The position numbers and the translations under genes are program-made. Shown here in pieces: positions 1 to 56,913 of a DNA stretch of 56,913 bases. Positions within the stretch are counted from its first letter, which is position 1; every line of letters begins with the position of its first letter. The notes under the pieces are model-generated. The model made no database searches, was not told where the DNA came from, and was given only the letters and a program-made list of their open reading frames with translations. The stretch comes from Actinomycetes bacterium (GTDB lineage Bacteria; Actinomycetota; CALGFH01): positions 1 to 56,913 of the forward strand of contig DASYUT010000089.1 of assembly GCA_036000965.1 (NCBI GenBank), given 5' to 3'.

Positions 1-175
1 GCTCCTTGTAGCCGACCTGGCCGTTCTCCAGCCGGTGGATCTTCCATTCGGATGCGCGGATCGCCTCGCCGGCCTGCTCGCGGGTGATGCCCTGCTCGGT
101 GCGGAGCCGGCGGAGCTGGGCGCCGACCAGCATCCGCCGGACGATCGGGCCACCTCGCGGCTGGACCTCGCTCAC
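1..175 (-). CDS. XRE-family helix-turn-helix regulator, 5' part only
   Basis: The reading frame opens at a GTG (173-175) preceded by a GGAGG ribosome site and runs off the window edge, so only about 58 residues are visible. They contain a helix-turn-helix of the lambda-repressor type: LVGAQLRRLRTEQGITREQA, then an AIRASEWKIHRLENG recognition-helix segment. This matches the N-terminus of the actinobacterial XRE regulators that usually carry a C-terminal DUF5753 domain, but that part lies outside the window. Its targets cannot be told from the sequence. It is transcribed leftwards, away from the aminotransferase. Assignment to the HTH family is firm; the subfamily is inferred. Confidence 0.75.
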   Translation of the reverse strand, partial: MSEVQPRGGPIVRRMLVGAQLRRLRTEQGITREQAGEAIRASEWKIHRLENGQVGYKE

Positions 176-257
176 GTCCTGCCTCCCACCTCCCGCGGGA
201 TCGCCAGTCCGCGGTGGTCACGCGGCGACCTCGGCCCGACAGCGGCCCTCGGCGTGC

Positions 258-419
258 TCATGGGACGGGCTCGCCCACAGGGTCGGGGTCCGCCGCCGGG
301 GTGTTGGGCAGGACGCGGACGGCCTCGTCGGGCAGGACGTGGACGTCGGTCCCGTCCACCGCGGTCACGTCCTCGAACCGCCTGACGAGCCCGACGAGCT
401 GCCCCTCTCCTCCGGCCAC
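258..419 (-). CDS. small hypothetical protein downstream of the aminotransferase
   Basis: A frame of about 53 codons begins at a GTG only 2 bases past the aminotransferase stop; a TTG at 425 overlaps that stop. It would therefore be translated by coupling. The product is acidic and proline-rich at its end (VGEPVP) and matches no family I recognise. Its central part, LVGLVRRFEDVTAVDGTDVHVL, reads like a small beta-rich domain, but this is impression only. Codon positions are G/C-rich in the third base as expected for a gene here. It could also be a chance frame. Confidence 0.35.
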   Translation of the reverse strand: MAGGEGQLVGLVRRFEDVTAVDGTDVHVLPDEAVRVLPNTPAADPDPVGEPVP

Positions 420-421
420 GG

Positions 422-1801
422 TCAAGAGCTTACCGCGTCCGCGAAGGCCCCGAAGTTCTCCAGGAACCGCTGGGCGTCCGCCTCGGTGTGCTGCACCGAC
501 AGCAGCCACTGCTCGGACTTTCCCCAGGGGGGCAGGAACACCCCGCGGTTGTGCTGGAACAGCCAGTGGCAGTGGCTGAGCCGGTCGTCGATCTCGAGGA
601 AGTCCCGGTAGTTGCGGACCGGGCCGGGCGAGAAGGTGACGCAGCCCTTGGCGCCGACCGCGACCACGTGGGCGGCCAGGCCGGTCCGCTCGATCACCGC
701 CTGGCAGCCGGTGGCCATCTGCTCCCGCAGGGTCGTGAAGTGCTCGTAGGCGGCCGGGGTGAGCACCTCGGTGAGGGCGGCCCTGGCTGCGGCCATCGCC
801 AGCGGGTTGCCGTTGAAGGTGCCGACCTGGTCGTAGCGGCCGGAGGTGATGTGCTCCATGACCTCGGCGGTGCCGCCGACGGCGGCCGTGGACAGGCCCC
901 CGCCGATCGCCTTGGCCAGGCAGATCACGTCGGGCTGGACCCCGGACAGCTCCGTCACCCCGCCGGCGGCCACGGTGACCCCGGTCTTGACCTCGTCGTA
1001 GGCCAGCAGCACGCCGTGGCCCCGGGTCAGTGCGCGCACGCCCTCGAGGTAGCCGGGGGCGGGCGGGATGATGCCCGCGTTCATCATGATCGGCTCGACG
1101 ATCATGCCGGCGACCTCACCCGGGTGCTCGGCCAGGACCCGCTCGAGGGTCTCCAGGTCGTTGAACGGCACCACCGTGGTCAGGGCGACGATCTCGGCCG
1201 GCACGCCCGAGCTGGCCGGGACGCTCGCGGGCCGGGACGCCGGGCCGGTCTCCCCGGCCGGGGGGTAGACCGAGACCTGCAGCGAGTCGTGGTGGCCGTG
1301 GTAGGCGCCCTCGAGCTTGACGATCCTGGGCCGCCCGGTGATCGCCCGCATCAGGTGCACTGCGTCCATGGTGGCCTCGGTGCCGGAGTTGGCGTACCGC
1401 CACACCGGCAGGCCGAAGCGCCTGGCCAGCTCCTCCGACACCGCGACGGCGTCCTCGGTGGGCTGGGCGAAGTGGGTGCCCCGGGCGACCCGGGCCGTGA
1501 CGGCGGCCACCACCGCGGGGTGGGCGTGCCCGACTGCCATGACCCCGTAGCCGCCGTGCAGGTCGACGTACTCGGTGCCGTCCACGTCGTAGACCTTCGA
1601 CCCGGCCCCGTGGGAGAGCCAGACCGCCTGGGGCCGGGCGATCTGCCAGCTCGAGGTCACCCCGCCTGCCAGGCTGCCCCTGGCCCGGCGCAGCAGCTCG
1701 GCCGAGCGGGGCTGCCGGTCCAGGAAGATCCGCTCCTGCGCTGCGATCAGCTTGTCGAGCCGGCTCGCGTCCAGGCCGGTGGTCCGCGCGTCAACCGCCA
1801 T
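422..1801 (-). CDS. class III aminotransferase, glutamate-1-semialdehyde aminomutase-like
   Basis: A PLP-dependent fold-type I enzyme of about 459 residues. The segments seen are the N-terminal GSKVYDVDGTEYVDLHGGYG, the cofactor-binding SGTEATMDAVHLMR, LLAYDEVKTG with the conserved Asp, the Schiff-base lysine in CLAKAIGGG, and GTFNGNPLAMAAA, which is typical of glutamate-1-semialdehyde 2,1-aminomutase and its relatives. I chose the ATG at 1801, after GAGGGAGCTGGG; an in-frame upstream extension has no ribosome site. No tetrapyrrole genes are nearby, so a role as HemL is not supported, and it may be one of the many GSAM-like transaminases acting on other amino acids. It is divergent from the penicillin-acylase gene; about 260 bp between them must hold both promoters. 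Confidence 0.88.
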   Translation of the reverse strand: MAVDARTTGLDASRLDKLIAAQERIFLDRQPRSAELLRRARGSLAGGVTSSWQIARPQAVWLSHGAGSKVYDVDGTEYVDLHGGYGVMAVGHAHPAVVAAVTARVARGTHFAQPTEDAVAVSEELARRFGLPVWRYANSGTEATMDAVHLMRAITGRPRIVKLEGAYHGHHDSLQVSVYPPAGETGPASRPASVPASSGVPAEIVALTTVVPFNDLETLERVLAEHPGEVAGMIVEPIMMNAGIIPPAPGYLEGVRALTRGHGVLLAYDEVKTGVTVAAGGVTELSGVQPDVICLAKAIGGGLSTAAVGGTAEVMEHITSGRYDQVGTFNGNPLAMAAARAALTEVLTPAAYEHFTTLREQMATGCQAVIERTGLAAHVVAVGAKGCVTFSPGPVRNYRDFLEIDDRLSHCHWLFQHNRGVFLPPWGKSEQWLLSVQHTEADAQRFLENFGAFADAVSS

Positions 1802-2060
1802 CCCAGCTCCCTCTCGTGCGCTCTGGTGGGACCGTTGCTGTGTGGTGCAAAGCGAGTCGGCCAGCATGAACTGGGCCCTCGAGCACCTCGGGCAGGCGCG
1901 GTGAGTGATTTCTCCGGAAACCTGATAGGCCGCATTCCCCTGTCCTCTTTGCCCAAGTATTCCCTAGGCCGGTGCCCCCACGGTAGGCTCGCAGGCGGGC
2001 TCGGACGACGGCCGATCCAAGGACGGGCGGCCCCGGGAGCCGGTCCCAGGGGGTGCCCCG

Positions 2061-4907
2061 ATGCGGCGCTGTCTGCTCGTTGCCCTGGCCCTGCTCCTGC
2101 TGGTGCCCGCGGGGGCGGCGGCGCGGCCGGCCGGCCAGGCGGGGTCGGGAGCAGCCGGCCAGGCGCCGTCGGGGACGGGAGCGGCCGGCCAGGCGCCGTC
2201 GGGGACGGCCGGGCTGCCCGCGTGGGCCGCCGCCCGGGGTGCCGGCGTCACCCGGGACGCGGCCGGCATCGCCCGCATCCACGCCCGCACCGCTCACGAC
2301 CTCTATTTCCTGCAGGGCTGGGCCCACGCCCAGGACCGGCTGTTCCAGATGGACGTGCGCCGCAGGCAGGCCGGGGGCACCCTGGCCGAGCTGCTCGGCC
2401 CGGGCGCGCTCGCCGGCGACGTGCAGCTGCGCACCATCGGCCTGCACCGGGCCGCGGCGCGGTCGCTCCCGGTGGTCTCCGCGCGGGCCAGGGCGGGGCT
2501 GGCCGCCTACGCCGAGGGGGTCAACGCCTGGGTCGCCGGCCACCAGCTCCCGCCCGAGTACGCCGCGCTCCACCTGACCGGGTTCCGGCCCTGGGCGCCG
2601 GTGGACAGCCTGAGCGTCGCCAAGCTGGTGTCGTTCAGCCTCTCGTTCGACCTCGACCTCGGCTTCACCGTCGCGCTCGCCTCCTACCAGGCGGCCGGCC
2701 GGGCTGCCGGCTTCGACGGCACCAAGCTGTTCTTCGAGGATCTGTGGCGCACCCAGCCGTTCACGCCGTTCGCGACCGTGCCGGACGCCAACCAGCCGGC
2801 CGGCACCGGGCAGCGCGCCCAGGCGGCCGTGACGGCACGGCCGGCGAGCGCCGGCCACAGCGCCGACCACCTGGGCGCGGCCGCGGCGCTCGGGCGCCGC
2901 TACCTCGAGCGCGCAGGCGCTGTCCCGCTGCTCGAGCGGGCGGTCACCCGGGGCGCCACCGCCGCCGGCTCCAACCAGTGGGCGGTGAGCGGCAGCAACG
3001 CCGTCGGCGGGGCGCCGCTGCTCGCCAACGACCCCCACCTCGGCCTGGACGCCCCCTCCACCTTCTACCCGGTCCAGCTCACGGCCGGGCCGACCGACGT
3101 CATCGGCAGCGGCTTCGCGGGCGCGCCAGGGGTCGTCGTCGGTCATAACCGCTTCATCTCCTGGGGTGCGACCGTCAACCCGCTGGATGTGACCGACACC
3201 TACCTTGAGCAGGTCCGCCCCGACCCGTCGTCGCCGAGCGGTCTGGCAACGGTCCACCAGGGCAGCCTGGAGCCGGTCGTGCCGATCCCCGAGGTGTTCC
3301 GCCAGAACAACCCGGGCTCGGGCCGGCCCGACGACGTCACCGTCGTCCCGCCCGGCGGCCCCGTGCCGGCCGCCACCCTGATCGTGCCGCGCCGCAACAA
3401 CGGCCCGATCATCCAGCTCGACCAGGCGGCCGGCACCGCCCTGAGCGTGCAGTACACCGGGTTCAGCCCGACCAGGGAGATCGACACCTTCCTGCTCGCC
3501 GACGACGCCAGGAACCTGGCCGACTTCCGCGAGGGCCTGCAGTTCTTCGACGTCGGCAGCCAGAACTTCACCTACGCCGACGTGCACGGCACCATCGCCT
3601 ACTTCACCTCGAGCGAGCTGCCTCTGCGCGAGGACCTGCAGGCCGGCACCGTCAACGGGCTGCCGCCGTTCTTCGTCCGCAACGGCGCCGGCGGCAACGA
3701 GTGGCTCCCGGCCAGCCAGCGCCACCCCGGGCAGGCGCTCCCCTACGAGATCCTGCCGCCGGCGGAGATGCCGCACACCGTCAACCCGCGCGCCGGCTTC
3801 GTCGTCAACGCCAACAACGACCCCATCGGCACGAGCCTGGACAACGACCCGCTGAACCAGCTCCGTCCCGGCGGCGGCATCTACTACCTGAACCCGGGCT
3901 ACGACGGCATCCGCGGTGGCCGCATCGACCAGCTCATCCGCGGCCAGCTCACGCGGGGCGGGAAGCTGTCGCTCGGCGGCGTGCAGCGCATCCAGGCCGA
4001 CACCGTGCTGGTCGACGCGCAGTTCTTCGTCCCCAGGATCCTGGGGGCGATGACCGCCGCACGGTCCAGCGCCACCCCGGCGCTGGCCGCCTTCGCCGCC
4101 GACCCGGCCGTGGTGCACGCGGTCGGGCGCCTGGCCGCCTGGGACCGCTCGACCCCGACGGGCATCCCCGAGGGCTACGACGCCAGCGACGTGCAGGGCC
4201 GCCGCCTGCCTCCCAGCGCCCAGGAGGTCCGCGGCAGCGTCGCGGCCACCATCTACGCCGTGTGGCGCAGCCAGTTCGTGCGCGACGTCATCGACGCCCG
4301 CCTGCAGCCGTTCCGCCTGCCCCACCCGGACGGCGAGCGGTCGCTGACCGCGCTCAAGCACCTGTTCGAGACCTTCCCGGCCAGGGGCGGGGTGGGCGCC
4401 TCCGGGGTCGACTTCTTCCCGCTGCCCGGGGTGGCGTCCGCCGCCGACCGGCGCGACGTCGCCGTGCTCGCGAGCCTGCGGCGCGCCCTGGACCGGCTCG
4501 CCGGCCCGGAGTTCGCGGCCGCGTTCCACGGCTCGACCGACCAGGACGACTACCGCTGGGGGCTGCTGCACCGGGTCGTGCTCGACCACCCCCTGGGCGG
4601 CCGGTTCGACATCCCGCCGGCCGCCGGAGCGTTCCCGCCGCCCCTGCCCGGCCTGCGCGGCATCCCGGTCGACGGCGGCTTCGACACCGTCGACGCGGCA
4701 ACCCACGACGTGCGGGGCGGCGACGCCAACGGCTTCATGTTCGGCAGCGGGCCGGCCAACCGGTTCGTGAGCAGGCACGGCCCGCTCGGGGTGTACGCCG
4801 AGTCGAGCCTGCCCGGCGGCACCAGCGGCGTGCCGGGCAGCCGCTTCTACGTCAACCTGCTGCCGGGCTGGCTGACCGACGACACCTTCCCGCTGCTGCT
4901 CCGCTGA
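2061..4907 (+). CDS. secreted penicillin acylase family protein (Ntn hydrolase)
   Basis: A 948-residue precursor. It begins with a signal peptide (residues 1-21, MRRCLLVALALLLLVPAGAA), followed by a short Ala/Gly/Gln linker with a doubled AGQAPSGTGA unit. The N-terminal part has the family's YFLQGWAHAQDRLFQMD motif of the alpha chain. Near residue 310 is AAGSNQWAVSG, where autocleavage exposes the catalytic Ser of the beta chain, followed by LLANDPHLGL, the oxyanion-region motif. Family members hydrolyse amide bonds in beta-lactams, acyl-homoserine lactones or related amides after export. The substrate cannot be read here. The start ATG follows AGGGGGTGCCCCG. The next gene starts 11 bp after the stop, so the two may be co-transcribed. 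Confidence 0.92.
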   Translation: MRRCLLVALALLLLVPAGAAARPAGQAGSGAAGQAPSGTGAAGQAPSGTAGLPAWAAARGAGVTRDAAGIARIHARTAHDLYFLQGWAHAQDRLFQMDVRRRQAGGTLAELLGPGALAGDVQLRTIGLHRAAARSLPVVSARARAGLAAYAEGVNAWVAGHQLPPEYAALHLTGFRPWAPVDSLSVAKLVSFSLSFDLDLGFTVALASYQAAGRAAGFDGTKLFFEDLWRTQPFTPFATVPDANQPAGTGQRAQAAVTARPASAGHSADHLGAAAALGRRYLERAGAVPLLERAVTRGATAAGSNQWAVSGSNAVGGAPLLANDPHLGLDAPSTFYPVQLTAGPTDVIGSGFAGAPGVVVGHNRFISWGATVNPLDVTDTYLEQVRPDPSSPSGLATVHQGSLEPVVPIPEVFRQNNPGSGRPDDVTVVPPGGPVPAATLIVPRRNNGPIIQLDQAAGTALSVQYTGFSPTREIDTFLLADDARNLADFREGLQFFDVGSQNFTYADVHGTIAYFTSSELPLREDLQAGTVNGLPPFFVRNGAGGNEWLPASQRHPGQALPYEILPPAEMPHTVNPRAGFVVNANNDPIGTSLDNDPLNQLRPGGGIYYLNPGYDGIRGGRIDQLIRGQLTRGGKLSLGGVQRIQADTVLVDAQFFVPRILGAMTAARSSATPALAAFAADPAVVHAVGRLAAWDRSTPTGIPEGYDASDVQGRRLPPSAQEVRGSVAATIYAVWRSQFVRDVIDARLQPFRLPHPDGERSLTALKHLFETFPARGGVGASGVDFFPLPGVASAADRRDVAVLASLRRALDRLAGPEFAAAFHGSTDQDDYRWGLLHRVVLDHPLGGRFDIPPAAGAFPPPLPGLRGIPVDGGFDTVDAATHDVRGGDANGFMFGSGPANRFVSRHGPLGVYAESSLPGGTSGVPGSRFYVNLLPGWLTDDTFPLLLR

Positions 4908-4918
4908 GGCCGGCCGGC

Positions 4919-5239
4919 GTGAGCGTGCCCATCATCGTGCAGGTCCGGCCCGAGCTCGCCGCCGGCCTGCATGGCCAGGCCGCCGCGCCCGAGGCGCGCG
5001 CGCTCGTGCGCGCCGCCGAGTCGCTCGGCGCGCCGCTGCGACCCCTGCACCCGGCCTCCCCGGCGGAGTCGGGCGGCATCGGGAGGAACGCGGCAACGGG
5101 CACCGGCGACCCGGAGCTGGCCGCCTGGTTCACCCTGGAGGTCCCCGACCAGGCGGCTGCGGAGCGGGCGGTCGGGGTGCTGCGGGCCGTGGACGGGGTC
5201 ACCGCCGCGTACGTGAAACCGCCGGCCGAGCCGCCGTAG
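4919..5239 (+). CDS. stand-alone subtilase-propeptide-like protein
   Basis: A 106-residue protein starting at GTG 11 bp after the penicillin acylase stop. It resembles the N-terminal prodomain of the subtilase encoded next: both begin with a short beta strand (VPIIVQVRPE here, PELILVARPE there), have LGAPLRPL against AGARLRPL, and end with a strand and AAYVKPPAEPP against GAYVKPPTALP. Subtilase propeptides act as folding chaperones and inhibitors. A free copy could inhibit or assist the neighbouring protease in trans; this is inference from similarity. There is no signal peptide. A tandem duplication may have made it, because part of the upstream DNA is also repeated. Confidence 0.7.
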   Translation: MSVPIIVQVRPELAAGLHGQAAAPEARALVRAAESLGAPLRPLHPASPAESGGIGRNAATGTGDPELAAWFTLEVPDQAAAERAVGVLRAVDGVTAAYVKPPAEPP

Positions 5240-5256
5240 ACCAGTCGGAGCCCAGG

Positions 5257-5368
5257 GCAGCACCACGCGAGACGGGCAGGCCATCCAGTCGCATGCGCTG
5301 CTGTGCTGGGCGGGGTCGTGACGGGGCCGTAGCAGCACCGCAAGACGAGCAGGCAAGCCAGTCACATG
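5257..5368 (+). repeat. imperfect direct repeat in front of the subtilase gene
   Basis: Two copies of about 38 bp (5257-5295 and 5332-5368) share the pattern GCAGCACC, then GACGGGCAGG or GACGAGCAGG, then CCAGTCGCATG or CCAGTCACATG. They fill most of the 140-bp gap between the propeptide-like gene and the subtilase gene. They may be a duplicated upstream region left by the same event that produced the two related N-terminal domains, or a protein-binding site. Confidence 0.55.
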
Positions 5369-5378
5369 GGGAGTGACC

Positions 5379-7958
5379 ATGCAGATGCAGCCAGAGCTCA
5401 TCCTGGTGGCCCGGCCCGAGGCCGGGCTGCGGGCGACCGGTCCCCGGCTGACCGCGGCCCGGGCCGACCCGGACCCGCTCGCCGCCGTCCTGGACCAGGC
5501 GGGCGCCCGGCTGCGCCCGCTGTTCGGCGCGAGCGAGGAGCGGCTGCGCCACGAGGCCGAGGCCCTCGCTGCGGCCGGTCCGGCCCCGGCCGGCGACGGG
5601 ACCGGCGGCGAGGAGGCGGGCACGGGGAAGGCCGCCGCTGGGGAGGCCGGCGGCGAGCGGGCCGGCGCGGAGCAGACCGGCACGGAGGAGGCCGGCGGCG
5701 AGGAGCTCCCGGCCCCACCCGACCTGTCGGTCTACTACCGGGTGGAGGCGGCCGAGAGCCAGGACCTTGCCGCCCTGGCCGCGCGCCTGCGCGAGCAGGA
5801 GCCCGTGCAGGGCGCCTACGTCAAGCCCCCGACCGCGCTCCCCCTGCGTCTCAACGCCATGGCCGCGCTGGCCGACGAGCCCCCCGTGGCCACGCCGAGC
5901 TTCGAGGCCAGGCAGGGGTACCTCAACGCTGCGCCAGGCGGGATCGAGGCGCGCTGGGCCTGGACCCGGGCCGGGGGCGAGGGGGCCGGCGTCGCGGTGA
6001 TCGACGTGGAGGGCGCCTGGCGGTTCACCCACGAGGACCTGCTGCAGAACCAGGGCGGCGTGGTCGCCGGCCCGCAGATCCCCGACCTGGCATGGCGCAA
6101 CCACGGCACCGCCGTCCTCGGGCAGTTCAGCGGCGACCGGAACACCCGGGGGGTGACCGGCATCTGCCCGCAGGCGGTCGCGCGCGCGGTCTCCATCGCC
6201 GCCCTGGGCTCCTCGGGCGCGATCCACCTGGCGGCCAACGCGCTCCGCCCTGGCGACCTGCTGCTGGTGGAGCTGCACCGCCCCGGCCCCCGCTTCGGCT
6301 ACCAGACCCGCGACGACCAGCTCGGCTACATCGCGGTCGAGTGGTGGCCGGACGACTACGACGCGATCCGGTACGCGATCCGGCGAGGCGTCGTCGTGGT
6401 CGAGGCAGCCGGCAACGGCGCCGAGGACCTCGACGACCCGCTGTACGACACACCCGACGCGGGCTTCCCGGCCGGCTGGGCCAACCCGTTCCGGCGCCGC
6501 GCCCGCGACAGCGGCGCGGTCCTGGTCGGCGCCGGCGCCCCACCGCCGGGCACCCACGGCGCCGACTGGGGCCCGGACCGCTCGCGCCTGGACTTCTCCA
6601 ACCACGGGGCGGCCGTCGACGCCCAGGGCTGGGGCCGGGAGGTCACCACCACCGGCTACGGCGACCTCCAGGGCGGCCAGAGCGAGGACGTCTGGTACAC
6701 CGACTCGTTCGGGGGCACCTCGAGCGCCTCCCCCATCGTGGTCGGGTCGGTCGGGAGCCTGCAGGGCGCCATGCGGGCGGTCGGGAGGCCGCCGCGCACG
6801 CCGTTCCAGGCCCGCCGGCTGCTGCGCGGCACGGGCACGCCCCAGCAGGACGGCCCCGGCGCTCCGGCTGGGCAGCGCATCGGGGCCCGCCCGAACCTCC
6901 GCCAGCTCGTCGCCCAGGCCACCTCGACCCCGGGCGCGGCCGCCACCTCCCCCAACCCGGGCCGGTTCGACGTGTTCGTGATCGGCACCGACCTGGCCCT
7001 GTACCAGAAGGCCCTTTACGGCGGGGCCTGGCACCCCTCGCAGAGCGGAGGCTGGACGCGGCTGGGCGGGATCGTGCCGGAGGGACCGGCTGCGGTCCTC
7101 TCCCCCAGCCCCGGGCGTCTGGAGGTCTTCACGGTCGGGACCACCCACGCGATCTACCACAAGTCATGGGACGCGGGCGGCTGGAAGCCGTCCCAGGCCG
7201 GGTGGGTGCGGCTCGGCGACCCGGTGGAGAGCGCGCCGGTGGCCGTGTCCCGCGGCATGGGCCTGGTCGACCTGTTCGCCGTCGGGCCCGACCGGGCCCT
7301 GTACCACAAGGCGTGGGACGGCACGGCCTGGCAGCCGTCCCCGGCCTGGGAGCGGCTCGGCGGCAGGGTCGTGGGCGTGCCCGCCGCGGCCTCTTGGGCG
7401 CCGGACCGCCTCGACCTGGTCGCGCTGGGACCGGACAGGCAGGTGCGGCACCTGGCCTGGGGCCCCACCGGCTGGCGGCCGGCCTGGGAGCCGATCGGCG
7501 GCACCATGGAAGGCGGGCTGGCGGCCGTGTCCTGGGGCCCGGACCGCCTCGACGTGTTCGCGGTCGGCACCGACCGGGCCGTGTACCACAAGGCCTGGGA
7601 CGCGGGCGCCTGGCTGCCCTCGCAGCTCGGCTGGGAGCGGCTCCCGAGCCTGGTCGAGGGCGCCCCGGTGGCGGTGTCGTGGGGCCCGGGCCGGCTGGAC
7701 GTGTTCGTGGTCGGCACCAACAAGAACCTCTACCACAAGGCGTTGAGCGCGACCACCGGGTGGGCGCCCGCCGGCACCTGGGAGCGGCTGGGCGGCAACG
7801 TCCTGGCCAGCCCGGCGGCTGCCGCACGGGGCCCGAACCGGCTGGACGTGGTGGCGGTCGGCACCGACCGGGCCGTGCTCCACAAGGCCTGGGACGGCGC
7901 CGCCTGGCGGCCGTCGTCGCTCACCTGGACGTCCCTGGCGGGCACGGTCAGCTACTAA
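5379..7958 (+). CDS. S8 subtilase with C-terminal beta-propeller repeats
   Basis: An 859-residue protein. Residues about 1-150 are the prodomain with a Glu/Gly/Ala-rich insert. The catalytic domain shows Asp in GVAVIDVEGAW, His in WRNHGTAVLGQF, a substrate-side VVVEAAGNGAEDLDD, and the nucleophile in FGGTSSASPIVVG. From residue about 525 there are at least seven repeats of about 48 residues built on the pattern DVFxVGTDxALYHKAWD, a W-P segment and WERLGG, as in PLL-like or tectonin-like lectin propellers that bind glycans. There is no obvious signal peptide. The ATG at 5379 has GGGGAG at good spacing; the GTG two codons upstream lies directly on that site. The likely role is a protease targeted to glycans or cell surfaces. 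The gene for a related free prodomain lies just upstream. Confidence 0.9.
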   Translation: MQMQPELILVARPEAGLRATGPRLTAARADPDPLAAVLDQAGARLRPLFGASEERLRHEAEALAAAGPAPAGDGTGGEEAGTGKAAAGEAGGERAGAEQTGTEEAGGEELPAPPDLSVYYRVEAAESQDLAALAARLREQEPVQGAYVKPPTALPLRLNAMAALADEPPVATPSFEARQGYLNAAPGGIEARWAWTRAGGEGAGVAVIDVEGAWRFTHEDLLQNQGGVVAGPQIPDLAWRNHGTAVLGQFSGDRNTRGVTGICPQAVARAVSIAALGSSGAIHLAANALRPGDLLLVELHRPGPRFGYQTRDDQLGYIAVEWWPDDYDAIRYAIRRGVVVVEAAGNGAEDLDDPLYDTPDAGFPAGWANPFRRRARDSGAVLVGAGAPPPGTHGADWGPDRSRLDFSNHGAAVDAQGWGREVTTTGYGDLQGGQSEDVWYTDSFGGTSSASPIVVGSVGSLQGAMRAVGRPPRTPFQARRLLRGTGTPQQDGPGAPAGQRIGARPNLRQLVAQATSTPGAAATSPNPGRFDVFVIGTDLALYQKALYGGAWHPSQSGGWTRLGGIVPEGPAAVLSPSPGRLEVFTVGTTHAIYHKSWDAGGWKPSQAGWVRLGDPVESAPVAVSRGMGLVDLFAVGPDRALYHKAWDGTAWQPSPAWERLGGRVVGVPAAASWAPDRLDLVALGPDRQVRHLAWGPTGWRPAWEPIGGTMEGGLAAVSWGPDRLDVFAVGTDRAVYHKAWDAGAWLPSQLGWERLPSLVEGAPVAVSWGPGRLDVFVVGTNKNLYHKALSATTGWAPAGTWERLGGNVLASPAAAARGPNRLDVVAVGTDRAVLHKAWDGAAWRPSSLTWTSLAGTVSY

Positions 7959-8065
7959 GGGCTCGCCGCTCAGCAACATTGGCATTCCAGAAGGAGCCTG
8001 CCCAGGCCAGAGGGCCGAGCTTGTACAAGTTGTCGAGCGGAGGGCCCTAAGCGGCTCCAGGGCGA

Positions 8066-10726
8066 TCATCGCGAATGCACCAGCGCCCCTCCGAACCCGT
8101 CCCCGATGCACACGAATCCCGCTGCTGCGGCCACCGCCGTCCAGTGATCTTGGGGAACCTGCTGTTGGGCACGAGCCAGCGCTGCTGCAGCCGGAGTCCC
8201 AGCCGCGAGAAGGCGGTGAAGCTCGATCATGAGTGGAGCCGTCTCGACATCTGGAATCGTGACGACGGAGGCGATCAGCTGCCGAGTGCCACGGGACAGG
8301 AAGGTTGCGCCAAGCCCGAGCAACTCGTCTCCCGCCAGGACGACCGCCCGGCCGCTCTCGCAGGCCGCCAGGACGACCGTGTGGGGCGTCTGTTCCAGGG
8401 ACTCCAGATCGTACGCGGTCAGCGGGCCGTCGCCGAGGTCGATCGAGGAGAACAGCGGGTTGTCGGCGCGCAGACGTCCGTGCACCGCGAGGTGGACCAG
8501 GCTCGCCTGCTTCAACGCATCGGTCAGCGTCGCGACGGTTGGCAGCGGGTCGAGCATGGCCTTCGTCTGGTAGATCGCGGCGACCTTCTCCGCCTCGACC
8601 CGGGCGCCTGGCAGTCTCTCGTCGGCGGCGATGACGTGGCCGCCGGATGCAGGTGGACGTCGGCTGGCCATGCGCCACAACCCTGCCGAGGGCGACACGC
8701 TGACCGGCCGTCCGAAGAGCGACGGCAGGATCGACCAGGGCAAGGATTGCAGCGGTCCAGTCGGGACCACCAACACCGGGCGGTCACCGATCTGGTCAGC
8801 GAGCGGTCGGAGAAGCATGTCGTCAAGCCGCGCTGCCGCGTGCCGCAGCACAACCGCGGCGGCGGAGCGGCTCGCCGCGGCGGCATGGTGACGGGTGAGG
8901 CGTCGTAGCGCGAACGGCAGGCGGTCGACCAGGTCTTGCACCTGCGTCATCGATCCAAGCTGCGAGAGGCGTGCGCTTCCGTCCACCACGGTGACGGCAT
9001 GGAGTGCCTGGTCCAGCTGCACGAACTCGACCAAGGCCGTCACACCAAGCCCTTCGCCCAAATCCTGCTTCAACGACCGCGCAGTCACCGCGTGCCAGCT
9101 CGCGTCGCCGCGTTGGTGACGACAGTGGTCGCGGATCTCACGTTCGAGAGCAACTTGACGGTGGACGAGCTTGGCGACACTGCGACCTTCCCGACGGCGC
9201 TGCTCGATGTGGGCGATCGTCGCCCGCAGCTCGGACAGGTCGTGGGCGAGGACCGGATCGTCCGGCGGGCGGACGGGCCGGAGCAGGAGATGGCGCGCAC
9301 GGCCGCGTTCCGCCCACAGCAGCACCCGATCGGGGCTGCCGTCCTGCAAGGCAACCCGCAGTCCGAGTTCGACGAGCTCAGACCGGTGCCCGGAGGCGCG
9401 GGCCCGCAAGTCCGTCGCTCCGAGGGTGGCCTGGTACTCGTCGAGGATCTGCAGCCCGGCGGTGACCGCGCGAAGCGCGCCACGACGGTTCCCACTGGTC
9501 AGCCGTAGCAGCGCCTCTCCGTACCAGGCGCGTGCCCGTAGCGAGGCTGGCCCCCGCTCGCGGTGCAGGCTCGCCTGCTGAAGCTGCAAGCAGCCCTGCC
9601 GTGTCTGACCGCGGTCGAGCCTGAGCCGGCCTGCGAGCAGCCGCGCATCCAGAGCAGCCGCATGCCAACGAGCAGCGGCGAGCTCATCTGCAAGACGTTC
9701 CGCCTGTCGAGCGCTGGGCTGTGGGAGGCGGTCGGTCGCCAGGGAGGCTGTCAGCGCCGCGAAGCGTGCGAGCGCCACCCACCTGCGGCGGTTGTGCCGC
9801 GCGAACTCCCGCACTGCGCGGCGTGCCTCTTGCAGGGCGCGGTCGGGATCTCCGTCGAGTCCCGCCGCCCTGGCAAGCACCAGCCGGGCCTCGGGCAGCC
9901 TGATCCGCTCGCGGACCGCCTCGAGCTCGCTCACCGCCTGCTCTGCTACTTCTCGGGCCTCCGACACGAGTCGGACCGACAGCAAGAGTTCGCTGCGGTC
10001 GACGAGGAGCGAGCCCAGCGGATTCCTGTGCATCCGGTAGTGTCGTTCGGCAAGGCCCATGTACTTCAAGGCGGCCACCACGTCGCCGCGCTGCGCGTTG
10101 AGGAAGCCGAAGTTCTCCAGCACATACGCCATCGACAGCCTGAGGCCGGCCCGCGCACACACCCGCTCGGCCTGCTGCAAGTCCTGCTCGGCAGCGGCAA
10201 ACTCCTGCTGGAACGTGTGCAGGACCGCCCGGTTGGACAACACCCGCTGCACCCATTCGAGGTCTCCAGCGTCCTGCAGCAGGCGGAGGGTCTTGCGGTA
10301 CTCCGAGAACGCTTCGGGAAGCCGGCCAAGCTGGTGCAGGATCGCGGCCCGCTGCGCCCGGGCTCGCACTCGCTCGATTCCACGCAGGGCCGACACCGCT
10401 GCATCGATCTCTCCCAACGCCCGCCCGGACTGCCCGCGGACGCTCAAGAGGAAGGCGAGCGTCATCTGCGCCTCGGCCGCTAGCTGGGCCGACCCGGCTC
10501 TGCGGCCAAGCGCGACCGCGGCCCGCAGATGCCGCAGTGCGACATCCTGATCCTCGAGGTGCTCGGCAGCCAGCCCCAGCGCCCGCTCGGCGACCGCGCC
10601 CGCCACGTGGTCGTGTTCCTTGCGCGCCTGGAGCACGACTGCGGATGCGAGCTTGGACGACCGGGCCGGACTGCCTTGAGCGAGCCGGAGCGCCTCGCGG
10701 GCCTGTTCCCTGATGGTGCTGTTCAT
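8066..10726 (-). CDS. CHAT-domain caspase-like protein with N-terminal TPR repeats
   Basis: An 886-residue protein. The N-terminal two thirds is alpha-helical with tetratricopeptide-like repeats (for example GAVAERALGLAAEHLEDQDV, RGDVVAALKYMGLAERHY). The C-terminal 300 residues form a CHAT domain, a caspase-fold peptidase: LVVPTGPLQSLPWSIL, the catalytic His in LVHLAVHGRL and the Cys in VVLAACESGRA, followed by DELLGLGATFLSRGTRQLI. CHAT-TPR proteins act in bacterial signalling and conflict systems, cleaving partner proteins when triggered. No clear ribosome site precedes the ATG, so translation may be leaderless. The gene is divergent from a subtilase across 173 bp, suggesting a shared two-protease module. 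Substrate unknown. Confidence 0.9.
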   Translation of the reverse strand: MNSTIREQAREALRLAQGSPARSSKLASAVVLQARKEHDHVAGAVAERALGLAAEHLEDQDVALRHLRAAVALGRRAGSAQLAAEAQMTLAFLLSVRGQSGRALGEIDAAVSALRGIERVRARAQRAAILHQLGRLPEAFSEYRKTLRLLQDAGDLEWVQRVLSNRAVLHTFQQEFAAAEQDLQQAERVCARAGLRLSMAYVLENFGFLNAQRGDVVAALKYMGLAERHYRMHRNPLGSLLVDRSELLLSVRLVSEAREVAEQAVSELEAVRERIRLPEARLVLARAAGLDGDPDRALQEARRAVREFARHNRRRWVALARFAALTASLATDRLPQPSARQAERLADELAAARWHAAALDARLLAGRLRLDRGQTRQGCLQLQQASLHRERGPASLRARAWYGEALLRLTSGNRRGALRAVTAGLQILDEYQATLGATDLRARASGHRSELVELGLRVALQDGSPDRVLLWAERGRARHLLLRPVRPPDDPVLAHDLSELRATIAHIEQRRREGRSVAKLVHRQVALEREIRDHCRHQRGDASWHAVTARSLKQDLGEGLGVTALVEFVQLDQALHAVTVVDGSARLSQLGSMTQVQDLVDRLPFALRRLTRHHAAAASRSAAAVVLRHAAARLDDMLLRPLADQIGDRPVLVVPTGPLQSLPWSILPSLFGRPVSVSPSAGLWRMASRRPPASGGHVIAADERLPGARVEAEKVAAIYQTKAMLDPLPTVATLTDALKQASLVHLAVHGRLRADNPLFSSIDLGDGPLTAYDLESLEQTPHTVVLAACESGRAVVLAGDELLGLGATFLSRGTRQLIASVVTIPDVETAPLMIELHRLLAAGTPAAAALARAQQQVPQDHWTAVAAAAGFVCIGDGFGGALVHSR

Positions 10727-10844
10727 GAGCGATGACTAGAGTGGCGCGAAACTGCCGTACGCTTCAACCGGCTTCTACGGTGTTGTATCAATCCTGGCCA
10801 GGCTGTCTCCTCCAGTCCAGGAGCCAAGTGACCACCTCGGGACG

Positions 10845-10880
10845 GTCGCTGCACCTACCCCGAGTCGCTGCACCTACCCC
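10845..10880. promoter_or_regulatory. tandem 17-bp repeat between the CHAT and subtilase genes
   Basis: The 17-mer GTCGCTGCACCTACCCC occurs twice, at 10845-10861 and 10864-10880, with a 19-bp period. It lies 20 bp upstream of the subtilase start and within the only intergenic space of the divergent pair. Such a doubled site is a plausible operator for co-regulation; no known regulator motif was recognised. Confidence 0.5.
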
Positions 10881-10899
10881 CGAAAGGAAGGCGAGCAGG

Positions 10900-12297
10900 A
10901 TGGCGGAGCACCCGTACAAAGCCGGGCGGATAGAGAAGTATGCCCAGAACGAGTTGGTCGTCGAGCTCCGCTACCTCCCGCACATACTGATGAGACTCCG
11001 TGGCTTCGGGTTGGCCCAGGGAGATCCCGGACCTGAGGACCAGAGCCACGAACTCGGCTTGGCGCGGCTCAAGCTGGGCGACATCACGGGGATCGAGGCG
11101 CTGCTGCGGGAGCACGAGGAGAAGCTCGGATGCTCCTACTACAGCGCAGAACTGGTCCGGAAGTCGCGTGGTGACCACGCCGCGGACCTGGACTTCCTGC
11201 TACGAGGCCTGCGGGAATCGTTCGGAAGGGAGTACGCCGGCTGGTGGCCCACCATGGGCAAGAACCGGGTCGTCGAGGGAGTGCCCGGCCAGCAGTTCGT
11301 CGTCCAGCAGGCTGGCGGCGAGTACGTCATCGGCCATGGAGGGGACGGGCCCCCCGGTCCCGCAGCGCTCCCGGCCTCCTGGGCGCGTCGGGCAGGGCCG
11401 GACTCGCACTTTGCAAGGGTCGGCCTCCTGGACACCCCGCTCGTCGAACATGAGTTCCTGCGGGGCGCGTGCTTCGGGATCGACGGCAAGGCCGTCGTGG
11501 CTCGTGAGTCGGGGACGCCGCGGAGTTGGCGGGCGGGGCATGCGACGTTCGTTGCCGGTCTTGTTCGGCGACAAGCGCCGAGTGCCGAGCTCGTCGTGAA
11601 GGGAGTCCTCGACAGCAAGACCGGAACCGCCGACACCTGGGCTGTCGCGACGGCGATGGTCCAGTTCGCGCGGTTCGACGTTGACATCCTCAACTTGTCG
11701 TTCGGCTGCTTCACTGATGACGGTCAGGCGCCGCTTGTGCTGCAACGGGCGCTCGACCGGCTTGGGCCCAGGGTCATCGTCGTGGCGGCGGCTGGCAATC
11801 ACGGGAGGGTGAAGGAGGAGCAGGAGAAGCTTCGGGAGGATGAGCGCGAGGGCAAGAGCGAGCACGATCCCAAGGCGCCGCTATGGCCAGCAGCCTTCGA
11901 CGGTGTCGTGGCTGTCGGTGCCTCCAAGGAGTTCGAGAAGCCGGTACGAGCCAAGTTCAGTCCGGACGTTCCGTGGGTCAAACTGCTCGCGCCTGGAAAG
12001 AAGCTCGTGAGCACGTACCTGCGTGGTCCCGTTGAAGGCATTCAAGAGAATTTCCTGGACGGACAGGATCTCCGCTTCGACGGAGCGGCGAAATGGAGCG
12101 GGACATCCTATGCCGCAGCCAACGTCACCGGCGTGATCGCGGCGCGGACGTCGCCGGGACAGCGGAGCGCGCGAGAGGTGCTTGGTCACCTGCTCGACCG
12201 GTCGCCGGAGGCAGAGGAACGGGGCTGGGTCGTCGCACCGCAGGACGAGCCGGAGGCGCCACCACTCGTCAAGCTCGTTCGCAGCCCAGAGTATTGA
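10900..12297 (+). CDS. S8 subtilisin-like serine protease paired with a CHAT protein
   Basis: A 465-residue protein without signal peptide. The first 165 residues are an unrecognised helical region (AGRIEKYAQNELVVELRYLP and following). The subtilase core then shows Asp in ARVGLLDTPLVEH, His in AGHATFVAGLV, Asn in VVAAAGNHGR and Ser in WSGTSYAAANVTG. The catalytic triad is therefore complete. The lack of export signal and the divergent CHAT-TPR gene suggest an intracellular effector or regulated protease in a conflict or stress-response module; this is inference. The ATG follows AAAGGAAGGCGAGCAGG. Upstream in-frame codons run back toward the CHAT start but carry no ribosome site. Confidence 0.88.
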   Translation: MAEHPYKAGRIEKYAQNELVVELRYLPHILMRLRGFGLAQGDPGPEDQSHELGLARLKLGDITGIEALLREHEEKLGCSYYSAELVRKSRGDHAADLDFLLRGLRESFGREYAGWWPTMGKNRVVEGVPGQQFVVQQAGGEYVIGHGGDGPPGPAALPASWARRAGPDSHFARVGLLDTPLVEHEFLRGACFGIDGKAVVARESGTPRSWRAGHATFVAGLVRRQAPSAELVVKGVLDSKTGTADTWAVATAMVQFARFDVDILNLSFGCFTDDGQAPLVLQRALDRLGPRVIVVAAAGNHGRVKEEQEKLREDEREGKSEHDPKAPLWPAAFDGVVAVGASKEFEKPVRAKFSPDVPWVKLLAPGKKLVSTYLRGPVEGIQENFLDGQDLRFDGAAKWSGTSYAAANVTGVIAARTSPGQRSAREVLGHLLDRSPEAEERGWVVAPQDEPEAPPLVKLVRSPEY

Positions 12298-12309
12298 CGT
12301 GCCAGGCAG

Positions 12310-12450
12310 ATGCGCACCTGCCGCGCAGCACTCGACGCCGCCCTGTGGACCGCCGACACCGTCCCGCAGGAGTTCATCGAAGCCGCCAAGGAGATCTACC
12401 CAGCTTGTTCCGCTTGCGCTGCGTCACCGCTGATGGCGCCACTGTTCTGA
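12310..12450 (+). CDS. short ORF, 46 aa, possible gene remnant
   Basis: After the subtilase a 46-codon frame begins at ATG 12310 (MRTCRAALDAALWTADTVPQ, then EFIEAAKEIYPACSACAASP). Its amino-acid composition looks protein-like, with an amphipathic helix, but there is no ribosome site and no family was recognised. It may be the tail of a lost gene. The rest of the gap up to 12493 shows nothing else. Confidence 0.3.
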   Translation: MRTCRAALDAALWTADTVPQEFIEAAKEIYPACSACAASPLMAPLF

Positions 12451-12493
12451 CCAGTTTGATAGCCTTGCAGACCTTCTACTAGTGACCTGCTGC

Positions 12494-13474
12494 TTAGCCG
12501 GCTGCGTCATAGACCTCGGGGTTGACACAGTGCGGCAGGCGGTCGCCGCGGAGGGCGGCGAGGGCGTTGTCAGCGGCCAGCCCGGCCATCTTGGCCCGGG
12601 TGGCCACGGTCGCGGAGCCGATGTGGGGCAGGACGACGCAGTTGTCGAGCGAAAGCAGGGGGTCGTCCAGCGGGATCGGCTCCTCCTCGGTGACGTCGAG
12701 GCCAGCGGCGAAGATGCGGTTGCGGCGCAGGGCGCCGGCGAGCGCGGCCTGGTCGACGATGGGCCCGCGGGCGGTGTTGACCAGCACCGCGGTGGGCTTC
12801 ATCAGCTCGAGGGCGCGCTCGTCGATGAGCGCGCGGGTCTCCGGGGTGAGGGCGCAGTGCACGCTCACCACGTCCGAGCGGCGGAGCAGGTCCTCGAACC
12901 CGACCCACTCGACCCTGGCCGCGTCCTTGGGATGGCGCGTCCAGGCAAGGACGCGCATGTCGAACCCCTGCGCCCGCCGGGCGACGGCCGCGCCGATCTT
13001 GCCGAAGCCGACGATGCCCAGGGTCGCGCCGGCCAGGTCGTGACCGAGCATGAACTCCGGGTCCCAGGTGACCCACTCGCCCTTGCGGATGGACCGCTCG
13101 GCCTCGACCAGGCGCCGCGTCGCGGCCAGGATGAGGGCGAAGGCCAGGTCGGCGGTGGTCTCGGTGAGCACCCCGGGCGTGTTGCCGGCCGGGATGCGGC
13201 GCCTGGTCAGCTCGTCGACATCGAGGTTGTCGTAGCCGACGGCCACGTTGGCGACCACGCGCAGGCGGGGGCAGGCATCCAGGAGCGCGCGGTCGACCCG
13301 TTCGGTGAGCATCGTGACCAGCGCGTCGGCCTCGGCGGCGTGCTCGGCGACCGCCTCGGGCGGCGGCGGGAGCCGCTCGGGCCAGACGCCGACGTCGGCG
13401 GCGGCGGCGAGCCGCTCGAGGGCGTCGCCGGGCAGCCGGCGGGTGACGTAGACGAAGGGGCGCTTGACGGGCAC
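12494..13474 (-). CDS. D-isomer-specific 2-hydroxyacid dehydrogenase (glyoxylate/hydroxypyruvate reductase-like)
   Basis: A 326-residue NAD(P)H-dependent dehydrogenase. The Rossmann motif is LGIVGFGKIGAAVA. The catalytic residues are Arg in VNTARGPIVDQ, Glu in GLDVTEEEPIP and His in VLPHIGSATV. The N-terminal VANVAVGYDNLDVDELTRRRI is the usual substrate-side motif. Its length and motifs fit GyaR/GhrB-type enzymes that reduce glyoxylate or hydroxypyruvate. It stands alone, so the pathway is not defined by neighbours. It starts at ATG 13474. Confidence 0.9.
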   Translation of the reverse strand: MPVKRPFVYVTRRLPGDALERLAAAADVGVWPERLPPPPEAVAEHAAEADALVTMLTERVDRALLDACPRLRVVANVAVGYDNLDVDELTRRRIPAGNTPGVLTETTADLAFALILAATRRLVEAERSIRKGEWVTWDPEFMLGHDLAGATLGIVGFGKIGAAVARRAQGFDMRVLAWTRHPKDAARVEWVGFEDLLRRSDVVSVHCALTPETRALIDERALELMKPTAVLVNTARGPIVDQAALAGALRRNRIFAAGLDVTEEEPIPLDDPLLSLDNCVVLPHIGSATVATRAKMAGLAADNALAALRGDRLPHCVNPEVYDAAG

Positions 13475-13625
13475 CTGGGCGGCCTTTCTGCTCGGGGGAC
13501 GACCCCGCCGACGGCGACGGCTCTTGCTACCGCCGACGACCCGCCACGGTCAAGGACCGCCGGCGCGCCCGCTTCCCTCGCGGCATTTGGGATACTGCGG
13601 CGAGAAGCACACCAACAGAAGCTCA

Positions 13626-13727
13626 CGGCGACCAGAAGCCGGCGGCGACCAGAAGCCGGCGGCGACCAGAAGCCGGCGGCGACCAGAAGCCGGCGGCCAC
13701 CAGAAGCCGGCGACCACCAGAAGCCCA
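13626..13727. repeat. 17-bp tandem repeat, six copies
   Basis: The unit GGCGGCGACCAGAAGCC repeats with a 17-bp period at about 13630, 13647, 13664, 13681, 13698 and 13715. The first four copies are nearly identical and the last two diverge. It lies in the gap between the divergent dehydrogenase and GAF-protein genes, just before the latter. A 17-bp unit shifts frame, so it is unlikely to be coding. It could vary in copy number and alter expression of the GAF gene. Confidence 0.8.
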
Positions 13728-13748
13728 CGACGACACGATTGGTGGACA

Positions 13749-14639
13749 GTGCCGCTGCCAGAGAGGGTCACCAACCCGGTTCCCAGCGCCGACGGGGGCG
13801 CGCTCCGGGGCGAGCCGGTGCGGCCTGGGACGGGCGAGCCCCTGCCCGGCCTTCCGGAGGGGCAGGCGCGCAGCCGGCTCCGCGGCTACCTGCTCGCCGA
13901 GGCGCTGGCCGTGGCCCTCGGCTACGCCGCGACGACCCTGAAGGACGGGCCGCCGCGCTCGCCCTCGGAGTGGAGCCTGGTCGTGGCCGGTGGGGTCGCG
14001 GTCGGCATCCCCCTGTGGATCAAGTCGCGGCGGGAGATCCGCCAGGAGGCGGCTGCCAGGTCGGCCGAAGCGCTGGCGATCGACACTGACGCGCGGCTGC
14101 GGCTCATCGTCGGGGACGTGACCGCGCCGATCGCCGAGGTGGTGGGCCGGGTCCACCAGGCCCGTACCAGGCCGGAGCGCAGCTCGCTGCAAGGCCAGCT
14201 CAAGCAGCTCATCGTCGAGGCCGCCGCCAACCTGTGCAACGGCGACCGGACCCGGGCGACATTCTTCGAGCTGGACGGCGGGGTGATGCGCCCGCAGGCT
14301 TGGACCGGCCGCTCGGACCGGCCGAGCCGGGTGTTCACCGACCGTCCCGACGACCGGTCGGGCCAGGAGGCCCTCCTGCTCGTCCGCTTCCACGACTTCC
14401 TGTTCGTCGAGGACGTCCACGCCGAGGCGCTCCCGCCCGGGGTCCAGCCCAAGCCGACCAGCAAGTACCGGTCGTTCATCAGCGTCGCGGTGTTCTGCGG
14501 CGAGCAGAGCTTCGGCATGCTCTCGGTCGATGCGCCGCTGCCCCACGCGTTCGACGAGACCGACCTGAACGTGGTCCGGGCCATGGCCCAGCTCCTGGGC
14601 GCCGGGCTTGTCGAGGGGCCGGTGGAGCTGGCAAGGTAG
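13749..14639 (+). CDS. membrane-anchored GAF-domain protein
   Basis: About 296 residues from a GTG at 13749. This start is chosen because it is the first past the tandem repeat; its ribosome site is weak. Residues about 40-95 hold two hydrophobic stretches (LLAEALAVALGYAATTL and SLVVAGGVAVGIPLWI), then a charged helix (KSRREIRQEAAARSAEALAI). The C-terminal 170 residues form a GAF-like sensor domain ending in FISVAVFCGEQSFGMLSVDA, the common final strand of GAF domains. There is no output domain, so it probably passes a signal to a partner. The ligand is unknown. Its end overlaps a duplicated 20-bp segment (CCGGTGGAGCTGGCAAGGTA twice, about 14619-14659). Confidence 0.72.
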   Translation: MPLPERVTNPVPSADGGALRGEPVRPGTGEPLPGLPEGQARSRLRGYLLAEALAVALGYAATTLKDGPPRSPSEWSLVVAGGVAVGIPLWIKSRREIRQEAAARSAEALAIDTDARLRLIVGDVTAPIAEVVGRVHQARTRPERSSLQGQLKQLIVEAAANLCNGDRTRATFFELDGGVMRPQAWTGRSDRPSRVFTDRPDDRSGQEALLLVRFHDFLFVEDVHAEALPPGVQPKPTSKYRSFISVAVFCGEQSFGMLSVDAPLPHAFDETDLNVVRAMAQLLGAGLVEGPVELAR

Positions 14640-14688
14640 CCGGTGGAGCTGGCAAGGTAAGGGTGACGTCCGACCGGAGGGAGGCGCG

Positions 14689-14883
14689 ATGGTTCGGGGC
14701 CGCGTGATGCCCGAGGAGGCGCGGGCGTGGAGCACAGGCCGGCTGCGTTCCAGCGAGTACTTCGCCTGGGCCCGGCGGCGCGCCTTCACCCGGGCCGGGG
14801 ACACGATCCGCACCCGCCTGCGCGAGCTCGACGGGACGGCCGGCCACGGCGAGGCGCTCCCGGAGCCCCCGCGGCACCGCTGA
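14689..14883 (+). CDS. small basic hypothetical protein, 64 aa
   Basis: A 64-residue frame starts at an ATG with a strong GGAGGGAGGCGCG site (14677-14688), 49 bp after the GAF gene. The product is rich in Arg and Glu and probably helical (MPEEARAWSTGRLRSSEYFA, FTRAGDTIRTRLRELDG). No family is recognised. The ribosome site and third-base G/C support a real gene. It may be co-transcribed with the GAF protein. Confidence 0.55.
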   Translation: MVRGRVMPEEARAWSTGRLRSSEYFAWARRRAFTRAGDTIRTRLRELDGTAGHGEALPEPPRHR

Positions 14884-15304
14884 CGGCTCCACCCTCCGGC
14901 CACTCGGCGCCTCGGCGTCCGAGTCCCACGCGGCGCCCCGGGCCCGCCGCGCAAAAGGGGTCGTACGTTGTCGTGCCGGGGCATACTGACGGCATGGGCG
15001 CGCGGGTGTGGAGTCCGGGGTTCGTCGGCCGTACCGGCGAGGCGCAGCAACTGCCAGATCGCCGAACCGGCATCCCGACGAGGCGAGGCGCCTGACGGTG
15101 GGCGGCCTCGGGGTCGACCGGGCCGAGATGCTCGCAGCGGTTGCGCTTGTGGTGCGCGAGTCGGATCGTTTCGTCTCATCCGTCCTCCGGCCGCGCCGCG
15201 GCCAGGTGGCCGACCGGGAGGTGATGGCGGCAGCAGGGTTCGGCAGGCGTCAGCAGGCCCTGCGCCGGGCGCGACCGGCGCGGCGGGCCAGAACGAGGAA
15301 GAAG
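14884..15304. other. non-coding gap upstream of the sugar transporter operon
   Basis: About 420 bp without a convincing gene. It must contain the promoter of the sugar transporter operon. A long in-frame extension of the binding-protein frame runs through it, but its composition (Arg-rich) and the signal peptide position downstream argue against its being translated. No riboswitch or clear operator was recognised. Confidence 0.5.
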
Positions 15305-16438
15305 GTGGGAAGGTTGCTGGACAAGCGGATCGGCCGGACCGTACGGGTCGTCGCCCTCAGCGCGCTCATCGCGCTGGTGGCGGCCGCCTGCGCGACCACG
15401 AAGTCGTCGTCGGGCGGGGGCACGCCATCGGGCGGGGCCAAGAAGATCGCCCTGCTGCTACCCGAGACGAAGACCACCAGGTACGAGGCGCAGGACCGGC
15501 CGCTGTTCGAGGCCAAGGTCAAGGCGGTGTGCGCCGACTGCCAGGTCATCTACTCCAACGCCGCCCAGGACGCGTCCAAGCAGCAGAACCAGGCCGACGC
15601 CGCCCTCACCAACGGCGCCAAGGTGATGGTCCTCGACCCGGTCGACTCGGCCTCGGCGGCCTCGATCGTGAGCAAGGCCAAGGCCAAGAGCGTCCCGGTG
15701 ATCAGCTACGACCGCCTCATCAACAACGCCGACATCGACTACTACGTCTCGTTCGACAACGTTCAGGTCGGCAAGCTGCAAGGGCAGGCGCTGGTCGACA
15801 AGCTCAAGAAGGACGGCAAGTCGGGCCAGATCGTGATGATCAACGGTGCGCCCACCGACAACAACGCCTCGCTGTTCAAGAAGGGCGCCCACTCGGTGAT
15901 CGACTCGAGCGGGTTCAAGGTCGCCAAGGAGTACGACACCCCGGACTGGAGCCCGAACAAGGCCCAGGACGAGATGGAGCAGGCGATCACCGCGGTCGGC
16001 AAGAACAACTTCGTGGGCGTCTACGCGGCCAACGACGGCACCGCGGGCGGGGCCATCGCGGCCCTGAAGGGCCAGGGCATCAGTCCCTCCAGCCGGCCTG
16101 TCACCGGCCAGGACGCCGAGCTGGCCGCCGTCCAGCGGATCCTCACCGGCGAGCAGTACATGACCGTCTACAAGGCGATCAAGCCGGAGGCCGAGGGCGC
16201 CGCCCAGCTCGCGGTCGACATCGTGAACGGCAAGACCCCCGACGCGAGCCTGGTCAAGGACAAGACCCCCAACGGCCAGAAGGACGTCCCGTCCATCATC
16301 CTCACCCCGATCGCGGTGACCAAGGACACCGCCAAGGAGACGATCGGCAAGATGATCAGCGACGGCTTCCTGAAGGCGGCCGACATCTGCGCCGGCCCAG
16401 CCGCCTCGGCCTGCCAGACCGCCGGGATCAGCTCCTGA
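15305..16438 (+). CDS. XylF-like sugar ABC transporter substrate-binding lipoprotein
   Basis: A 377-residue periplasmic-binding-fold protein, family 4 (xylose/galactose/ribose type). The N-terminus has a basic segment, a hydrophobic core and the lipobox LVAAAC, so it should be anchored as a lipoprotein. The mature part begins with a Ser/Gly linker, then KKIALLLPETKTTRY. Further motifs are NAAQDASKQQNQADAALTNG, VPVISYDRLI, YAANDGTAGGAIAALKGQG and PVTGQDAELAAVQRIL. The start is GTG 15305 after GAGGAAGAA; TTG 15314 is also possible. It heads an operon with ATPase and permease genes. The sugar may be an amino sugar, given the convergent NanE and ROK genes, but XylF-type binding is what the family suggests. 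A close paralog lies at 43.7 kb. Confidence 0.93.
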   Translation: MGRLLDKRIGRTVRVVALSALIALVAAACATTKSSSGGGTPSGGAKKIALLLPETKTTRYEAQDRPLFEAKVKAVCADCQVIYSNAAQDASKQQNQADAALTNGAKVMVLDPVDSASAASIVSKAKAKSVPVISYDRLINNADIDYYVSFDNVQVGKLQGQALVDKLKKDGKSGQIVMINGAPTDNNASLFKKGAHSVIDSSGFKVAKEYDTPDWSPNKAQDEMEQAITAVGKNNFVGVYAANDGTAGGAIAALKGQGISPSSRPVTGQDAELAAVQRILTGEQYMTVYKAIKPEAEGAAQLAVDIVNGKTPDASLVKDKTPNGQKDVPSIILTPIAVTKDTAKETIGKMISDGFLKAADICAGPAASACQTAGISS

Positions 16439-16511
16439 CACCCGGTGGGCGGCGGGCCGCCGGCCCGCCGCCCACCGGCCCTCTCGTCCACCCATCCCGA
16501 AGGAGGCGCGG

Positions 16512-17288
16512 GTGGCCACGAACACGCCACTTCTCGAGCTGCGCGGTGTGAGCAAGCGCTTCGGCGCGGTGCAGGCGCTCAGCGCCGTCGACTTCGCAGC
16601 CCACACCGGCCAGGTCACCGCGCTGGTCGGTGACAACGGGGCCGGCAAGTCGACCCTGATCAAGACCATCTCGGGCATCAACACCTACGACGAGGGCGAG
16701 TACCTGTTCGACGGCAAGCCGGTCCACGTCACCGGGCCCCAGTCGGCCACCGCGCTGGGGATCGCCACCGTCTACCAGGACCTCGCGCTCTGCGACAACC
16801 TGGACGTGGTCGCCAACCTCTACCTGGGCCGGGAGGAGACGGGCGGCTCGCGGCTGCTGAACGAGACCGCGATGGAGCGCGAGGCCTCGTCGGTGCTCAA
16901 GCGCCTGGCCGTGCGCATCCCGAGCGTGCGCACCCAGGTCGCCTCGCTGTCGGGCGGGCAGCGCCAGGGGGTCGCGATCGCCCGGTCGATGCTGGGCAAG
17001 CCCCGGATGGTCGTGCTCGACGAGCCGACCGCCGCGCTCGGGGTCGCCCAGACCGCCCAGGTGCTCAACCTCATCCGCCGGCTGCGCGACCAGGGCCTGG
17101 CGGTGGTGGTGATCAGCCACAACCTGGCCGACGTGTTCCAGGTCGCCGACCGCATCGAGGTGCTGCGCCTGGGCAAGCACGTGGCCGCCTTCGACGCCAG
17201 GGAGACCAGCTCCGACGAGGTCGTGTCGGCCATCACCGGGGCCAAGGCCGGCGACGAGAAGGCGCCCGTGGAGGTGAGCGAGGAATGA
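16512..17288 (+). CDS. sugar ABC transporter ATP-binding protein, single-domain
   Basis: A 258-residue ATPase of the XylG/RbsA group but with one nucleotide-binding domain instead of the usual two fused ones, as in actinobacterial relatives. Motifs: Walker A GDNGAGKST, Q-loop VYQDLAL, signature LSGGQRQGVAIARSM, Walker B MVVLDEPTAAL and switch His in VVISHNLADV. It starts at GTG 16512 after AAGGAGGCGCGG and overlaps the permease start by 4 bp (ATGA), so the two are translationally coupled. A homodimer would energise the permease. Confidence 0.94.
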   Translation: MATNTPLLELRGVSKRFGAVQALSAVDFAAHTGQVTALVGDNGAGKSTLIKTISGINTYDEGEYLFDGKPVHVTGPQSATALGIATVYQDLALCDNLDVVANLYLGREETGGSRLLNETAMEREASSVLKRLAVRIPSVRTQVASLSGGQRQGVAIARSMLGKPRMVVLDEPTAALGVAQTAQVLNLIRRLRDQGLAVVVISHNLADVFQVADRIEVLRLGKHVAAFDARETSSDEVVSAITGAKAGDEKAPVEVSEE

Positions 17289-18505
17289 CCGTCAGCGACC
17301 TCGACCCGAGGCTCCTCTCCGACCAGCCCGGCCTGGCCGGCGCCTGGGCCGGGCTTCGCCGCCGCGTGGCCCAGGGGGAGCTCGGCAACCTCCCGGTGAT
17401 CGTCGGCATCGCGATCATCTGGGCGATCTTCCAGATCGCCAACCCCAACTTCCTGACCCCCGGCAACCTCACCAACCTGGTCCTGCAGATCGCCGCGTTG
17501 GGCACCATGGCGGTCGGCATGGTGCTGGTGCTGCTGCTCGGCGAGATCGACCTGTCGGTCGGGGCGGTCAGCGGCCTGGCCGCCGCGGTCATGGCCGTCC
17601 TCAACGTCAAGCAGGGCGTGTCCGGGCCGCTGGCCATCCTCGCCGGGCTGGGCACGGGCGCCGCCATCGGCCTGCTGCAAGGGTTCTGGGTCACCCGCTT
17701 CCGCATCCCGGCGTTCGTGGTCACCCTTGCCGGCCTGCTCGCCTGGCAGGGCGCGCTGCTGTTCGTGCTCGGCGAGACCGGCACCGTCAACCTCACCGAC
17801 AAGACCATCACCGGGCTGGCCAACACGTTCTTCATCCCGCTGGACGCATGGCTGCTGGCCATCGTCGCGATCGCCGCCTACGCCGGGGCGAAGCTCTGGG
17901 AGCGGCGCACCCGTGCGGCGGCCGGGCTGCCGGTACCGCCGACGCGCGCGATCGTGACCCGCATCGTCGTCATCGGGGCGGCCCTGCTCGCCACCGCCGC
18001 GGTGCTGGCCGCCGACCGCGGGCTCCCGCTGGCCGCCATGATCTTCATCGGCGTGGTGGTCGTGTTCGACCAGCTCATCAAGCGGACCCGCTTCGGCCGC
18101 CACATCCTGGCCGTGGGCGGCAACGCCGAGGCCGCCCACCGGGCCGGCATCAAGGTCAACAACGTCCGCCTGGTGGTGTTCGTGCTGGCCTCCACGCTGG
18201 CGGCGGCCGGCGGCATCCTGGCCGCCTCCCGCCTGTTCGCGGTCAACCAGTCGTCGGGCGCCAGCGACCTGCTCCTCAACGTCGTCGCTGCGGCCGTGAT
18301 CGGCGGCACCAGCCTGTTCGGCGGGCGCGGGTCGGCCTATTCGGCGCTGCTCGGGGCACTGGTGATCGGGTCGATCTCCAACGGCATGGACCTGCTCGGG
18401 GTCACCTCGGACAAGAAGTTCATGGTCACTGGGGCGGTGCTGCTGCTGGCTGCCACTGTCGACGCGCTGTCGCGGCGCGGCCGCCAGGCCCACGGCCGGG
18501 CCTGA
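17285..18505 (+). CDS. sugar ABC transporter permease, XylH-like
   Basis: A 406-residue membrane protein with about ten hydrophobic segments. Family motifs of ribose/xylose permeases are visible: NFLTPGNLTNLVLQIAALG, VLLLGEIDLSVGAVSGL (the conserved GEIDLSVG), GFWVTRFRIPAFVVTLAGLL and the C-terminal VIGGTSLFGGRGSAYSALLG. It carries a longer-than-usual cytoplasmic loop around residues 195-225, as XylH does. It is coupled to the ATPase gene by a 4-bp overlap and is the last gene of the operon; a strong hairpin follows. Confidence 0.93.
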   Translation: MTVSDLDPRLLSDQPGLAGAWAGLRRRVAQGELGNLPVIVGIAIIWAIFQIANPNFLTPGNLTNLVLQIAALGTMAVGMVLVLLLGEIDLSVGAVSGLAAAVMAVLNVKQGVSGPLAILAGLGTGAAIGLLQGFWVTRFRIPAFVVTLAGLLAWQGALLFVLGETGTVNLTDKTITGLANTFFIPLDAWLLAIVAIAAYAGAKLWERRTRAAAGLPVPPTRAIVTRIVVIGAALLATAAVLAADRGLPLAAMIFIGVVVVFDQLIKRTRFGRHILAVGGNAEAAHRAGIKVNNVRLVVFVLASTLAAAGGILAASRLFAVNQSSGASDLLLNVVAAAVIGGTSLFGGRGSAYSALLGALVIGSISNGMDLLGVTSDKKFMVTGAVLLLAATVDALSRRGRQAHGRA

Positions 18506-18525
18506 CCCGCGGGGTGGGGGCGCCG

Positions 18526-18565
18526 GGCGTCTGTGGGGGCGGCGCCCGGCGCCCCCACAGACGCC
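18526..18565. terminator. 15-bp-stem hairpin between convergent operons
   Basis: A perfect inverted repeat, GGCGTCTGTGGGGGC and its complement GCCCCCACAGACGCC, with a 10-base loop, lies 20 bp after the permease stop and 53 bp from the NanE stop. Its placement between convergent genes fits a bidirectional terminator. It lacks a T-tract, which is common in high-GC genomes. Confidence 0.7.
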
Positions 18566-18618
18566 GATGCCCGGCGCCCACGCTGGGGCCGTGGCGGTCC
18601 GCTCGCACCTGAGGCCGG

Positions 18619-19332
18619 TCAGGGTACGGGTGCCGGACCCGCTCCGGGCCGCAACGCGGCCACGAACCGGGCGGTGATCTGCTCCGGGCGGGTGATCGCG
18701 CCGCCGACCACGACCGCCCAGGCGCCCGCGTCCTGGGCGGCGCGGGCCTGCTCGGGCACGGCGATCCGCCCCTCGGCCACGACCGGGACACCGGCGCGCG
18801 CGGCCAGCGCCGCGACGAGCTCCAGATCGGGGCCGGGGCGTCGCAGGCTGGACGAGGTGTACCCGGACAGGGTGGTCGCGACCAGGTGGGCGCCTGCCTC
18901 GGCGGCCGCGACACCCTCGTCGAGGGTTGCCACGTCGGCCATGACCAGGCAGCGGCCGTCGCGCCGGAGGGCCTGGACCATCTCGGCCACGGTGGACCCG
19001 TCGGGGCGGGGGCGGTCGGTCGCGTCGACGGCGACGATCTGCGCGCCCGCGCTGGCGACCGCGCGCGCGTGCCGCAGGGTGGGCGTGATGTACACCCCTT
19101 CGTCGCCGTCCTTCCAAAGCCCCACGACCGGCACGTCCACGGCCTGGCGGACGGCCCGGACGTCGGCGAGGCCGTTGGCGCGGATCCCGACCGCGCCGCC
19201 GAGCACGGCCGCGCGGGCCATCGCGGCCATGAACGCCGGCCCGTGGAGCGGGTCCCCGGGCGGGGCCTGGCAGGACACCACGAGCCCACCCCGGAGCCGC
19301 CGCAGCAGACCGCCGGGCCACCCTTCGCTCAT
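18619..19332 (-). CDS. nanE: N-acetylmannosamine-6-phosphate 2-epimerase
   Basis: A 237-residue TIM barrel. Family motifs: GGLVVSCQAPPGDPLHGP near the N-terminus, GAVGIRANGLADVRAVRQ, the phosphate and active-site region VGLWKDGDEGVYITPTL (Lys retained; families usually have K-R-D here), ATTLSGYTS and VVAEGRI with GAWAVVVGGAITRP. It interconverts N-acetylmannosamine-6-phosphate and N-acetylglucosamine-6-phosphate, feeding sialic acid or ManNAc into amino-sugar catabolism. It lies 24 bp downstream of the ROK gene in the same operon, the expected kinase partner. Confidence 0.9.
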   Translation of the reverse strand: MSEGWPGGLLRRLRGGLVVSCQAPPGDPLHGPAFMAAMARAAVLGGAVGIRANGLADVRAVRQAVDVPVVGLWKDGDEGVYITPTLRHARAVASAGAQIVAVDATDRPRPDGSTVAEMVQALRRDGRCLVMADVATLDEGVAAAEAGAHLVATTLSGYTSSSLRRPGPDLELVAALAARAGVPVVAEGRIAVPEQARAAQDAGAWAVVVGGAITRPEQITARFVAALRPGAGPAPVP

Positions 19333-19356
19333 CGGATCACTCTCCGTTGCGGGCGC

Positions 19357-20415
19357 TCACGGCGCCGGCTCGGTGGTGGCCCGGCGGGCCAGCTCGGCCG
19401 CGCCGACCAGCACTGCGTCCCGGCCGAGCCGGGCCGGCAGCAGGGGGACGCCGGCCACGGCCGGCAGCAGGTGGCGGTGGTAGCGCCGCTCGGCCGCGGC
19501 CCAGTACCGGCCTCCCGGCTGCGCGACCCCGCCGCCGGCCACGACCGACTCGACGTCCAGGGCGTTGACGAGCCCGGCCAGGACCAGCCCGAGGACTCCG
19601 CCGCCCTCGTCGATCACCTCGGCAGCGAGCGCGTCCCCGCGCTCCGCCCGCGCCGCCACGTCCACGAACGCCAGCGCCTGCCCGCTGGCGCCCGCCGGGG
19701 CGGTCGCCTCGCCACGCGAGCCCCGGGCCTGGCCCACGTCGGGCGAGGCGCCCGCACGTGGACCGGGCGAGCCCACTCCGACCAGCGCGCGGTAGCGGGC
19801 GGCCATCGCGGGGCCGGCCGCGACGCTCTCGAGGTGGCCGCTCGCCCCGCAGGGGCAAAGACGGTCGCCCAGGCCCGGCAGGGGCAGGTGGCCGATCTCG
19901 CCGGCGTGGTGGCGGGCTCCCCGCCACACCCGGCCGTCGAGCAGGAACGCGCCGCCGATGCCGGTGCCGACCGTGACAGCCAGCAGGTGGGCCCCTCCCG
20001 CGGCCGCCCCGGCGGCCGCCTCACCGAGCGCGAACGCGTTCACGTCGTTGTCGACATAGGTGGGCAGGCCGAGCCGGGCGGCGAGCTCCCGGGCCACCGG
20101 CGTCCCGGCCCAGCCACGCAGCGCGGCGGTGGCCGCGACGACCGTGCCACTGGCCGCGTCGACCACGCCCGCGGTGCCGACACCGCAGGCGGCGACCTGG
20201 CCGGGCCGGCTGCGCAGCTCCCCGGCGAGCCCGGCCGCGACCTCCAGCACGGCGCGGGCGCCGTCCCGCGCGGGCGTGGGCGCCTCGCGCACGTCGAGCA
20301 CCCGGTGATCGGCTGCGACCAGGCCGACCCGGGTCTTGGTACCTCCGATGTCGACGCCGAGGCAGACGGCGCCGGTGCCCCGCCCGGGCGGCTGGCCACC
20401 GACCTCGACCCGCAT
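19357..20415 (-). CDS. ROK-family sugar kinase, probable N-acetylmannosamine or glucose kinase
   Basis: A 352-residue ROK protein without an N-terminal HTH, so a kinase rather than a repressor. Motifs: the phosphate-binding CLGVDIGGTKTRVGLV, catalytic Asp in YVDNDVNAFALGE, the second nucleotide motif VTVGTGIGGAFLL, and EIGHLPL. The zinc motif, usually CxCGxxGCxE, reads CPCGASGHLE, with the third Cys replaced by His. I chose ATG 20415, preceded by GGTGGGAGGCGGG. Next to nanE it probably makes ManNAc-6-phosphate; a glucokinase activity is possible. Confidence 0.88.
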   Translation of the reverse strand: MRVEVGGQPPGRGTGAVCLGVDIGGTKTRVGLVAADHRVLDVREAPTPARDGARAVLEVAAGLAGELRSRPGQVAACGVGTAGVVDAASGTVVAATAALRGWAGTPVARELAARLGLPTYVDNDVNAFALGEAAAGAAAGGAHLLAVTVGTGIGGAFLLDGRVWRGARHHAGEIGHLPLPGLGDRLCPCGASGHLESVAAGPAMAARYRALVGVGSPGPRAGASPDVGQARGSRGEATAPAGASGQALAFVDVAARAERGDALAAEVIDEGGGVLGLVLAGLVNALDVESVVAGGGVAQPGGRYWAAAERRYHRHLLPAVAGVPLLPARLGRDAVLVGAAELARRATTEPAP

Positions 20416-20460
20416 CCCGCCTCCCACCCGACGACCTCAGCGGCCAGGGTAGGGCTCCCA

Positions 20461-20510
20461 TGAGTGGGCGAACAAGATTGAACGCTACCGCCTTCGCCTA
20501 CTCGTCGGAC
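20461..20510 (-). repeat. stem-loop repeat element, copy 1
   Basis: An imperfect hairpin whose arms read GAGTGGGCGAA and TTCGCCTACTCGTCGG, with a 20-base loop that on the minus strand reads GGCGGTAGCGTTCAATCTTG. A nearly identical element lies at 42354-42409 in the opposite orientation. Here the outer part of one arm is lost. It lies at the 3' end of the LtrA remnant. No transposase or integrase is attached; it could be a palindromic extragenic element or a recombination site. Confidence 0.65.
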
Positions 20511-20997
20511 CCCAGGCCATAGCGCTCGAGGACGTGCGAGGCATGCATGAACGCCCCGGCCCGGACGATCGCGCCCGACAGGATCGGGGTCGGCTCGTCG
20601 ATCAGCAGCCCGAGACCCAAAGCCCGTAGCGCACGGTGAGCGGCAGCAACGCCAGCGACAGCGCCCCACAGCGCGATGCTGGCGGAGAACCCGCGCACGT
20701 GGTCGCGGATCAGCTCGCGGGCAGGGGCGCCGGGCGCCAGGCGCGCAGGCACAGCGCGACCAGGATCAGCCGCACGAGGATGTAGGCGAGCGCGAACCCG
20801 GTGACCTCGCCCGCCGGGCGTCCTCGACGTGGGTGGCGAGCGCGCCCACCCCGACCATGGCGGCGAAGATCGCCAGGCGGAACACGACGTCGTCGGAGTC
20901 GAAGCGGTCGGCGTGGTGGGTGTACCCCGCCAGGCCGTCCAGATCGGGATGAACAGCCCGGCCGTCCTGAGGAACCGGGTCGGGGTGGTCCTCCAGG
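20498..20997 (-). pseudogene. LtrA-family membrane protein, broken by several frameshifts
   Basis: Pieces of one low-temperature-requirement A protein are readable across shifting frames on the minus strand: FLRTAGLFIPIWTAWRG, then YTHHADRFDSDDVVFRLAIF and AAMVGVGALATHVEDA, then GEVTGFALAYILVRLILVAL, then RELIRDHVRGFSASIALWGA, then ALLPLTVRYGLWVSG, then LLIDEPTPILSGA. At least four frame changes are needed, several at G or C runs, for example CGGGGT near 20929. The N-terminal part only is present (LtrA is usually 350-400 residues). Either a decayed gene or a poorly read stretch. Confidence 0.75.
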
Positions 20998-21182
20998 TAG
21001 GCCCCGGACTCCCGAAGCTCCGGCCAGCCGCAAAGTGACTCGCGGGTAAGTTTCGCCTTTGACTTCTGGTGTGTCAGGGTTTCTGCGCGGTCGCATGTCG
21101 GACGGAGGCGCCACAGCGTGGCGTGGGGCGTCTTGAACCTTGCGGCAACCTTGGCGGCGTTGCGGGAGCGGAGGGAACGCCG

Positions 21183-21725
21183 GTGCTGCAGGGGTGGGCT
21201 CCAGAGGAGCTGATCGAGTCCTGGACGCTGGCGACCGATGCGGCCAGCGACCGCGACGACTGGCAGTTGGTGGGCAACAAGTCCGGGCCGACTCGGCTGG
21301 GCTTTGCCCTGTTGCTGAAGTTCTACGAGCTGGAAGCCCGCTTCCCCCGCCATGCCGGCGAGGTGCCGCGCGCGGCGGTCGACTACCTCGCCGGCCAGGT
21401 CGGGGTCGACCCGGCGCTGTTCGCCTGCTACTCGTGGACGGGCCGTACGATCGAGTACCACCGCGCCCAGGTCCGCCGGGCATTGGGGTTCCGGGAGGCG
21501 GCCCGCGCCGACGAGGAGAAGCTGGTCTTCTGGCTCGCCGCCGAGGTCGCCCCGGTGGAGCTGTCGGACGAGCGACTGCGGGAGGCGCTGCTGGCCCGCT
21601 GCCGCGCTGACCACATCGGGCCCGTAGGGTGCGCAAACGCGTTCATGCAGCTCACCGGCACTCTGACGCAGGCCGCCGAGCAGCTCGCGTCAGTGCTCCC
21701 GGGGATCGCTGATCGTCCGCGGTAG
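21183..21725 (+). pseudogene. Tn3-type transposase N-terminal domain (DUF4158), truncated
   Basis: A 180-codon frame from GTG 21183, preceded by GGAGCGGAGGG. It matches the N-terminal DUF4158 domain of Tn3-family transposases: LQGWAPEELIESWTL, WQLVGNKSGPTRLGFALLLK, FYELEARFPRH and FACYSWTGRTIEYHRAQVR. Full transposases have about 1000 residues; the catalytic DDE part is absent, so this is a remnant. No terminal inverted repeats were recognised. It supports past transposon activity in the scarred 20-27 kb stretch. Confidence 0.8.
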
Positions 21726-21843
21726 TAGGAAGAGCCTGGCTTGGTAGGGGCGGGTTCCACAGGGTGGGTCGTATTCCACGCGGCGTTGGGGCCTCCGAGC
21801 CCGCCGGAGCGTCCGGGGGACACGACACGCACAGCCGCATGCC

Positions 21844-22077
21844 ATGGCGCCGGGGCTCGTGGGCCAGACCATCGAACGGGCCGGAGGCCGCCGGCAGCAT
21901 GCCACCAGCCCGACCGACGTGTGGGCGCTACTCGCAGGTTGTGGCATCGCCATCTTCGACGCCGAGGTCGACAAGGTCCGGCGGATCATGGACGGCGACC
22001 CGGGCATGCAGGCCGGCGTGTTCACCTACGAAGTCCATCCCTGCCGCAGCTTCCCCGGAGACGCGCTGGCGGGCTGA
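21844..22077 (+). pseudogene. YciI-like protein, C-terminal remnant
   Basis: The readable part VWALLAGCGIAIFDAEVDKV, then DGDPGMQAGVFTYEVHPCRS and FPGDALAG, resembles the C-terminal half of YciI/YCII-domain proteins, a small ferredoxin-like dimeric fold whose end often reads AGVFTYELHP. The N-terminal strand with its conserved His is missing and the in-frame ATG has no ribosome site. Most likely a 5'-truncated gene next to the transposase remnant. Confidence 0.5.
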
Positions 22078-22103
22078 CCGCAGCTCGTCGACTGGCGATG
22101 GGA

Positions 22104-22616
22104 TCAGTCCGCGCCGGTCTCGAAGAGAAGGCAGGACGAGGTGGCGTGCGCGACCAGGCGGCCCTTCACATCGGTGAGTCGCGCCTCGGCCAGCGCCGTG
22201 GTCCGGCCCCGCGCCAGCACCGTCCCCTCGCAGCGCAACGCGCCGGAGGCAACCGTCACCGGGCGAAGGAACCTGGTCGTCAGGTCCAGCGAGGTATAGC
22301 CGACGCCGGCGGGCAGCGTGGAGTGGACCGCACACCCCGCGGCCGTGTCCAGCAGCGTCGCGAGGACCCCGCCGTGCACCGTGCCGAGCGGGTTGTAGTG
22401 GAACTCCTGTGGGGTCATGACCACCGCGGCCCGGCCCTCGTCCACCTCCAACCGTTCGACGCCGAGCAGATCCATGACGGGCGGGGCAGGCAGCTCGCCG
22501 GAGACCATCGCCCGGAGCAGGTCCAGCCCGCTGCGGCGGCCGAGGTGCACGGCGGTGAGCGCCGGGTCGGACCACGAGAAGGTGCGGCTCCGTATTGTCG
22601 TCTGAGTCTCACTCAT
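22104..22616 (-). CDS. PaaI-type hotdog-fold thioesterase
   Basis: A 170-residue protein with the hotdog core: EFHYNPLGTVHGGVLATLLD (the catalytic HGG with the following Asp), AAGCAVHSTLPAGVGYTSLD and the closing strand LTTRFLRPVTVASG. Such enzymes hydrolyse acyl-CoA thioesters, often aromatic ones. The start is ATG 22616; no ribosome site is visible, so it may be leaderless. It is divergent from an HxlR regulator across 54 bp, which probably controls it. Confidence 0.85.
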   Translation of the reverse strand: MSETQTTIRSRTFSWSDPALTAVHLGRRSGLDLLRAMVSGELPAPPVMDLLGVERLEVDEGRAAVVMTPQEFHYNPLGTVHGGVLATLLDTAAGCAVHSTLPAGVGYTSLDLTTRFLRPVTVASGALRCEGTVLARGRTTALAEARLTDVKGRLVAHATSSCLLFETGAD

Positions 22617-22670
22617 AGACGCAGCATGGCAGGCCTTGCTGAGTCTGTCAACGAGATCTAGCATGGCGCT

Positions 22671-23183
22671 ATGCGTCCTGAAGCCCTGAACTGGTCGATC
22701 GACAACTGCACCATCGGCCGAGCGATGGAGATCCTCGGTGAGAAGTGGACCGTGGTCGTCCTCCGCGAGATCTTCACCGGGGTGCGGCGCTTCGATGACA
22801 TGCGCGAGCGCACCGGGATCCCGCGTCAGGTGCTCGCCAACCGGCTCGCCAGCCTGGTCACCCACGGCATCCTGCGGCGCGAGCCCTACCGCGAACCGGG
22901 CGCCCGGGGGCGCTATGAGTACCGCCTGACCGACAAGGGCTTCGACCTGTACCCGGTGCTGGTCGCCGTGCGCGACTGGGGCGACCGCTACCTTGCGGAC
23001 CCCAGCGGCCCGCCGCTTCGCACCGTCCACGCCGGCTGCGAGACCCAGGTGCACGCGGTGTTGCGCTGCGAGGCCGGCCACGAGATCGCCACGATGCGGC
23101 AGGTCCAGCCGCGCCCAGGCCCAGGCGCGATCCGCCTGAGCCCGATCGGCGACGCCGCCACGCAGGCGGGATATCGACAGTGA
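22671..23183 (+). CDS. HxlR-family winged-helix regulator
   Basis: A 170-residue regulator. It has the HxlR pattern CTIGRAMEILGEKWTVVVLR, EIFTGVRRFDDMRERTGIPR, QVLANRLASLVTHGILRREP and YEYRLTDKGFDLYPVL, which covers recognition helix and wing. The C-terminal 55 residues, with two Cys (HAGCETQVHAVLRCEAGHEI), look like a small zinc-ribbon-like tail found in some members. Members respond to aldehydes, oxidants or aromatic compounds. Its likely target is the divergent thioesterase promoter in the 54-bp gap. Confidence 0.88.
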   Translation: MRPEALNWSIDNCTIGRAMEILGEKWTVVVLREIFTGVRRFDDMRERTGIPRQVLANRLASLVTHGILRREPYREPGARGRYEYRLTDKGFDLYPVLVAVRDWGDRYLADPSGPPLRTVHAGCETQVHAVLRCEAGHEIATMRQVQPRPGPGAIRLSPIGDAATQAGYRQ

Positions 23184-23912
23184 GAACGTCCGCTCGTCGG
23201 AAACCTGTCGGGTGGTTCTGCAAGCGCGTCGCCCTGCCCTGCCAGGTCCGGGAAGATCTCGGCCTGCTGCACGCCGCTGCCATGCGGGTCACGGGGGCAA
23301 GCACGTTGGGATCCGCCCATGTCCGCCGCTCCCCTGGTTTGTCATGCGGGTGCCCTCACCTGTCCCTCTGGCCCTGAACGGGTGCTCTACGGAACCGCCG
23401 GAGATCCTCGTCTGGAAGGTCGGGATCTCGACCCATGCTCGGCCAGGCGCGCCGGGAGACCGGATCTGATCTGTTTCGGGCTCAGCCAGGTGGTCGCGCC
23501 CCATGGTCTGTACCCTGCAAGGGTGATGCGCTGGGGTCAGTCCAGCTTCTGCCTGCCCGCTGGCCGAGGTCGATAGCCTGACCTGCGCGGATAGCCGAAC
23601 CGTGGTCCGCAGGTCTGGGACGTGCCCTGCCGGGGGCACCATCACCGTCCCATCACTCCACCATCACCGCTGGTCAAGGGGCGTGCTCTTGGCACTCCGG
23701 TCGTGAAAGACCTTCGCAGGTGTGTGCCCTCCTCCACTCAGCGACTCGTCGGCGACGCCCTTCGCCCAGATGCAACAGTGCCCGCCCGGGTCCGTGTCAC
23801 CAGCCGCCAACAGTTCATGGCCCATACTCCCTATACCTTGCCCCTGGGGACAGCTTCGGGAGTATTGGGCCAGGACGGGTGCCGCTGGCGCGTTCAATGG
23901 AGGAGCACGATC
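23184..23912. other. non-coding stretch, nothing recognised
   Basis: About 730 bp with no convincing gene on either strand. Frames present are short, without ribosome sites, and with composition unlike neighbouring genes. The last 15 bases contain the GGAGGA ribosome site of the DinB-like gene. No repeats or RNA motifs were recognised. Confidence 0.45.
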
Positions 23913-24493
23913 ATGGCTCGACGGGTGCCGTTCACCGGCGATGAGAAGGAAAGCCTGCGCGTCAGCCTCGACCGGCACCGCGATGCGGTGCTGTGGAAGC
24001 TCGAAGGCCTCGACGACGCCGACCTGCGACGGGCGATGACGCCGTCGGGCACCAACCTGCTGGGCCTCGTGAAGCATCTGGCGGCCGTCGAGTACGGCTG
24101 GTTCTGCCAGACCTTCGGCCGCGCGACCGAGCCGCTGCCCTTCGACGACGATGACGAGAACGCCGATCTGCGCGTCAGTTGGGCGGGCAGCGCCTCGGCG
24201 GTGCCGTCCACCACCCGGATGGGCACCGGCGCCTGCCTGGCCGCGGCCAGCGCCAGGCGGCGCAGGTAGGGTTCTGGCTCCACGGCCACGACCTCGGTGA
24301 CGGTGGCCGGGTAGTGCGGGAAGTTGAGGCCGTTGCCGGCGCCGACCTCGACGATGCGGCCGGTCAGGCCGGCGAGCAGCTGCCTCCGGTGCTCGGCGAC
24401 GCCGGCCTGGGCGTCCGGGAGGTGGCCGACCCGGGCATAGCAGCGGGCGAAGACGGGATGGCGGACCGGTCCGGGCTGGCTGCGGGTGGACAT
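23894..24493 (-). pseudogene. class I SAM-dependent methyltransferase, 3'-truncated
   Basis: From ATG 24493 (AAGGATGCCC upstream) the protein reads as a UbiE-like methyltransferase N-terminus: VFARCYARVGHLPDAQAG, the SAM-binding GRIVEVGAGNGLNFPHYP, EVVAVEPEPYLRRLAL and IRVVDGTAEALPAQ. At about 24170 the homology stops at the junction with the inverted DinB-like fragment, so the C-terminal half is missing although the frame stays open to 23894. The start lies 12 bp after the exporter permease stop, same strand. Confidence 0.75.
23913..24269 (+). pseudogene. DinB/DUF664-like protein, 3'-truncated
   Basis: Starts at ATG 23913 with AATGGAGGAGC upstream. Residues 1-85 match the N-terminal half of DinB-superfamily (DUF664) proteins: FTGDEKESLRVSLDRHRDAV, LEGLDDADLRRAMTPSG, TNLLGLVKHLAAVEYGWF, with the metal-ligand His in KHLAAVEYGWF. 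After about 24175 the frame enters the antisense of a methyltransferase and stops at 118 residues, while the family has about 165-180. Two genes have been joined tail to tail. Confidence 0.75.
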
Positions 24494-24504
24494 GGGCATC
24501 CTTC

Positions 24505-25359
24505 TCACCTGCTGGGATGATGCGGGTTAGCTGACGGTGCGGCGGTAGCTGCGGACGGCCAGGGGGCGAACACCGCGGTGATCGCGGCGGCCCAGACCAG
24601 CGCCAGGACGACCTGCCCGGCGACGGTCCGCCCTGGCGGGAGGGCGCCGGGGCCGAGGACCAGGCCCCGCAGGGCGTTGGTGGCCACGGTGACGGGCTGG
24701 TTGGCGGCAAACGGCTGCAGCCAGGACGGCATGGTCGGGGTCGGGACGAACACCGAGCTGGTGAAGGCCAGCGGGAACACCACCATGAACACCGCCGCCT
24801 GGACCGCCTCGGCGTTGCGCACCACCAGCCCCAGCAGCGCCATCACCCACGACCACGCGTAGCCGAAGGCCAGGCCGACCGCCAGCGCGCCGAGCAGGCC
24901 CATGAAGCCGGTCTGCGGGCGGAATCCGATCCCAAAGCCGACGGCCAGCATGAGCGTCAGGGTCACCGCCGAACGGGCAAGGTCCGACAGGGTCCGGCCG
25001 ACGAGCACCGCCGAGCCGGCCATCGGCAGCGCGCGGAAGCGGTCGATGACCCCTTTGGTGAGATCCTCGACCAGGCCGGACGCGGTGGCTCCTCCGCCGA
25101 ACAGTGCGAACTGGGCGAGCAGGCCGGGGATGAGCCAGTTGACGTAGCTGCCGGCGGCGGCCGGCGGGAGGGCGCCTTGGATGGCGCCGCCGAACATGTA
25201 GGTGAACAGCAGGATGAAGATCACCGGCATGCTGGCCGACAGCACCGGCACGTCGGGCAGCCGCAGGGTGCGGAGCAGGTTGCGGTGGGTGATGACCGTG
25301 ATGTCGCTGGCGGTGCGTGCCAGCTAGCCTTGTCGGGTGGGGATTGTGGTGGCACTCAT
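24505..25359 (-). pseudogene. DrrB-type ABC-2 exporter permease with early amber codon
   Basis: An ABC-2 permease of the daunorubicin-resistance type with six hydrophobic segments, for example PVIFILLFTYMFGGAIQGAL, GSYVNWLIPGLLAQFALFGG and VFPLAFTSSVFVPTPTMP. The natural start is ATG 25359, overlapping the ATPase stop (ATGA). Codon 12 is TAG (25324-25326), then the frame resumes with LARTASDITVITHRNLLRTL, normal for the family. The C-terminus also seems shifted: an extra C in the run near 24570 would restore the usual PLAVRSYRR ending. Either inactive, re-initiated downstream, or misread. Confidence 0.78.
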
Positions 25360-25720
25360 CGGTCTGCCCTTTCACGATGGTGGTGGTCGCCGCGACCCGC
25401 GCCGCCACGGGTGTCGTGACCGTTCCGGTTGACGGTGCTGGCGAGGTGGCCGGTGAGGGCGAGGAACACCTCGTCGAGGGTCGGCTTGTGCAACGCCACG
25501 TCCTCAGGGGCGACACCGGCGGTGTCCAGTCGCCGCAGCGCCTCGGTCAGCGTCCTGGCGCCATCGAGCGCCGGGAGCACGATCCTGCCGGGGCGGCCGG
25601 TCGTCGGTCGGTTCCTGGCCGCCGACGCCCCGCAGGGCCTGGAGGGTCCGGGCCCGGTCGCCTTCGACGACGACACGGGCCGCCTCGTCCGGCTCGTCGA
25701 TCGATTCCTCACCGCGCCGA
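25356..25720 (-). pseudogene. DrrA-type ABC ATPase, C-terminal remnant
   Basis: Only the tail of a drug-exporter ATPase is left: GRIVLPALDGARTLTEALRR, LDTAGVAPEDVALHKPTLDE and VFLALTGHLAS, the C-terminal regulatory part of DrrA proteins. Just upstream a shifted frame gives DEAARVVVEGDRARTLQALR, also fitting this region. Walker motifs and the rest are gone, replaced by a WD40 fragment on the other strand. Its stop overlaps the permease start. Confidence 0.68.
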
Positions 25721-25789
25721 CTGGGACTGCGCCGGCCGGGCCGCTGAGCGCGGTCGGCTGCCGCCGAGGACCGGACCTCGACGGCCTCC

Positions 25790-26080
25790 GTGACCATTCC
25801 GCCGCTGGCGGGCGTGCAGGCGATCGCTGCCAGCCCCGCTGCGGTACGGGTGCTCGTGCATGCGGCAAACGTCAACGCGGTCGCCTTCAGCCCCGACGGC
25901 CGTCGGCTGACCACCGCCAGCGACGACCGCACCGCTCGCATCTGGGACGCCGCCACCGGCCAGGAGCGCACCAGGGTTGTCCACGGCGGGGCCGTCCTGG
26001 GGGTCGCCTTCAGCCCCGACGGCCGCTGGCTCGCCACCGCGAGCGGGGACGGCACAGCGGTCCTTTGGGGATTGTCCTGA
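25790..26080 (+). pseudogene. WD40-repeat protein fragment
   Basis: A 96-codon frame from GTG 25790 with two clear WD40 repeats: VNAVAFSPDGRRLTTASDDR, then TARIWDAATGQE, and VLGVAFSPDGRWLATASGDG followed by TAVLWGL. A working propeller needs about seven repeats, so this is a piece of a larger protein, probably its last two blades. There is no ribosome site. It lies between exporter remnants and another pseudogene. Confidence 0.65.
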
Positions 26081-26160
26081 TCGGCCCCAGCCCGAGGCCT
26101 CCGCCACGACTCGCAGGGCGGACAAGGTCGTCCAGGTTCGGCCGCCCTCGGAGGTTCGAG

Positions 26161-26470
26161 ACGACTGAGCCGGTGCTCCTGCTCCTGGCAGGTGCACTCG
26201 CTGGCAGCGCTGGCATGCGGGTCCACGACATGCTCCGGGAACAGCGCCTGCTGCGCAGGCAGCAGGCCCGCCTCGATCTGGAAACGCGCGGAGGCGGCCC
26301 GCCGGGCCGCGCAGGAAGACGAGCGACGGGCACTGCTCGCGGCCGATCAGGCGCTCGCACGGCTCGCGCGTGCGAGCACGCTGTACCACCATGCCCGTCT
26401 CGAAGCCGCACGCCGGACGGGGCAGCCGTACAACAGTCCGACGCTCAAGGATCTCGACCTGCGCCGCCAT
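26161..26470 (+). pseudogene. degenerate copy of the membrane coiled-coil gene at 40410
   Basis: The DNA aligns closely with the gene starting at 40410. The start codon corresponds to ACG (26161-26163) instead of ATG, and one extra A in the AAA run near 26281-26283 shifts the frame. Before the shift it reads EPVLLLLAGALAGSAGMRVH, after it EDERRALLAADQALARLARA, then STLYHHARLEAARRTGQPYN. The similarity stops near 26470. It is therefore a dead paralog, or a misread gene with a changed start. Confidence 0.75.
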
Positions 26471-26524
26471 CCTCAGCACCTGGCCATCCGCAGCTTCCAC
26501 CTCGACGCCCCGCCCTATCCTCAG

Positions 26525-26800
26525 CAGTGCCGCTCAACGTCGACCTCGACGTCGCACTATCCGTCCTCGCCAGCGCCGGCTGCGCAGCACTGCGCCGCCC
26601 TCTGCCAGGCCAGGCCACCGGCACCCCCGACACCCTGCAACGACACTTCCTCGGTATCAGCGGGCAGATCCTCAACCACGGCCAAGTCACCACCATCGCA
26701 GCCCCGGCGCGCCCACTCACCCGTCCTCCGCGCTGCCGACCTGCCCACCATCACCGTCCTCTGTTGGCAAGGCCGCACCCTCCGCTACGAACTCGCCTGA
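26525..26800 (+). mobile_element. insertion-sequence transposase, C-terminal remnant
   Basis: The frame reads VPLNVDLDVALSVLASAGCA, ALRRPLPGQATGTPDTLQRH and FLGISGQILNHG; then in a shifted frame SPVLRAADLPTITV and GRTLRYELA with a stop at 26800. This resembles the C-terminal end of a family of IS transposases that finish with a TPDTLQRRF segment and a WWGGRTLRYE-like tail. The upstream catalytic part is missing and at least one frameshift is needed. The remaining DNA to 26980 shows no gene. Confidence 0.55.
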
Positions 26801-26980
26801 AACTGGGGGCAACTCGCTGCGTGGAAATCGGCGTTAGGCGCGACGACCCGCCCGAAGGAGACACGCTCTCTGACCCCACAAACGCCAGAAGGCGAGCCGC
26901 AGCGAGACGTGGCGATAGCTACCCGCCCGGCGGCAGCACGTGCCCAGGTTCCGTCTCGCTGGGTGGAGCCACGTCGACCG

Positions 26981-28507
26981 TCACGGTCTCATGTCTGCGA
27001 CTGCCGCCGGTGCGGCATCGGGAGCGGTGCCGAAGATGCGCCAATAGGAGTCTTCGCCATAGCTGGTCGGCAGTGGTTCGCCTTCGACAAGCCGGAACGT
27101 GCGCCGACCGTCGGGCTGCCTTTCAGCGCGAAGGAAGAGAGCCGTGTCTAGTTCTTGGAGGTAGAACCCTTGCGCGAGGTCGAAAAGGTGAGTGACGAAG
27201 AAGACCTTAATGCCGGCTTCGATCAGTGCACGGACGACTTGCCGCGCGATTTCGGAGCCCTCTCTCTCGTTTGTCGCTGCGAACGACTCGTTGCACAGCA
27301 ACATGCAGTTTGGAGTTATCTTGTCGGCGATGTCGCTCATCCTGCTGAGCTCTTCATCGAGTTTGCCGCTCTTCATGGTGGCGTCTTCTTCTCGCTTGTA
27401 GTGCGTGAAGATGCCGTCGCAGACATTGGCGCTGAAGGATTCCGCCGCCACGAACATCCCACATTGCATCGTCAGTTGCGCCAAGCCTACGCCGCGCAGG
27501 AACGTCGACTTCCCCCCCTGGTTAGCGCCAGTGATCATTCCAAGCCATTTGTTCTCCGCGTTCACATCGTTGCCAACGACTCGCTCTTCCAGGTTCAGCG
27601 TGAGACAGACGTCGTAGAGTCCCTGAGCGGAAAGCGCGGCCTGGCCCCGAGCTAGGGGCACGGGGAAGCACGTTGGCTCGCCCTTCTCCGCAAGCCGCCC
27701 GTGCAAGTTCAGGCAACCGATATAGAAGCCCAGCTCCGTCCGCAACATGATGAAGAAGCTTAGAATGTGGTCGGCCGATTGAGCGAGCGCGTTGGCAACG
27801 AGGTTGATCCCTTTCCCTCGCAGCTCCGACAAAGCATGGAAACCGTTTTCGTCACGATCCGAGATTTGGAAGCTGTAGCCGGAGCGGGTCTTCGGAGAAA
27901 TCCGCTCCATCCAGCTCTGCTCCCGAGGTCTTCGCAGTACGTAGTGGATGCCTTTGTTGCCCTTGCCGAGCTGGGCGCTGATCAGCACGCCGCGTCGGAA
28001 CCTGAGCTCTCTTAGATGGTCTTCGACGGTCTCGAAGTACCCGTCGTCGAGTTCCTTCGCAAGCATCGCGAAGAAGCGCACGAATCCTTCCGACCGGAAC
28101 TTCTCCGTATGTTCGTCGGCGATCTTGCGCAGCCTCTTGAGGAACCCTACGAACAACTCCAGCACCTGCAGGGACCTGTTGAGGGTCGTGTCGGGTGAAC
28201 TCACGAACACGCCCCAGATCTTCTTCTCGCCTTGGATCGCCTCTACGGCGATCTCGTAAATCTCTCTCACAATGGACGACTGCTCGAGACAGTCAGCAAG
28301 AACGTGCTGGCGATAGACGATCGCCTCCGAGTCCGTCAGGGTCGACAGAACAGCCCTCCTGCCCACGTCGAACAGGAACTTGTCACCGAGGGCCATGGCG
28401 TTGAACAGCGTGTTCAGCTCAAGGTCCTGCGTCAGTGCTCCTTCGTTCGGTGGTAGCCCCCGCTGGAGGTCGAAATCCTCGTCTCCATGCATGAGGAAAG
28501 CCTTCAT
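26981..28507 (-). CDS. MutS-like ATPase, second of a pair
   Basis: A 508-residue protein with a C-terminal MutS-type ATPase domain: Walker A ITGANQGGKSTFLRGVGLAQ, then SGKLDEELSRMSDIADKI, a Walker-B-like MLLCNESFAATNEREG (Asn where MutS usually has Asp) and VFFVTHLFDLAQGF. The N-terminal 300 residues are helical, like a MutS core/lever region; no mismatch-binding domain with the Phe-x-Glu motif is seen. Its ATG overlaps the stop of the first MutS-like gene (ATGA). Base composition is clearly lower in GC (about 50-58% by eye) than the surroundings, suggesting transfer. mutS-type genes are known targets of fluoride riboswitches, and one lies upstream. Confidence 0.85.
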   Translation of the reverse strand: MKAFLMHGDEDFDLQRGLPPNEGALTQDLELNTLFNAMALGDKFLFDVGRRAVLSTLTDSEAIVYRQHVLADCLEQSSIVREIYEIAVEAIQGEKKIWGVFVSSPDTTLNRSLQVLELFVGFLKRLRKIADEHTEKFRSEGFVRFFAMLAKELDDGYFETVEDHLRELRFRRGVLISAQLGKGNKGIHYVLRRPREQSWMERISPKTRSGYSFQISDRDENGFHALSELRGKGINLVANALAQSADHILSFFIMLRTELGFYIGCLNLHGRLAEKGEPTCFPVPLARGQAALSAQGLYDVCLTLNLEERVVGNDVNAENKWLGMITGANQGGKSTFLRGVGLAQLTMQCGMFVAAESFSANVCDGIFTHYKREEDATMKSGKLDEELSRMSDIADKITPNCMLLCNESFAATNEREGSEIARQVVRALIEAGIKVFFVTHLFDLAQGFYLQELDTALFLRAERQPDGRRTFRLVEGEPLPTSYGEDSYWRIFGTAPDAAPAAVADMRP

Positions 28508-30039
28508 GGCGCGATGCGCCTCCTCAGCGACTCGTACGTGAGGCCGCACTTCTGGGCGATCGCGGCGGCGTAGGCGAGTCCGTCGGCAGGCTTTCTGACG
28601 ATCTTGTATGTCCGCACTGCGGGAGTATCGGGGACTACCGTGCTGACAATGCTGACGGTGGTCTCGCTGAGAGAAGCCAACTCGTCGACGAACGTCACGC
28701 ACACGCACAACGAGTCCAGCTTTATTATCTGCTTTATCACCTCCGTGCCGAGAACCAGAGCATCCCTCAGCGTCGTCGAGGTGAAGCTTTCGTTCATGAT
28801 GAGGATACTGTTGCTCGTTGCCTGCTGCAGGATGTCGTGAAGTCTTACCAACTCATCCTCGAGCTTCCCCCTGAGGGTCGCGAGGTCTTCCTCCTTCTCG
28901 AAGTGGGTGAACACCCGGTCGGGCAGAAACAGCCGCGCTTTCCTCCCCGGGACCGGATAGCCGAGGCTGGCGAGGTAATGCAGCTGGCCGAACATCCGCG
29001 CGAAGGTCGTCTTGCCACCCTGGTTCGGACCAGTGACCACGAAGATGCGCTCCGGGTCCTTCAGGAAGAAATCGTTGCACACCACGGCGGAGCGCTCGGG
29101 GACGAGCTTGTTGGCCAAGGCAAGATCGAATGCTTCATAGGCATAGACCTCCTTGGACCGAGCGGACACATGGGGGTAGCAAAACGGCAATCCCGCTGAC
29201 TTAAACCGCTCGATGTACTCAAGATACGCCAGATAGAACTGTACCTCGTGGTCGAAATTGCCAATCGTCTTAGCGAGGTAATTGCGGTGGCGAGCGCAGT
29301 ACTTGTCCAACGTCAGGAAGACGTCCGGATATAGTCGTGCAACTAAATCCAGTAGGCGAGCTTCAACGTGGTTCATGTCCGGCCAGTCGGGGAGCTTGAC
29401 CCGGTAGTCCTTCACGGCTCCCTGCTTGAACTTCGCGAATGTCTTCTCCACGTCTACGCTGTAGTCGGCTTCCCCGTCGTACTTGCTGACCTTGACCCGG
29501 TTCCCCCTGATGTGTACGCAATACTTCACCCTCGCGAGATCGTCCTTTAGCTTGTGCGTTTCGGCCGCAAGCGACTTGAAGCCGTCGGATGCCGTGTAGT
29601 CCGCGAGGTACTCGCGGAACGCCTGGAAGCCACGCGATGTCACCTCTAGAAGAGTGAGCTCCTCGGCCAGAGAGCTGACGGCGTCGCAATATATCTCCAC
29701 GGCGTCAAGAAACCAGCTCTCCTTCTGGTATGTGTAGTGGAGCTTCTCTGCTCGCGCGAGATGCTCGCGCATTGCCCAGATTTTGTGCGTGAATGCCCGT
29801 ATAGACTCGAACACTGCGTTCTTCTCGAGGTCGCGCAGTACTTCATGGCGATAGCGAACGGCTGCGACGTCGTGCAACGGAGCGTAGAAGAAGGGGTTGA
29901 GATCATATTCTTCGCGGCTGGCGATCATCGACTCCAGCACCTGATCGACATTCAAGTCGGCGAAAGAGGAGGGCTCTTCCCGCACATCGGTGTCGACGTT
30001 GCTGTCGGGCCGGTCGAAGAGGATGCTGGGGGATCGCAC
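28504..30039 (-). CDS. MutS-like ATPase, first of a pair
   Basis: A 511-residue protein related to the next one. The ATPase domain shows Walker A VVTGPNQGGKTTFARMFGQ, then THFEKEEDLATLRGKLEDEL, a B motif ILIMNESFTSTTLRDAL and VCVTFVDELASLSE. The N-terminal portion is helical (DLNVDQVLESMIASREEYDL, HDVAAVRYRHEVLRDLEKNA) and resembles a MutS core without mismatch-recognition domain. The start is GTG 30039 with AGGAGGTGA about 12 bases upstream. The two proteins probably form a heterodimer, since their genes overlap. Lower GC than neighbours. The fluoride aptamer at 30482 is the nearest upstream control element on this strand. Confidence 0.85.
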   Translation of the reverse strand: MRSPSILFDRPDSNVDTDVREEPSSFADLNVDQVLESMIASREEYDLNPFFYAPLHDVAAVRYRHEVLRDLEKNAVFESIRAFTHKIWAMREHLARAEKLHYTYQKESWFLDAVEIYCDAVSSLAEELTLLEVTSRGFQAFREYLADYTASDGFKSLAAETHKLKDDLARVKYCVHIRGNRVKVSKYDGEADYSVDVEKTFAKFKQGAVKDYRVKLPDWPDMNHVEARLLDLVARLYPDVFLTLDKYCARHRNYLAKTIGNFDHEVQFYLAYLEYIERFKSAGLPFCYPHVSARSKEVYAYEAFDLALANKLVPERSAVVCNDFFLKDPERIFVVTGPNQGGKTTFARMFGQLHYLASLGYPVPGRKARLFLPDRVFTHFEKEEDLATLRGKLEDELVRLHDILQQATSNSILIMNESFTSTTLRDALVLGTEVIKQIIKLDSLCVCVTFVDELASLSETTVSIVSTVVPDTPAVRTYKIVRKPADGLAYAAAIAQKCGLTYESLRRRIAP

Positions 30040-30481
30040 AGGAAGAGGTCACCTCCTGGCGCGATATGGGCGTGAGTGGCTCAGCTCGGACTTGCCCGCC
30101 CGTCCGGATGCGACGGGAACTACGGCGTGCAGCAGACCGCCGCTGAGAAACACCTCGGGAGAGCGACGCTCACCGGCGGACGGCTGACTAGGGGCGCCCG
30201 TCCCAGCCGTCTCAACCGCGCCGGAGGACACCGTTCTCCTGCCGTCAGCCAGGGGCGTTTCCCAGCGGCGACCACAGAGCGGCCGCGAGATCCGGCTCGA
30301 GACGAGCGTGAACCCGCAGCCGCGGCGTCGCATCGGCTTTCCACCCACACGGATCACCTCCGCCGAGCGGGAAGCTTCGACACGACGATCGCGGGCCGAG
30401 CCGATACGGCACCTGCCGGGATGGCGAGTCGAGGCCGAGGCGATCGCAGCGCGTCATCAGCTTCCACCGGTTCAGTCTTCC
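30040..30481 (-). other. long leader between fluoride aptamer and MutS-like genes
   Basis: About 440 bp separate the aptamer from the MutS-like pair. A GGAGGTGATCC site at about 30351-30361 would start a GTG frame of 76 codons (30120-30350), an Arg- and Ala-rich product of no known family; it may be a leader peptide or chance. At 30434-30451 there is an exact 18-base match to the central part of the aptamer at 31418-31460, a possible aptamer relic. Confidence 0.45.
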
Positions 30482-30530
30482 GTAGAAGCCATCAGCCGCT
30501 GCGGCGGTTCAGGCGGGCTTCATCGCCGTG
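30482..30530 (-). promoter_or_regulatory. fluoride riboswitch (crcB motif) 1
   Basis: The minus strand reads GGCGATGAAGCCCGCC, then TGAACCGCC, a 5-base loop and GGCTGATGGCTTCTAC. This has the parts of the fluoride aptamer: helix P1 (GGCG/CGCC) closing an ATGAAGC loop, the GCC/GGC stem before CTGATGG, and the pseudoknot GAAGC/GCTTC. CTTC-TACG-GAAG, overlapping its 3' end, could form the alternative hairpin. It faces the MutS-like pair. Confidence 0.9.
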
Positions 30531-30587
30531 GCGATTCTACCCCCTAGCGACACGCCTGCATCTCGGCCGAGGGAGCGCCGCCGGAAG

Positions 30588-30856
30588 CTACTGGCCGATC
30601 CGTCGCGTCTGGGGACCCAGCAAGTCGAGAGTCGGCTGGCATGGCCATGCCGCTCGGCGTCGCTCGGTCTTGTCGATGGAGTCCCCGAGGCTGCGCAGCC
30701 AGTCGTCTCGGCCCTGCCAGCGTGGACACCGTGCAAAGAGAGGACACGTACCCCGCCGAGACGTGTCGCTCGGCTGGCACTTGGGCTCTTGTCCCCGCGG
30801 AACGTCGACAGCGCGCGCCAGAGGAGCAAGACCTCATCGTCGCTGACATTAGCCAT
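30588..30856 (-). pseudogene. small protein, apparently frameshifted, downstream of the 154-aa gene
   Basis: From ATG 30856, with GGAGGCGGTCGT upstream, it reads MANVSDDEVLLLWRALSTFR and GDKSPSASRATRLGG. In another frame the DNA continues protein-like: CPLFARCPRWQGRDDWLRSL, GDSIDKTERRRAAWPCQP and LDLLGPQTRRIGQ, stop at 30588. A single indel near 30740 would join them into a protein of about 90 residues. No family recognised. It follows the 154-aa gene by 54 bp and may share its fluoride-controlled transcript. Confidence 0.4.
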
Positions 30857-30910
30857 ACGACCGCCTCCGATTCGTCGCCCGAACGGCTCAGCAGCGAGAC
30901 CGGCGCCACC

Positions 30911-31375
30911 TCACGCCCCGAGCTCCTCGATCAGCCGGTGGCGGAGGGCGAGGAGGTAGCCGGCTGAGGGGCCAAGGCCATGCAGCCGATGCCGCTGCAT
31001 CTCGATCCGCTCGGTCTGCGGGCGGTAGGAGAGATCGAGCGCGAGGCTGACCAGTTCGAGGTGATGGTCGAGGGTCGAAGCCAGGTCGTCAGCCAGCCAC
31101 GAGGGCAGGTTCAACGGCCGCAGCTCCTCGCGGAGCCGGCGGTAGGTGTCGCGCACCCTGCCACCCTCGGCTCCCAGGACACCCGTCTTGGCGTCGTCCT
31201 CTCGGCAGGCGCGGATGACCGCCTCGGCCACCGGGTGCAGCTCGATCGCCCGGTCCATGATCGACCACGCCTGCTGCAGGTGCCGGCGTGCCTCGTCCGG
31301 GTCCAGCGGTTGGACCCCTGCCGTCTCCTGGGCCGGTCCGTTGGATCGGCGGCGGAGCAGGGAGAACCGAGCCAT
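30911..31375 (-). CDS. fluoride-riboswitch-controlled protein of unknown family
   Basis: A 154-residue, probably all-helical protein starting at ATG 31375 after GAGGTGATGCGCC. Residues 25-105 carry the core AWSIMDRAIELHPVAEAVIR, EGGRVRDTYRRLREELRPLN and ASTLDHHLELVSLALDL. The same core is present in the protein at 37237-37788 (DLAERAVALQPAAETAIQLY, LDRHLHLVRLALE), so they are paralogs of a family I do not recognise. There is no signal peptide or membrane segment. The fluoride aptamer ends 43 bases before its start codon, so it should be induced by fluoride, probably at the translation step. Function unknown. Confidence 0.72.
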   Translation of the reverse strand: MARFSLLRRRSNGPAQETAGVQPLDPDEARRHLQQAWSIMDRAIELHPVAEAVIRACREDDAKTGVLGAEGGRVRDTYRRLREELRPLNLPSWLADDLASTLDHHLELVSLALDLSYRPQTERIEMQRHRLHGLGPSAGYLLALRHRLIEELGA

Positions 31376-31417
31376 GGCGCATCACCTCGTCATCCAGAAG
31401 CAGCCGTTCCTGCCTGC

Positions 31418-31460
31418 GCAGGAGCCATCAGCCGAGGCGATCGCAGCGAGCTCCATCGCT
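31418..31460 (-). promoter_or_regulatory. fluoride riboswitch (crcB motif) 2
   Basis: Minus strand: AGCGATGGAGCTCGCT, GCGATCGCC, TC, GGCTGATGGCTCCTGC. P1 is AGCG/CGCT, the pseudoknot GGAGC/GCTCC, and the second stem GCC/GGC with a very short loop. It lies just before the 154-aa gene. The following CCTGCGCAGG could form a competing hairpin with its 3' end. Confidence 0.9.
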
Positions 31461-31757
31461 GGTCGCGGTATCCGCGACGCGACCAGGATAGCAACGAGGG
31501 CCACGGGCGACGCGCCGCCCAGGTTCGAGCGGTACTCTGGACCAGCGGTGGTCCGCAAGCTCGACTGGTCCGGCCGGCGTCCGTGCGAGCCAGTCCAGCG
31601 ACGTGAAATCTGAACCCGCTCGATGCGTTCGTCGCGTCCTGGCGCCTATCCGTCGCCGCCAGACGAGGGATTCGAGAGTGCGCCGGCGACGTGCCGTCCG
31701 TACCGGCGGGTGGCCGATATGCTGCGTATGACCATGGCCCAGGACCGGAGGGGAGGC

Positions 31758-32921
31758 GTGGCCGAGCCCGCACCGTCGCTGCCTCGCTACGGCGAGGCGT
31801 CGCTGGCCGAGCTTGTGCCGTCGCTGCTTGCCGCGCTCGACGCGCCAGGATTCGCCAACCGCCTCGGCCTCGACCCGGTCGACCGGGTCTGCCTGGTGCT
31901 GGTGGATGGGCTCGGGTGGGAGTTGCTGGAGGCTAACCTCGAGCACGCGCCGTTCCTAAACGTCGGCGTGGACAGCGCGCGGACACTCACCGCCGGCTTC
32001 CCGGCCACCACGGTAACGAGCGTCGGCTCGCTCGGTACCGGCCGACCCCCAGGTGAGCACGGCCTGGTCGGCACGACGATGGCGGTCCCCGGCCAGCGTG
32101 CGGCACTGAACTGCCTGCACTGGACGGCGGCCGGCCGGGGTCACCAGGTCGACCTGCGCGACCGGGTGGTGCCCGAACAGCTCCAGCCCGATCCGACCGC
32201 GTTCGAGCGGGCCGCTCTGGACAGCGTCGAGATCGTCCTTGTCGGCCCGCGGGACCACGCCCAGTCGGGCCTGACCCGAGCGGTGCTACGCGGCGGGCGA
32301 TACCAGAACGCGGTCTCTGTCGGCGACCAGGGCGGCCTGGCGGTGCGGGAGCTAGCCGCGGGACGGCGCCGGCTGGTCTACGTCTACCACCGCGACCTCG
32401 ACCTGACCGGGCATGCCCGCGGGACCCGCGCGGATGCCTGGGGCCTGCAGCTCCGCCACGTCGACCTGCTCGTCGAGTTCATCGCCGAGCGACTGCCCCG
32501 CGGCACCCTGCTGGCCGTTACCGGCGACCATGGCATGGTCGATCTCGGGCCAGACCAGCGAGTCGATCTCGTTGATCATCCCGAGCTGGCCGCCGGGGTG
32601 CGCCTGCTCGCCGGTGAGGCTCGGGCCAGGCACGTCCACGCGGTCGACGGGGCGGCGGCCGACGTGCTCGCCGCCTGGCGGGCGGTGCTCGGTGACGCCG
32701 TGTGGGTCGCGTCGCGGGAGGAGGCGACCGCGGGCGGCTGGTTCGGGCCGCAGGTGCTCGACCGGGTACGCCCGCGGATCGGCGACGTCGTGGCGGCCGC
32801 CCGGACCGCGATCGGCGTGTTCGACCGCGACACCTATCCGGGCGAGGCCGCCATGGTCGGCCATCACGGCTCCATGACCCCGGCCGAGCAGCTCGTGCCG
32901 CTGCTGCTCCTGCGCCGATAG
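31758..32921 (+). CDS. type I phosphodiesterase / nucleotide pyrophosphatase family protein
   Basis: A 387-residue alkaline-phosphatase-superfamily enzyme. Metal-site motifs in order: Asp in CLVLVDGLGWELLE, the Thr nucleophile in AGFPATTVTSVGSLGTG, DLDLTGHARG (Asp and His), LLAVTGDHGMVDL (Asp-His) and VGHHGSMTPAEQLVPLLLL (His). These are the zinc ligands of nucleotide pyrophosphatases. The start is GTG 31758 with GGAGGGGAGGC in front; ATG 31719 upstream lacks such a site. There is no signal peptide, so it is probably cytosolic. It is followed 36 bp on by a GalT-like gene and may be co-transcribed. Substrate unknown. Confidence 0.85.
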   Translation: MAEPAPSLPRYGEASLAELVPSLLAALDAPGFANRLGLDPVDRVCLVLVDGLGWELLEANLEHAPFLNVGVDSARTLTAGFPATTVTSVGSLGTGRPPGEHGLVGTTMAVPGQRAALNCLHWTAAGRGHQVDLRDRVVPEQLQPDPTAFERAALDSVEIVLVGPRDHAQSGLTRAVLRGGRYQNAVSVGDQGGLAVRELAAGRRRLVYVYHRDLDLTGHARGTRADAWGLQLRHVDLLVEFIAERLPRGTLLAVTGDHGMVDLGPDQRVDLVDHPELAAGVRLLAGEARARHVHAVDGAAADVLAAWRAVLGDAVWVASREEATAGGWFGPQVLDRVRPRIGDVVAAARTAIGVFDRDTYPGEAAMVGHHGSMTPAEQLVPLLLLRR

Positions 32922-32957
32922 GCTTCCGCTTCACAGGACGGCGCCGGGCGCGGGAAG

Positions 32958-33968
32958 ATGCCGACCATGGAGCTTCGTCGCGTCGTGCTCACCGGCGAGC
33001 TGCTGCCCCCAGGTGAGGGCAACGAGCACGTCCCGACCAGCGTGGAGATCCGCTGGGATCCGCTCACCGGCCACGGCGCGCGGCTGGTCACCGGCAGTGG
33101 ACTGTTCCCGCCGAGCGACTTCGACCTGGCCGCGCTGGCCGAGGAGACCAGGGCCGGCTGCCCGTTCTGCCCGGACCGGATCGAGCAGGCTACCCCGCGG
33201 CTCGTACCCGCCATCGCCCCCGAGGGTCGTATCCGGCGCGGCCAGGCCGTGCTGTTCCCCAACCTGCTCACCTACGCGCCCCACAGCTCGGTCTCGGTCT
33301 ACTCCCCGTCCCTGCACTTCCTGCCCCTCGGGGCGATGACCCCGGTGCTCGTCGGCGACAACCTGGCCACCCAGGTGGCGTTCGCGGCCGCGGTGCTGCA
33401 GGCCGACCCGGCGGCGCGCTGGGTATCGGTCAACGCCAATCACATGCTCCCCTCGGGCAGCTCGCTGTACCACCCGCACCTGCAGGGCGCGGCCAGCCCC
33501 GTCCCGACCACCTTCCAGCGCCTGCTCGCCGAGATGCCGCCCGAGCGGTTCAACGACTACCTGGCGACCGAGCGTCGCGAGGGGCGCCGCCACCTCGGCT
33601 CCACCGGCAGCGTCGAGTGGCTGGCCAGCTTCGCGCCGCTCGGGCCGGGCGAGCTGCGGGCGTTTCTGCCTGGGGTGGTCTCCCCCGCCGAGCTCGGCCA
33701 AGACCGCGTCGCCGAGCTCGGCTGGGGGATCGCCACCGCCCTCAACCTGTATGCCGAGCTTGGCTTCGAGAGCTTCAACCTAGCCGTCTACGGCGCCCCA
33801 GCGGGCACCCCCGGCTACCTGCTGAACCTCCGGCTGGTGTGCCGCTCCAACCCGCGGCCGCTGTATCGCTCCGACGCCATGTACCTGGAGCGGCTGCACT
33901 GGGAGGCGGCGGTCGACATCACCCCAGAAGCACTCGCCGAGCGCGCAGGCGACCGGTTTCGCCACTGA
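32958..33968 (+). CDS. GalT-like nucleotidyltransferase (HIT superfamily)
   Basis: A 336-residue protein with the galactose-1-phosphate uridylyltransferase layout. A zinc-type motif CPFCPDRIEQATPRL lies near residue 70, then a FPNLLTYAPHSSVSVYSP segment, and the catalytic motif SLYHPHLQG, where GalT has HPHxQ with the nucleophilic second His. A C-terminal ELGFESFNLAVYGAP resembles the GalT domain duplication. The substrate could be another nucleotide sugar or sugar phosphate, as in ADP-glucose phosphorylase relatives. ATG 32958 is used; the ATG 3 codons later is also possible. It is downstream of the phosphodiesterase gene. Confidence 0.75.
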   Translation: MPTMELRRVVLTGELLPPGEGNEHVPTSVEIRWDPLTGHGARLVTGSGLFPPSDFDLAALAEETRAGCPFCPDRIEQATPRLVPAIAPEGRIRRGQAVLFPNLLTYAPHSSVSVYSPSLHFLPLGAMTPVLVGDNLATQVAFAAAVLQADPAARWVSVNANHMLPSGSSLYHPHLQGAASPVPTTFQRLLAEMPPERFNDYLATERREGRRHLGSTGSVEWLASFAPLGPGELRAFLPGVVSPAELGQDRVAELGWGIATALNLYAELGFESFNLAVYGAPAGTPGYLLNLRLVCRSNPRPLYRSDAMYLERLHWEAAVDITPEALAERAGDRFRH

Positions 33969-34358
33969 CACATGGCCTTCGGCGACCGTCGGCGAAGCCG
34001 CCACGTCACAACCTACAGGTGGGTTCGTTCACGCCGCTGCTGGCCGACGCCGTTGATGACCGCTGCCAGGTCGATGGGACCTACGTGTCGAGACCTGGTG
34101 GTGCGATGACCGCCGACGCGGCACCGGCGACTCTCAAGCAGCGTGGCGCGTGGATTGAGGCGCTGGGCTGGTTGCCGGTCGGGAGGTAGCGCTGCGGGGG
34201 AGCACGGCAGTGATCGGCCTACGCGGCTGCAAGATGCTGGGCGGCGGCGCGACTGGCCGCGGGGTCGGCATCGGAACCGGCCTTGCGACGCCTTGATCCC
34301 AGCCCGGCTGGGATCAAGGCGTCGCGGCCCAGGATGCTTACTCGTGGGCGACGGTCGC
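33969..34358. other. non-coding gap between convergent genes
   Basis: About 390 bp between the GalT-like gene and the MFS gene, which converge. A frame ending at 34189 (MTADAAPATLKQRGAWIEAL, GWLPVGR) looks weakly protein-like but has no start context. The main structure is the near-perfect palindrome at 34287-34323. Confidence 0.45.
34287..34323. terminator. 37-bp palindrome with 18-bp arms
   Basis: The arm GACGCCTTGATCCCAGCC and its exact complement flank a single C. As a hairpin in RNA it would lose the innermost pairs but keep a very strong stem. It sits between convergent genes, 36 bp past the MFS stop, which fits a bidirectional terminator. A cruciform or protein-binding palindrome is an alternative. 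Confidence 0.6.
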
Positions 34359-35582
34359 CTACCGGCCTGACCGGGCAGCTTGACCGGACCGAGGCCGCAG
34401 CCGGCCTCGAACGGCGAGCAGCAACGGCACGGCGGCGAGCTGGACCGCGACCGACACGCCGACCAGCGCGGCCAGCGAGCGGTCGTAGAGGACGCCGAGC
34501 AGGACGCTGCCGGCAAACCAACACACCCCGTAGCCGGCGTTGAAGATCCCATAGGCGCTGGCGCGTCGGTCGGGCGGGGTCATCGCGGCGACCGCCGCGC
34601 GCATCACCGACTCCTGCGACGCCATGCCTAGGCCCCAGAGGACCAGTCCCACCACTGCGAGCGGCGCGCGGCCGTAGAAGACCAGCGGCGCGAAGGCGGC
34701 CGCCGCCAGCGCGGCGCCGATCACGGCGGCGATGCCGACCCGGTCGAACAGCCGGCCTAGAGCGAGTGCGGCCAGCGCGTCCGCTCCCATGGCGATGGCG
34801 TAGAAGAGCGGGACGGCGCCGCCGGTGACCACGCCGGCCTGCTGGAAGTGGAAGGCGATCAGCGGGAAGTCCGCGAACCCGGCCGCGACCAAGCCGCTCG
34901 CGGCCAGGTAGAGCCAGAACACCCGCGGCAGCCCAGTCCCGGTCGGCCCGTCTTGCTCGTCGGCCTCGAACGTCCGCGGATTGGGATACTGGGTGCGGGC
35001 GGCGGCCACCACGGCCAGAGCGAGCCCAGCCGGCACGGCAAGCAGCACGAACCCGGCCCGGTAGCCGTGGTGGGTGGCCACCACCAGGGCGACCAGCAGC
35101 GGCCCGAGCACCGCGCCGACCTGGTCGAGCGCCTCGTGGAGGCCGAAGCCCCAGCCGCGCCCCAGCTGCGCGGCGGCGTGCGACAGCATCGCGTCGCGCG
35201 GGGGGACCCGGACGCCCTTGCCGATCCGCTCCGCGATCATGAGCGTCGCCGCAGCGGGCCAGTTGCCCGCGAGCGCCAGCAGCGGCACAGCGAGCAGGTT
35301 GACCGCATACCCGGCGATGGTCAACAGCCAGGTACGTCCGGTCCGCTCGCTGAGCCGGCCGCTGCCGAGGCGCACGGCATAGCCGACCAGCTCGCCGAAG
35401 CCGGCAACGGCGCCGACCACGGCGCCGCTGGCGCCGAGCATGGCCAGGAACGGGCCGGTGATGCTCCGGGCGCCCTCGTACGTGGTGTCGGCGAGCAAGC
35501 TGAGCACCCCGAGCAACACCACGAACCGGACGGCGCTGCGCCGCAGGCCGGCAGCGGCCGGGGCGGGGCTCGTCGAGGCCAT
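34359..35582 (-). CDS. MFS transporter under a fluoride riboswitch
   Basis: A 407-residue major facilitator with about 12 hydrophobic segments. The loop-2 motif is YAVRLGSGRLSERTGRTW (the family G-x-x-x-D/E-R-x-G-R-R-x type), followed by AERIGKGVRVPPRDAML and HEALDQVGAVLGPLLVA; the second half has ALGRLFDRVGIAA. This resembles the drug-exporter-like MFS subgroup. It starts at ATG 35582 after TAGGGGGACTCCA. The fluoride aptamer ends 24 bases before the start codon, so the transporter should be made when fluoride is high. It is a candidate fluoride-efflux or fluoride-stress transporter; the substrate is inferred from control only. A fragment of a related transporter lies at 41717-41953. Confidence 0.88.
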   Translation of the reverse strand: MASTSPAPAAAGLRRSAVRFVVLLGVLSLLADTTYEGARSITGPFLAMLGASGAVVGAVAGFGELVGYAVRLGSGRLSERTGRTWLLTIAGYAVNLLAVPLLALAGNWPAAATLMIAERIGKGVRVPPRDAMLSHAAAQLGRGWGFGLHEALDQVGAVLGPLLVALVVATHHGYRAGFVLLAVPAGLALAVVAAARTQYPNPRTFEADEQDGPTGTGLPRVFWLYLAASGLVAAGFADFPLIAFHFQQAGVVTGGAVPLFYAIAMGADALAALALGRLFDRVGIAAVIGAALAAAAFAPLVFYGRAPLAVVGLVLWGLGMASQESVMRAAVAAMTPPDRRASAYGIFNAGYGVCWFAGSVLLGVLYDRSLAALVGVSVAVQLAAVPLLLAVRGRLRPRSGQAARSGR

Positions 35583-35606
35583 TGGAGTCCCCCTACGTCG
35601 AGCCGA

Positions 35607-35650
35607 CAGGAGCCATCAGCCGGACGGCGGTTGCGGGAGCTCCATCCCTC
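35607..35650 (-). promoter_or_regulatory. fluoride riboswitch (crcB motif) 3
   Basis: Minus strand: GAGGGATGGAGCTCCC, GCAACCGCC, GTCC, GGCTGATGGCTCCTG. P1 is GGGA/TCCC, the pseudoknot GGAGC/GCTCC, the inner stem GCC/GGC, and the AACCGCC segment matches the family consensus. The 3' end is 24 bases from the MFS start codon, so the GGGGG ribosome site is probably the controlled element. Confidence 0.92.
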
Positions 35651-35972
35651 GCGTCAGGCTACCCGCACGAATGGGGATCGGCACGTCGGACACGTTCGCC
35701 GCCGCGATCCAACCTGCCCCGGCCGACCATGTCGGTCGATCCGCTCCTCACTGGCTCCTGCCCGAGGCAGGAGGCGTTCGCCGACCGGGAGGGGTCATGA
35801 GTCCGCTCGACCGAGAGCGGGACGTGGTGTGAGCGGCGATCGGCACGGTAGTGGTTGCCTGCCGGTCTGGGTGTCATCTCAGCCACATCCTGCAAGATCG
35901 GCCCACTCCTCGGCCGAGTGCGGCTCGTAGGGTCTCGGCCCCACCGGGACGCTACTGCCCGCGACCGACTGC
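35651..35972. other. non-coding gap with a hairpin
   Basis: About 320 bp between aptamer 3 and the antiporter remnant. The only structure seen is a perfect 8-bp hairpin CTCCTGCC-CGA-GGCAGGAG at 35755-35773, which may terminate leftward transcription arriving from the antiporter remnant. The promoter for the riboswitch-MFS transcript must lie in this gap. Confidence 0.5.
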
Positions 35973-36705
35973 TCACTCGCTTGCGGGAAGGCCTGTCTGC
36001 TGCGCCGGAGCCTTGAGGCTGCGCTCGTCGTCGGCACCGAAGCTGGTTGCAGGTCCCATCCTGGGGGTGAAGAACCGCTGCGCGATCGCGGTGGGGACGA
36101 TCGCGGTGAGCACGACTACGCTTACCAGCACCGAGAACTGCGCGCGGGTGATGATCCCGGCGTTCAGCCCGTAGGTCGCTGAGATCGTGCCGAAGGTGAG
36201 CCCGGTGCTCATCAGCAGGGTGAGGTAGGTGGCGTGGTCACGGGCGTGGCGGCGGGCAAGCGGGTACACGCCGAGGAAACTTCCCAGCGACCTTGACAGC
36301 CAGGAACAGGGCGAGCAGCCCAAGGTTGGCCCACACGGCGCCGAGCGAGACGTTCATGCCCGAGCGGATGAAGAAGAACGGCGTCAGCAGGGCGAAGGCG
36401 ATGACACGGAAGCGCTGCTGCTCGGCGCGGTGGCGCTCGAAGCTGCGGGCCAGGCCGAGACCGAGCAGGAACGCGGGCAGGACCGCGTGGCTCTGGGCCC
36501 GCTCCCCGAGATACATGAGCAGGAACAAGGCGGCGAACGCGCCCTTGAGCTCGGGCTCGATCACGCGGTTGCCGTAGCGGTGAAAGAACCAGCCCTCCAG
36601 CCGCGGCATCAGCCAAACGAGCAGGACCGACACCAGCACGAACGGGATCGTCCAGAGGTTGGGCTTGAGGAACAGCACCGAGAGGGTGGCGAAGGAGTGG
36701 GCCGA
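35973..36705 (-). pseudogene. CPA2-type cation/proton antiporter, 5'-truncated and frameshifted
   Basis: The frame from about 36705 reads HSFATLSVLFLKPNLWTIPF, VLVSVLLVWLMPRLEGWF, then YLGERAQSHAVLPAFLLGLG, the middle of a KefB/NhaP-like sodium/proton or potassium/proton antiporter. At the AAA run 36277-36279 one extra base shifts the frame; homology resumes with FLGVYPLARRHARDHATYLT and LTFGTISATYGLNAGIITRA to a stop at 35973. The N-terminal half is missing because the gene meets an inverted universal-stress fragment. Any 5' riboswitch would have been lost. Confidence 0.8.
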
Positions 36706-36925
36706 GGACGCGACCGCCTACGCCCGAGCGCATGGCGTCGCGATGCAGACGGTGATCCGGGCCGGCCACCCGGCCCAGGAGATCGTCCGGGCAGCCGCCG
36801 AGCAGGAGGCCGACCTCATCGTTCTTGGCCACAGCGGCCATTCGGCTGTCTGGGGCCGCTTCCTCGGCACCACGGCCGAGAAGGTCAGCCGGCACGCGAC
36901 CTGCTCGGTGCTGATCGTCCGCTGA
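36686..36925 (+). pseudogene. universal stress protein A family, C-terminal half
   Basis: It reads EDATAYARAHGVAMQTVIRA, GHPAQEIVRAAAEQEADLIV, LGHSGHSAVWGRFLGTTAEK and VSRHATCSVLIVR. The ATP-binding signature of UspA proteins, G-x2-G-x9-G-(S/T), appears as GHSG...GTT. The N-terminal strand with its conserved Asp is missing, and upstream DNA belongs to an antiporter in the opposite direction, so two genes are fused head to head near 36690. An in-frame ATG at 36659 lies in antiporter antisense. Confidence 0.75.
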
Positions 36926-37236
36926 CGATCCGCCCGGCACGTCACGCCCGTGAGCGGCGAACCGGGACTAGCGGCAATGCCATCCGGTTAAGGGCCCTTC
37001 TGGCCTGATGTGACCACGCTGACCAGGGAGTTTGTGCTCGCAAATCCAGCTAACCGGACGGCTTTGGGACTAGCGGGGACTAGGAGCGTGGTGCCCATGG
37101 GCCTCAGCAGCCCGACGGGCGAACGCCTTGAGTGAAACTGGCTGCTTAGATGGCAGGTGGATTGTCACGCATAGTGAGATTTCTAAAAGAAACCACGCCC
37201 TAGCTAGCGGCCTCTTGCAAATCGATCGTGCCATAC
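36926..37236. other. non-coding gap with short repeats
   Basis: About 310 bp, lower in GC than average, with no gene. The 11-mer GGGACTAGCGG occurs twice (about 36965 and 37067), and CCGGTTA/TAACCGG form a distant inverted pair around it (about 36984 and 37053). These could be regulator sites left from a lost stress gene promoter. Nothing else is seen. Confidence 0.4.
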
Positions 37237-37788
37237 CTACAGGCGCCCTCCGGCCGGGAGGTCGGTAACTGCCCGGCCGGCGATCCGTAATGTCCGCCGG
37301 AGCAGGTCGCGGACTCCGACGAGGTCACCGGCGGCCTGCCCGAGCCCGGCCGGAGGAGGCCAGCGCCCGGCCGCGCCGCTGGCTGGCGGCTCGACCGTTT
37401 CCAGCGCGAGGCGGACGAGGTGCAGGTGCCGGTCCAGCAGCATGGCGAGGATCGCGCCGATGGGGTGGTCGACGTCAACGGAGCGGAGCCGCTCGCCGAG
37501 TGCCAGGTAGGCCTCGGCCACCCGTCGCCCCTCCTCGGTCATGGCGGTCGTCGGCGGCCGGTCGAGGCGGTAGAGCTGGATGGCCGTCTCGGCTGCGGGC
37601 TGCAGGGCGACCGCCCGCTCGGCGAGGTCAAGGACGGCGTCCCGCGCCGCGGGTTCGGCTTGTGCCCACTGGGCGACGGAACGTTCCGGCGTAGGGGTTC
37701 CTCCTTCGGCCTGGTCGGGCGCAGGGGCGCTGCGTTGCCATGGTATCGGCTGGCCGGTAGGGGTGAGCCGCTGTTGCCTGACCGCCAA
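37237..37788 (-). CDS. paralog of the fluoride-controlled 154-aa protein
   Basis: About 183 codons from TTG 37788; the true start is unclear because the upstream DNA belongs to an inverted fragment. The helical core VLDLAERAVALQPAAETAIQ, EEGRRVAEAYLALGERLRSV and AMLLDRHLHLVRLALETV aligns with the 154-aa protein at 30911-31375, at roughly one third identity by eye. The C-terminus (GQAAGDLVGVRDLLRRTLRI) also corresponds. The N-terminal 35 residues look non-native. No aptamer directly precedes it; the nearest on this strand is at 38283. Family unknown. Confidence 0.6.
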   Translation of the reverse strand: MAVRQQRLTPTGQPIPWQRSAPAPDQAEGGTPTPERSVAQWAQAEPAARDAVLDLAERAVALQPAAETAIQLYRLDRPPTTAMTEEGRRVAEAYLALGERLRSVDVDHPIGAILAMLLDRHLHLVRLALETVEPPASGAAGRWPPPAGLGQAAGDLVGVRDLLRRTLRIAGRAVTDLPAGGRL

Positions 37789-37794
37789 CGCGGG

Positions 37795-38140
37795 CCGGTC
37801 GGCCGCTGGCCAGCTCGCCGAGGTTCTGGAAGGCCGGGCGTTGGACGAGGCGTTCGAGCAGACCGGACCGATCTGCCTCGCTCACATCCCGCTCGTCCAG
37901 GCGCTGCCCCGCGGCCGCGACCGGCTGCTCGAGCGCAGCTTCGGTGCGCTGACCACCCTGGCCGGTGACCTCACGGACTACTTCAATCGGCAGTCCTACG
38001 ACTACCACGGCGACACTGGCGACCGGGGCAGCCTGGCCAGGCTGGCCCCGCTCGTCCAGGGCAGCTACCCGGGCGCGACCGCCAACCAGTGCCGCGCCGC
38101 CAGCGCTCGGATTCCCTGGTACCGCAGGCTTGTGCGGTAG
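37795..38140 (+). pseudogene. C-terminal fragment of a cysteine-motif protein (paralog of 38609-39582)
   Basis: The plus strand reads AGQLAEVLEGRALDEAFEQT, GPICLAHIPLVQALPRGRDR, ALTTLAGDLTDYFNRQSYDY and GSLARLAPLVQGSYP before a stop at 38140. The C-x2-H element and the following helix parallel the second domain of the cysteine-motif protein (YDRSHGVCAWHAAILEGGLA, VLTWELDELDRKSRW). It has no start region of its own and is joined head to head with the gene at 37788. Homology to DUF6062-like CPLC proteins is a guess. Confidence 0.6.
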
Positions 38141-38252
38141 CTGGCGCGAGCGAGGGCAGACGGTAGACTGCCGCCTTGACGGCGTTGAGGAATGGGATCC
38201 GCCAGACGCCGACGACAACGCCCGCAAGCAGCCACAGGACGTCGCCGATCAT
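37983..38252 (-). CDS. small membrane protein directly behind a fluoride riboswitch, likely 3'-truncated
   Basis: Begins at ATG 38252 with CCGGAAGGGCAGAG in front, 31 bases after aptamer 4. It starts MIGDVLWLLAGVVVGVWRIP and FLNAVKAAVYRLPSL: one membrane segment followed by an amphipathic stretch. From about residue 38 the frame runs antisense into the cysteine-motif fragment, so the last 50 residues (Arg/Gly/Pro-rich, stop at 37983) are probably not native. The layout resembles the N-terminal anchor of the coiled-coil protein at 40410, but the sequence does not clearly match. Confidence 0.55.
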   Translation of the reverse strand: MIGDVLWLLAGVVVGVWRIPFLNAVKAAVYRLPSLAPATAQACGTRESERWRRGTGWRSRPGSCPGRAGPAWPGCPGRQCRRGSRRTAD

Positions 38253-38282
38253 CTCTGCCCTTCCGGAGTTGGCCCACTGGGT

Positions 38283-38332
38283 GCAGGAGCCATCAGCCCG
38301 GACAGAGGGCGGTCGCAGCGAGCTCCATCGCT
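38283..38332 (-). promoter_or_regulatory. fluoride riboswitch (crcB motif) 4
   Basis: Minus strand: AGCGATGGAGCTCGCT, GCGACCGCCC, TCTGTCC, GGGCTGATGGCTCCTGCAC. P1 is AGCG/CGCT, the second stem is GCCC/GGGC, and the pseudoknot GGAGC/GCTCC. It is closely related to aptamer 2 over the 5' half. It precedes the small membrane protein start at 38252. Confidence 0.9.
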
Positions 38333-38369
38333 GGGAGCACAACGGTCAGGATGAGCAGAGAGCCCTCGA

Positions 38370-38612
38370 TCAAGAGGCCGGAGCGGCGGTCATGTCGGGG
38401 ATGTCGAGCCGCCCGAGGCGACGCTGCAGGCGGAGGTAGCCGACCATCACCTGATGGCCCTGAGCGGCAAGACGACCGGTCCGTGGGCCACCCAAGCTAC
38501 ATCCTTTGCATGAATGCCTCGGCGTGGGATTGCAGCCGGGCTGAAGCGGCGCAGCGGTACGCCGCGAGTGGTTGAAGCTTTCATCGCAGCTTTGTGCACC
38601 GTCGTCCGTCAC
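38370..38612 (-). CDS. 80-codon ORF behind aptamer 5
   Basis: A frame of 80 codons starts next to aptamer 5 and ends between aptamers 5 and 4. It is Cys-, Arg- and Pro-containing (CNPTPRHSCKGCSLGGPRTG, VMVGYLRLQRRLGRLDIPD) with no recognised family. A second possible start, ATG in AGGTGATGGTC near 38447, would give only about 25 residues. Its support is its position behind a riboswitch; the composition is not strongly gene-like. Confidence 0.3.
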   Translation of the reverse strand: MTDDGAQSCDESFNHSRRTAAPLQPGCNPTPRHSCKGCSLGGPRTGRLAAQGHQVMVGYLRLQRRLGRLDIPDMTAAPAS

Positions 38613-39582
38613 GGCGAGTCATCAGCCACCACGGGCGGCACGGGAGGCTCCATCCCCACAGCGGCTCTAAGGTCCGGTGCGTCACGGCTGCCCGCGCAAG
38701 CCTGCCCGGACCCGCGCGCCGGACCGCCGAGGAAGGCGTGGCCGTCCACCGCCGCGAACGCCCGCAGCCAGGCGTCGCCCTCCGGGCCTGACGGCTCGTG
38801 CCGTGTCGACCATCTCGACTTGCGATCCAGCTCGTCCAGCTCCCAGGTGAGGACGGCCAGGCGGGTCTGTGCCAGATCACGCGCCGGGCCTGCCAGCCCT
38901 CCTTCCAGGATTGCCGCGTGCCAGGCGCAGACGCCGTGCGAGCGGTCGTAGGCGGCACGCGTGCTCACGTCGCCGAGGCCGGCGCGCAGCAGCGCGGCCT
39001 GGCGGTCCTCGACCGTTCCGACCGCCCGGCAAGCCGTGCACGATGGCTGGTGCCGCAGCATGCCGCGGGCGTGCGCGACCGCCGCGGGGCGCGAGCGGAG
39101 CGCGTCACGCAGCGCGAGCGTGGCTCGGCGGCTCGCGCGGAGGCGGGGGGAGGATCGCGCGTGTGTCCGCCACGAGCGTGCGAGGTCCCGCAGCCGCCCG
39201 GTAGCGCCGGTCGTGGGGAGCCCCCGTCCAGTGCGGCGGCGAAGCGCTCCAGCTCGGCCTGCCACAGGGCTGCGTGCACGCGGGCCGTTGTAGCCCCCGC
39301 CTTGGCATCCACCTCGGCGAGGTCGCCGAGGTGACGCACGACGTTGACGGGGGCGGTGGACGCCAGCAGACGCCTGGTGTGGGCCGGGCACAGCCCGAGG
39401 GAGGCTCGCAGCTGCCCGGTGAGTTCTGGGAAGCTATATGACTCGGCCACGAACCAGAAGAACCAACGATCCTCGGCCTGCGCCAGCACGCCGCACAGCG
39501 GGCAGCCGTCGCGGGCGACCAGGCCCGCTAGCTCGCCCGCTGAACTCGCCACGCCCGCGCGCCGCCGCCGACGCCAGCTCAC
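38609..39582 (-). pseudogene. two-domain cysteine-motif protein behind a fluoride riboswitch, one frameshift
   Basis: From GTG 39582 the first frame reads LAGLVARDGCPLCGVLAQAE, DRWFFWFVAESYSFPELT, LCPAHTRRLLASTAPV and HAALWQAELERFAAALDGG. At the G run near 39221-39225 one indel shifts it; the next frame continues GRLRDLARSWRTHARSSPRL, HQPSCTACRAVGTVEDRQAA, RSHGVCAWHAAILEGGLAGP to 38609. Each half has a C-x2-C motif followed by a C-x2-H motif, so the protein is a duplicated zinc- or iron-binding-like domain of about 320 residues. This resembles DUF6062-like CPLC proteins, uncertainly. It is coupled to a 22-codon leader (GTGA overlap) behind aptamer 6. A paralogous C-terminal fragment is at 37795. 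Confidence 0.68.
38613..38657 (-). promoter_or_regulatory. fluoride riboswitch (crcB motif) 5, divergent
   Basis: Minus strand: GGGGATGGAGCCTCCC, GTGCCGCCC, GTGGT, GGCTGATGACTCGCC. P1 GGGA/TCCC and the stem GCC/GGC are kept, and CTGATGACTC is an allowed variant of CTGATGGCTC, but the pseudoknot is weakened to GAG/CTC. It overlaps the last codons of the cysteine-motif frame. It may be degenerate. Confidence 0.62.
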
Positions 39583-39647
39583 CGCGCCGATGCTCCCTCG
39601 ATGACCATGGCGAGTTCGTCGGGATCACGACCGGGCTGCATCGGCAT
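39579..39647 (-). CDS. 22-aa leader ORF coupled to the cysteine-motif gene
   Basis: ATG 39647, with GAGTGAGCAGGGGT upstream, opens a 22-codon frame (MPMQPGRDPDELAMVIEGAS, then AR) whose TGA overlaps the GTG start of the cysteine-motif gene. It lies between aptamer 6 and that gene. Translational coupling would let the riboswitch control both by exposing a single ribosome site. It may be a leader peptide or a small protein. Confidence 0.5.
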   Translation of the reverse strand: MPMQPGRDPDELAMVIEGASAR

Positions 39648-39680
39648 ACCCCTGCTCACTCGACGCCAGGTGGGACAGCA

Positions 39681-39729
39681 GGTAGAAGCCATCAGCGCAC
39701 GTGGCGCGGTCCAGGCGAGCCTCATCGCC
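39681..39729 (-). promoter_or_regulatory. fluoride riboswitch (crcB motif) 6
   Basis: Minus strand: GGCGATGAGGCTCGCC, TGGACCGCGCC, ACGT, GCGCTGATGGCTTCTACC. P1 GGCG/CGCC, second stem GCGC/GCGC, pseudoknot GAGGC/GCTTC with one G-T pair. It is 34 bases upstream of the leader ORF of the cysteine-motif gene. Confidence 0.9.
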
Positions 39730-40409
39730 ACGACCAGGATAGCGGCTGGCGCGTGGGCCGGGCAGGCCAGGGGAGGAATGCTGCTGCTCTGCTCGGTAAT
39801 TCTGGGCCGTGTCTGGCGATCAGCATCCTTCCAGCCAGCTCATCAGGGAGGCTCCCCGCGAGGCTATCATTGAGGTGCGGTCGCACCGGCCGCCCGGCGC
39901 TGGCCCCCGCCGGGACCGCCAACCACGAGCGGTCCAACCGCCGACCGGCCGATGGGTCCTGCCCTTCACGCGGGTGGCAGGAGGCGGGGTCGTGACGGGG
40001 TCGTGCATCTCAGTCTCCTACCAGGATCGGGCCTGCGGGCGCCCAGGCTGGCTGCCGTCCGACGGACACGACGAGGGCGTTGGTGCGCTCGGGTCGGCGC
40101 CGACCCTGGACGTGGACGTCCGGATCAGCCAGCCGCTGCTCGGGGCTCGGCACCGCTCCGGGGTCCCCGCTCGCGCCGATCCCATCCCCGCGCTGCTTCC
40201 GGCGATCCTGCGCTCGGTCACCGGCCCGACCACTGACCGGCTCCGGGTGGCCTTTACAACCCCCGCCGCTGCCCAAGACTTACCGCGGACAGTGGTCCCG
40301 CGCCGGACCGTCGGGCCGACCGACGGGTCGACCGCACTCGGCCAGCCTGCGATCCGGTGGATTCCACGCCTGGGATGTTCCCGGTCCCACGACCACCACG
40401 GGGTTGACG
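39730..40409. other. 680-bp stretch without a convincing gene
   Basis: A plus-strand frame (39809-40417) is open throughout and parts look protein-like (PTLDVDVRISQPLLGARHRS, LLPAILRSVTGPTTDRLRVA), but there is no ribosome site, no recognised family, and its end overlaps the next gene. The 18-mer GGCGGGGTCGTGACGGGG here (about 39981) also occurs at about 5309. The promoter of aptamer 6 (leftwards) and of the gene at 40410 (rightwards) should lie in this stretch. Confidence 0.4.
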
Positions 40410-40976
40410 ATGGCTGAACCGGTGCTCCTGGTGGCGGCCGGCTCCCTCGCTGGCGGCGTCGGCATGCGTCTCTACGACCTGCGGCGGGAACGGAGCGTGC
40501 TGCGCCGCGAGCAGGCCCGTATAGAGCTGGAACGCGCGGAGAAGGCCCGGCAGGTCGCGGACGAGGACGAGCGACGGGCACTGCTCGCCGCCCATGACGG
40601 GCTCACCCGGCTCGCCCGCGCCAGCACCTTGTACCACTACGCTCGTCTTGCAGCCGCACGGCGCAGCGGGCAGCCGTACAGCAGCCCGTCGCTCGACGAG
40701 CTGGATCTGCGCCGGCAGCTCGACCTGTGCCAGCAGGAGGTCGACCGGCACGCATCACTGCTGATGCGGTCCGGGTTGCGCCGGACCCTCGGTCAGCTCC
40801 GTACCGCGTGCGAGCGCCCCGCCCGGTGCGAGGACCCGGCGAGGGCTGACCGACTGCACGCGAGCGCCATCACCGGGATCCACGTCGCCCAAGGGATGAT
40901 CGGCGCCCGGCTGCGGGACCTCGAGGAAGGCTCGCCGGCCGTTGGCGACCGCACGTCGGCGCATGGCCCACCATGA
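40410..40976 (+). CDS. membrane-anchored coiled-coil protein, unknown family
   Basis: A 188-residue protein with an N-terminal membrane segment (MAEPVLLVAAGSLAGGVGMR), then a long charged helix (RRERSVLRREQARIELERAE, ARQVADEDERRALLAAHDGL) typical of a coiled coil, then STLYHYARLAAARRSGQPYS and a helical C-terminus (DELDLRRQLDLCQQEVDRHA). The start ATG follows GGGGTTGACG. A dead copy is at 26161-26470, so the gene has been duplicated or moved. It lies inside the fluoride-riboswitch cluster but on the opposite strand and without its own aptamer. The product is probably a membrane-tethered oligomer; function not known. Confidence 0.65.
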   Translation: MAEPVLLVAAGSLAGGVGMRLYDLRRERSVLRREQARIELERAEKARQVADEDERRALLAAHDGLTRLARASTLYHYARLAAARRSGQPYSSPSLDELDLRRQLDLCQQEVDRHASLLMRSGLRRTLGQLRTACERPARCEDPARADRLHASAITGIHVAQGMIGARLRDLEEGSPAVGDRTSAHGPP

Positions 40977-41079
40977 ACCGGCTCGGGGAAGGATCGTCAG
41001 GTCGCCTGCCGGGCGCCGAAGTTCCCACGCCGACGGGTGGCCGGATGCGTCGTTCCTCGGCTTGGCGGAGGTCTCCGCG

Positions 41080-41442
41080 ATGACCGCATCGTTCCCGTCG
41101 CCGGCAGCGGCGCACTACGGAGACGGGCGGGCGGCATGGCTCCCGCCGTTCGGCCGTGGCAACGGGCTCGACGCTCCGGCCTGGGCACCGATCGCCGACG
41201 TCGACCCAGTGCTGGTGGATGACCTGCTCGCAGCGTTCCGGGACGCCCGCGTCCCGGCCTACGCCGCCCCTGCCGAGTGGCCGCCGCGGCGAGCTCCCGG
41301 TCGGCGCCGGCACGCTGCGACCTCTGACCGCCTGTGGGTGGCCGCGCTGCGGTACGCGACCGCAGAAGAGGTGCTCCGAACCGAGCTCTCCAGGCTGACC
41401 GCCGACCACGGATCAACCTCGGGTGGGCCGCATGCTGACTAG
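41080..41442 (+). CDS. conserved hypothetical protein, 120 aa
   Basis: Starts at ATG 41080 with GGCGGAGG 8 bases upstream. It reads AAWLPPFGRGNGLDAPAW, then ADVDPVLVDDLLAAFRDARV, PAYAAPAEWPPRRAPG and DRLWVAALRYATAEEVLRTE. This arrangement, a helix with L-x-A-F-x-D-A-x-V-P-A-Y-A then an RLWV strand, is like a common small actinobacterial protein of unknown role with a ferredoxin-like alpha/beta core. It lies 103 bp after the coiled-coil gene, same strand. Confidence 0.6.
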   Translation: MTASFPSPAAAHYGDGRAAWLPPFGRGNGLDAPAWAPIADVDPVLVDDLLAAFRDARVPAYAAPAEWPPRRAPGRRRHAATSDRLWVAALRYATAEEVLRTELSRLTADHGSTSGGPHAD

Positions 41443-41610
41443 CCCCCTCGGGGACTGAGATCGACGCGGCCTGGGCGACTGGCGAGCCGGCCCTGGCGGA
41501 CGGCGACCGGCTGACCTGAAGGGCCGTGCCGCCCGGATAGAGGTGAGGGACATGGGATCAGCCGAGGATCGGCTCCTGAGGCGTACAGCTTCCACCCCGT
41601 TCACCTTCGA

Positions 41611-41676
41611 GGTAGAAGCCATCAGTCCTGCTGGGCGACGAGCAAGGCGGCCGGGCCCGGGGCGGGCCTCATCGCC
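41611..41676 (-). promoter_or_regulatory. fluoride riboswitch (crcB motif) 7, extended and orphan
   Basis: Minus strand: GGCGATGAGGCCCGCC, then a longer insertion of about 33 bases, and GGACTGATGGCTTCTACC. P1 GGCG/CGCC and pseudoknot GAGGC/GCTTC are intact; the second stem is enlarged (possibly GTCGCCC with its partner, or GTCC/GGAC). No convincing minus-strand gene follows before the oppositely oriented gene ending at 41442, so its target seems to be lost. Confidence 0.75.
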
Positions 41677-41716
41677 TTCCAGCCGCCACCGCAACGTACA
41701 GGACCGGGACGGATCG

Positions 41717-41953
41717 TCAACGCGCCCCGACCCGGCCACCTTCTACCGGGGCCCGGGGTTCGGCCCGGGGTTCGGGTTGGTGGCGGTCACCCATGGGGTC
41801 GGCGGTGTCGTGGGTGGCCGGGTCGGGAGCGGCGGTGCGCAGCCGGGCCAACAACACCACCGCGGCCACGCCGGGGACGGCCAGCACCGCAAAGCCCAGC
41901 CGATAGCCGGAGACGGCCACCATGACGGCGACCAGTAGTGAGCCGAGCAGCTA
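41717..41953 (-). pseudogene. MFS transporter, internal fragment
   Basis: The frame LLGSLLVAVMVAVSGYRLGF, AVLAVPGVAAVVLLARLRTA, APDPATHDTADP corresponds to the segment VLGPLLVALVVATHHGYRAG, FVLLAVPAGLALAVVAAART of the MFS protein at 34359-35582. Only about one membrane pair of the transporter is left; before it is a truncated TMEM175-like gene, after it non-homologous DNA. It shows that the cluster once held a second related transporter. Confidence 0.65.
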
Positions 41954-41965
41954 CCGACGGGGCCC

Positions 41966-42094
41966 TCACCGTGCGAGCGCATGCCCGAGGCCGCCCGTGG
42001 CCACCTCCTGCGGCACGCGCAGGTCGAGCACGAGCAGAGTGATCGCGATGGCGAAGACGCCGTCGCTGAACGCTTCCACCCGGGTCGTCTCCAT
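41966..42094 (-). pseudogene. TMEM175/DUF1211-like channel, N-terminal fragment
   Basis: From ATG 42094: METTRVEAFSDGVFAIAITL, LVLDLRVPQEVATGGLGHAL, AR, stop. The first helix with the R-x3-FSDGVFAIA motif is the signature of the TMEM175 potassium-channel family. Bacterial members have about 200 residues with six helices; here only the first is left, because the DNA switches to an MFS fragment at about 41955. A palindromic operator-like site lies 23 bases upstream. Confidence 0.75.
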
Positions 42095-42116
42095 GGGACC
42101 GACCGTATCGATGTCA

Positions 42117-42131
42117 CTTGCAAGCTGCAAG
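42117..42131. promoter_or_regulatory. palindrome upstream of the TMEM175 fragment
   Basis: CTTGCA-AGC-TGCAAG is a perfect 6+3+6 inverted repeat, 23 bases before the ATG of the TMEM175-like fragment. CTTGCAN3TGCAAG-like boxes are frequent operators of small repressors in actinobacteria. No regulator gene is adjacent. Confidence 0.45.
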
Positions 42132-42137
42132 CGACTG

Positions 42138-42350
42138 TCAGCCGGACTTGACCCAGATCGTGAAGCGCCCGGTCCACGTTTCGGCGCGTCGCGACCGGAT
42201 GCGGAAGTTGTGCCGCTCCGGCGGCACGGCGACGGCGCCGTCCATCGCTGTCCCGCCGGTCGGGGTCGCGCAGCAGCAGCGTGCGGTCGGGCCCGATGGG
42301 CGGCAGCGCCCGCGGTCCCGGCGGCCAGCCTTCGCAGGCCCACGAGTAGT
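42138..42350 (-). pseudogene. unrecognised protein remnant
   Basis: Minus-strand pieces look coding across a frameshift: GPYYSWACEGWPPGPRALPP, IGPDRTLLLRDPDRRDS, then GAVAVPPERHNFRIRSRRAE and TWTGRFTIWVKSG with stop at 42138. I do not recognise the family. There is no start region; the DNA upstream is a stem-loop element. Probably the C-terminal end of a lost gene. Confidence 0.4.
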
Positions 42351-42353
42351 AGG

Positions 42354-42409
42354 GTCCGACGAGTGGGCGAAGGCGGTAGCGTTCAATCCTGTTCGCCTAC
42401 TCGTCGGAC
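42354..42409 (+). repeat. stem-loop repeat element, copy 2
   Basis: Arms GTCCGACGAGTGGGCGAA (42354-42371) and TTCGCCTACTCGTCGGAC (42392-42409) are complementary over 18 bp with one mismatch, enclosing the loop GGCGGTAGCGTTCAATCCTG. The same loop and arm sequence is found inverted at 20461-20510, 22 kb away. It stands 84 bp upstream of the SIS-domain gene. It may be a palindromic repeat or recombination site. Confidence 0.7.
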
Positions 42410-42493
42410 CCAGGGTACGTCGGCACGGCGGCGTGGCCGTCCCCACCAACCGGGCATACTGGCAGTTCCACGCTACCCCGAGGGGAGGACGAC

Positions 42494-43558
42494 GTGACCT
42501 CCGGACCCTTCCCGCCGCCCGCGGCGCCTGGGCGTCGCATGGCCGCCGAGATCGCCGAGCAGCCCGAGGTGTGGGAGCGGCTGCTCCGCGGCGGCCAAGC
42601 CGACGTCCAGGCCGCGGTCAGGCGCATCCGGGAGCACCGCCCCCGCTTCGTGCTCTTTGTCGCCCGCGGCACCAGCGACAACGCGGCGCTCTACGCGAAG
42701 TACCTGGTCGAGATCCTGGTCGAGCTGCCGGCCGGCCTGGTGTCGCCGTCCACCATGACCACCTACGGCGCCCGCCCTGACCTGACCGGCGTGCTCATGG
42801 TCGGCGTGAGCCAGTCGGGCGGCTCGCCCGACCTGGTGCACTCCATGTCGCTGGCCCGGGAGCAGGGCGCGCTCACCCTGGCCGTGACCAACGCGCCCGG
42901 GTCGCCGCTGGCCCAGGCCGCCGAGCTCCACGTCGACGTGCTCGCCGGGCCCGAGCGGGCCGTGGCCGCCACCAAGTCCTACACCGCCCAGCTGCTCGCG
43001 CTCTACCTGGTGGTGGACGGGTGGCGTGGCGGCGCCTGCGAAGGGTGCGACCGGCTGCCCGGGCTGGGGCGGCGCGTGCTCGGCAACGGCGAGGTGGTCG
43101 CCGACCTGGCCGAGCGCTACCGGTTCGCCACCCGCCTGGTGACGACCGCCCGGGGATACTCCTACGCGACCGTATGCGAGGCGGCCCTCAAGCTCATGGA
43201 GACGTCCTACCTTTCCGCCCAGGCGTTCTCAGGTGCGGACCTGCTGCACGGGCCGCTGGCCATGATCGACCCGCAGGTGCCGGTGCTGGCGGTCATGGCC
43301 AGCGGGGTCGGCGGCGACGCCATGGGGCAGGTCCTCGCCAAGCTGCGCGAGGTGGGCGCCGACCTGTTCGTGGTCGGCAGCCCGGACGCGGTGGCCAAGG
43401 CCACGGTCGGGGTCGAGCTGCCCGCAGGTGTGCCCGAGGAGCTCTCGCCCCTGCTCGAGATCCTGCCGTTCCAGCAGCTCGCGCGGGACCTCGCGATCGC
43501 CCGGGGTGGCGATCCGGACGCCCCCCGGGGTCTCGAGAAGGTCACTGAGACGCTCTGA
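42494..43558 (+). CDS. SIS-domain sugar isomerase/deaminase-like protein (GlmS C-domain / NagB-II type)
   Basis: A 354-residue protein with two SIS domains and no glutaminase domain. First domain: VLFVARGTSDNAALYAKYLV, then VLMVGVSQSGGSPDLV (phosphosugar-binding Ser/Thr loop), ALTLAVTNAPGSPLAQAA, ERAVAATKSYTAQLLALYLV. Second: YSYATVCEAALKLMETSYLS and AQAFSGADLLHGPLAMID, as in GlmS. Such stand-alone proteins are type II glucosamine-6-phosphate deaminases or related isomerases. The start is GTG 42494 after GAGGGGAGGAC. The XylF-like lipoprotein gene follows by 188 bp; with nanE and ROK genes at 19 kb, amino-sugar use is a likely theme. Confidence 0.85.
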   Translation: MTSGPFPPPAAPGRRMAAEIAEQPEVWERLLRGGQADVQAAVRRIREHRPRFVLFVARGTSDNAALYAKYLVEILVELPAGLVSPSTMTTYGARPDLTGVLMVGVSQSGGSPDLVHSMSLAREQGALTLAVTNAPGSPLAQAAELHVDVLAGPERAVAATKSYTAQLLALYLVVDGWRGGACEGCDRLPGLGRRVLGNGEVVADLAERYRFATRLVTTARGYSYATVCEAALKLMETSYLSAQAFSGADLLHGPLAMIDPQVPVLAVMASGVGGDAMGQVLAKLREVGADLFVVGSPDAVAKATVGVELPAGVPEELSPLLEILPFQQLARDLAIARGGDPDAPRGLEKVTETL

Positions 43559-43588
43559 TGTCCCGCGCCCGGCCGCCCGGCCCTGCTC

Positions 43589-43724
43589 GCCTCGCTGAGC
43601 TATCTGGCCTCGCTGAGCTATCTGGAAGGTGTCCGAATGGACATTCCGGCGGGGCGCAGTAGGCTGCACGGGCGGGAACGGATCCCGAACCCGAAGGGGA
43701 ACGCATCCCGAAGGGGAACGCATC
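43589..43724. repeat. short tandem repeats and a palindrome before the second XylF-like gene
   Basis: GCCTCGCTGAGCTATCTG occurs twice in tandem (43589-43624, period 18). CCGAAGGGGAACGCATC occurs twice (43691-43724, period 17). Between them TGTCC-GAAT-GGACA (43630-43643) is a perfect 5+4+5 inverted repeat. The palindrome may be an operator for a sugar-responsive repressor; the tandem copies could move the promoter spacing. Confidence 0.5.
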
Positions 43725-43746
43725 CCGAGAATGGATCCCGAAGGGA

Positions 43747-44874
43747 GTGAGGGCGTTGGCTGGCAGCACGGTGAGCAAGGTGGTCCGCACGGCGTCGGCG
43801 GTCGCGGCCGTGATGCTGCTGGCCGCCGGCTGTGCCACCACCGACAGCGGCTCGGGCGGCGGCGGAGGCGGTGGCGAGGGCGCCGGCAAGATCGCCCTGC
43901 TGCTGCCGGAGTCGAAGACCACTCGCTACGAGCAGCAGGACCGCCCGAACTTCGAGCGCAAGGTGAAGGAGCTCTGCTCAGGCTGCAGCGTGATCTACAA
44001 CAACGCCAACCAGGATTCGGCCAAGCAGCAGCAGCAGGCCGAGGCGGCCATCACCAACGGCGCCAAGGTGATCGTGATCTCCGCCGTGGACGTGAAGTCC
44101 GCAGCCGGCATCGTGCAGCGCGCCAAGCAGTCCAAGGTTGCCGTGATCAGCTACGGCCGCCTGGTCAGCGACGCCGACCTCGACTACTACGTGTCGATCG
44201 ACCCCTACAAGGTCGGCCAGCAGCAGGGCCAGTCCCTACTGGACGCGCTGAAGCAGGCCGGCAAGGCCAAACCGACGGTGGTGATGATCAACGGCGCCCC
44301 GACCGACAGCAACGCCGGGCCGTACAAGAAGGGCGCGCACAGCGTGCTCGACCCCGCCGGCGTCAAGGTCGCCAAGGAGTACGACACCCCCGACTGGAGC
44401 CCGGACAAGGCCCAGCGGCAGATGGAGCAGGCCATCACCAGCCTCGGCCCCGACGGGTTCGACGGCGTCTACGTGGCCAACGACGGCATGGCCGGCGGCG
44501 TGATCGCGGCGATGAAGGGCGCCCAGATCGACCCGGCCAAGCGGCCGGTCACCGGCCAGGACGCGGAGGTCGCGGCCATCCAGCGGATCCTCGTCAACCA
44601 GCAGCTCATGACCGTCTACCAGCCGATCAAGAAGATCGCGGAGACCTCCGCGGAGCTGGCGGTCGCGCTCGCCACGGGCAAGACGCCCCCAGACATCGCC
44701 AAGAGCAAGGTCAACAACGGCAGCGAGGAGGTGCCTTCGGCGCTGCTGGACACCGTCGTGGTGACCAAGGACAACATCAAGGACACAGTCGTCGCCGACG
44801 GCTTTCTCACCGCCGAGCAGATCTGCACCGGTGCCTACGCGCAGGCCTGCCTGGCCGCCAAGATCACCAGCTGA
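43747..44874 (+). CDS. second XylF-like sugar-binding lipoprotein, without its own transporter genes
   Basis: A 375-residue substrate-binding protein, closely similar to the one at 15305: GKIALLLPESKTTRYEQQDR, YNNANQDSAKQQQQAEAAIT, VAVISYGRLVSDADLDYYVS, FDGVYVANDGMAGGVIAAMK, VTGQDAEVAAIQRILVNQQL. The signal region ends in the lipobox LLAAGC. GTG 43747 is used; TTG 43756 has a better-spaced AAGGGAG site. No ATPase or permease gene follows, so it may share the XylGH-like pair 27 kb away or act as a sensor. The next gene is a membrane histidine kinase on the other strand, ending 1 bp away. Confidence 0.9.
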   Translation: MRALAGSTVSKVVRTASAVAAVMLLAAGCATTDSGSGGGGGGGEGAGKIALLLPESKTTRYEQQDRPNFERKVKELCSGCSVIYNNANQDSAKQQQQAEAAITNGAKVIVISAVDVKSAAGIVQRAKQSKVAVISYGRLVSDADLDYYVSIDPYKVGQQQGQSLLDALKQAGKAKPTVVMINGAPTDSNAGPYKKGAHSVLDPAGVKVAKEYDTPDWSPDKAQRQMEQAITSLGPDGFDGVYVANDGMAGGVIAAMKGAQIDPAKRPVTGQDAEVAAIQRILVNQQLMTVYQPIKKIAETSAELAVALATGKTPPDIAKSKVNNGSEEVPSALLDTVVVTKDNIKDTVVADGFLTAEQICTGAYAQACLAAKITS

Positions 44875-44875
44875 C

Positions 44876-46789
44876 TCATCCGGCCGAGCGCTGCGCCCGG
44901 GCCGCGGAGGTGGTGCGCTGGATCGGGGTGGTGAGGCCCGGGTGGGGCTTGCGGGGGATGGCCACCCGCGAGGCCAGCGGCGGCGCCGCCTTCACGGCCC
45001 ACGGCACGGCGTCGGGCAGCAGCACGTGGAACGCGGCCCCACCGCCGGGCCGCTCCCCCACCCAGGCCCGGCCGCCGTGGAGCTGGGCGAAGCGCGCGAC
45101 GAGCGACAGCCCGATGCCGACCCCGGGGGCGACCCCGGGGTCGCCCCGCCGGAACGGCTCGAAGATGGTGCCGGCCAGCTCGGGCGGCACGCCCGGGCCG
45201 CAGTCCTCGACGACCAGCTCGAGGTCGGGACCGACGGCGGCGGCCCGGATCCACACCGGCGTGCCCGCCGGCGTGTGCCGCACCGTGTTGATGAGCAGGT
45301 TCTCGATGATGCGCTCGACCTTGGGCCCGTCGACGTCGGCGGTCAGCTCGCCGATCCCCACCGAGACGGGCCAGCCCTCAAGCAGGTCCACCTCCCGGAC
45401 GACCCGCCGCACCAGCTCGCCGATGTCGATCCGGGAGCGGTTGGGCTCGAGCACGCCCTGCTCGAGCCGGTTCAGGTCGAGCAGGTCGGTCAGGAGCCGG
45501 TCGAGCTTGTGGGCCTTGTCCACCAGCATCCCGAGCAGCTCCATGCCCTTGTCGCGGGGCAGCTCCATCCTGGTCCGCTCGAGGGTGAGGGCCACCCCGA
45601 GGATCGCGGTCAGCGGGTTGCGCAGGTCGTGGGAGACCGCACGCAGGAATGTGTCCTTCATCTGGTCGGCGGCGCGCAGGCCTTCGGCGGCCGTCTGCCC
45701 GCGGGCCAGTGCCAGCCCGAGCTCCGCCTCCCGCTCCGACAGCTCCACCACCGTCCGTTCCATCCGCTGGTTCAGCTGCCGGTTCTCCACGAACATCGCG
45801 AGCTGGCGCAGGACCACCAGGGCGATGACGGTCACGCTGTCCCAGAACAGGAACGCGTCGATGGCGCCGTTGCGGGCCTGCGCGGCGCAGATGGTCACGA
45901 TGGCGGCGGCCACCGCGGCGTAGGGCAGGCAGATGCGGGCCAGCGAGCCGCGCTCGTCGATGTCGGGGCTGATCCTGGCCTCGGCGGGCCGCAGCGCGCT
46001 CAGCATGAGCAGCAGGTACCCGACCACCCAGCCGGTGTCGAGCACGTTGCCGTTGCCGTACAGGTCGCGCTGGGTCAGGTACAGGAACGTCGAGTCGGCC
46101 ACGGCCAAGGCCAGCACCGCCATGGCGATCAAGGTCAGCGGGACCACGCCGCGGCCGCGCGAGCGGGCCAGCACGGCCAGCGCGATCGCGCCGGTGACGA
46201 TGTCGCCCAACGGGTAGGCCAGGCCGACCGCACGCTCGGCGACCGTCAGGTCCGTCGCGGAGTACACCATGTCGCCGATGGTCCCCCAGCTCACCGCCAG
46301 CAGGCAGGCGGCGATGAGCAGCCCGTCGAGCAGGGTTCGCAGGCGGGCGGCGGCCAGCACGGGCGCGGTCGGGAAGGCGAGCACGCCGGCCGCGGCCAGC
46401 GGCATGGCGCTGAGGTAGGCGACGTCGGCCCAGGACGGGAACGGCACCTCGATCCCGAGCCCGAACTGGTACCAGGTCCACAGCACACCCCCGATGCCCC
46501 AGGCGAAGGCCGACAGTCCCAGCAGCCACCAGGCCCGGCGCATCGACATCGTCCAGGCTCGGCCGAGCCCCGACGGCCCCCGCCGGGCGGCGGCGAAGCA
46601 GGCCAGCGCGGCCGCCCACGCGGCCAGCACCGAGCCGACGTCGTCGACCGCGGAGCTGACCTGAGGCCCACCCACCTCCCGGCCGACCCAGACCGCGAAG
46701 GCAGTCGCCGCCGCGGCGGAGGCGAGCACGGCGAGGCGGAAGCGGCGCTGGTCCCTGGCCACGTCCCGGCCGCCAACCCGGGCCGTCAC
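44876..46789 (-). CDS. membrane sensor histidine kinase
   Basis: A 637-residue protein. Residues 1-310 contain about ten hydrophobic segments forming an integral membrane sensor (for example LAVLASAAAATAFAVWVG, WWLLGLSAFAWGIGGVLW, AVGLAYPLGDIVTGAIAL). A coiled coil follows (RQLNQRMERTVVELSEREAE). The kinase core has the phospho-acceptor His in FLRAVSHDLRNPLTAIL, N-box RIIENLLINTVRHTP, G1 VVEDCGPGVP and G2 GVGIGLSLVARFAQLHGG. No response regulator is adjacent. Its stop is 1 bp from that of the converging XylF-like gene; a link between the two is not shown. Confidence 0.9.
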   Translation of the reverse strand: MTARVGGRDVARDQRRFRLAVLASAAAATAFAVWVGREVGGPQVSSAVDDVGSVLAAWAAALACFAAARRGPSGLGRAWTMSMRRAWWLLGLSAFAWGIGGVLWTWYQFGLGIEVPFPSWADVAYLSAMPLAAAGVLAFPTAPVLAAARLRTLLDGLLIAACLLAVSWGTIGDMVYSATDLTVAERAVGLAYPLGDIVTGAIALAVLARSRGRGVVPLTLIAMAVLALAVADSTFLYLTQRDLYGNGNVLDTGWVVGYLLLMLSALRPAEARISPDIDERGSLARICLPYAAVAAAIVTICAAQARNGAIDAFLFWDSVTVIALVVLRQLAMFVENRQLNQRMERTVVELSEREAELGLALARGQTAAEGLRAADQMKDTFLRAVSHDLRNPLTAILGVALTLERTRMELPRDKGMELLGMLVDKAHKLDRLLTDLLDLNRLEQGVLEPNRSRIDIGELVRRVVREVDLLEGWPVSVGIGELTADVDGPKVERIIENLLINTVRHTPAGTPVWIRAAAVGPDLELVVEDCGPGVPPELAGTIFEPFRRGDPGVAPGVGIGLSLVARFAQLHGGRAWVGERPGGGAAFHVLLPDAVPWAVKAAPPLASRVAIPRKPHPGLTTPIQRTTSAARAQRSAG

Positions 46790-47276
46790 CGCCCGGCTCC
46801 CAAGGGGTGGCCGGCGCGGGCCGCGCGCCAGGCTGACGCCCGGCCGGCCACCGCCGCGGTGGTACCGACCCTACCGCTGGGAACGCTCACGCTGGCCTCG
46901 TAGAGATCCTCCAGGTTGGCAAGGGGGGCCGTGAAACGGGACCAATGGGTCACGAGGGTTTTCTACGATACACGAGCAGGAGCGAACTTTCGCATACCCC
47001 TTGGGCGGTGGCCGGCATCCGCAGCCTCCTGCTCTACACGATCGACCGGAGCGGGCAGGCCGCGCGATCGACCGAAGCGGGCAGATCTGCCGCGCGCCGA
47101 CCGGGCAGAGGCTCTCGGCCGGCTTCCTGCGCCGCGCGGTCGACTGAGGCGCGCCGGGCCCCGATCGCCTGAGGGGTCGCGACAGTCGGCTGCACGGTTC
47201 GGAGCCGGTCACTTTGGGTAGGCGAGGCCAGGAACGTGGCCTCCACGGCCCGGTCCCCCATGGAGGAGGGAGACGT
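46790..47276. other. non-coding gap with short direct repeats
   Basis: About 490 bp between the divergent histidine kinase and anti-sigma-type genes. GATCGACCGGAGCGGGCAG (about 47040) is repeated as GATCGACCGAAGCGGGCAG (about 47068). The frames present are short and without ribosome sites. The stretch 46900-47000 is less GC-rich and may hold the promoters. Confidence 0.45.
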
Positions 47277-47654
47277 TTGACCGTACGCCGGCAGTTCACC
47301 GGGCGGCTCGACGAGATGCCCGCCGTACGGCAGTTCGTGAGCAGCGCCCTGCTGCGCGACACCGATTCCTACGAGACGGCCCGGCTGCTCGTTGACGAGG
47401 CGATCACCAACCCCCTGCTGCACTCGGCCGCCTGCGACGCCAACCGGACGTTCCAGGTGAGCATCGCGTTCGAGCCGGACCTGCTCCACGTCGAGGTCCG
47501 CGACGCCGGCGCGCCTTTCCCGCTCAGGCGCGACGGCCGGCGCATCGACTCGATCGCTGGCCGCAGCCTCGAGCTGTTCGACGAGCTCGCCGCCGACTGG
47601 GACAGCACCAGCGTGACCAGCGGCCACCTCGTCTGGTTCGAGGTCACGGTGTGA
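47277..47654 (+). CDS. anti-sigma-factor-type HATPase-domain protein
   Basis: A 125-residue, RsbW/SpoIIAB-like ATP-binding domain. It starts at TTG 47277 with GGAGGGAGACG in front. N-box-like LLVDEAITNPLLHSAACDAN (E-x2-x-N) and G1-like VEVRDAGAPFP are present, followed by AGRSLELFDELAADWDS, a weakened G2 motif (GRSL in place of GxGL). Such actinobacterial proteins are serine kinases or binding partners in sigma-factor partner-switching. No sigma or anti-anti-sigma gene is adjacent. Confidence 0.8.
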   Translation: MTVRRQFTGRLDEMPAVRQFVSSALLRDTDSYETARLLVDEAITNPLLHSAACDANRTFQVSIAFEPDLLHVEVRDAGAPFPLRRDGRRIDSIAGRSLELFDELAADWDSTSVTSGHLVWFEVTV

Positions 47655-47741
47655 TCAGCGGATGTGTCTGCGGCAGTCGCCGGGTGCATCTGAGGCGATC
47701 GCCGCCAGAGCAAGCTCCCCACATCGAACGAGGACGCCGCG

Positions 47742-48953
47742 TCAGAAGCGGACGGGGAGGGTGGCGAGGCCCCGCAGGGTGACCGTGTCGCGCCAGGTCG
47801 GCTCCTCGGTGCCGAGGGCGAGGCCGGGGAGGCGGCGCAGCACGGCGGCCAGCGCGACCTGGGTCTCGATCCGGGCCAGGGGCGCGCCCAGGCAGAAGTG
47901 GATGCCACCACCGAAGGCGACGTGCCGGTTGGGCGAGCGGGCCAGGTCGAGCCGGTCGGGGTCGGCGAACTGGGCCGGGTCCCGGTTGGCCGCGCCGAGC
48001 GCGGCGATCACGGTCTCGCCTTCGCGCACGAGCTGACCGCCGACCTCCAGGCCGGAGGTGGCGTGCCTGCTGGTCAGCTGCACCGGGCTGTCGTAGCGGA
48101 GCAGCTCCTCGACCGCGCTGGCGGCCAGGCCGGGGTCGGCAGCCAGGCGGGCCCGCTCGGCGGGGTGGGCGAGCAGTGCGAGGGTGCCGTTGGCGATCAG
48201 GTTGACGGTCGTCTCGTGCCCGGCCACGAGCAGCAGCGTGCACATCGAGATCAGCTCCTGCGCGCTGAGCCGGTGTCCCTCGTCCTCGGCGGCCACGAGC
48301 GCGGTGAGCAGGTCGCCGGCCGGGTGCGCGCGCCGCTCGGCGACCAGGTCGCCCAGGTAGCCGCGGAGCGCCGCGCGCGCCTGCAGCGCCCGCTCCATCA
48401 CGTCCTCGGCCACCAGCGGGTCGAGCAGGTGCACGAGCGCGCCCGACCAGTCCCGGAACCGCGTCTGGTCGGCCGGCGGGACCCCGAGCAGCTCGCAGAT
48501 CACGGTCACCGGCAGCGGATAGGCGAGGTCCTCGACCACGTCCATCTCCCCTGCACCGGCCACCCGGTCGAGCAGCTCCTCGACCAGCTCCTCGACCCGG
48601 GCCCGGAGCCGGCCGATGGCCGTCGGGGTGAACGCCTTGTTGACCAGCGTCCGCAGCCGGGTGTGGTCGGGCGGGTCGACGAACAGCATCGACGGGGCGC
48701 CGTCCTCCCACAGGTCCGCGCCGTCGTTGCCGCGCTGGAGGAGCTGGTACTGCGCTGACCGGCGCGGGTCGCGGCTCATGCGCGGGTCGCGGAGCACGGC
48801 CACCACGTCGGCGTAGCGGGTGAGCACCCAGAAGCCGGGCCCGTTGCGGTGGACGGGGTCCTCGGCCCGTAGCCGGTGGTAGAGCGGGTAGGGATCCGCA
48901 TGGACCTCGGGCAGGAAGGGGTTGAACTCGAGCGCTGGCGTCGTCCCGGTCAT
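47742..48953 (-). CDS. cytochrome P450
   Basis: A 403-residue soluble bacterial P450 (CYP107/CYP105-like length). Motifs: I-helix LLLVAGHETTVNLIANG (AGHETT), K-helix ExxR in AVEELLRYDSPVQLTSR, and the heme loop HVAFGGGIHFCLGAPLARIE with the Cys ligand. The N-terminus LEFNPFLPEVHADPYPLYHR is typical. It hydroxylates an unknown organic substrate, needing ferredoxin partners not encoded here. It is divergent from an FAD oxidoreductase gene; a TetR-type palindrome lies in the shared 318-bp gap. Confidence 0.95.
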   Translation of the reverse strand: MTGTTPALEFNPFLPEVHADPYPLYHRLRAEDPVHRNGPGFWVLTRYADVVAVLRDPRMSRDPRRSAQYQLLQRGNDGADLWEDGAPSMLFVDPPDHTRLRTLVNKAFTPTAIGRLRARVEELVEELLDRVAGAGEMDVVEDLAYPLPVTVICELLGVPPADQTRFRDWSGALVHLLDPLVAEDVMERALQARAALRGYLGDLVAERRAHPAGDLLTALVAAEDEGHRLSAQELISMCTLLLVAGHETTVNLIANGTLALLAHPAERARLAADPGLAASAVEELLRYDSPVQLTSRHATSGLEVGGQLVREGETVIAALGAANRDPAQFADPDRLDLARSPNRHVAFGGGIHFCLGAPLARIETQVALAAVLRRLPGLALGTEEPTWRDTVTLRGLATLPVRF

Positions 48954-49129
48954 GCGCGACCTCCGCTGGTGGGTGCCGTACCCAGGATACGGCGGCCAGC
49001 CACGTCGATCCCGGTAGCCGAGCGCTGGCCGGGGGCGAGGCGAACGCTGCCGGGTCGACGCGTTCCCGTGCTCGGGGCCGCGTTCCCGTGCTCGGGGCCG
49101 GCCACGGCTACCACGCCGCCTGATTCTTG

Positions 49130-49143
49130 ACTGACGAGTCAGT
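49130..49143. promoter_or_regulatory. TetR-type palindromic operator 1
   Basis: ACTGAC-GA-GTCAGT is a perfect inverted repeat within TTGACTGACGAGTCAGTTAG, in the gap between the P450 and oxidoreductase genes. It shares GAGTCAGTT with the box at 51680-51699 next to the TetR gene. TTGACT overlapping its left edge could be a -35 element of the rightward promoter, so binding would repress it. Confidence 0.65.
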
Positions 49144-49271
49144 TAGATAGATCCTGAGGGCGCCGGTCGAGCAGCGGCGTCGCGGTCAGGACCTGCCTCC
49201 TCAGGGGTCGTGCGCCCCCGGCATGGGTACTCGAGCGGGGCTCTCGTCTCGGAGAGATCTCAGGAGGCAGC

Positions 49272-50900
49272 ATGCGGGAGTACGACGCCATCGTCGTCGG
49301 CGGCGGCCACAACGGGCTTGTCGCGGCCGCCTACCTGGCCAGGGCGGGCCTGTCGACGTTGGTCTGCGAGGCGCGCCACGTGGTCGGCGGCGCCGCCGTC
49401 ACCGAGCAGCCCTTCGGTCCCGGCTACCAGGTGACGTCGCTCTCCTACGTGGTCAGCCTGCTGCCGCCGGCGCTGGTGCGCGACCTCGACCTGGCCAGGC
49501 ACGGCTACGAGGTCTACCCCCAGGGCCCCTATTTCGTGGCCTACCCGGACGGGCGCTACCTGCAGCTGCCCGACGACCCGGCCAGGCGTCGGGCCGAGAT
49601 CTCGAAGTTCTCGCTGGCCGACGCCGCCGCGATGGAGCGCTGGGACGCCTGGATGGGCGGCCTGGCCGCGGTCCTCGGCCCCCTGCTGTCGGAGGTCCCG
49701 CCCCGGCTCGGGTCCCACCGGCCGGCCGAGCTGGCCAGGCAGGCGCGGCTGGCCTGGCGCCTGCGCTCACTCGACGAGCGCCGGGTGGCCGACACGACCC
49801 GGCTGTTCACCATGAGCATCGCCGACCTGCTCGACGACTTCTTCGAGTCGCCCGAACTCCAGGGCGTGCTGAGCGTCAGCGGGGTGATCGGCACCTGGGC
49901 CGGGCCGCGCTCCCCCGGCACCGCCTACGTCATGGCCCACCACCACATCGGCGACGTGGGCGACGGGAAGCTGGGCGGCTGGGGCTTCCCCAAGGGCGGG
50001 ATGGGCGGGGTCACGCAGGCGCTGGCCGGTGCGGCCCGCTCCTTCGGGGCGGAGGTGCGCACCTCCGCCCCAGTGGGCCGGATCACCACCCGGCACGGCC
50101 GGGTCACCGGCGTGGTGCTCGAGGGCGGCGAGGAGCTGCGTTCGGGCCTGGTGGTGACCACCACCCACCCGAAGATCGCGTTCCTGCGCCACCTCGACCC
50201 GCGCGAGCTGCCGGCCGACTTCGTCGCCGACATCGAGCGCTGGAAGACCCGAAGCGGGACCGTCAAGGTCAACCTCGCGGTCGACCGGCTGCCCGAGTTC
50301 GCCGCCAAGCCCGGCTTCGACCCGGAGGTCCACGGCGGCACGATCGTGCTCGCCCAGTCCCTCGACGACGTCGAAGGGGCCTTCCAGGACGCGGTGGCCG
50401 GGCGGCCCTCGGCCAAGCCGTTCGCCGACATCTGCATCCCGTCGGTGTTCGACACGACCCTCTGCCCCGAGGGCCACCACGTCGTCTCGATGTTCACCCA
50501 GTGGGTGCCTCACGAGTGGGCCGGCAAGCCCATGGACTCCGAGCTGGAGGGCCACGCCGACCGGGTGGTCGCCCGCGTCGAGGAGCTCGCGCCCGGGTTC
50601 ACCAGCTCGATCCTGCACCGGCAGGTGATCGGGCCCTACCAGATGGAGCACGAGTACGGCCTGGTCGGCGGCAACATCTTCCACGGCGAGCTGTCGGCCA
50701 GCCAGCTGTTCCACACCCGCCCGGCCGCCGGGTACGCCGACTTCCGCACCCCGGTCCGCGGCCTCTACCAGGCCAGCTCGGCCACGCACGGCGGCGGCGG
50801 GGTGACCGGCATCCCGGGCCGCAACGCGGTGGCCCAGATCCGCGGCGACCTGCGCCGGGCCCGGCTGGGACACCGCAAGGCCCGCCTGCCCCTCCGCTGA
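49272..50900 (+). CDS. FAD-dependent oxidoreductase, phytoene-desaturase/PYROXD2-like
   Basis: A 542-residue flavoprotein. The dinucleotide-binding N-terminus is YDAIVVGGGHNGLVAAAYLA followed by VCEARHVVGGAAVTE. Central motifs are GWGFPKGGMGGVTQALAGAA and VVTTTHPKIAFLRHL. The C-terminal FAD-binding part is GLYQASSATHGGGGVTGIPG, RNAVAQI. This is the CrtI/NAD(P)-FAD oxidoreductase family close to PYROXD2; no carotenoid genes are nearby, so desaturation of another lipid or aromatic is equally possible. The ATG follows CTCAGGAGGCAGC. A TetR-type operator lies about 130 bp upstream. Confidence 0.9.
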   Translation: MREYDAIVVGGGHNGLVAAAYLARAGLSTLVCEARHVVGGAAVTEQPFGPGYQVTSLSYVVSLLPPALVRDLDLARHGYEVYPQGPYFVAYPDGRYLQLPDDPARRRAEISKFSLADAAAMERWDAWMGGLAAVLGPLLSEVPPRLGSHRPAELARQARLAWRLRSLDERRVADTTRLFTMSIADLLDDFFESPELQGVLSVSGVIGTWAGPRSPGTAYVMAHHHIGDVGDGKLGGWGFPKGGMGGVTQALAGAARSFGAEVRTSAPVGRITTRHGRVTGVVLEGGEELRSGLVVTTTHPKIAFLRHLDPRELPADFVADIERWKTRSGTVKVNLAVDRLPEFAAKPGFDPEVHGGTIVLAQSLDDVEGAFQDAVAGRPSAKPFADICIPSVFDTTLCPEGHHVVSMFTQWVPHEWAGKPMDSELEGHADRVVARVEELAPGFTSSILHRQVIGPYQMEHEYGLVGGNIFHGELSASQLFHTRPAAGYADFRTPVRGLYQASSATHGGGGVTGIPGRNAVAQIRGDLRRARLGHRKARLPLR

Positions 50901-50977
50901 GCCCGCCAGCCGCGCCTCACCCCGGGGACGCGGGCGGCGCCGTGCAGCGACCCGTCCCAGTCCATGCCGGCGGCTCC

Positions 50978-51616
50978 TTACCGTGCCCGGGCGGGCACGG
51001 GCGCGCCCCAGGCGGCCTGGCCGGGGGGCGGCGGGGCGAGCCCCAGCTCGGCCGCTGCCGCGACCCGCACCCAGTCGAGCATCTGCTGCCTGGACAGCAC
51101 GCCGGTGTGGACGGTGACCTGGACCGCGAGGCCGTCGAGGAGGGCGGCCAGCCGCCAGGCGGCCCCGCTCGGGTCGGGGCAGGCGAACTCCCCCGCCGCG
51201 ACCCCGTCGCCGATCACCCCTGCGATCGTCTCCTTCCAGCGCAGGTCGAGCTCGCGCGAGACCCGCCGCAGCTCGGGGCTGCGCAGCGCCTGGCTCCAGG
51301 CGTCGATCCACATGACCCAGGCGTCGCTGCCGCCCGGCGCGTAGAGCCGGAACACCCGGTCGAGCCGGTCCAGGGCGGTGTGGTCCCCGGCGGCCGCCAC
51401 CGCGAGCTGGTCCAGGTCGGCCTGGGCCGCGTGGCGGAACGCCTCGCTGAGCAGGTTGTCCTTCGACGCGAAGTGGTAGAAGACCAGGCCGCTGGACACT
51501 CCGAGGGCGGCGGCCACATCTCCGACCCTGGTGCTGGAGAAGCCGCGTGCCCGCACCTCACGGCAGGTCGCCCTGAGGATCTCCTCGCGGCGCACGTCCG
51601 CCTTGATACGAGCCAC
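50978..51616 (-). CDS. TetR-family transcriptional regulator
   Basis: A 212-residue regulator from GTG 51616. The DNA-binding part is VRREEILRATCREVRARGFS, STRVGDVAAALGVSSGLVFY, HFASKDNLLSEAFRHA, a classical TetR helix-turn-helix. The C-terminal ligand domain (RLYAPGGSDAWVMWIDAWSQ, VHTGVLSRQQMLDWVRV) is like BetI/AcrR-type members. It is divergent from the Rieske oxygenase gene; the palindrome at 51680-51699 lies between them and a related box is 2.5 kb away before the FAD oxidoreductase. It therefore probably controls itself and both enzymes. Confidence 0.9.
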   Translation of the reverse strand: MARIKADVRREEILRATCREVRARGFSSTRVGDVAAALGVSSGLVFYHFASKDNLLSEAFRHAAQADLDQLAVAAAGDHTALDRLDRVFRLYAPGGSDAWVMWIDAWSQALRSPELRRVSRELDLRWKETIAGVIGDGVAAGEFACPDPSGAAWRLAALLDGLAVQVTVHTGVLSRQQMLDWVRVAAAAELGLAPPPPGQAAWGAPVPARAR

Positions 51617-51679
51617 GAACCGGGATTCTACCGGGTCGTGCGGCGACCGGCATCTGTCCGCGGCACGTCCCAGCCGATA

Positions 51680-51699
51680 AACTGACTGGTGAGTCAGTT
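51680..51699. promoter_or_regulatory. TetR-type palindromic operator 2
   Basis: AACTGACT-GGTG-AGTCAGTT, a perfect 8+4+8 inverted repeat, sits 17 bp before the Rieske oxygenase start and 64 bp before the TetR start. Its position and its similarity to the box at 49130 make it the likely binding site of the adjacent TetR protein. Confidence 0.75.
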
Positions 51700-51716
51700 C
51701 AAGAGCTGGAGGCCCG

Positions 51717-52907
51717 ATGACCCAGCCCGCAGCCGCCTCGCCCCTGACCGCGACCGACCTCCACGACAGCCTGCTCCCGTTCGGCCAGAGCCGCATGCTC
51801 CCCCGGGCCGCCTACGTCTCCGAGGCGGTCCTCGCCTGGGAGCTCGAGCACCTGTTCGCCGGGTCCTGGACGTGCGTCGGATGGGCCGGCTGGCTGGCCC
51901 GGCCGGGCAGCCTGCGCGCGGTCCAGGTGGGCCCGGCCGGGGTGCTGCTCGTCCGGGGCGGCGACGGCGAGCTGCGCGCGTTCGCCAACGTCTGCCGGCA
52001 CCGCGGGCACGAGCTGCTGGGCCCGGTCTCGCTCGCTTCAGGCAAGCCGGACAAGCAGCGCTCACGGCGGTCGATCGTCTGCCCCTACCACGCCTGGAAC
52101 TACGCCCTGGACGGCTCGCTGCGCGCGGCCCCCGGCTTCCGCGACCTCCCCGGCTTCGACCCGGCCGAGTGGGGGCTGCTGCCGCTCCCGGTCCAGGTGT
52201 GGCACGGCCTCGCCTTCGTCAACGCCTCGGGCGACGCCCCGCCCCTGGCCGAGCAGGCCGGCGAGCTCGACGACCTGGTCGCCCCCTACCGGCTCGCCGA
52301 CCTGGTCCCGCTCGGCGAGCACACCTACCTGCTCGCGGCGAACTGGAAGGTGGTGTGCGAGAACTACCACGAGTGCTACCACTGCCCGCTCATCCACCCG
52401 GAGCTGTGCCGGGTGAGCCCTCCCGACAGCGGCCGCAACTACAGCGGGCAGGCCGGCGCCTGGGTCGGCGGGTCGATGGACCTGCGCGACCACGCCGAGA
52501 CCATGTCCGCCGACGGGCGCAGCCTGGGCGTGCCCATCCCCGGGCTCGACGGCCAGCGGCTGCGCACCGTGCTGTACCTCGGCGTGCTCCCGAACCTGCT
52601 GCTCTCCCTGCACCCCGACTACGTGATGACCCACCTGCTCGAGCCGCTGGGCCCGGCCTCGACCCGGGTCACCTGCAGCTGGTACTTCCCGCGCGAGGCG
52701 GCCGAGCGTCCCGGCTTCGACCCCTCGTACGCGACGGCCTTCTGGGACACCACCAACCGGCAGGACTGGGCGGCGTGCGAGTCGGTGCAGCGCGGCCTGG
52801 CCTCCCCCCACTTCCGCCCGGGCCCGATGGCGCCCAGCGAGGACGCGGTCCACCACTTCGTCTCGATGCTGGCCCGCGCCTACCTGGGCACCCGTCCGGG
52901 CGGGTAG
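51717..52907 (+). CDS. Rieske-type aromatic ring-hydroxylating oxygenase, alpha subunit
   Basis: A 396-residue protein. The Rieske [2Fe-2S] site is NVCRHRGHELLG (Cys, His) with CPYHAWNYALDG (Cys, His). The mononuclear iron site is NYHECYHCPLIHPELC (two His), with the Asp in FWDTTNRQDWAACE. This matches the alpha subunit of Rieske non-heme oxygenases, near those acting on choline, stachydrine or small aromatics. No beta subunit or reductase gene is adjacent. The ATG follows GCTGGAGGCCCG, just behind the TetR box. The 3' end overlaps the converging response regulator by 28 bp. Confidence 0.93.
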   Translation: MTQPAAASPLTATDLHDSLLPFGQSRMLPRAAYVSEAVLAWELEHLFAGSWTCVGWAGWLARPGSLRAVQVGPAGVLLVRGGDGELRAFANVCRHRGHELLGPVSLASGKPDKQRSRRSIVCPYHAWNYALDGSLRAAPGFRDLPGFDPAEWGLLPLPVQVWHGLAFVNASGDAPPLAEQAGELDDLVAPYRLADLVPLGEHTYLLAANWKVVCENYHECYHCPLIHPELCRVSPPDSGRNYSGQAGAWVGGSMDLRDHAETMSADGRSLGVPIPGLDGQRLRTVLYLGVLPNLLLSLHPDYVMTHLLEPLGPASTRVTCSWYFPREAAERPGFDPSYATAFWDTTNRQDWAACESVQRGLASPHFRPGPMAPSEDAVHHFVSMLARAYLGTRPGG

Positions 52908-53329
52908 GGCCCGCTACGCGGTCCCCGTGCCCAGCGGGCCGCGACCTGCTCCACCTCGGCCCGGAAGCGCGCGCCGTCGACGGGCTTGCACACATACCAG
53001 GTCGCACCCACCCGCAGGGCCTGCTCGCGGTCCTCCTCCCGCTCCGAGGACGTCAGCACGACCACCGGGAGCGAGCGCAGGGCGGCGTCGGCGCGGATCC
53101 GGGCCAGGACCTCGAGCCCGTCGAGCCTCGGGAGCTTGAGGTCGAGCAGCACGAGCTGGGGCAGGGCCTGGCTGTCGAAGCGGCCCCGCCGCAGGTGGTC
53201 CAGGGCCTGCTCGCCGGTGCGGGCCACGTCGACGGTGACGCCGGCCAGGTCCTTGAGCGAGCGCCGGATCAGGAAGAGGTGGTCGTCGTCGTCCTCGACC
53301 ACCAGCACGCGCACCGCCGCCGTGGTCAT
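52880..53329 (-). CDS. Rcp1-type single-domain response regulator
   Basis: A 149-residue CheY-like receiver without output domain. The acidic pocket is VLVVEDDDDHLFLIRRSL, the phospho-Asp is in LPQLVLLDLKLPRLDGLEVL, the Thr/Ser switch is VVVLTSSEREED, and the Lys lies in WYVCKPVDGARF. The long DDDDHLFL start and LDLKLPRLDG are typical of Rcp1-like regulators that pair with PAS/GAF or phytochrome kinases. Its ATG overlaps the kinase stop (ATGA), so the two are made together. With no DNA-binding domain it probably acts by protein contact or a phosphorelay. Confidence 0.92.
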   Translation of the reverse strand: MTTAAVRVLVVEDDDDHLFLIRRSLKDLAGVTVDVARTGEQALDHLRRGRFDSQALPQLVLLDLKLPRLDGLEVLARIRADAALRSLPVVVLTSSEREEDREQALRVGATWYVCKPVDGARFRAEVEQVAARWARGPRSGPYPPGRVPR

Positions 53330-55560
53330 ACCAGTGCCCCCCGGTCGTGCAGGGCCAGGTTCCGGTCCTGCTCGGGCCAGCGGCCGACCAGGTGGCCGGG
53401 CAGCACCACCCGCACGTCGGCGCCGCCGTTGCCGCCGCCGGCGCTGCTGCCGCCGCCGGCGCTGCTGCCGACGCCGGCGCTGCTGCCGACGCCGGCGCTG
53501 CCGCTGCCGCCGACACCGCTGTTGCCGCCGCCGGCGCTGCTGCCGCTGCCGTCGACGCCGCTGTCGTGGATGGCGGTGCTGCCGGCGCTGCCGTGGATGG
53601 CGATGCTGCCGCCGAGCAGCTCGACGATCTTGCGGCAGATGGCCAGCCCCATCCCGGTCCCGGCGCTGGTGGAGGGCCCGTCCAGCCGCTCGAAGACCCC
53701 GAACACGCGCTCGCGGTGCTCGGGCGGGATGCCCTTGCCGTCGTCGCGCACGGACAGCTCCAGCGCGCCGTCGGCGCGGGTCGCGGCCTCGATGGTCACG
53801 TTGACGTCGGGCCGGCCACCGTGGCGGACGGCGTTCTCGACCAGGTTGGTGAGCAGCTGGCGGAAGCTGACCGGGTTGCTGGCCACGACCGGCAGCCGAC
53901 CCACGTGGAACCTGGCCGCCGGGTGGGCCACGACCGCCTCGTCGACGATGGTCCCGGCGAGCTCGGCGAGGTCGACCTCGCCGACGTCGCCGCCGAGCCG
54001 GCCCACCCGTGACAGGTCGATCAGGTCGTGGATGAGCCGCTGCATGTACAGGGTGCAGTCGGACATGCGCTGGACGTAGTGGTTGCCCTCCTCGCCGAGC
54101 ACGTCGCCGTAGTCGACCCTCAGGTACTCGAGGTAGCCGAGCAGGGAGACCATGGGGCTCTTGAGGTCGTGCGAGGCGCTGTACATCAGGGTTTCGAGCT
54201 CGGCGTTGGTCCGCTCCAGCTCCCGGCTGGCTGCGGCAAGCGCGTCCTCGGCGCGCCTGCGCTCGGTGATGTCGCGGATCACGCCCGAGAACGCCAGGCC
54301 CTCGCTGGACCGCCACGCGCCGATCGACAGCTCGACCGGGAACTCGTGGCCGTCGCGGTGCAGCGCGACCAGCTCCACCACGCTGCCGGCCAGCTTGGAG
54401 TGGCCGCTCTGCCTGACCCTGGCCAGCCCCTCCTCGTGCAGCGCCCGCAGCCGCTCGGGAATGATCACCGTCAGCGGCCGGCCCAGCACCTCGTCGGCGG
54501 CCCAGCCGAACATCTGCTCGGCCCCCTGGTTCCACGAGCGCAGCCGCCCCTCGGCGTCGGCCGACACGATCGCGTCCATGGCCGCACCCGTCACGCCCCG
54601 GAACCGCTCCTCGGACGCCCGCAGCGCGTCCTCGGCGCGCCTGCGCTCGATGATCGGGCCGAGCTCGCCGGCCGCCCGTGCGATGCGCTGCAGGCGTCCC
54701 GGCTCCCCGACCCGCTCGTAGGCGACGAAGAACTCCAGGACTGCCACGAGCCCGGTCGGGGTCTTGACGGGGACCGCGATCGCCTCGCCGACCCCGCTCC
54801 GGCGCGCCGCGGCGCCCCGGTCGAACCGGTCCAGGTCGTCGGCGTCGCGGAGCAGGCACGGCTGGCCGGTCGTCCACACCCGGCCCGGGAGCCCGGCGCC
54901 GTACCCGAAGCGGAGCTGCTCGCTGTCGGCGCGGAGCTGGTCGAAGCCGTACCCTTTGGCATACCAGCCGGTGCTGCACACCAGGGCGCCGTCCACCGGC
55001 ACCCAGGCCTGGCCCATCGCGCACCTGGTGAAGTGGCAGATCGTCTGGACCGCCGCGGTCAGCATCGCGTCGCTGTCGGCGGCCTCGCCCATGATCTTGA
55101 GCAGGAACTCGAAGAACCGGCGCTCATGCTCGGAGCGCATGGCCTCGGTCAGGTCCCGCACCACGGCGAGGGCGAGCTGGGGCCGTCCCCGGCCGTCGTG
55201 GACCGGCGACAGGTCCCATGCGCCCCAGACGAGCTGCTGGTTGTCGAGCCGCTGGCAGCGCGTGTCGACCAGGTGGCGGTCGAGTCTCTGGCCGAACACC
55301 GCCGCCAGCGCGCCGCGGGCGAGCTCGGCGTCGGGCGGGTAGGCGAGCGACCCGAGCGACCGGCCGCGGAGCCCTCCGCTGCCGCACCCGAGCAGCTCCT
55401 CGAGCCTGCGGTTGGCGGCGACGACCCAGCCGTTCGGGTCGAGCACGCACGCCGGCAACGGCGCCTGCTCGACGATCGCGATCGACCGGACGTCGCTTGG
55501 GGGCACCCGCCACCTGGAGCGCCGCCCTCGCCCAGCGCGCCCACCCATCCACATCGCCAT
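53326..55560 (-). CDS. PAS-GAF-PAS sensor histidine kinase
   Basis: A soluble kinase of about 744 residues. Order: PAS (IVEQAPLPACVLDPNGWVVA), GAF (TICHFTRCAMGQAWVPVDGA, GYGAGLPGRVWTTGQPCLL), PAS with PAC (MDAIVSADAEGRLRSWNQGA, FSGVIRDITERRRAEDAL), then the His in LMYSASHDLKSPMVSLLGYL, N-box LTNLVENAVRHGG, G1 VRDDGKGIPPEHRE and G2 GTGMGLAICRKIVELLGG. Between the last strands of the ATPase domain there is an unusual Gly/Ser/Ala-rich insert of about 45 residues (GSAGVGSSAGVGSSAGGG repeats, 53430-53570). ATG 55560 is used. It shares an ATGA overlap with its response regulator. Confidence 0.92.
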   Translation of the reverse strand: MAMWMGGRAGRGRRSRWRVPPSDVRSIAIVEQAPLPACVLDPNGWVVAANRRLEELLGCGSGGLRGRSLGSLAYPPDAELARGALAAVFGQRLDRHLVDTRCQRLDNQQLVWGAWDLSPVHDGRGRPQLALAVVRDLTEAMRSEHERRFFEFLLKIMGEAADSDAMLTAAVQTICHFTRCAMGQAWVPVDGALVCSTGWYAKGYGFDQLRADSEQLRFGYGAGLPGRVWTTGQPCLLRDADDLDRFDRGAAARRSGVGEAIAVPVKTPTGLVAVLEFFVAYERVGEPGRLQRIARAAGELGPIIERRRAEDALRASEERFRGVTGAAMDAIVSADAEGRLRSWNQGAEQMFGWAADEVLGRPLTVIIPERLRALHEEGLARVRQSGHSKLAGSVVELVALHRDGHEFPVELSIGAWRSSEGLAFSGVIRDITERRRAEDALAAASRELERTNAELETLMYSASHDLKSPMVSLLGYLEYLRVDYGDVLGEEGNHYVQRMSDCTLYMQRLIHDLIDLSRVGRLGGDVGEVDLAELAGTIVDEAVVAHPAARFHVGRLPVVASNPVSFRQLLTNLVENAVRHGGRPDVNVTIEAATRADGALELSVRDDGKGIPPEHRERVFGVFERLDGPSTSAGTGMGLAICRKIVELLGGSIAIHGSAGSTAIHDSGVDGSGSSAGGGNSGVGGSGSAGVGSSAGVGSSAGGGSSAGGGNGGADVRVVLPGHLVGRWPEQDRNLALHDRGALV

Positions 55561-55820
55561 CCCCCCCCACGCCTCCGGACCCGGCCACCCTCCGTGGGTC
55601 AGAGGTCCGGATACCGCTAATTGGGCGTCCTTATAGCATCGCGCCGATCGCATGGCGAAACGGCGGGAACGCCCGTCGGCGCCACTCCCGGCGATCTTGA
55701 CCGCCCGGCACGAAGCCGGCGCCCCGGAAACCGGCCGGCACAGGGCTCGACGCTGCGCGCCGAGCCGGGACCGCGACCGGATCCTCCGCCTGGATGAAGG
55801 ATGAGTAAGGGGAGTGATGC

Positions 55821-55848
55821 GGCCTGGGTTAGACGTCTAACCCAGGCC
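55821..55848. terminator. 28-bp perfect palindrome after the small-gene chain
   Basis: GGCCTGGGTTAGAC followed directly by its complement GTCTAACCCAGGCC. It starts 6 bp after the stop of the leftmost gene of the chain (55854), so it is probably that operon's terminator; the RNA hairpin would form with a small loop from the central bases. A TetR-like or recombinase site is also conceivable. Confidence 0.6.
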
Positions 55849-55853
55849 TTCGG

Positions 55854-56024
55854 CTATCGGAGGGTCTTGGCCCACCGGTCGAGTTCCCCGGTGAGCTGGA
55901 CGATGATCCCGGGGACCTTGATGTCCAGGATCAGCGCGTCGGCGGTGAGCATCGCCAGCAGCTCCCCGACCCGCTCCACATCGGCCTGGAACGCCTCCCT
56001 GGTGACCTCCCTCGGGTCGCTCAC
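55854..56024 (-). CDS. small hypothetical protein, end of coupled gene chain
   Basis: A 56-residue protein from GTG 56024, overlapping the previous gene's stop (GTGA). It reads VSDPREVTREAFQADVERVG, ELLAMLTADALILDIKVPGI and IVQLTGELDRWAKTLR: a helix, a short strand and a second helix. No family recognised. Small acidic coupled proteins like this are common in actinophages and integrative elements. Confidence 0.6.
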   Translation of the reverse strand: MSDPREVTREAFQADVERVGELLAMLTADALILDIKVPGIIVQLTGELDRWAKTLR

Positions 56025-56379
56025 GGCTCACCGTCCGCTGGGTCGATCGCGTCCCATCCCGGCGGTGGGCGGTCGACCAGGACCCGCCAGTCCACGTAGT
56101 CCGAGCCGGTCGCGCTCTTCCGCTTGCCGAGGTTCTTGACCCCGACCATCTCCCCCAGCTTCGGCTGCAACCGCTTCAAACCGTTCAGGAGGGCCTGGTG
56201 GAGCAGCCAGAGGCTCCGGCGCTCCCCGTCGTCGCCTTCCACGACCATGACCCACACGTCCCCGCGGTACTCCGCGTGGGCTTTCACCAGGCGCAGGTAG
56301 CGGCCGACGTACGCCTCCCCTCGTGGAGGATCAGGGGCTCGGGCAGGCCCTCGTCCAGCTGCTCCCGGAGGTCGCTCAC
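56021..56379 (-). pseudogene. phage-like hypothetical protein with a one-base frameshift
   Basis: From GTG 56379 (overlapping the upstream stop) it reads VSDLREQLDEGLPEPLILHE; at the G run about 56322-56325 one missing G shifts the frame, after which it continues EAYVGRYLRLVKAHAEYRGD, VWVMVVEGDDGERRSLWLLH, QALLNGLKRLQPKLGEMVGV and SATGSDYVDWRVLVDRP. Restored, the protein has about 119 residues and looks like a small OB-fold-type protein seen in phages and plasmids; this is an impression. The frameshift at a homopolymer could be a sequence error. Confidence 0.55.
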
Positions 56380-56717
56380 GCGGATCGCTCCTCGTCGTCG
56401 GGCCCCAGGTCGTAGTGGGCTTCCTCCAAGCGCCGCTCGGTCTCGAGGTCTTCCCACCGGCCATCGGGAGATGGCAGGTCCGCCCCTTGAGACAGGACGT
56501 GACCGGAATGTGCGTCATGTGACGCCGTTTCGATCCCGGCCAGCTCCTCCTCGGTGGGGATGTGGTCCAGCAGCTCCGTCCGGACCCACTGGCCATCGGT
56601 GAGGTTCACGGTCCGGACCGGGGCGAGCCGGACGCCGGCCTGGATCAGGACCTCGCGCTGGGCCACATCGAGGCCGTTGACGCTGAGCACGCGCACGTGC
56701 GATGACTGCTCTCGCAT
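56376..56717 (-). CDS. small hypothetical protein, first of the coupled chain
   Basis: A 113-residue protein from ATG 56717 with AAGGAGTGAGCC upstream. It reads REQSSHVRVLSVNGLDVAQR, EVLIQAGVRLAPVRTVNLTD, GQWVRTELLDHIPTEEELAG and ends acidic (LEEAHYDLGPDDEERSA). No family recognised; no membrane or signal segment. Its stop overlaps the next gene's GTG start. The three genes form one translationally coupled operon, probably cargo of a mobile element that continues beyond the window. Confidence 0.6.
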   Translation of the reverse strand: MREQSSHVRVLSVNGLDVAQREVLIQAGVRLAPVRTVNLTDGQWVRTELLDHIPTEEELAGIETASHDAHSGHVLSQGADLPSPDGRWEDLETERRLEEAHYDLGPDDEERSA

Positions 56718-56780
56718 CGAAGGCTCACTCCTTCGGTGTCGGGCCGGGGGGCGCTCCAACGCCGCCCCGGCCATCCCTGT

Positions 56781-56810
56781 ATTACACTCGACTCCGTTCC
56801 CGCAGGTCAG
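56781..56810 (-). promoter_or_regulatory. possible promoter of the coupled gene chain
   Basis: On the minus strand CTGACC (56805-56810) is followed after 18 bases by TGTAAT (56781-56786), a fair -35/-10 pair for a housekeeping sigma factor, about 60 bp before the first start codon at 56717. Confidence 0.4.
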
Positions 56811-56861
56811 GGCGTTGCTGGTGCCCTTCGCCCACCGCCCGGAGCCGTACCACCTCGCGTA

Positions 56862-56913
56862 TTACGCCTCCTCGATCGCCACCCCCTTCTCGGCCAGCCA
56901 GCCGGCCAGGACG
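56862..56913 (-). CDS. C-terminal end of a gene running in from the right edge
   Basis: The minus strand reads VLAGWLAEKGVAIEEA and a TAA stop at 56862-56864. Only the last 16 residues are visible, a helix end. The family cannot be told. Confidence 0.4.
   Translation of the reverse strand, partial: VLAGWLAEKGVAIEEA

Follow-up and report, generated by a model that had tools for sequence, protein, structure and literature searches.

A conserved MFS transporter subfamily embedded in prokaryotic fluoride regulons and its possible role in fluoride export

The bacterial fluoride exporters named in a 2024 review are Fluc and CLC-F only, and more than 85% of the strains surveyed there have one or the other (PMC11139923), so that up to about 15% of strains would have neither. 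Fluoride regulons also hold many genes that do not encode exporters (PMC11139923). Among the genes found next to fluoride riboswitches, which as a class act as ON switches (PMC2864571; PMC11139923), are mutS and formate hydrogenlyase genes (PMC2864571), genes for Na+/H+ antiporters (PMC11139923), and enolase, uspA, and crcB (PMC5533749). We found no MFS transporter as a target of the riboswitch in any of these three papers (PMC11139923, PMC2864571, and PMC5533749), and MFS proteins do not come up at all in PMC11139923; the founding gene list of 2012 may contain one. Here we describe a conserved MFS subfamily that, judged by comparison of sequences, is embedded in the fluoride regulons of prokaryotes and is represented at the locus under study by a gene lying directly behind a fluoride aptamer.

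The window (the whole stretch of 56,913 nucleotides that was analyzed) is contig C89 of a 6.47-Mb genome that is 99% complete. Its right flank matches two genomes of the same family with up to 84% DNA identity, and we therefore assign the contig to the host lineage. The genome contains six fluoride aptamers, a number exceeded in only one (with seven) of 396 genomes of the phylum. All six are on the minus strand at 30.5–41.7 kb of the window, and two of them (rs2 and rs6) score below the cut-off of Rfam model RF01734. The first-pass annotation of this DNA had reported only the aptamer that precedes the MFS gene and omitted the other five.

The aptamers lead a varied set of genes, all likewise on the minus strand. 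Aptamer rs1 (30476–30536; 51.5 bits) precedes a pair of genes for MutS-like ATPases with MutS_V domains (28504–30039, PF00488 with E = 1.4e-17; and 26981–28708, E = 3.8e-19, the real start of which is probably internal). Aptamer rs2 (31412–31469; 32.9 bits, slightly below the gathering score) leads a gene for a 154-residue protein (30911–31375) for which a Pfam search returned no match, and rs4 (38277–38341; 39.4 bits) leads a diverged paralog of that gene (37237–37788; 183 residues, 34% identical). Aptamer rs5 (39676–39738; 38.2 bits) leads a frameshifted gene with cysteine motifs (38609–39582), present as two overlapping frames that resemble DUF6062 by eye and that have no Pfam match of their own. 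The last aptamer, rs6 (41606–41685), leads an ill-defined unit, has a long insert, and scores 24.0 bits with the Rfam model and 28.5 bits (E = 6e-8) with the custom model described below. A seventh, degenerate aptamer-like stretch (38616–38657, minus strand; 22.9 bits over model positions 10–52) resembles the MFS aptamer in its short P1 and has a broken pseudoknot strand. We also note a sub-threshold match to the microRNA mir-3155 on a strong GC-rich hairpin (33682–33731, plus strand), which is likely due to chance.

The MFS gene (34359–35582) is led by aptamer rs3, which matches RF01734 at 35657–35600 with 34.1 bits against a cut-off of 34 (E = 1e-5). The score is barely above the cut-off because P1 is one pair short of the consensus; each arm has a deletion, and the stem still pairs. 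With its 3-bp P1 and a GGAGC/GCUCC pseudoknot, rs3 has the architecture of RF01734. A custom model made from 15 other aptamers, with rs3 itself left out, gave 44.6 bits (E = 3e-14 in 1.34 Mb), and in an alignment of 30 aptamers 99.3% of the cells in P1 and the pseudoknot were paired, 17 of them having changed on both sides. These results uphold the claim, made in the first-pass annotation, of a fluoride aptamer with an intact 407-codon MFS gene directly downstream. The gap of 24 bases given there between aptamer and start codon fits when counted, approximately, from the conserved CUCCUG core; measured from the end of the Rfam model, the ATG at 35582 lies 17 nucleotides downstream on the same strand. 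By analogy with the known riboswitch class, we infer that the leader would act as an ON switch. How it might do so was sought in alternative pairings of the 3' strand of the pseudoknot, which has a perfect downstream partner of 8–9 bp in only two of the six leaders, those of rs1 and rs6 (p = 0.004 each); in rs1 the alternative stem, GCUUCUAC/GUGGAAGC, is 8 bp long (p = 0.004). In the MFS leader the best such stem was no better than chance (p = 0.90). We thus rejected a common switch for all six aptamers based on pairing between the pseudoknot strand and the ribosome site, since such pairing was significant in rs1 and rs6 only.

The product of the gene is, by its sequence, an MFS protein. The MFS_1 profile PF07690 matches residues 38–358, covering both halves (E = 3.7e-36), and an AlphaFold2 model (mean pLDDT 91.4, pTM 0.89) has the 12-helix MFS fold; a fold search with this model returned generic MFS carriers as the top PDB matches, and a sequence search against solved structures returned none. 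The Pfam search gave MFS_1 and a sub-cut-off match to ATG22, and no match to PF02537 (Fluc/CrcB) or to PF00654 (CLC-F). In the homolog sets that we assembled (57–81 homologs), 68 positions were invariant among 57 sequences, a count slightly inflated by the use of exact peptide seeds to find the homologs; they include D32, E36, R39, E64, E118, R119, R125, and D153. The conserved charged residues within helices (D32, E36, R39, E64, E118, R119, D153, and E324) would suit proton coupling. They are mostly kept in distant homologs that have no link to a riboswitch, and are therefore not a mark of fluoride and no proof of its transport; on this ground we rejected the set as a fluoride signature. Only D238, W355, and F356 look, and then faintly, more specific.

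The association of the subfamily with fluoride emerges from its relatives, which we picked by similarity of the MFS protein alone, with no RNA input. Pairwise identity was 49–61% among the 56 relatives that were aligned. Within the best 80 of 224 loci from a scan of species genomes, the custom model found a fluoride aptamer within 10 kb of the gene in 43, whereas chance alone, at the phylum-wide rate (calculated with an estimated mean genome size of 2.9 Mb), would place about 0.14 aptamers in these loci, which total 1.28 Mb. On a quick tree, the linked loci are spread over Chloroflexota, Bacillota, Thermodesulfobacteriota, Nitrospirota, Pseudomonadota, Spirochaetota, Armatimonadota, and Bacteroidota, as well as Methanoperedens archaea. 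At 11 of the same best 80 loci, a credible aptamer lies directly upstream of the MFS gene, that is, on the same strand and within 400 nucleotides; a twelfth hit (L040, 17.8 bits) was without the GATG core and was dropped. Rfam's own model confirms three of the 11 at its cut-off (L078, L105, and L047). The others are variants in which the P3 region is long; a GAGGC/GCCUC pairing preserves the pseudoknot in most of them. Four (L051, L060, L071, and L044) have low scores (12.2–17.2 bits).

Recurring neighbors of the MFS gene are the MutS pair, a cation/proton antiporter, a CBS protein, CrcB, enolase, formate hydrogenlyase, and DUF6062. Fluoride islands repeatedly encode cysteine-rich DUF6062 proteins and proteins with CBS domains (L100, L038, L114, L116, and others), often next to or right behind an aptamer. 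Short proteins resembling prenyltransferase alpha-alpha toroids are encoded directly behind fluoride aptamers and beside the MFS gene (L041:313-1137, L089, L101, and L080), both in Methanoperedens and in other MAGs. In three genomes of one genus (G130, G163, and G184), a distant homolog of the transporter (34% identity) lies about 0.4 kb from crcB, an arrangement that hints that a wider MFS clade is also tied to fluoride.

A second line of evidence comes from whole genomes. Among the 396 genomes of the window's phylum, a fluoride riboswitch is present in all 11 that have a close homolog of the MFS protein (at least 47% identity and E < 1e-70), as compared to 90 of 396 overall (P = 5e-8); counted by genus, with the host's own genome excluded, the result is seven of seven (P = 1.6e-4). 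The aptamer and the MFS gene are at most about 3.5 kb apart in each of the 11. A few further genomes have shorter or more distant MFS matches, and most of these are without a riboswitch. The transporter does not behave as a substitute for crcB. Among the matches listed, it occurs in seven of 61 riboswitch genomes with crcB and in four of 29 without (p = 0.74), the latter set being subject to the caveat that draft genomes can miss genes, and 12 riboswitch genomes have neither crcB nor CLC nor the MFS gene. Three genomes of a single genus (96–99% complete) have the MFS gene and no CLC, and crcB was not found in them even at E ≤ 10; here the MFS gene does not follow an aptamer but lies just ahead of one, which in turn leads the MutS pair. 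In a fourth genome with the MFS gene, crcB is absent and CLC present.

The host itself has another candidate exporter. No crcB or CLC gene is to be seen in the window, as the first-pass annotation had noted in proposing the transporter as the best candidate for fluoride removal. Its recommendation to check the whole genome for both, however, turned up two adjacent, intact crcB genes on contig C104, and no CLC. The pair has the layout of a putative heterodimeric Fluc, and the genome-wide scan placed no aptamer in front of it. Contig C104 is host-like in tetranucleotide composition (0.991) and has several DNA matches to same-family genomes elsewhere along its length; on these grounds we rejected the idea that the MFS protein is the sole exporter. 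Of the two findings that the annotation had named as jointly counting against its proposal, no rescue of fluoride sensitivity and a canonical crcB elsewhere that accounts for resistance, the genome thus supplies half, in that a canonical crcB exists. What stands of the proposal is a transporter whose subfamily is tied to fluoride regulons across phyla and which is one candidate for export rather than the only one. Beside the crcB pair, in divergent orientation, is a third copy of the gene for the 154/183-residue protein (C104 6405–6959; L148), with 82% DNA identity to that at 37237–37788; this family of small proteins tracks fluoride genes in the host lineage.

Our favored reading is that the gene encodes a fluoride-induced transporter of the fluoride-stress regulon, which plausibly exports fluoride, driven by protons, alongside the Fluc pair. 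Thus, a rise in cytoplasmic fluoride would cause the aptamer to bind the ion; the fluoride-bound aptamer would lock its pseudoknot and switch on synthesis of the transporter; and the transporter would use the proton gradient to export fluoride (as F-, or possibly as HF or a complex), acting alongside the Fluc (crcB) pair encoded elsewhere. Export as the direction, proton coupling, and fluoride as the substrate are what we infer. We give this reading a little under an even chance, because the exporter list of PMC11139923 does not include an MFS protein and because membership in a regulon does not by itself fix a substrate. Only tentatively, and as something rather unlikely, would we extend it to a third class of prokaryotic exporter: an induced, H+-coupled MFS carrier present in several phyla and in Methanoperedens, and, for at least one genus, the sole recognizable fluoride transporter.

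Most MFS proteins transport organic solutes, and the folds nearest to that of the transporter are those of organic-anion or drug carriers. The protein could therefore belong to the fluoride regulon and yet have another cargo, such as a metabolite that builds up, or comes into demand, once fluoride has blocked enolase, pyrophosphatase, or other Mg-enzymes, or an ion that serves pH or phosphate balance, with Fluc exporting the fluoride. This account is a serious possibility, which we hold at distinctly less than an even chance. It would agree with the usual co-occurrence of the MFS gene with crcB and with the existence of other riboswitch-linked proteins that are not exporters, among them antiporters, pyrophosphatase, enolase, and phosphatases (PMC11139923; PMC5533749). 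It has more difficulty with the genus whose three genomes keep the MFS gene without crcB and CLC, and with the neighborhoods of the gene, in which no enzyme acting on a particular solute recurs beyond the general fluoride set.

Much of the island is in disrepair, and the aptamer and MFS gene could simply persist in it after strong selection had gone, as crcB took over. Between 35.9 and 42.2 kb are a truncated and frameshifted antiporter, a UspA gene, a TMEM175 gene, a second MFS gene, and the cysteine-motif ORFs, all broken, and a scan of two same-family genomes found no fluoride aptamers. The antiporter, of the CPA2 cation/proton type, is reduced to a C-terminal half in two frames (35973–36678, minus strand; PF00999 with E = 5.1e-12 and 8.7e-4); the C-terminal part of UspA (36662–36922, plus strand) abuts it in the opposite orientation, marking a rearrangement junction near 36680. 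A fragment of a second such transporter had been reported near 41717 and taken to mean that the gene was duplicated under the same pressure. The fragment exists (about 41960–41730, minus strand; 43% identity over 63 residues, E = 2e-9, corresponding to MFS residues 158–220). Duplication under a shared pressure is a weak interpretation of it, the copy being a diverged, truncated remnant fused, among other broken genes, to an N-terminal fragment of a TMEM175 potassium channel (42091–41966, minus strand), and lying upstream of rs6 rather than under an aptamer; it bears witness to turnover of the island, not to a useful duplication. Decay nonetheless seems an improbable account of the MFS gene itself, which is intact, as are both MutS-like ORFs, and keeps the residues invariant in its family; the loss of surrounding genes makes the retention of these ORFs all the sharper.

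Finally, the idea of a general multidrug or stress pump beside which the aptamer lies incidentally, suggested by weak, sub-cut-off matches to NCBIfam tetracycline efflux models (NF012174, 32.1 bits against a membership cut-off of 475), is very improbable given the excess of aptamers over chance among the best 80 of the 224 loci and the persistence of the link across several phyla as well as in archaea.

With its wide distribution and its tie to the riboswitch, the MFS subfamily offers a direct and cheap test for a third class of exporter, which, if real, would widen the set of tools for making fluoride-tolerant organisms for organofluorine work. If the cargo is not fluoride, its identity would indicate a new kind of physiological burden that fluoride imposes.

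How, then, does the transporter compare with described systems? Its fold is common to NorA, OxlT, MCT1, and YajR of the MFS_1 family (TM-scores of roughly 0.6–0.8), with which it has merely 14–18% identity and none of which had a link to fluoride among our results. With Fluc/CrcB it shares regulons, and both are candidates for lowering cell fluoride; Fluc/CrcB, however, is a dual-topology channel with a domain of about 100 residues, whereas the MFS protein is a 12-helix carrier unrelated to it in sequence. The CLC-F fluoride/proton antiporter (PF00654) is unrelated in fold and family, and the analogy that we propose with it is that of proton-coupled export under a fluoride riboswitch. There is also a correspondence with the fluoride riboswitch regulon itself (RF01734), with which the locus and its relatives have in common both the aptamer class and the neighbors: mutS, formate hydrogenlyase, antiporters, enolase, uspA, and crcB.
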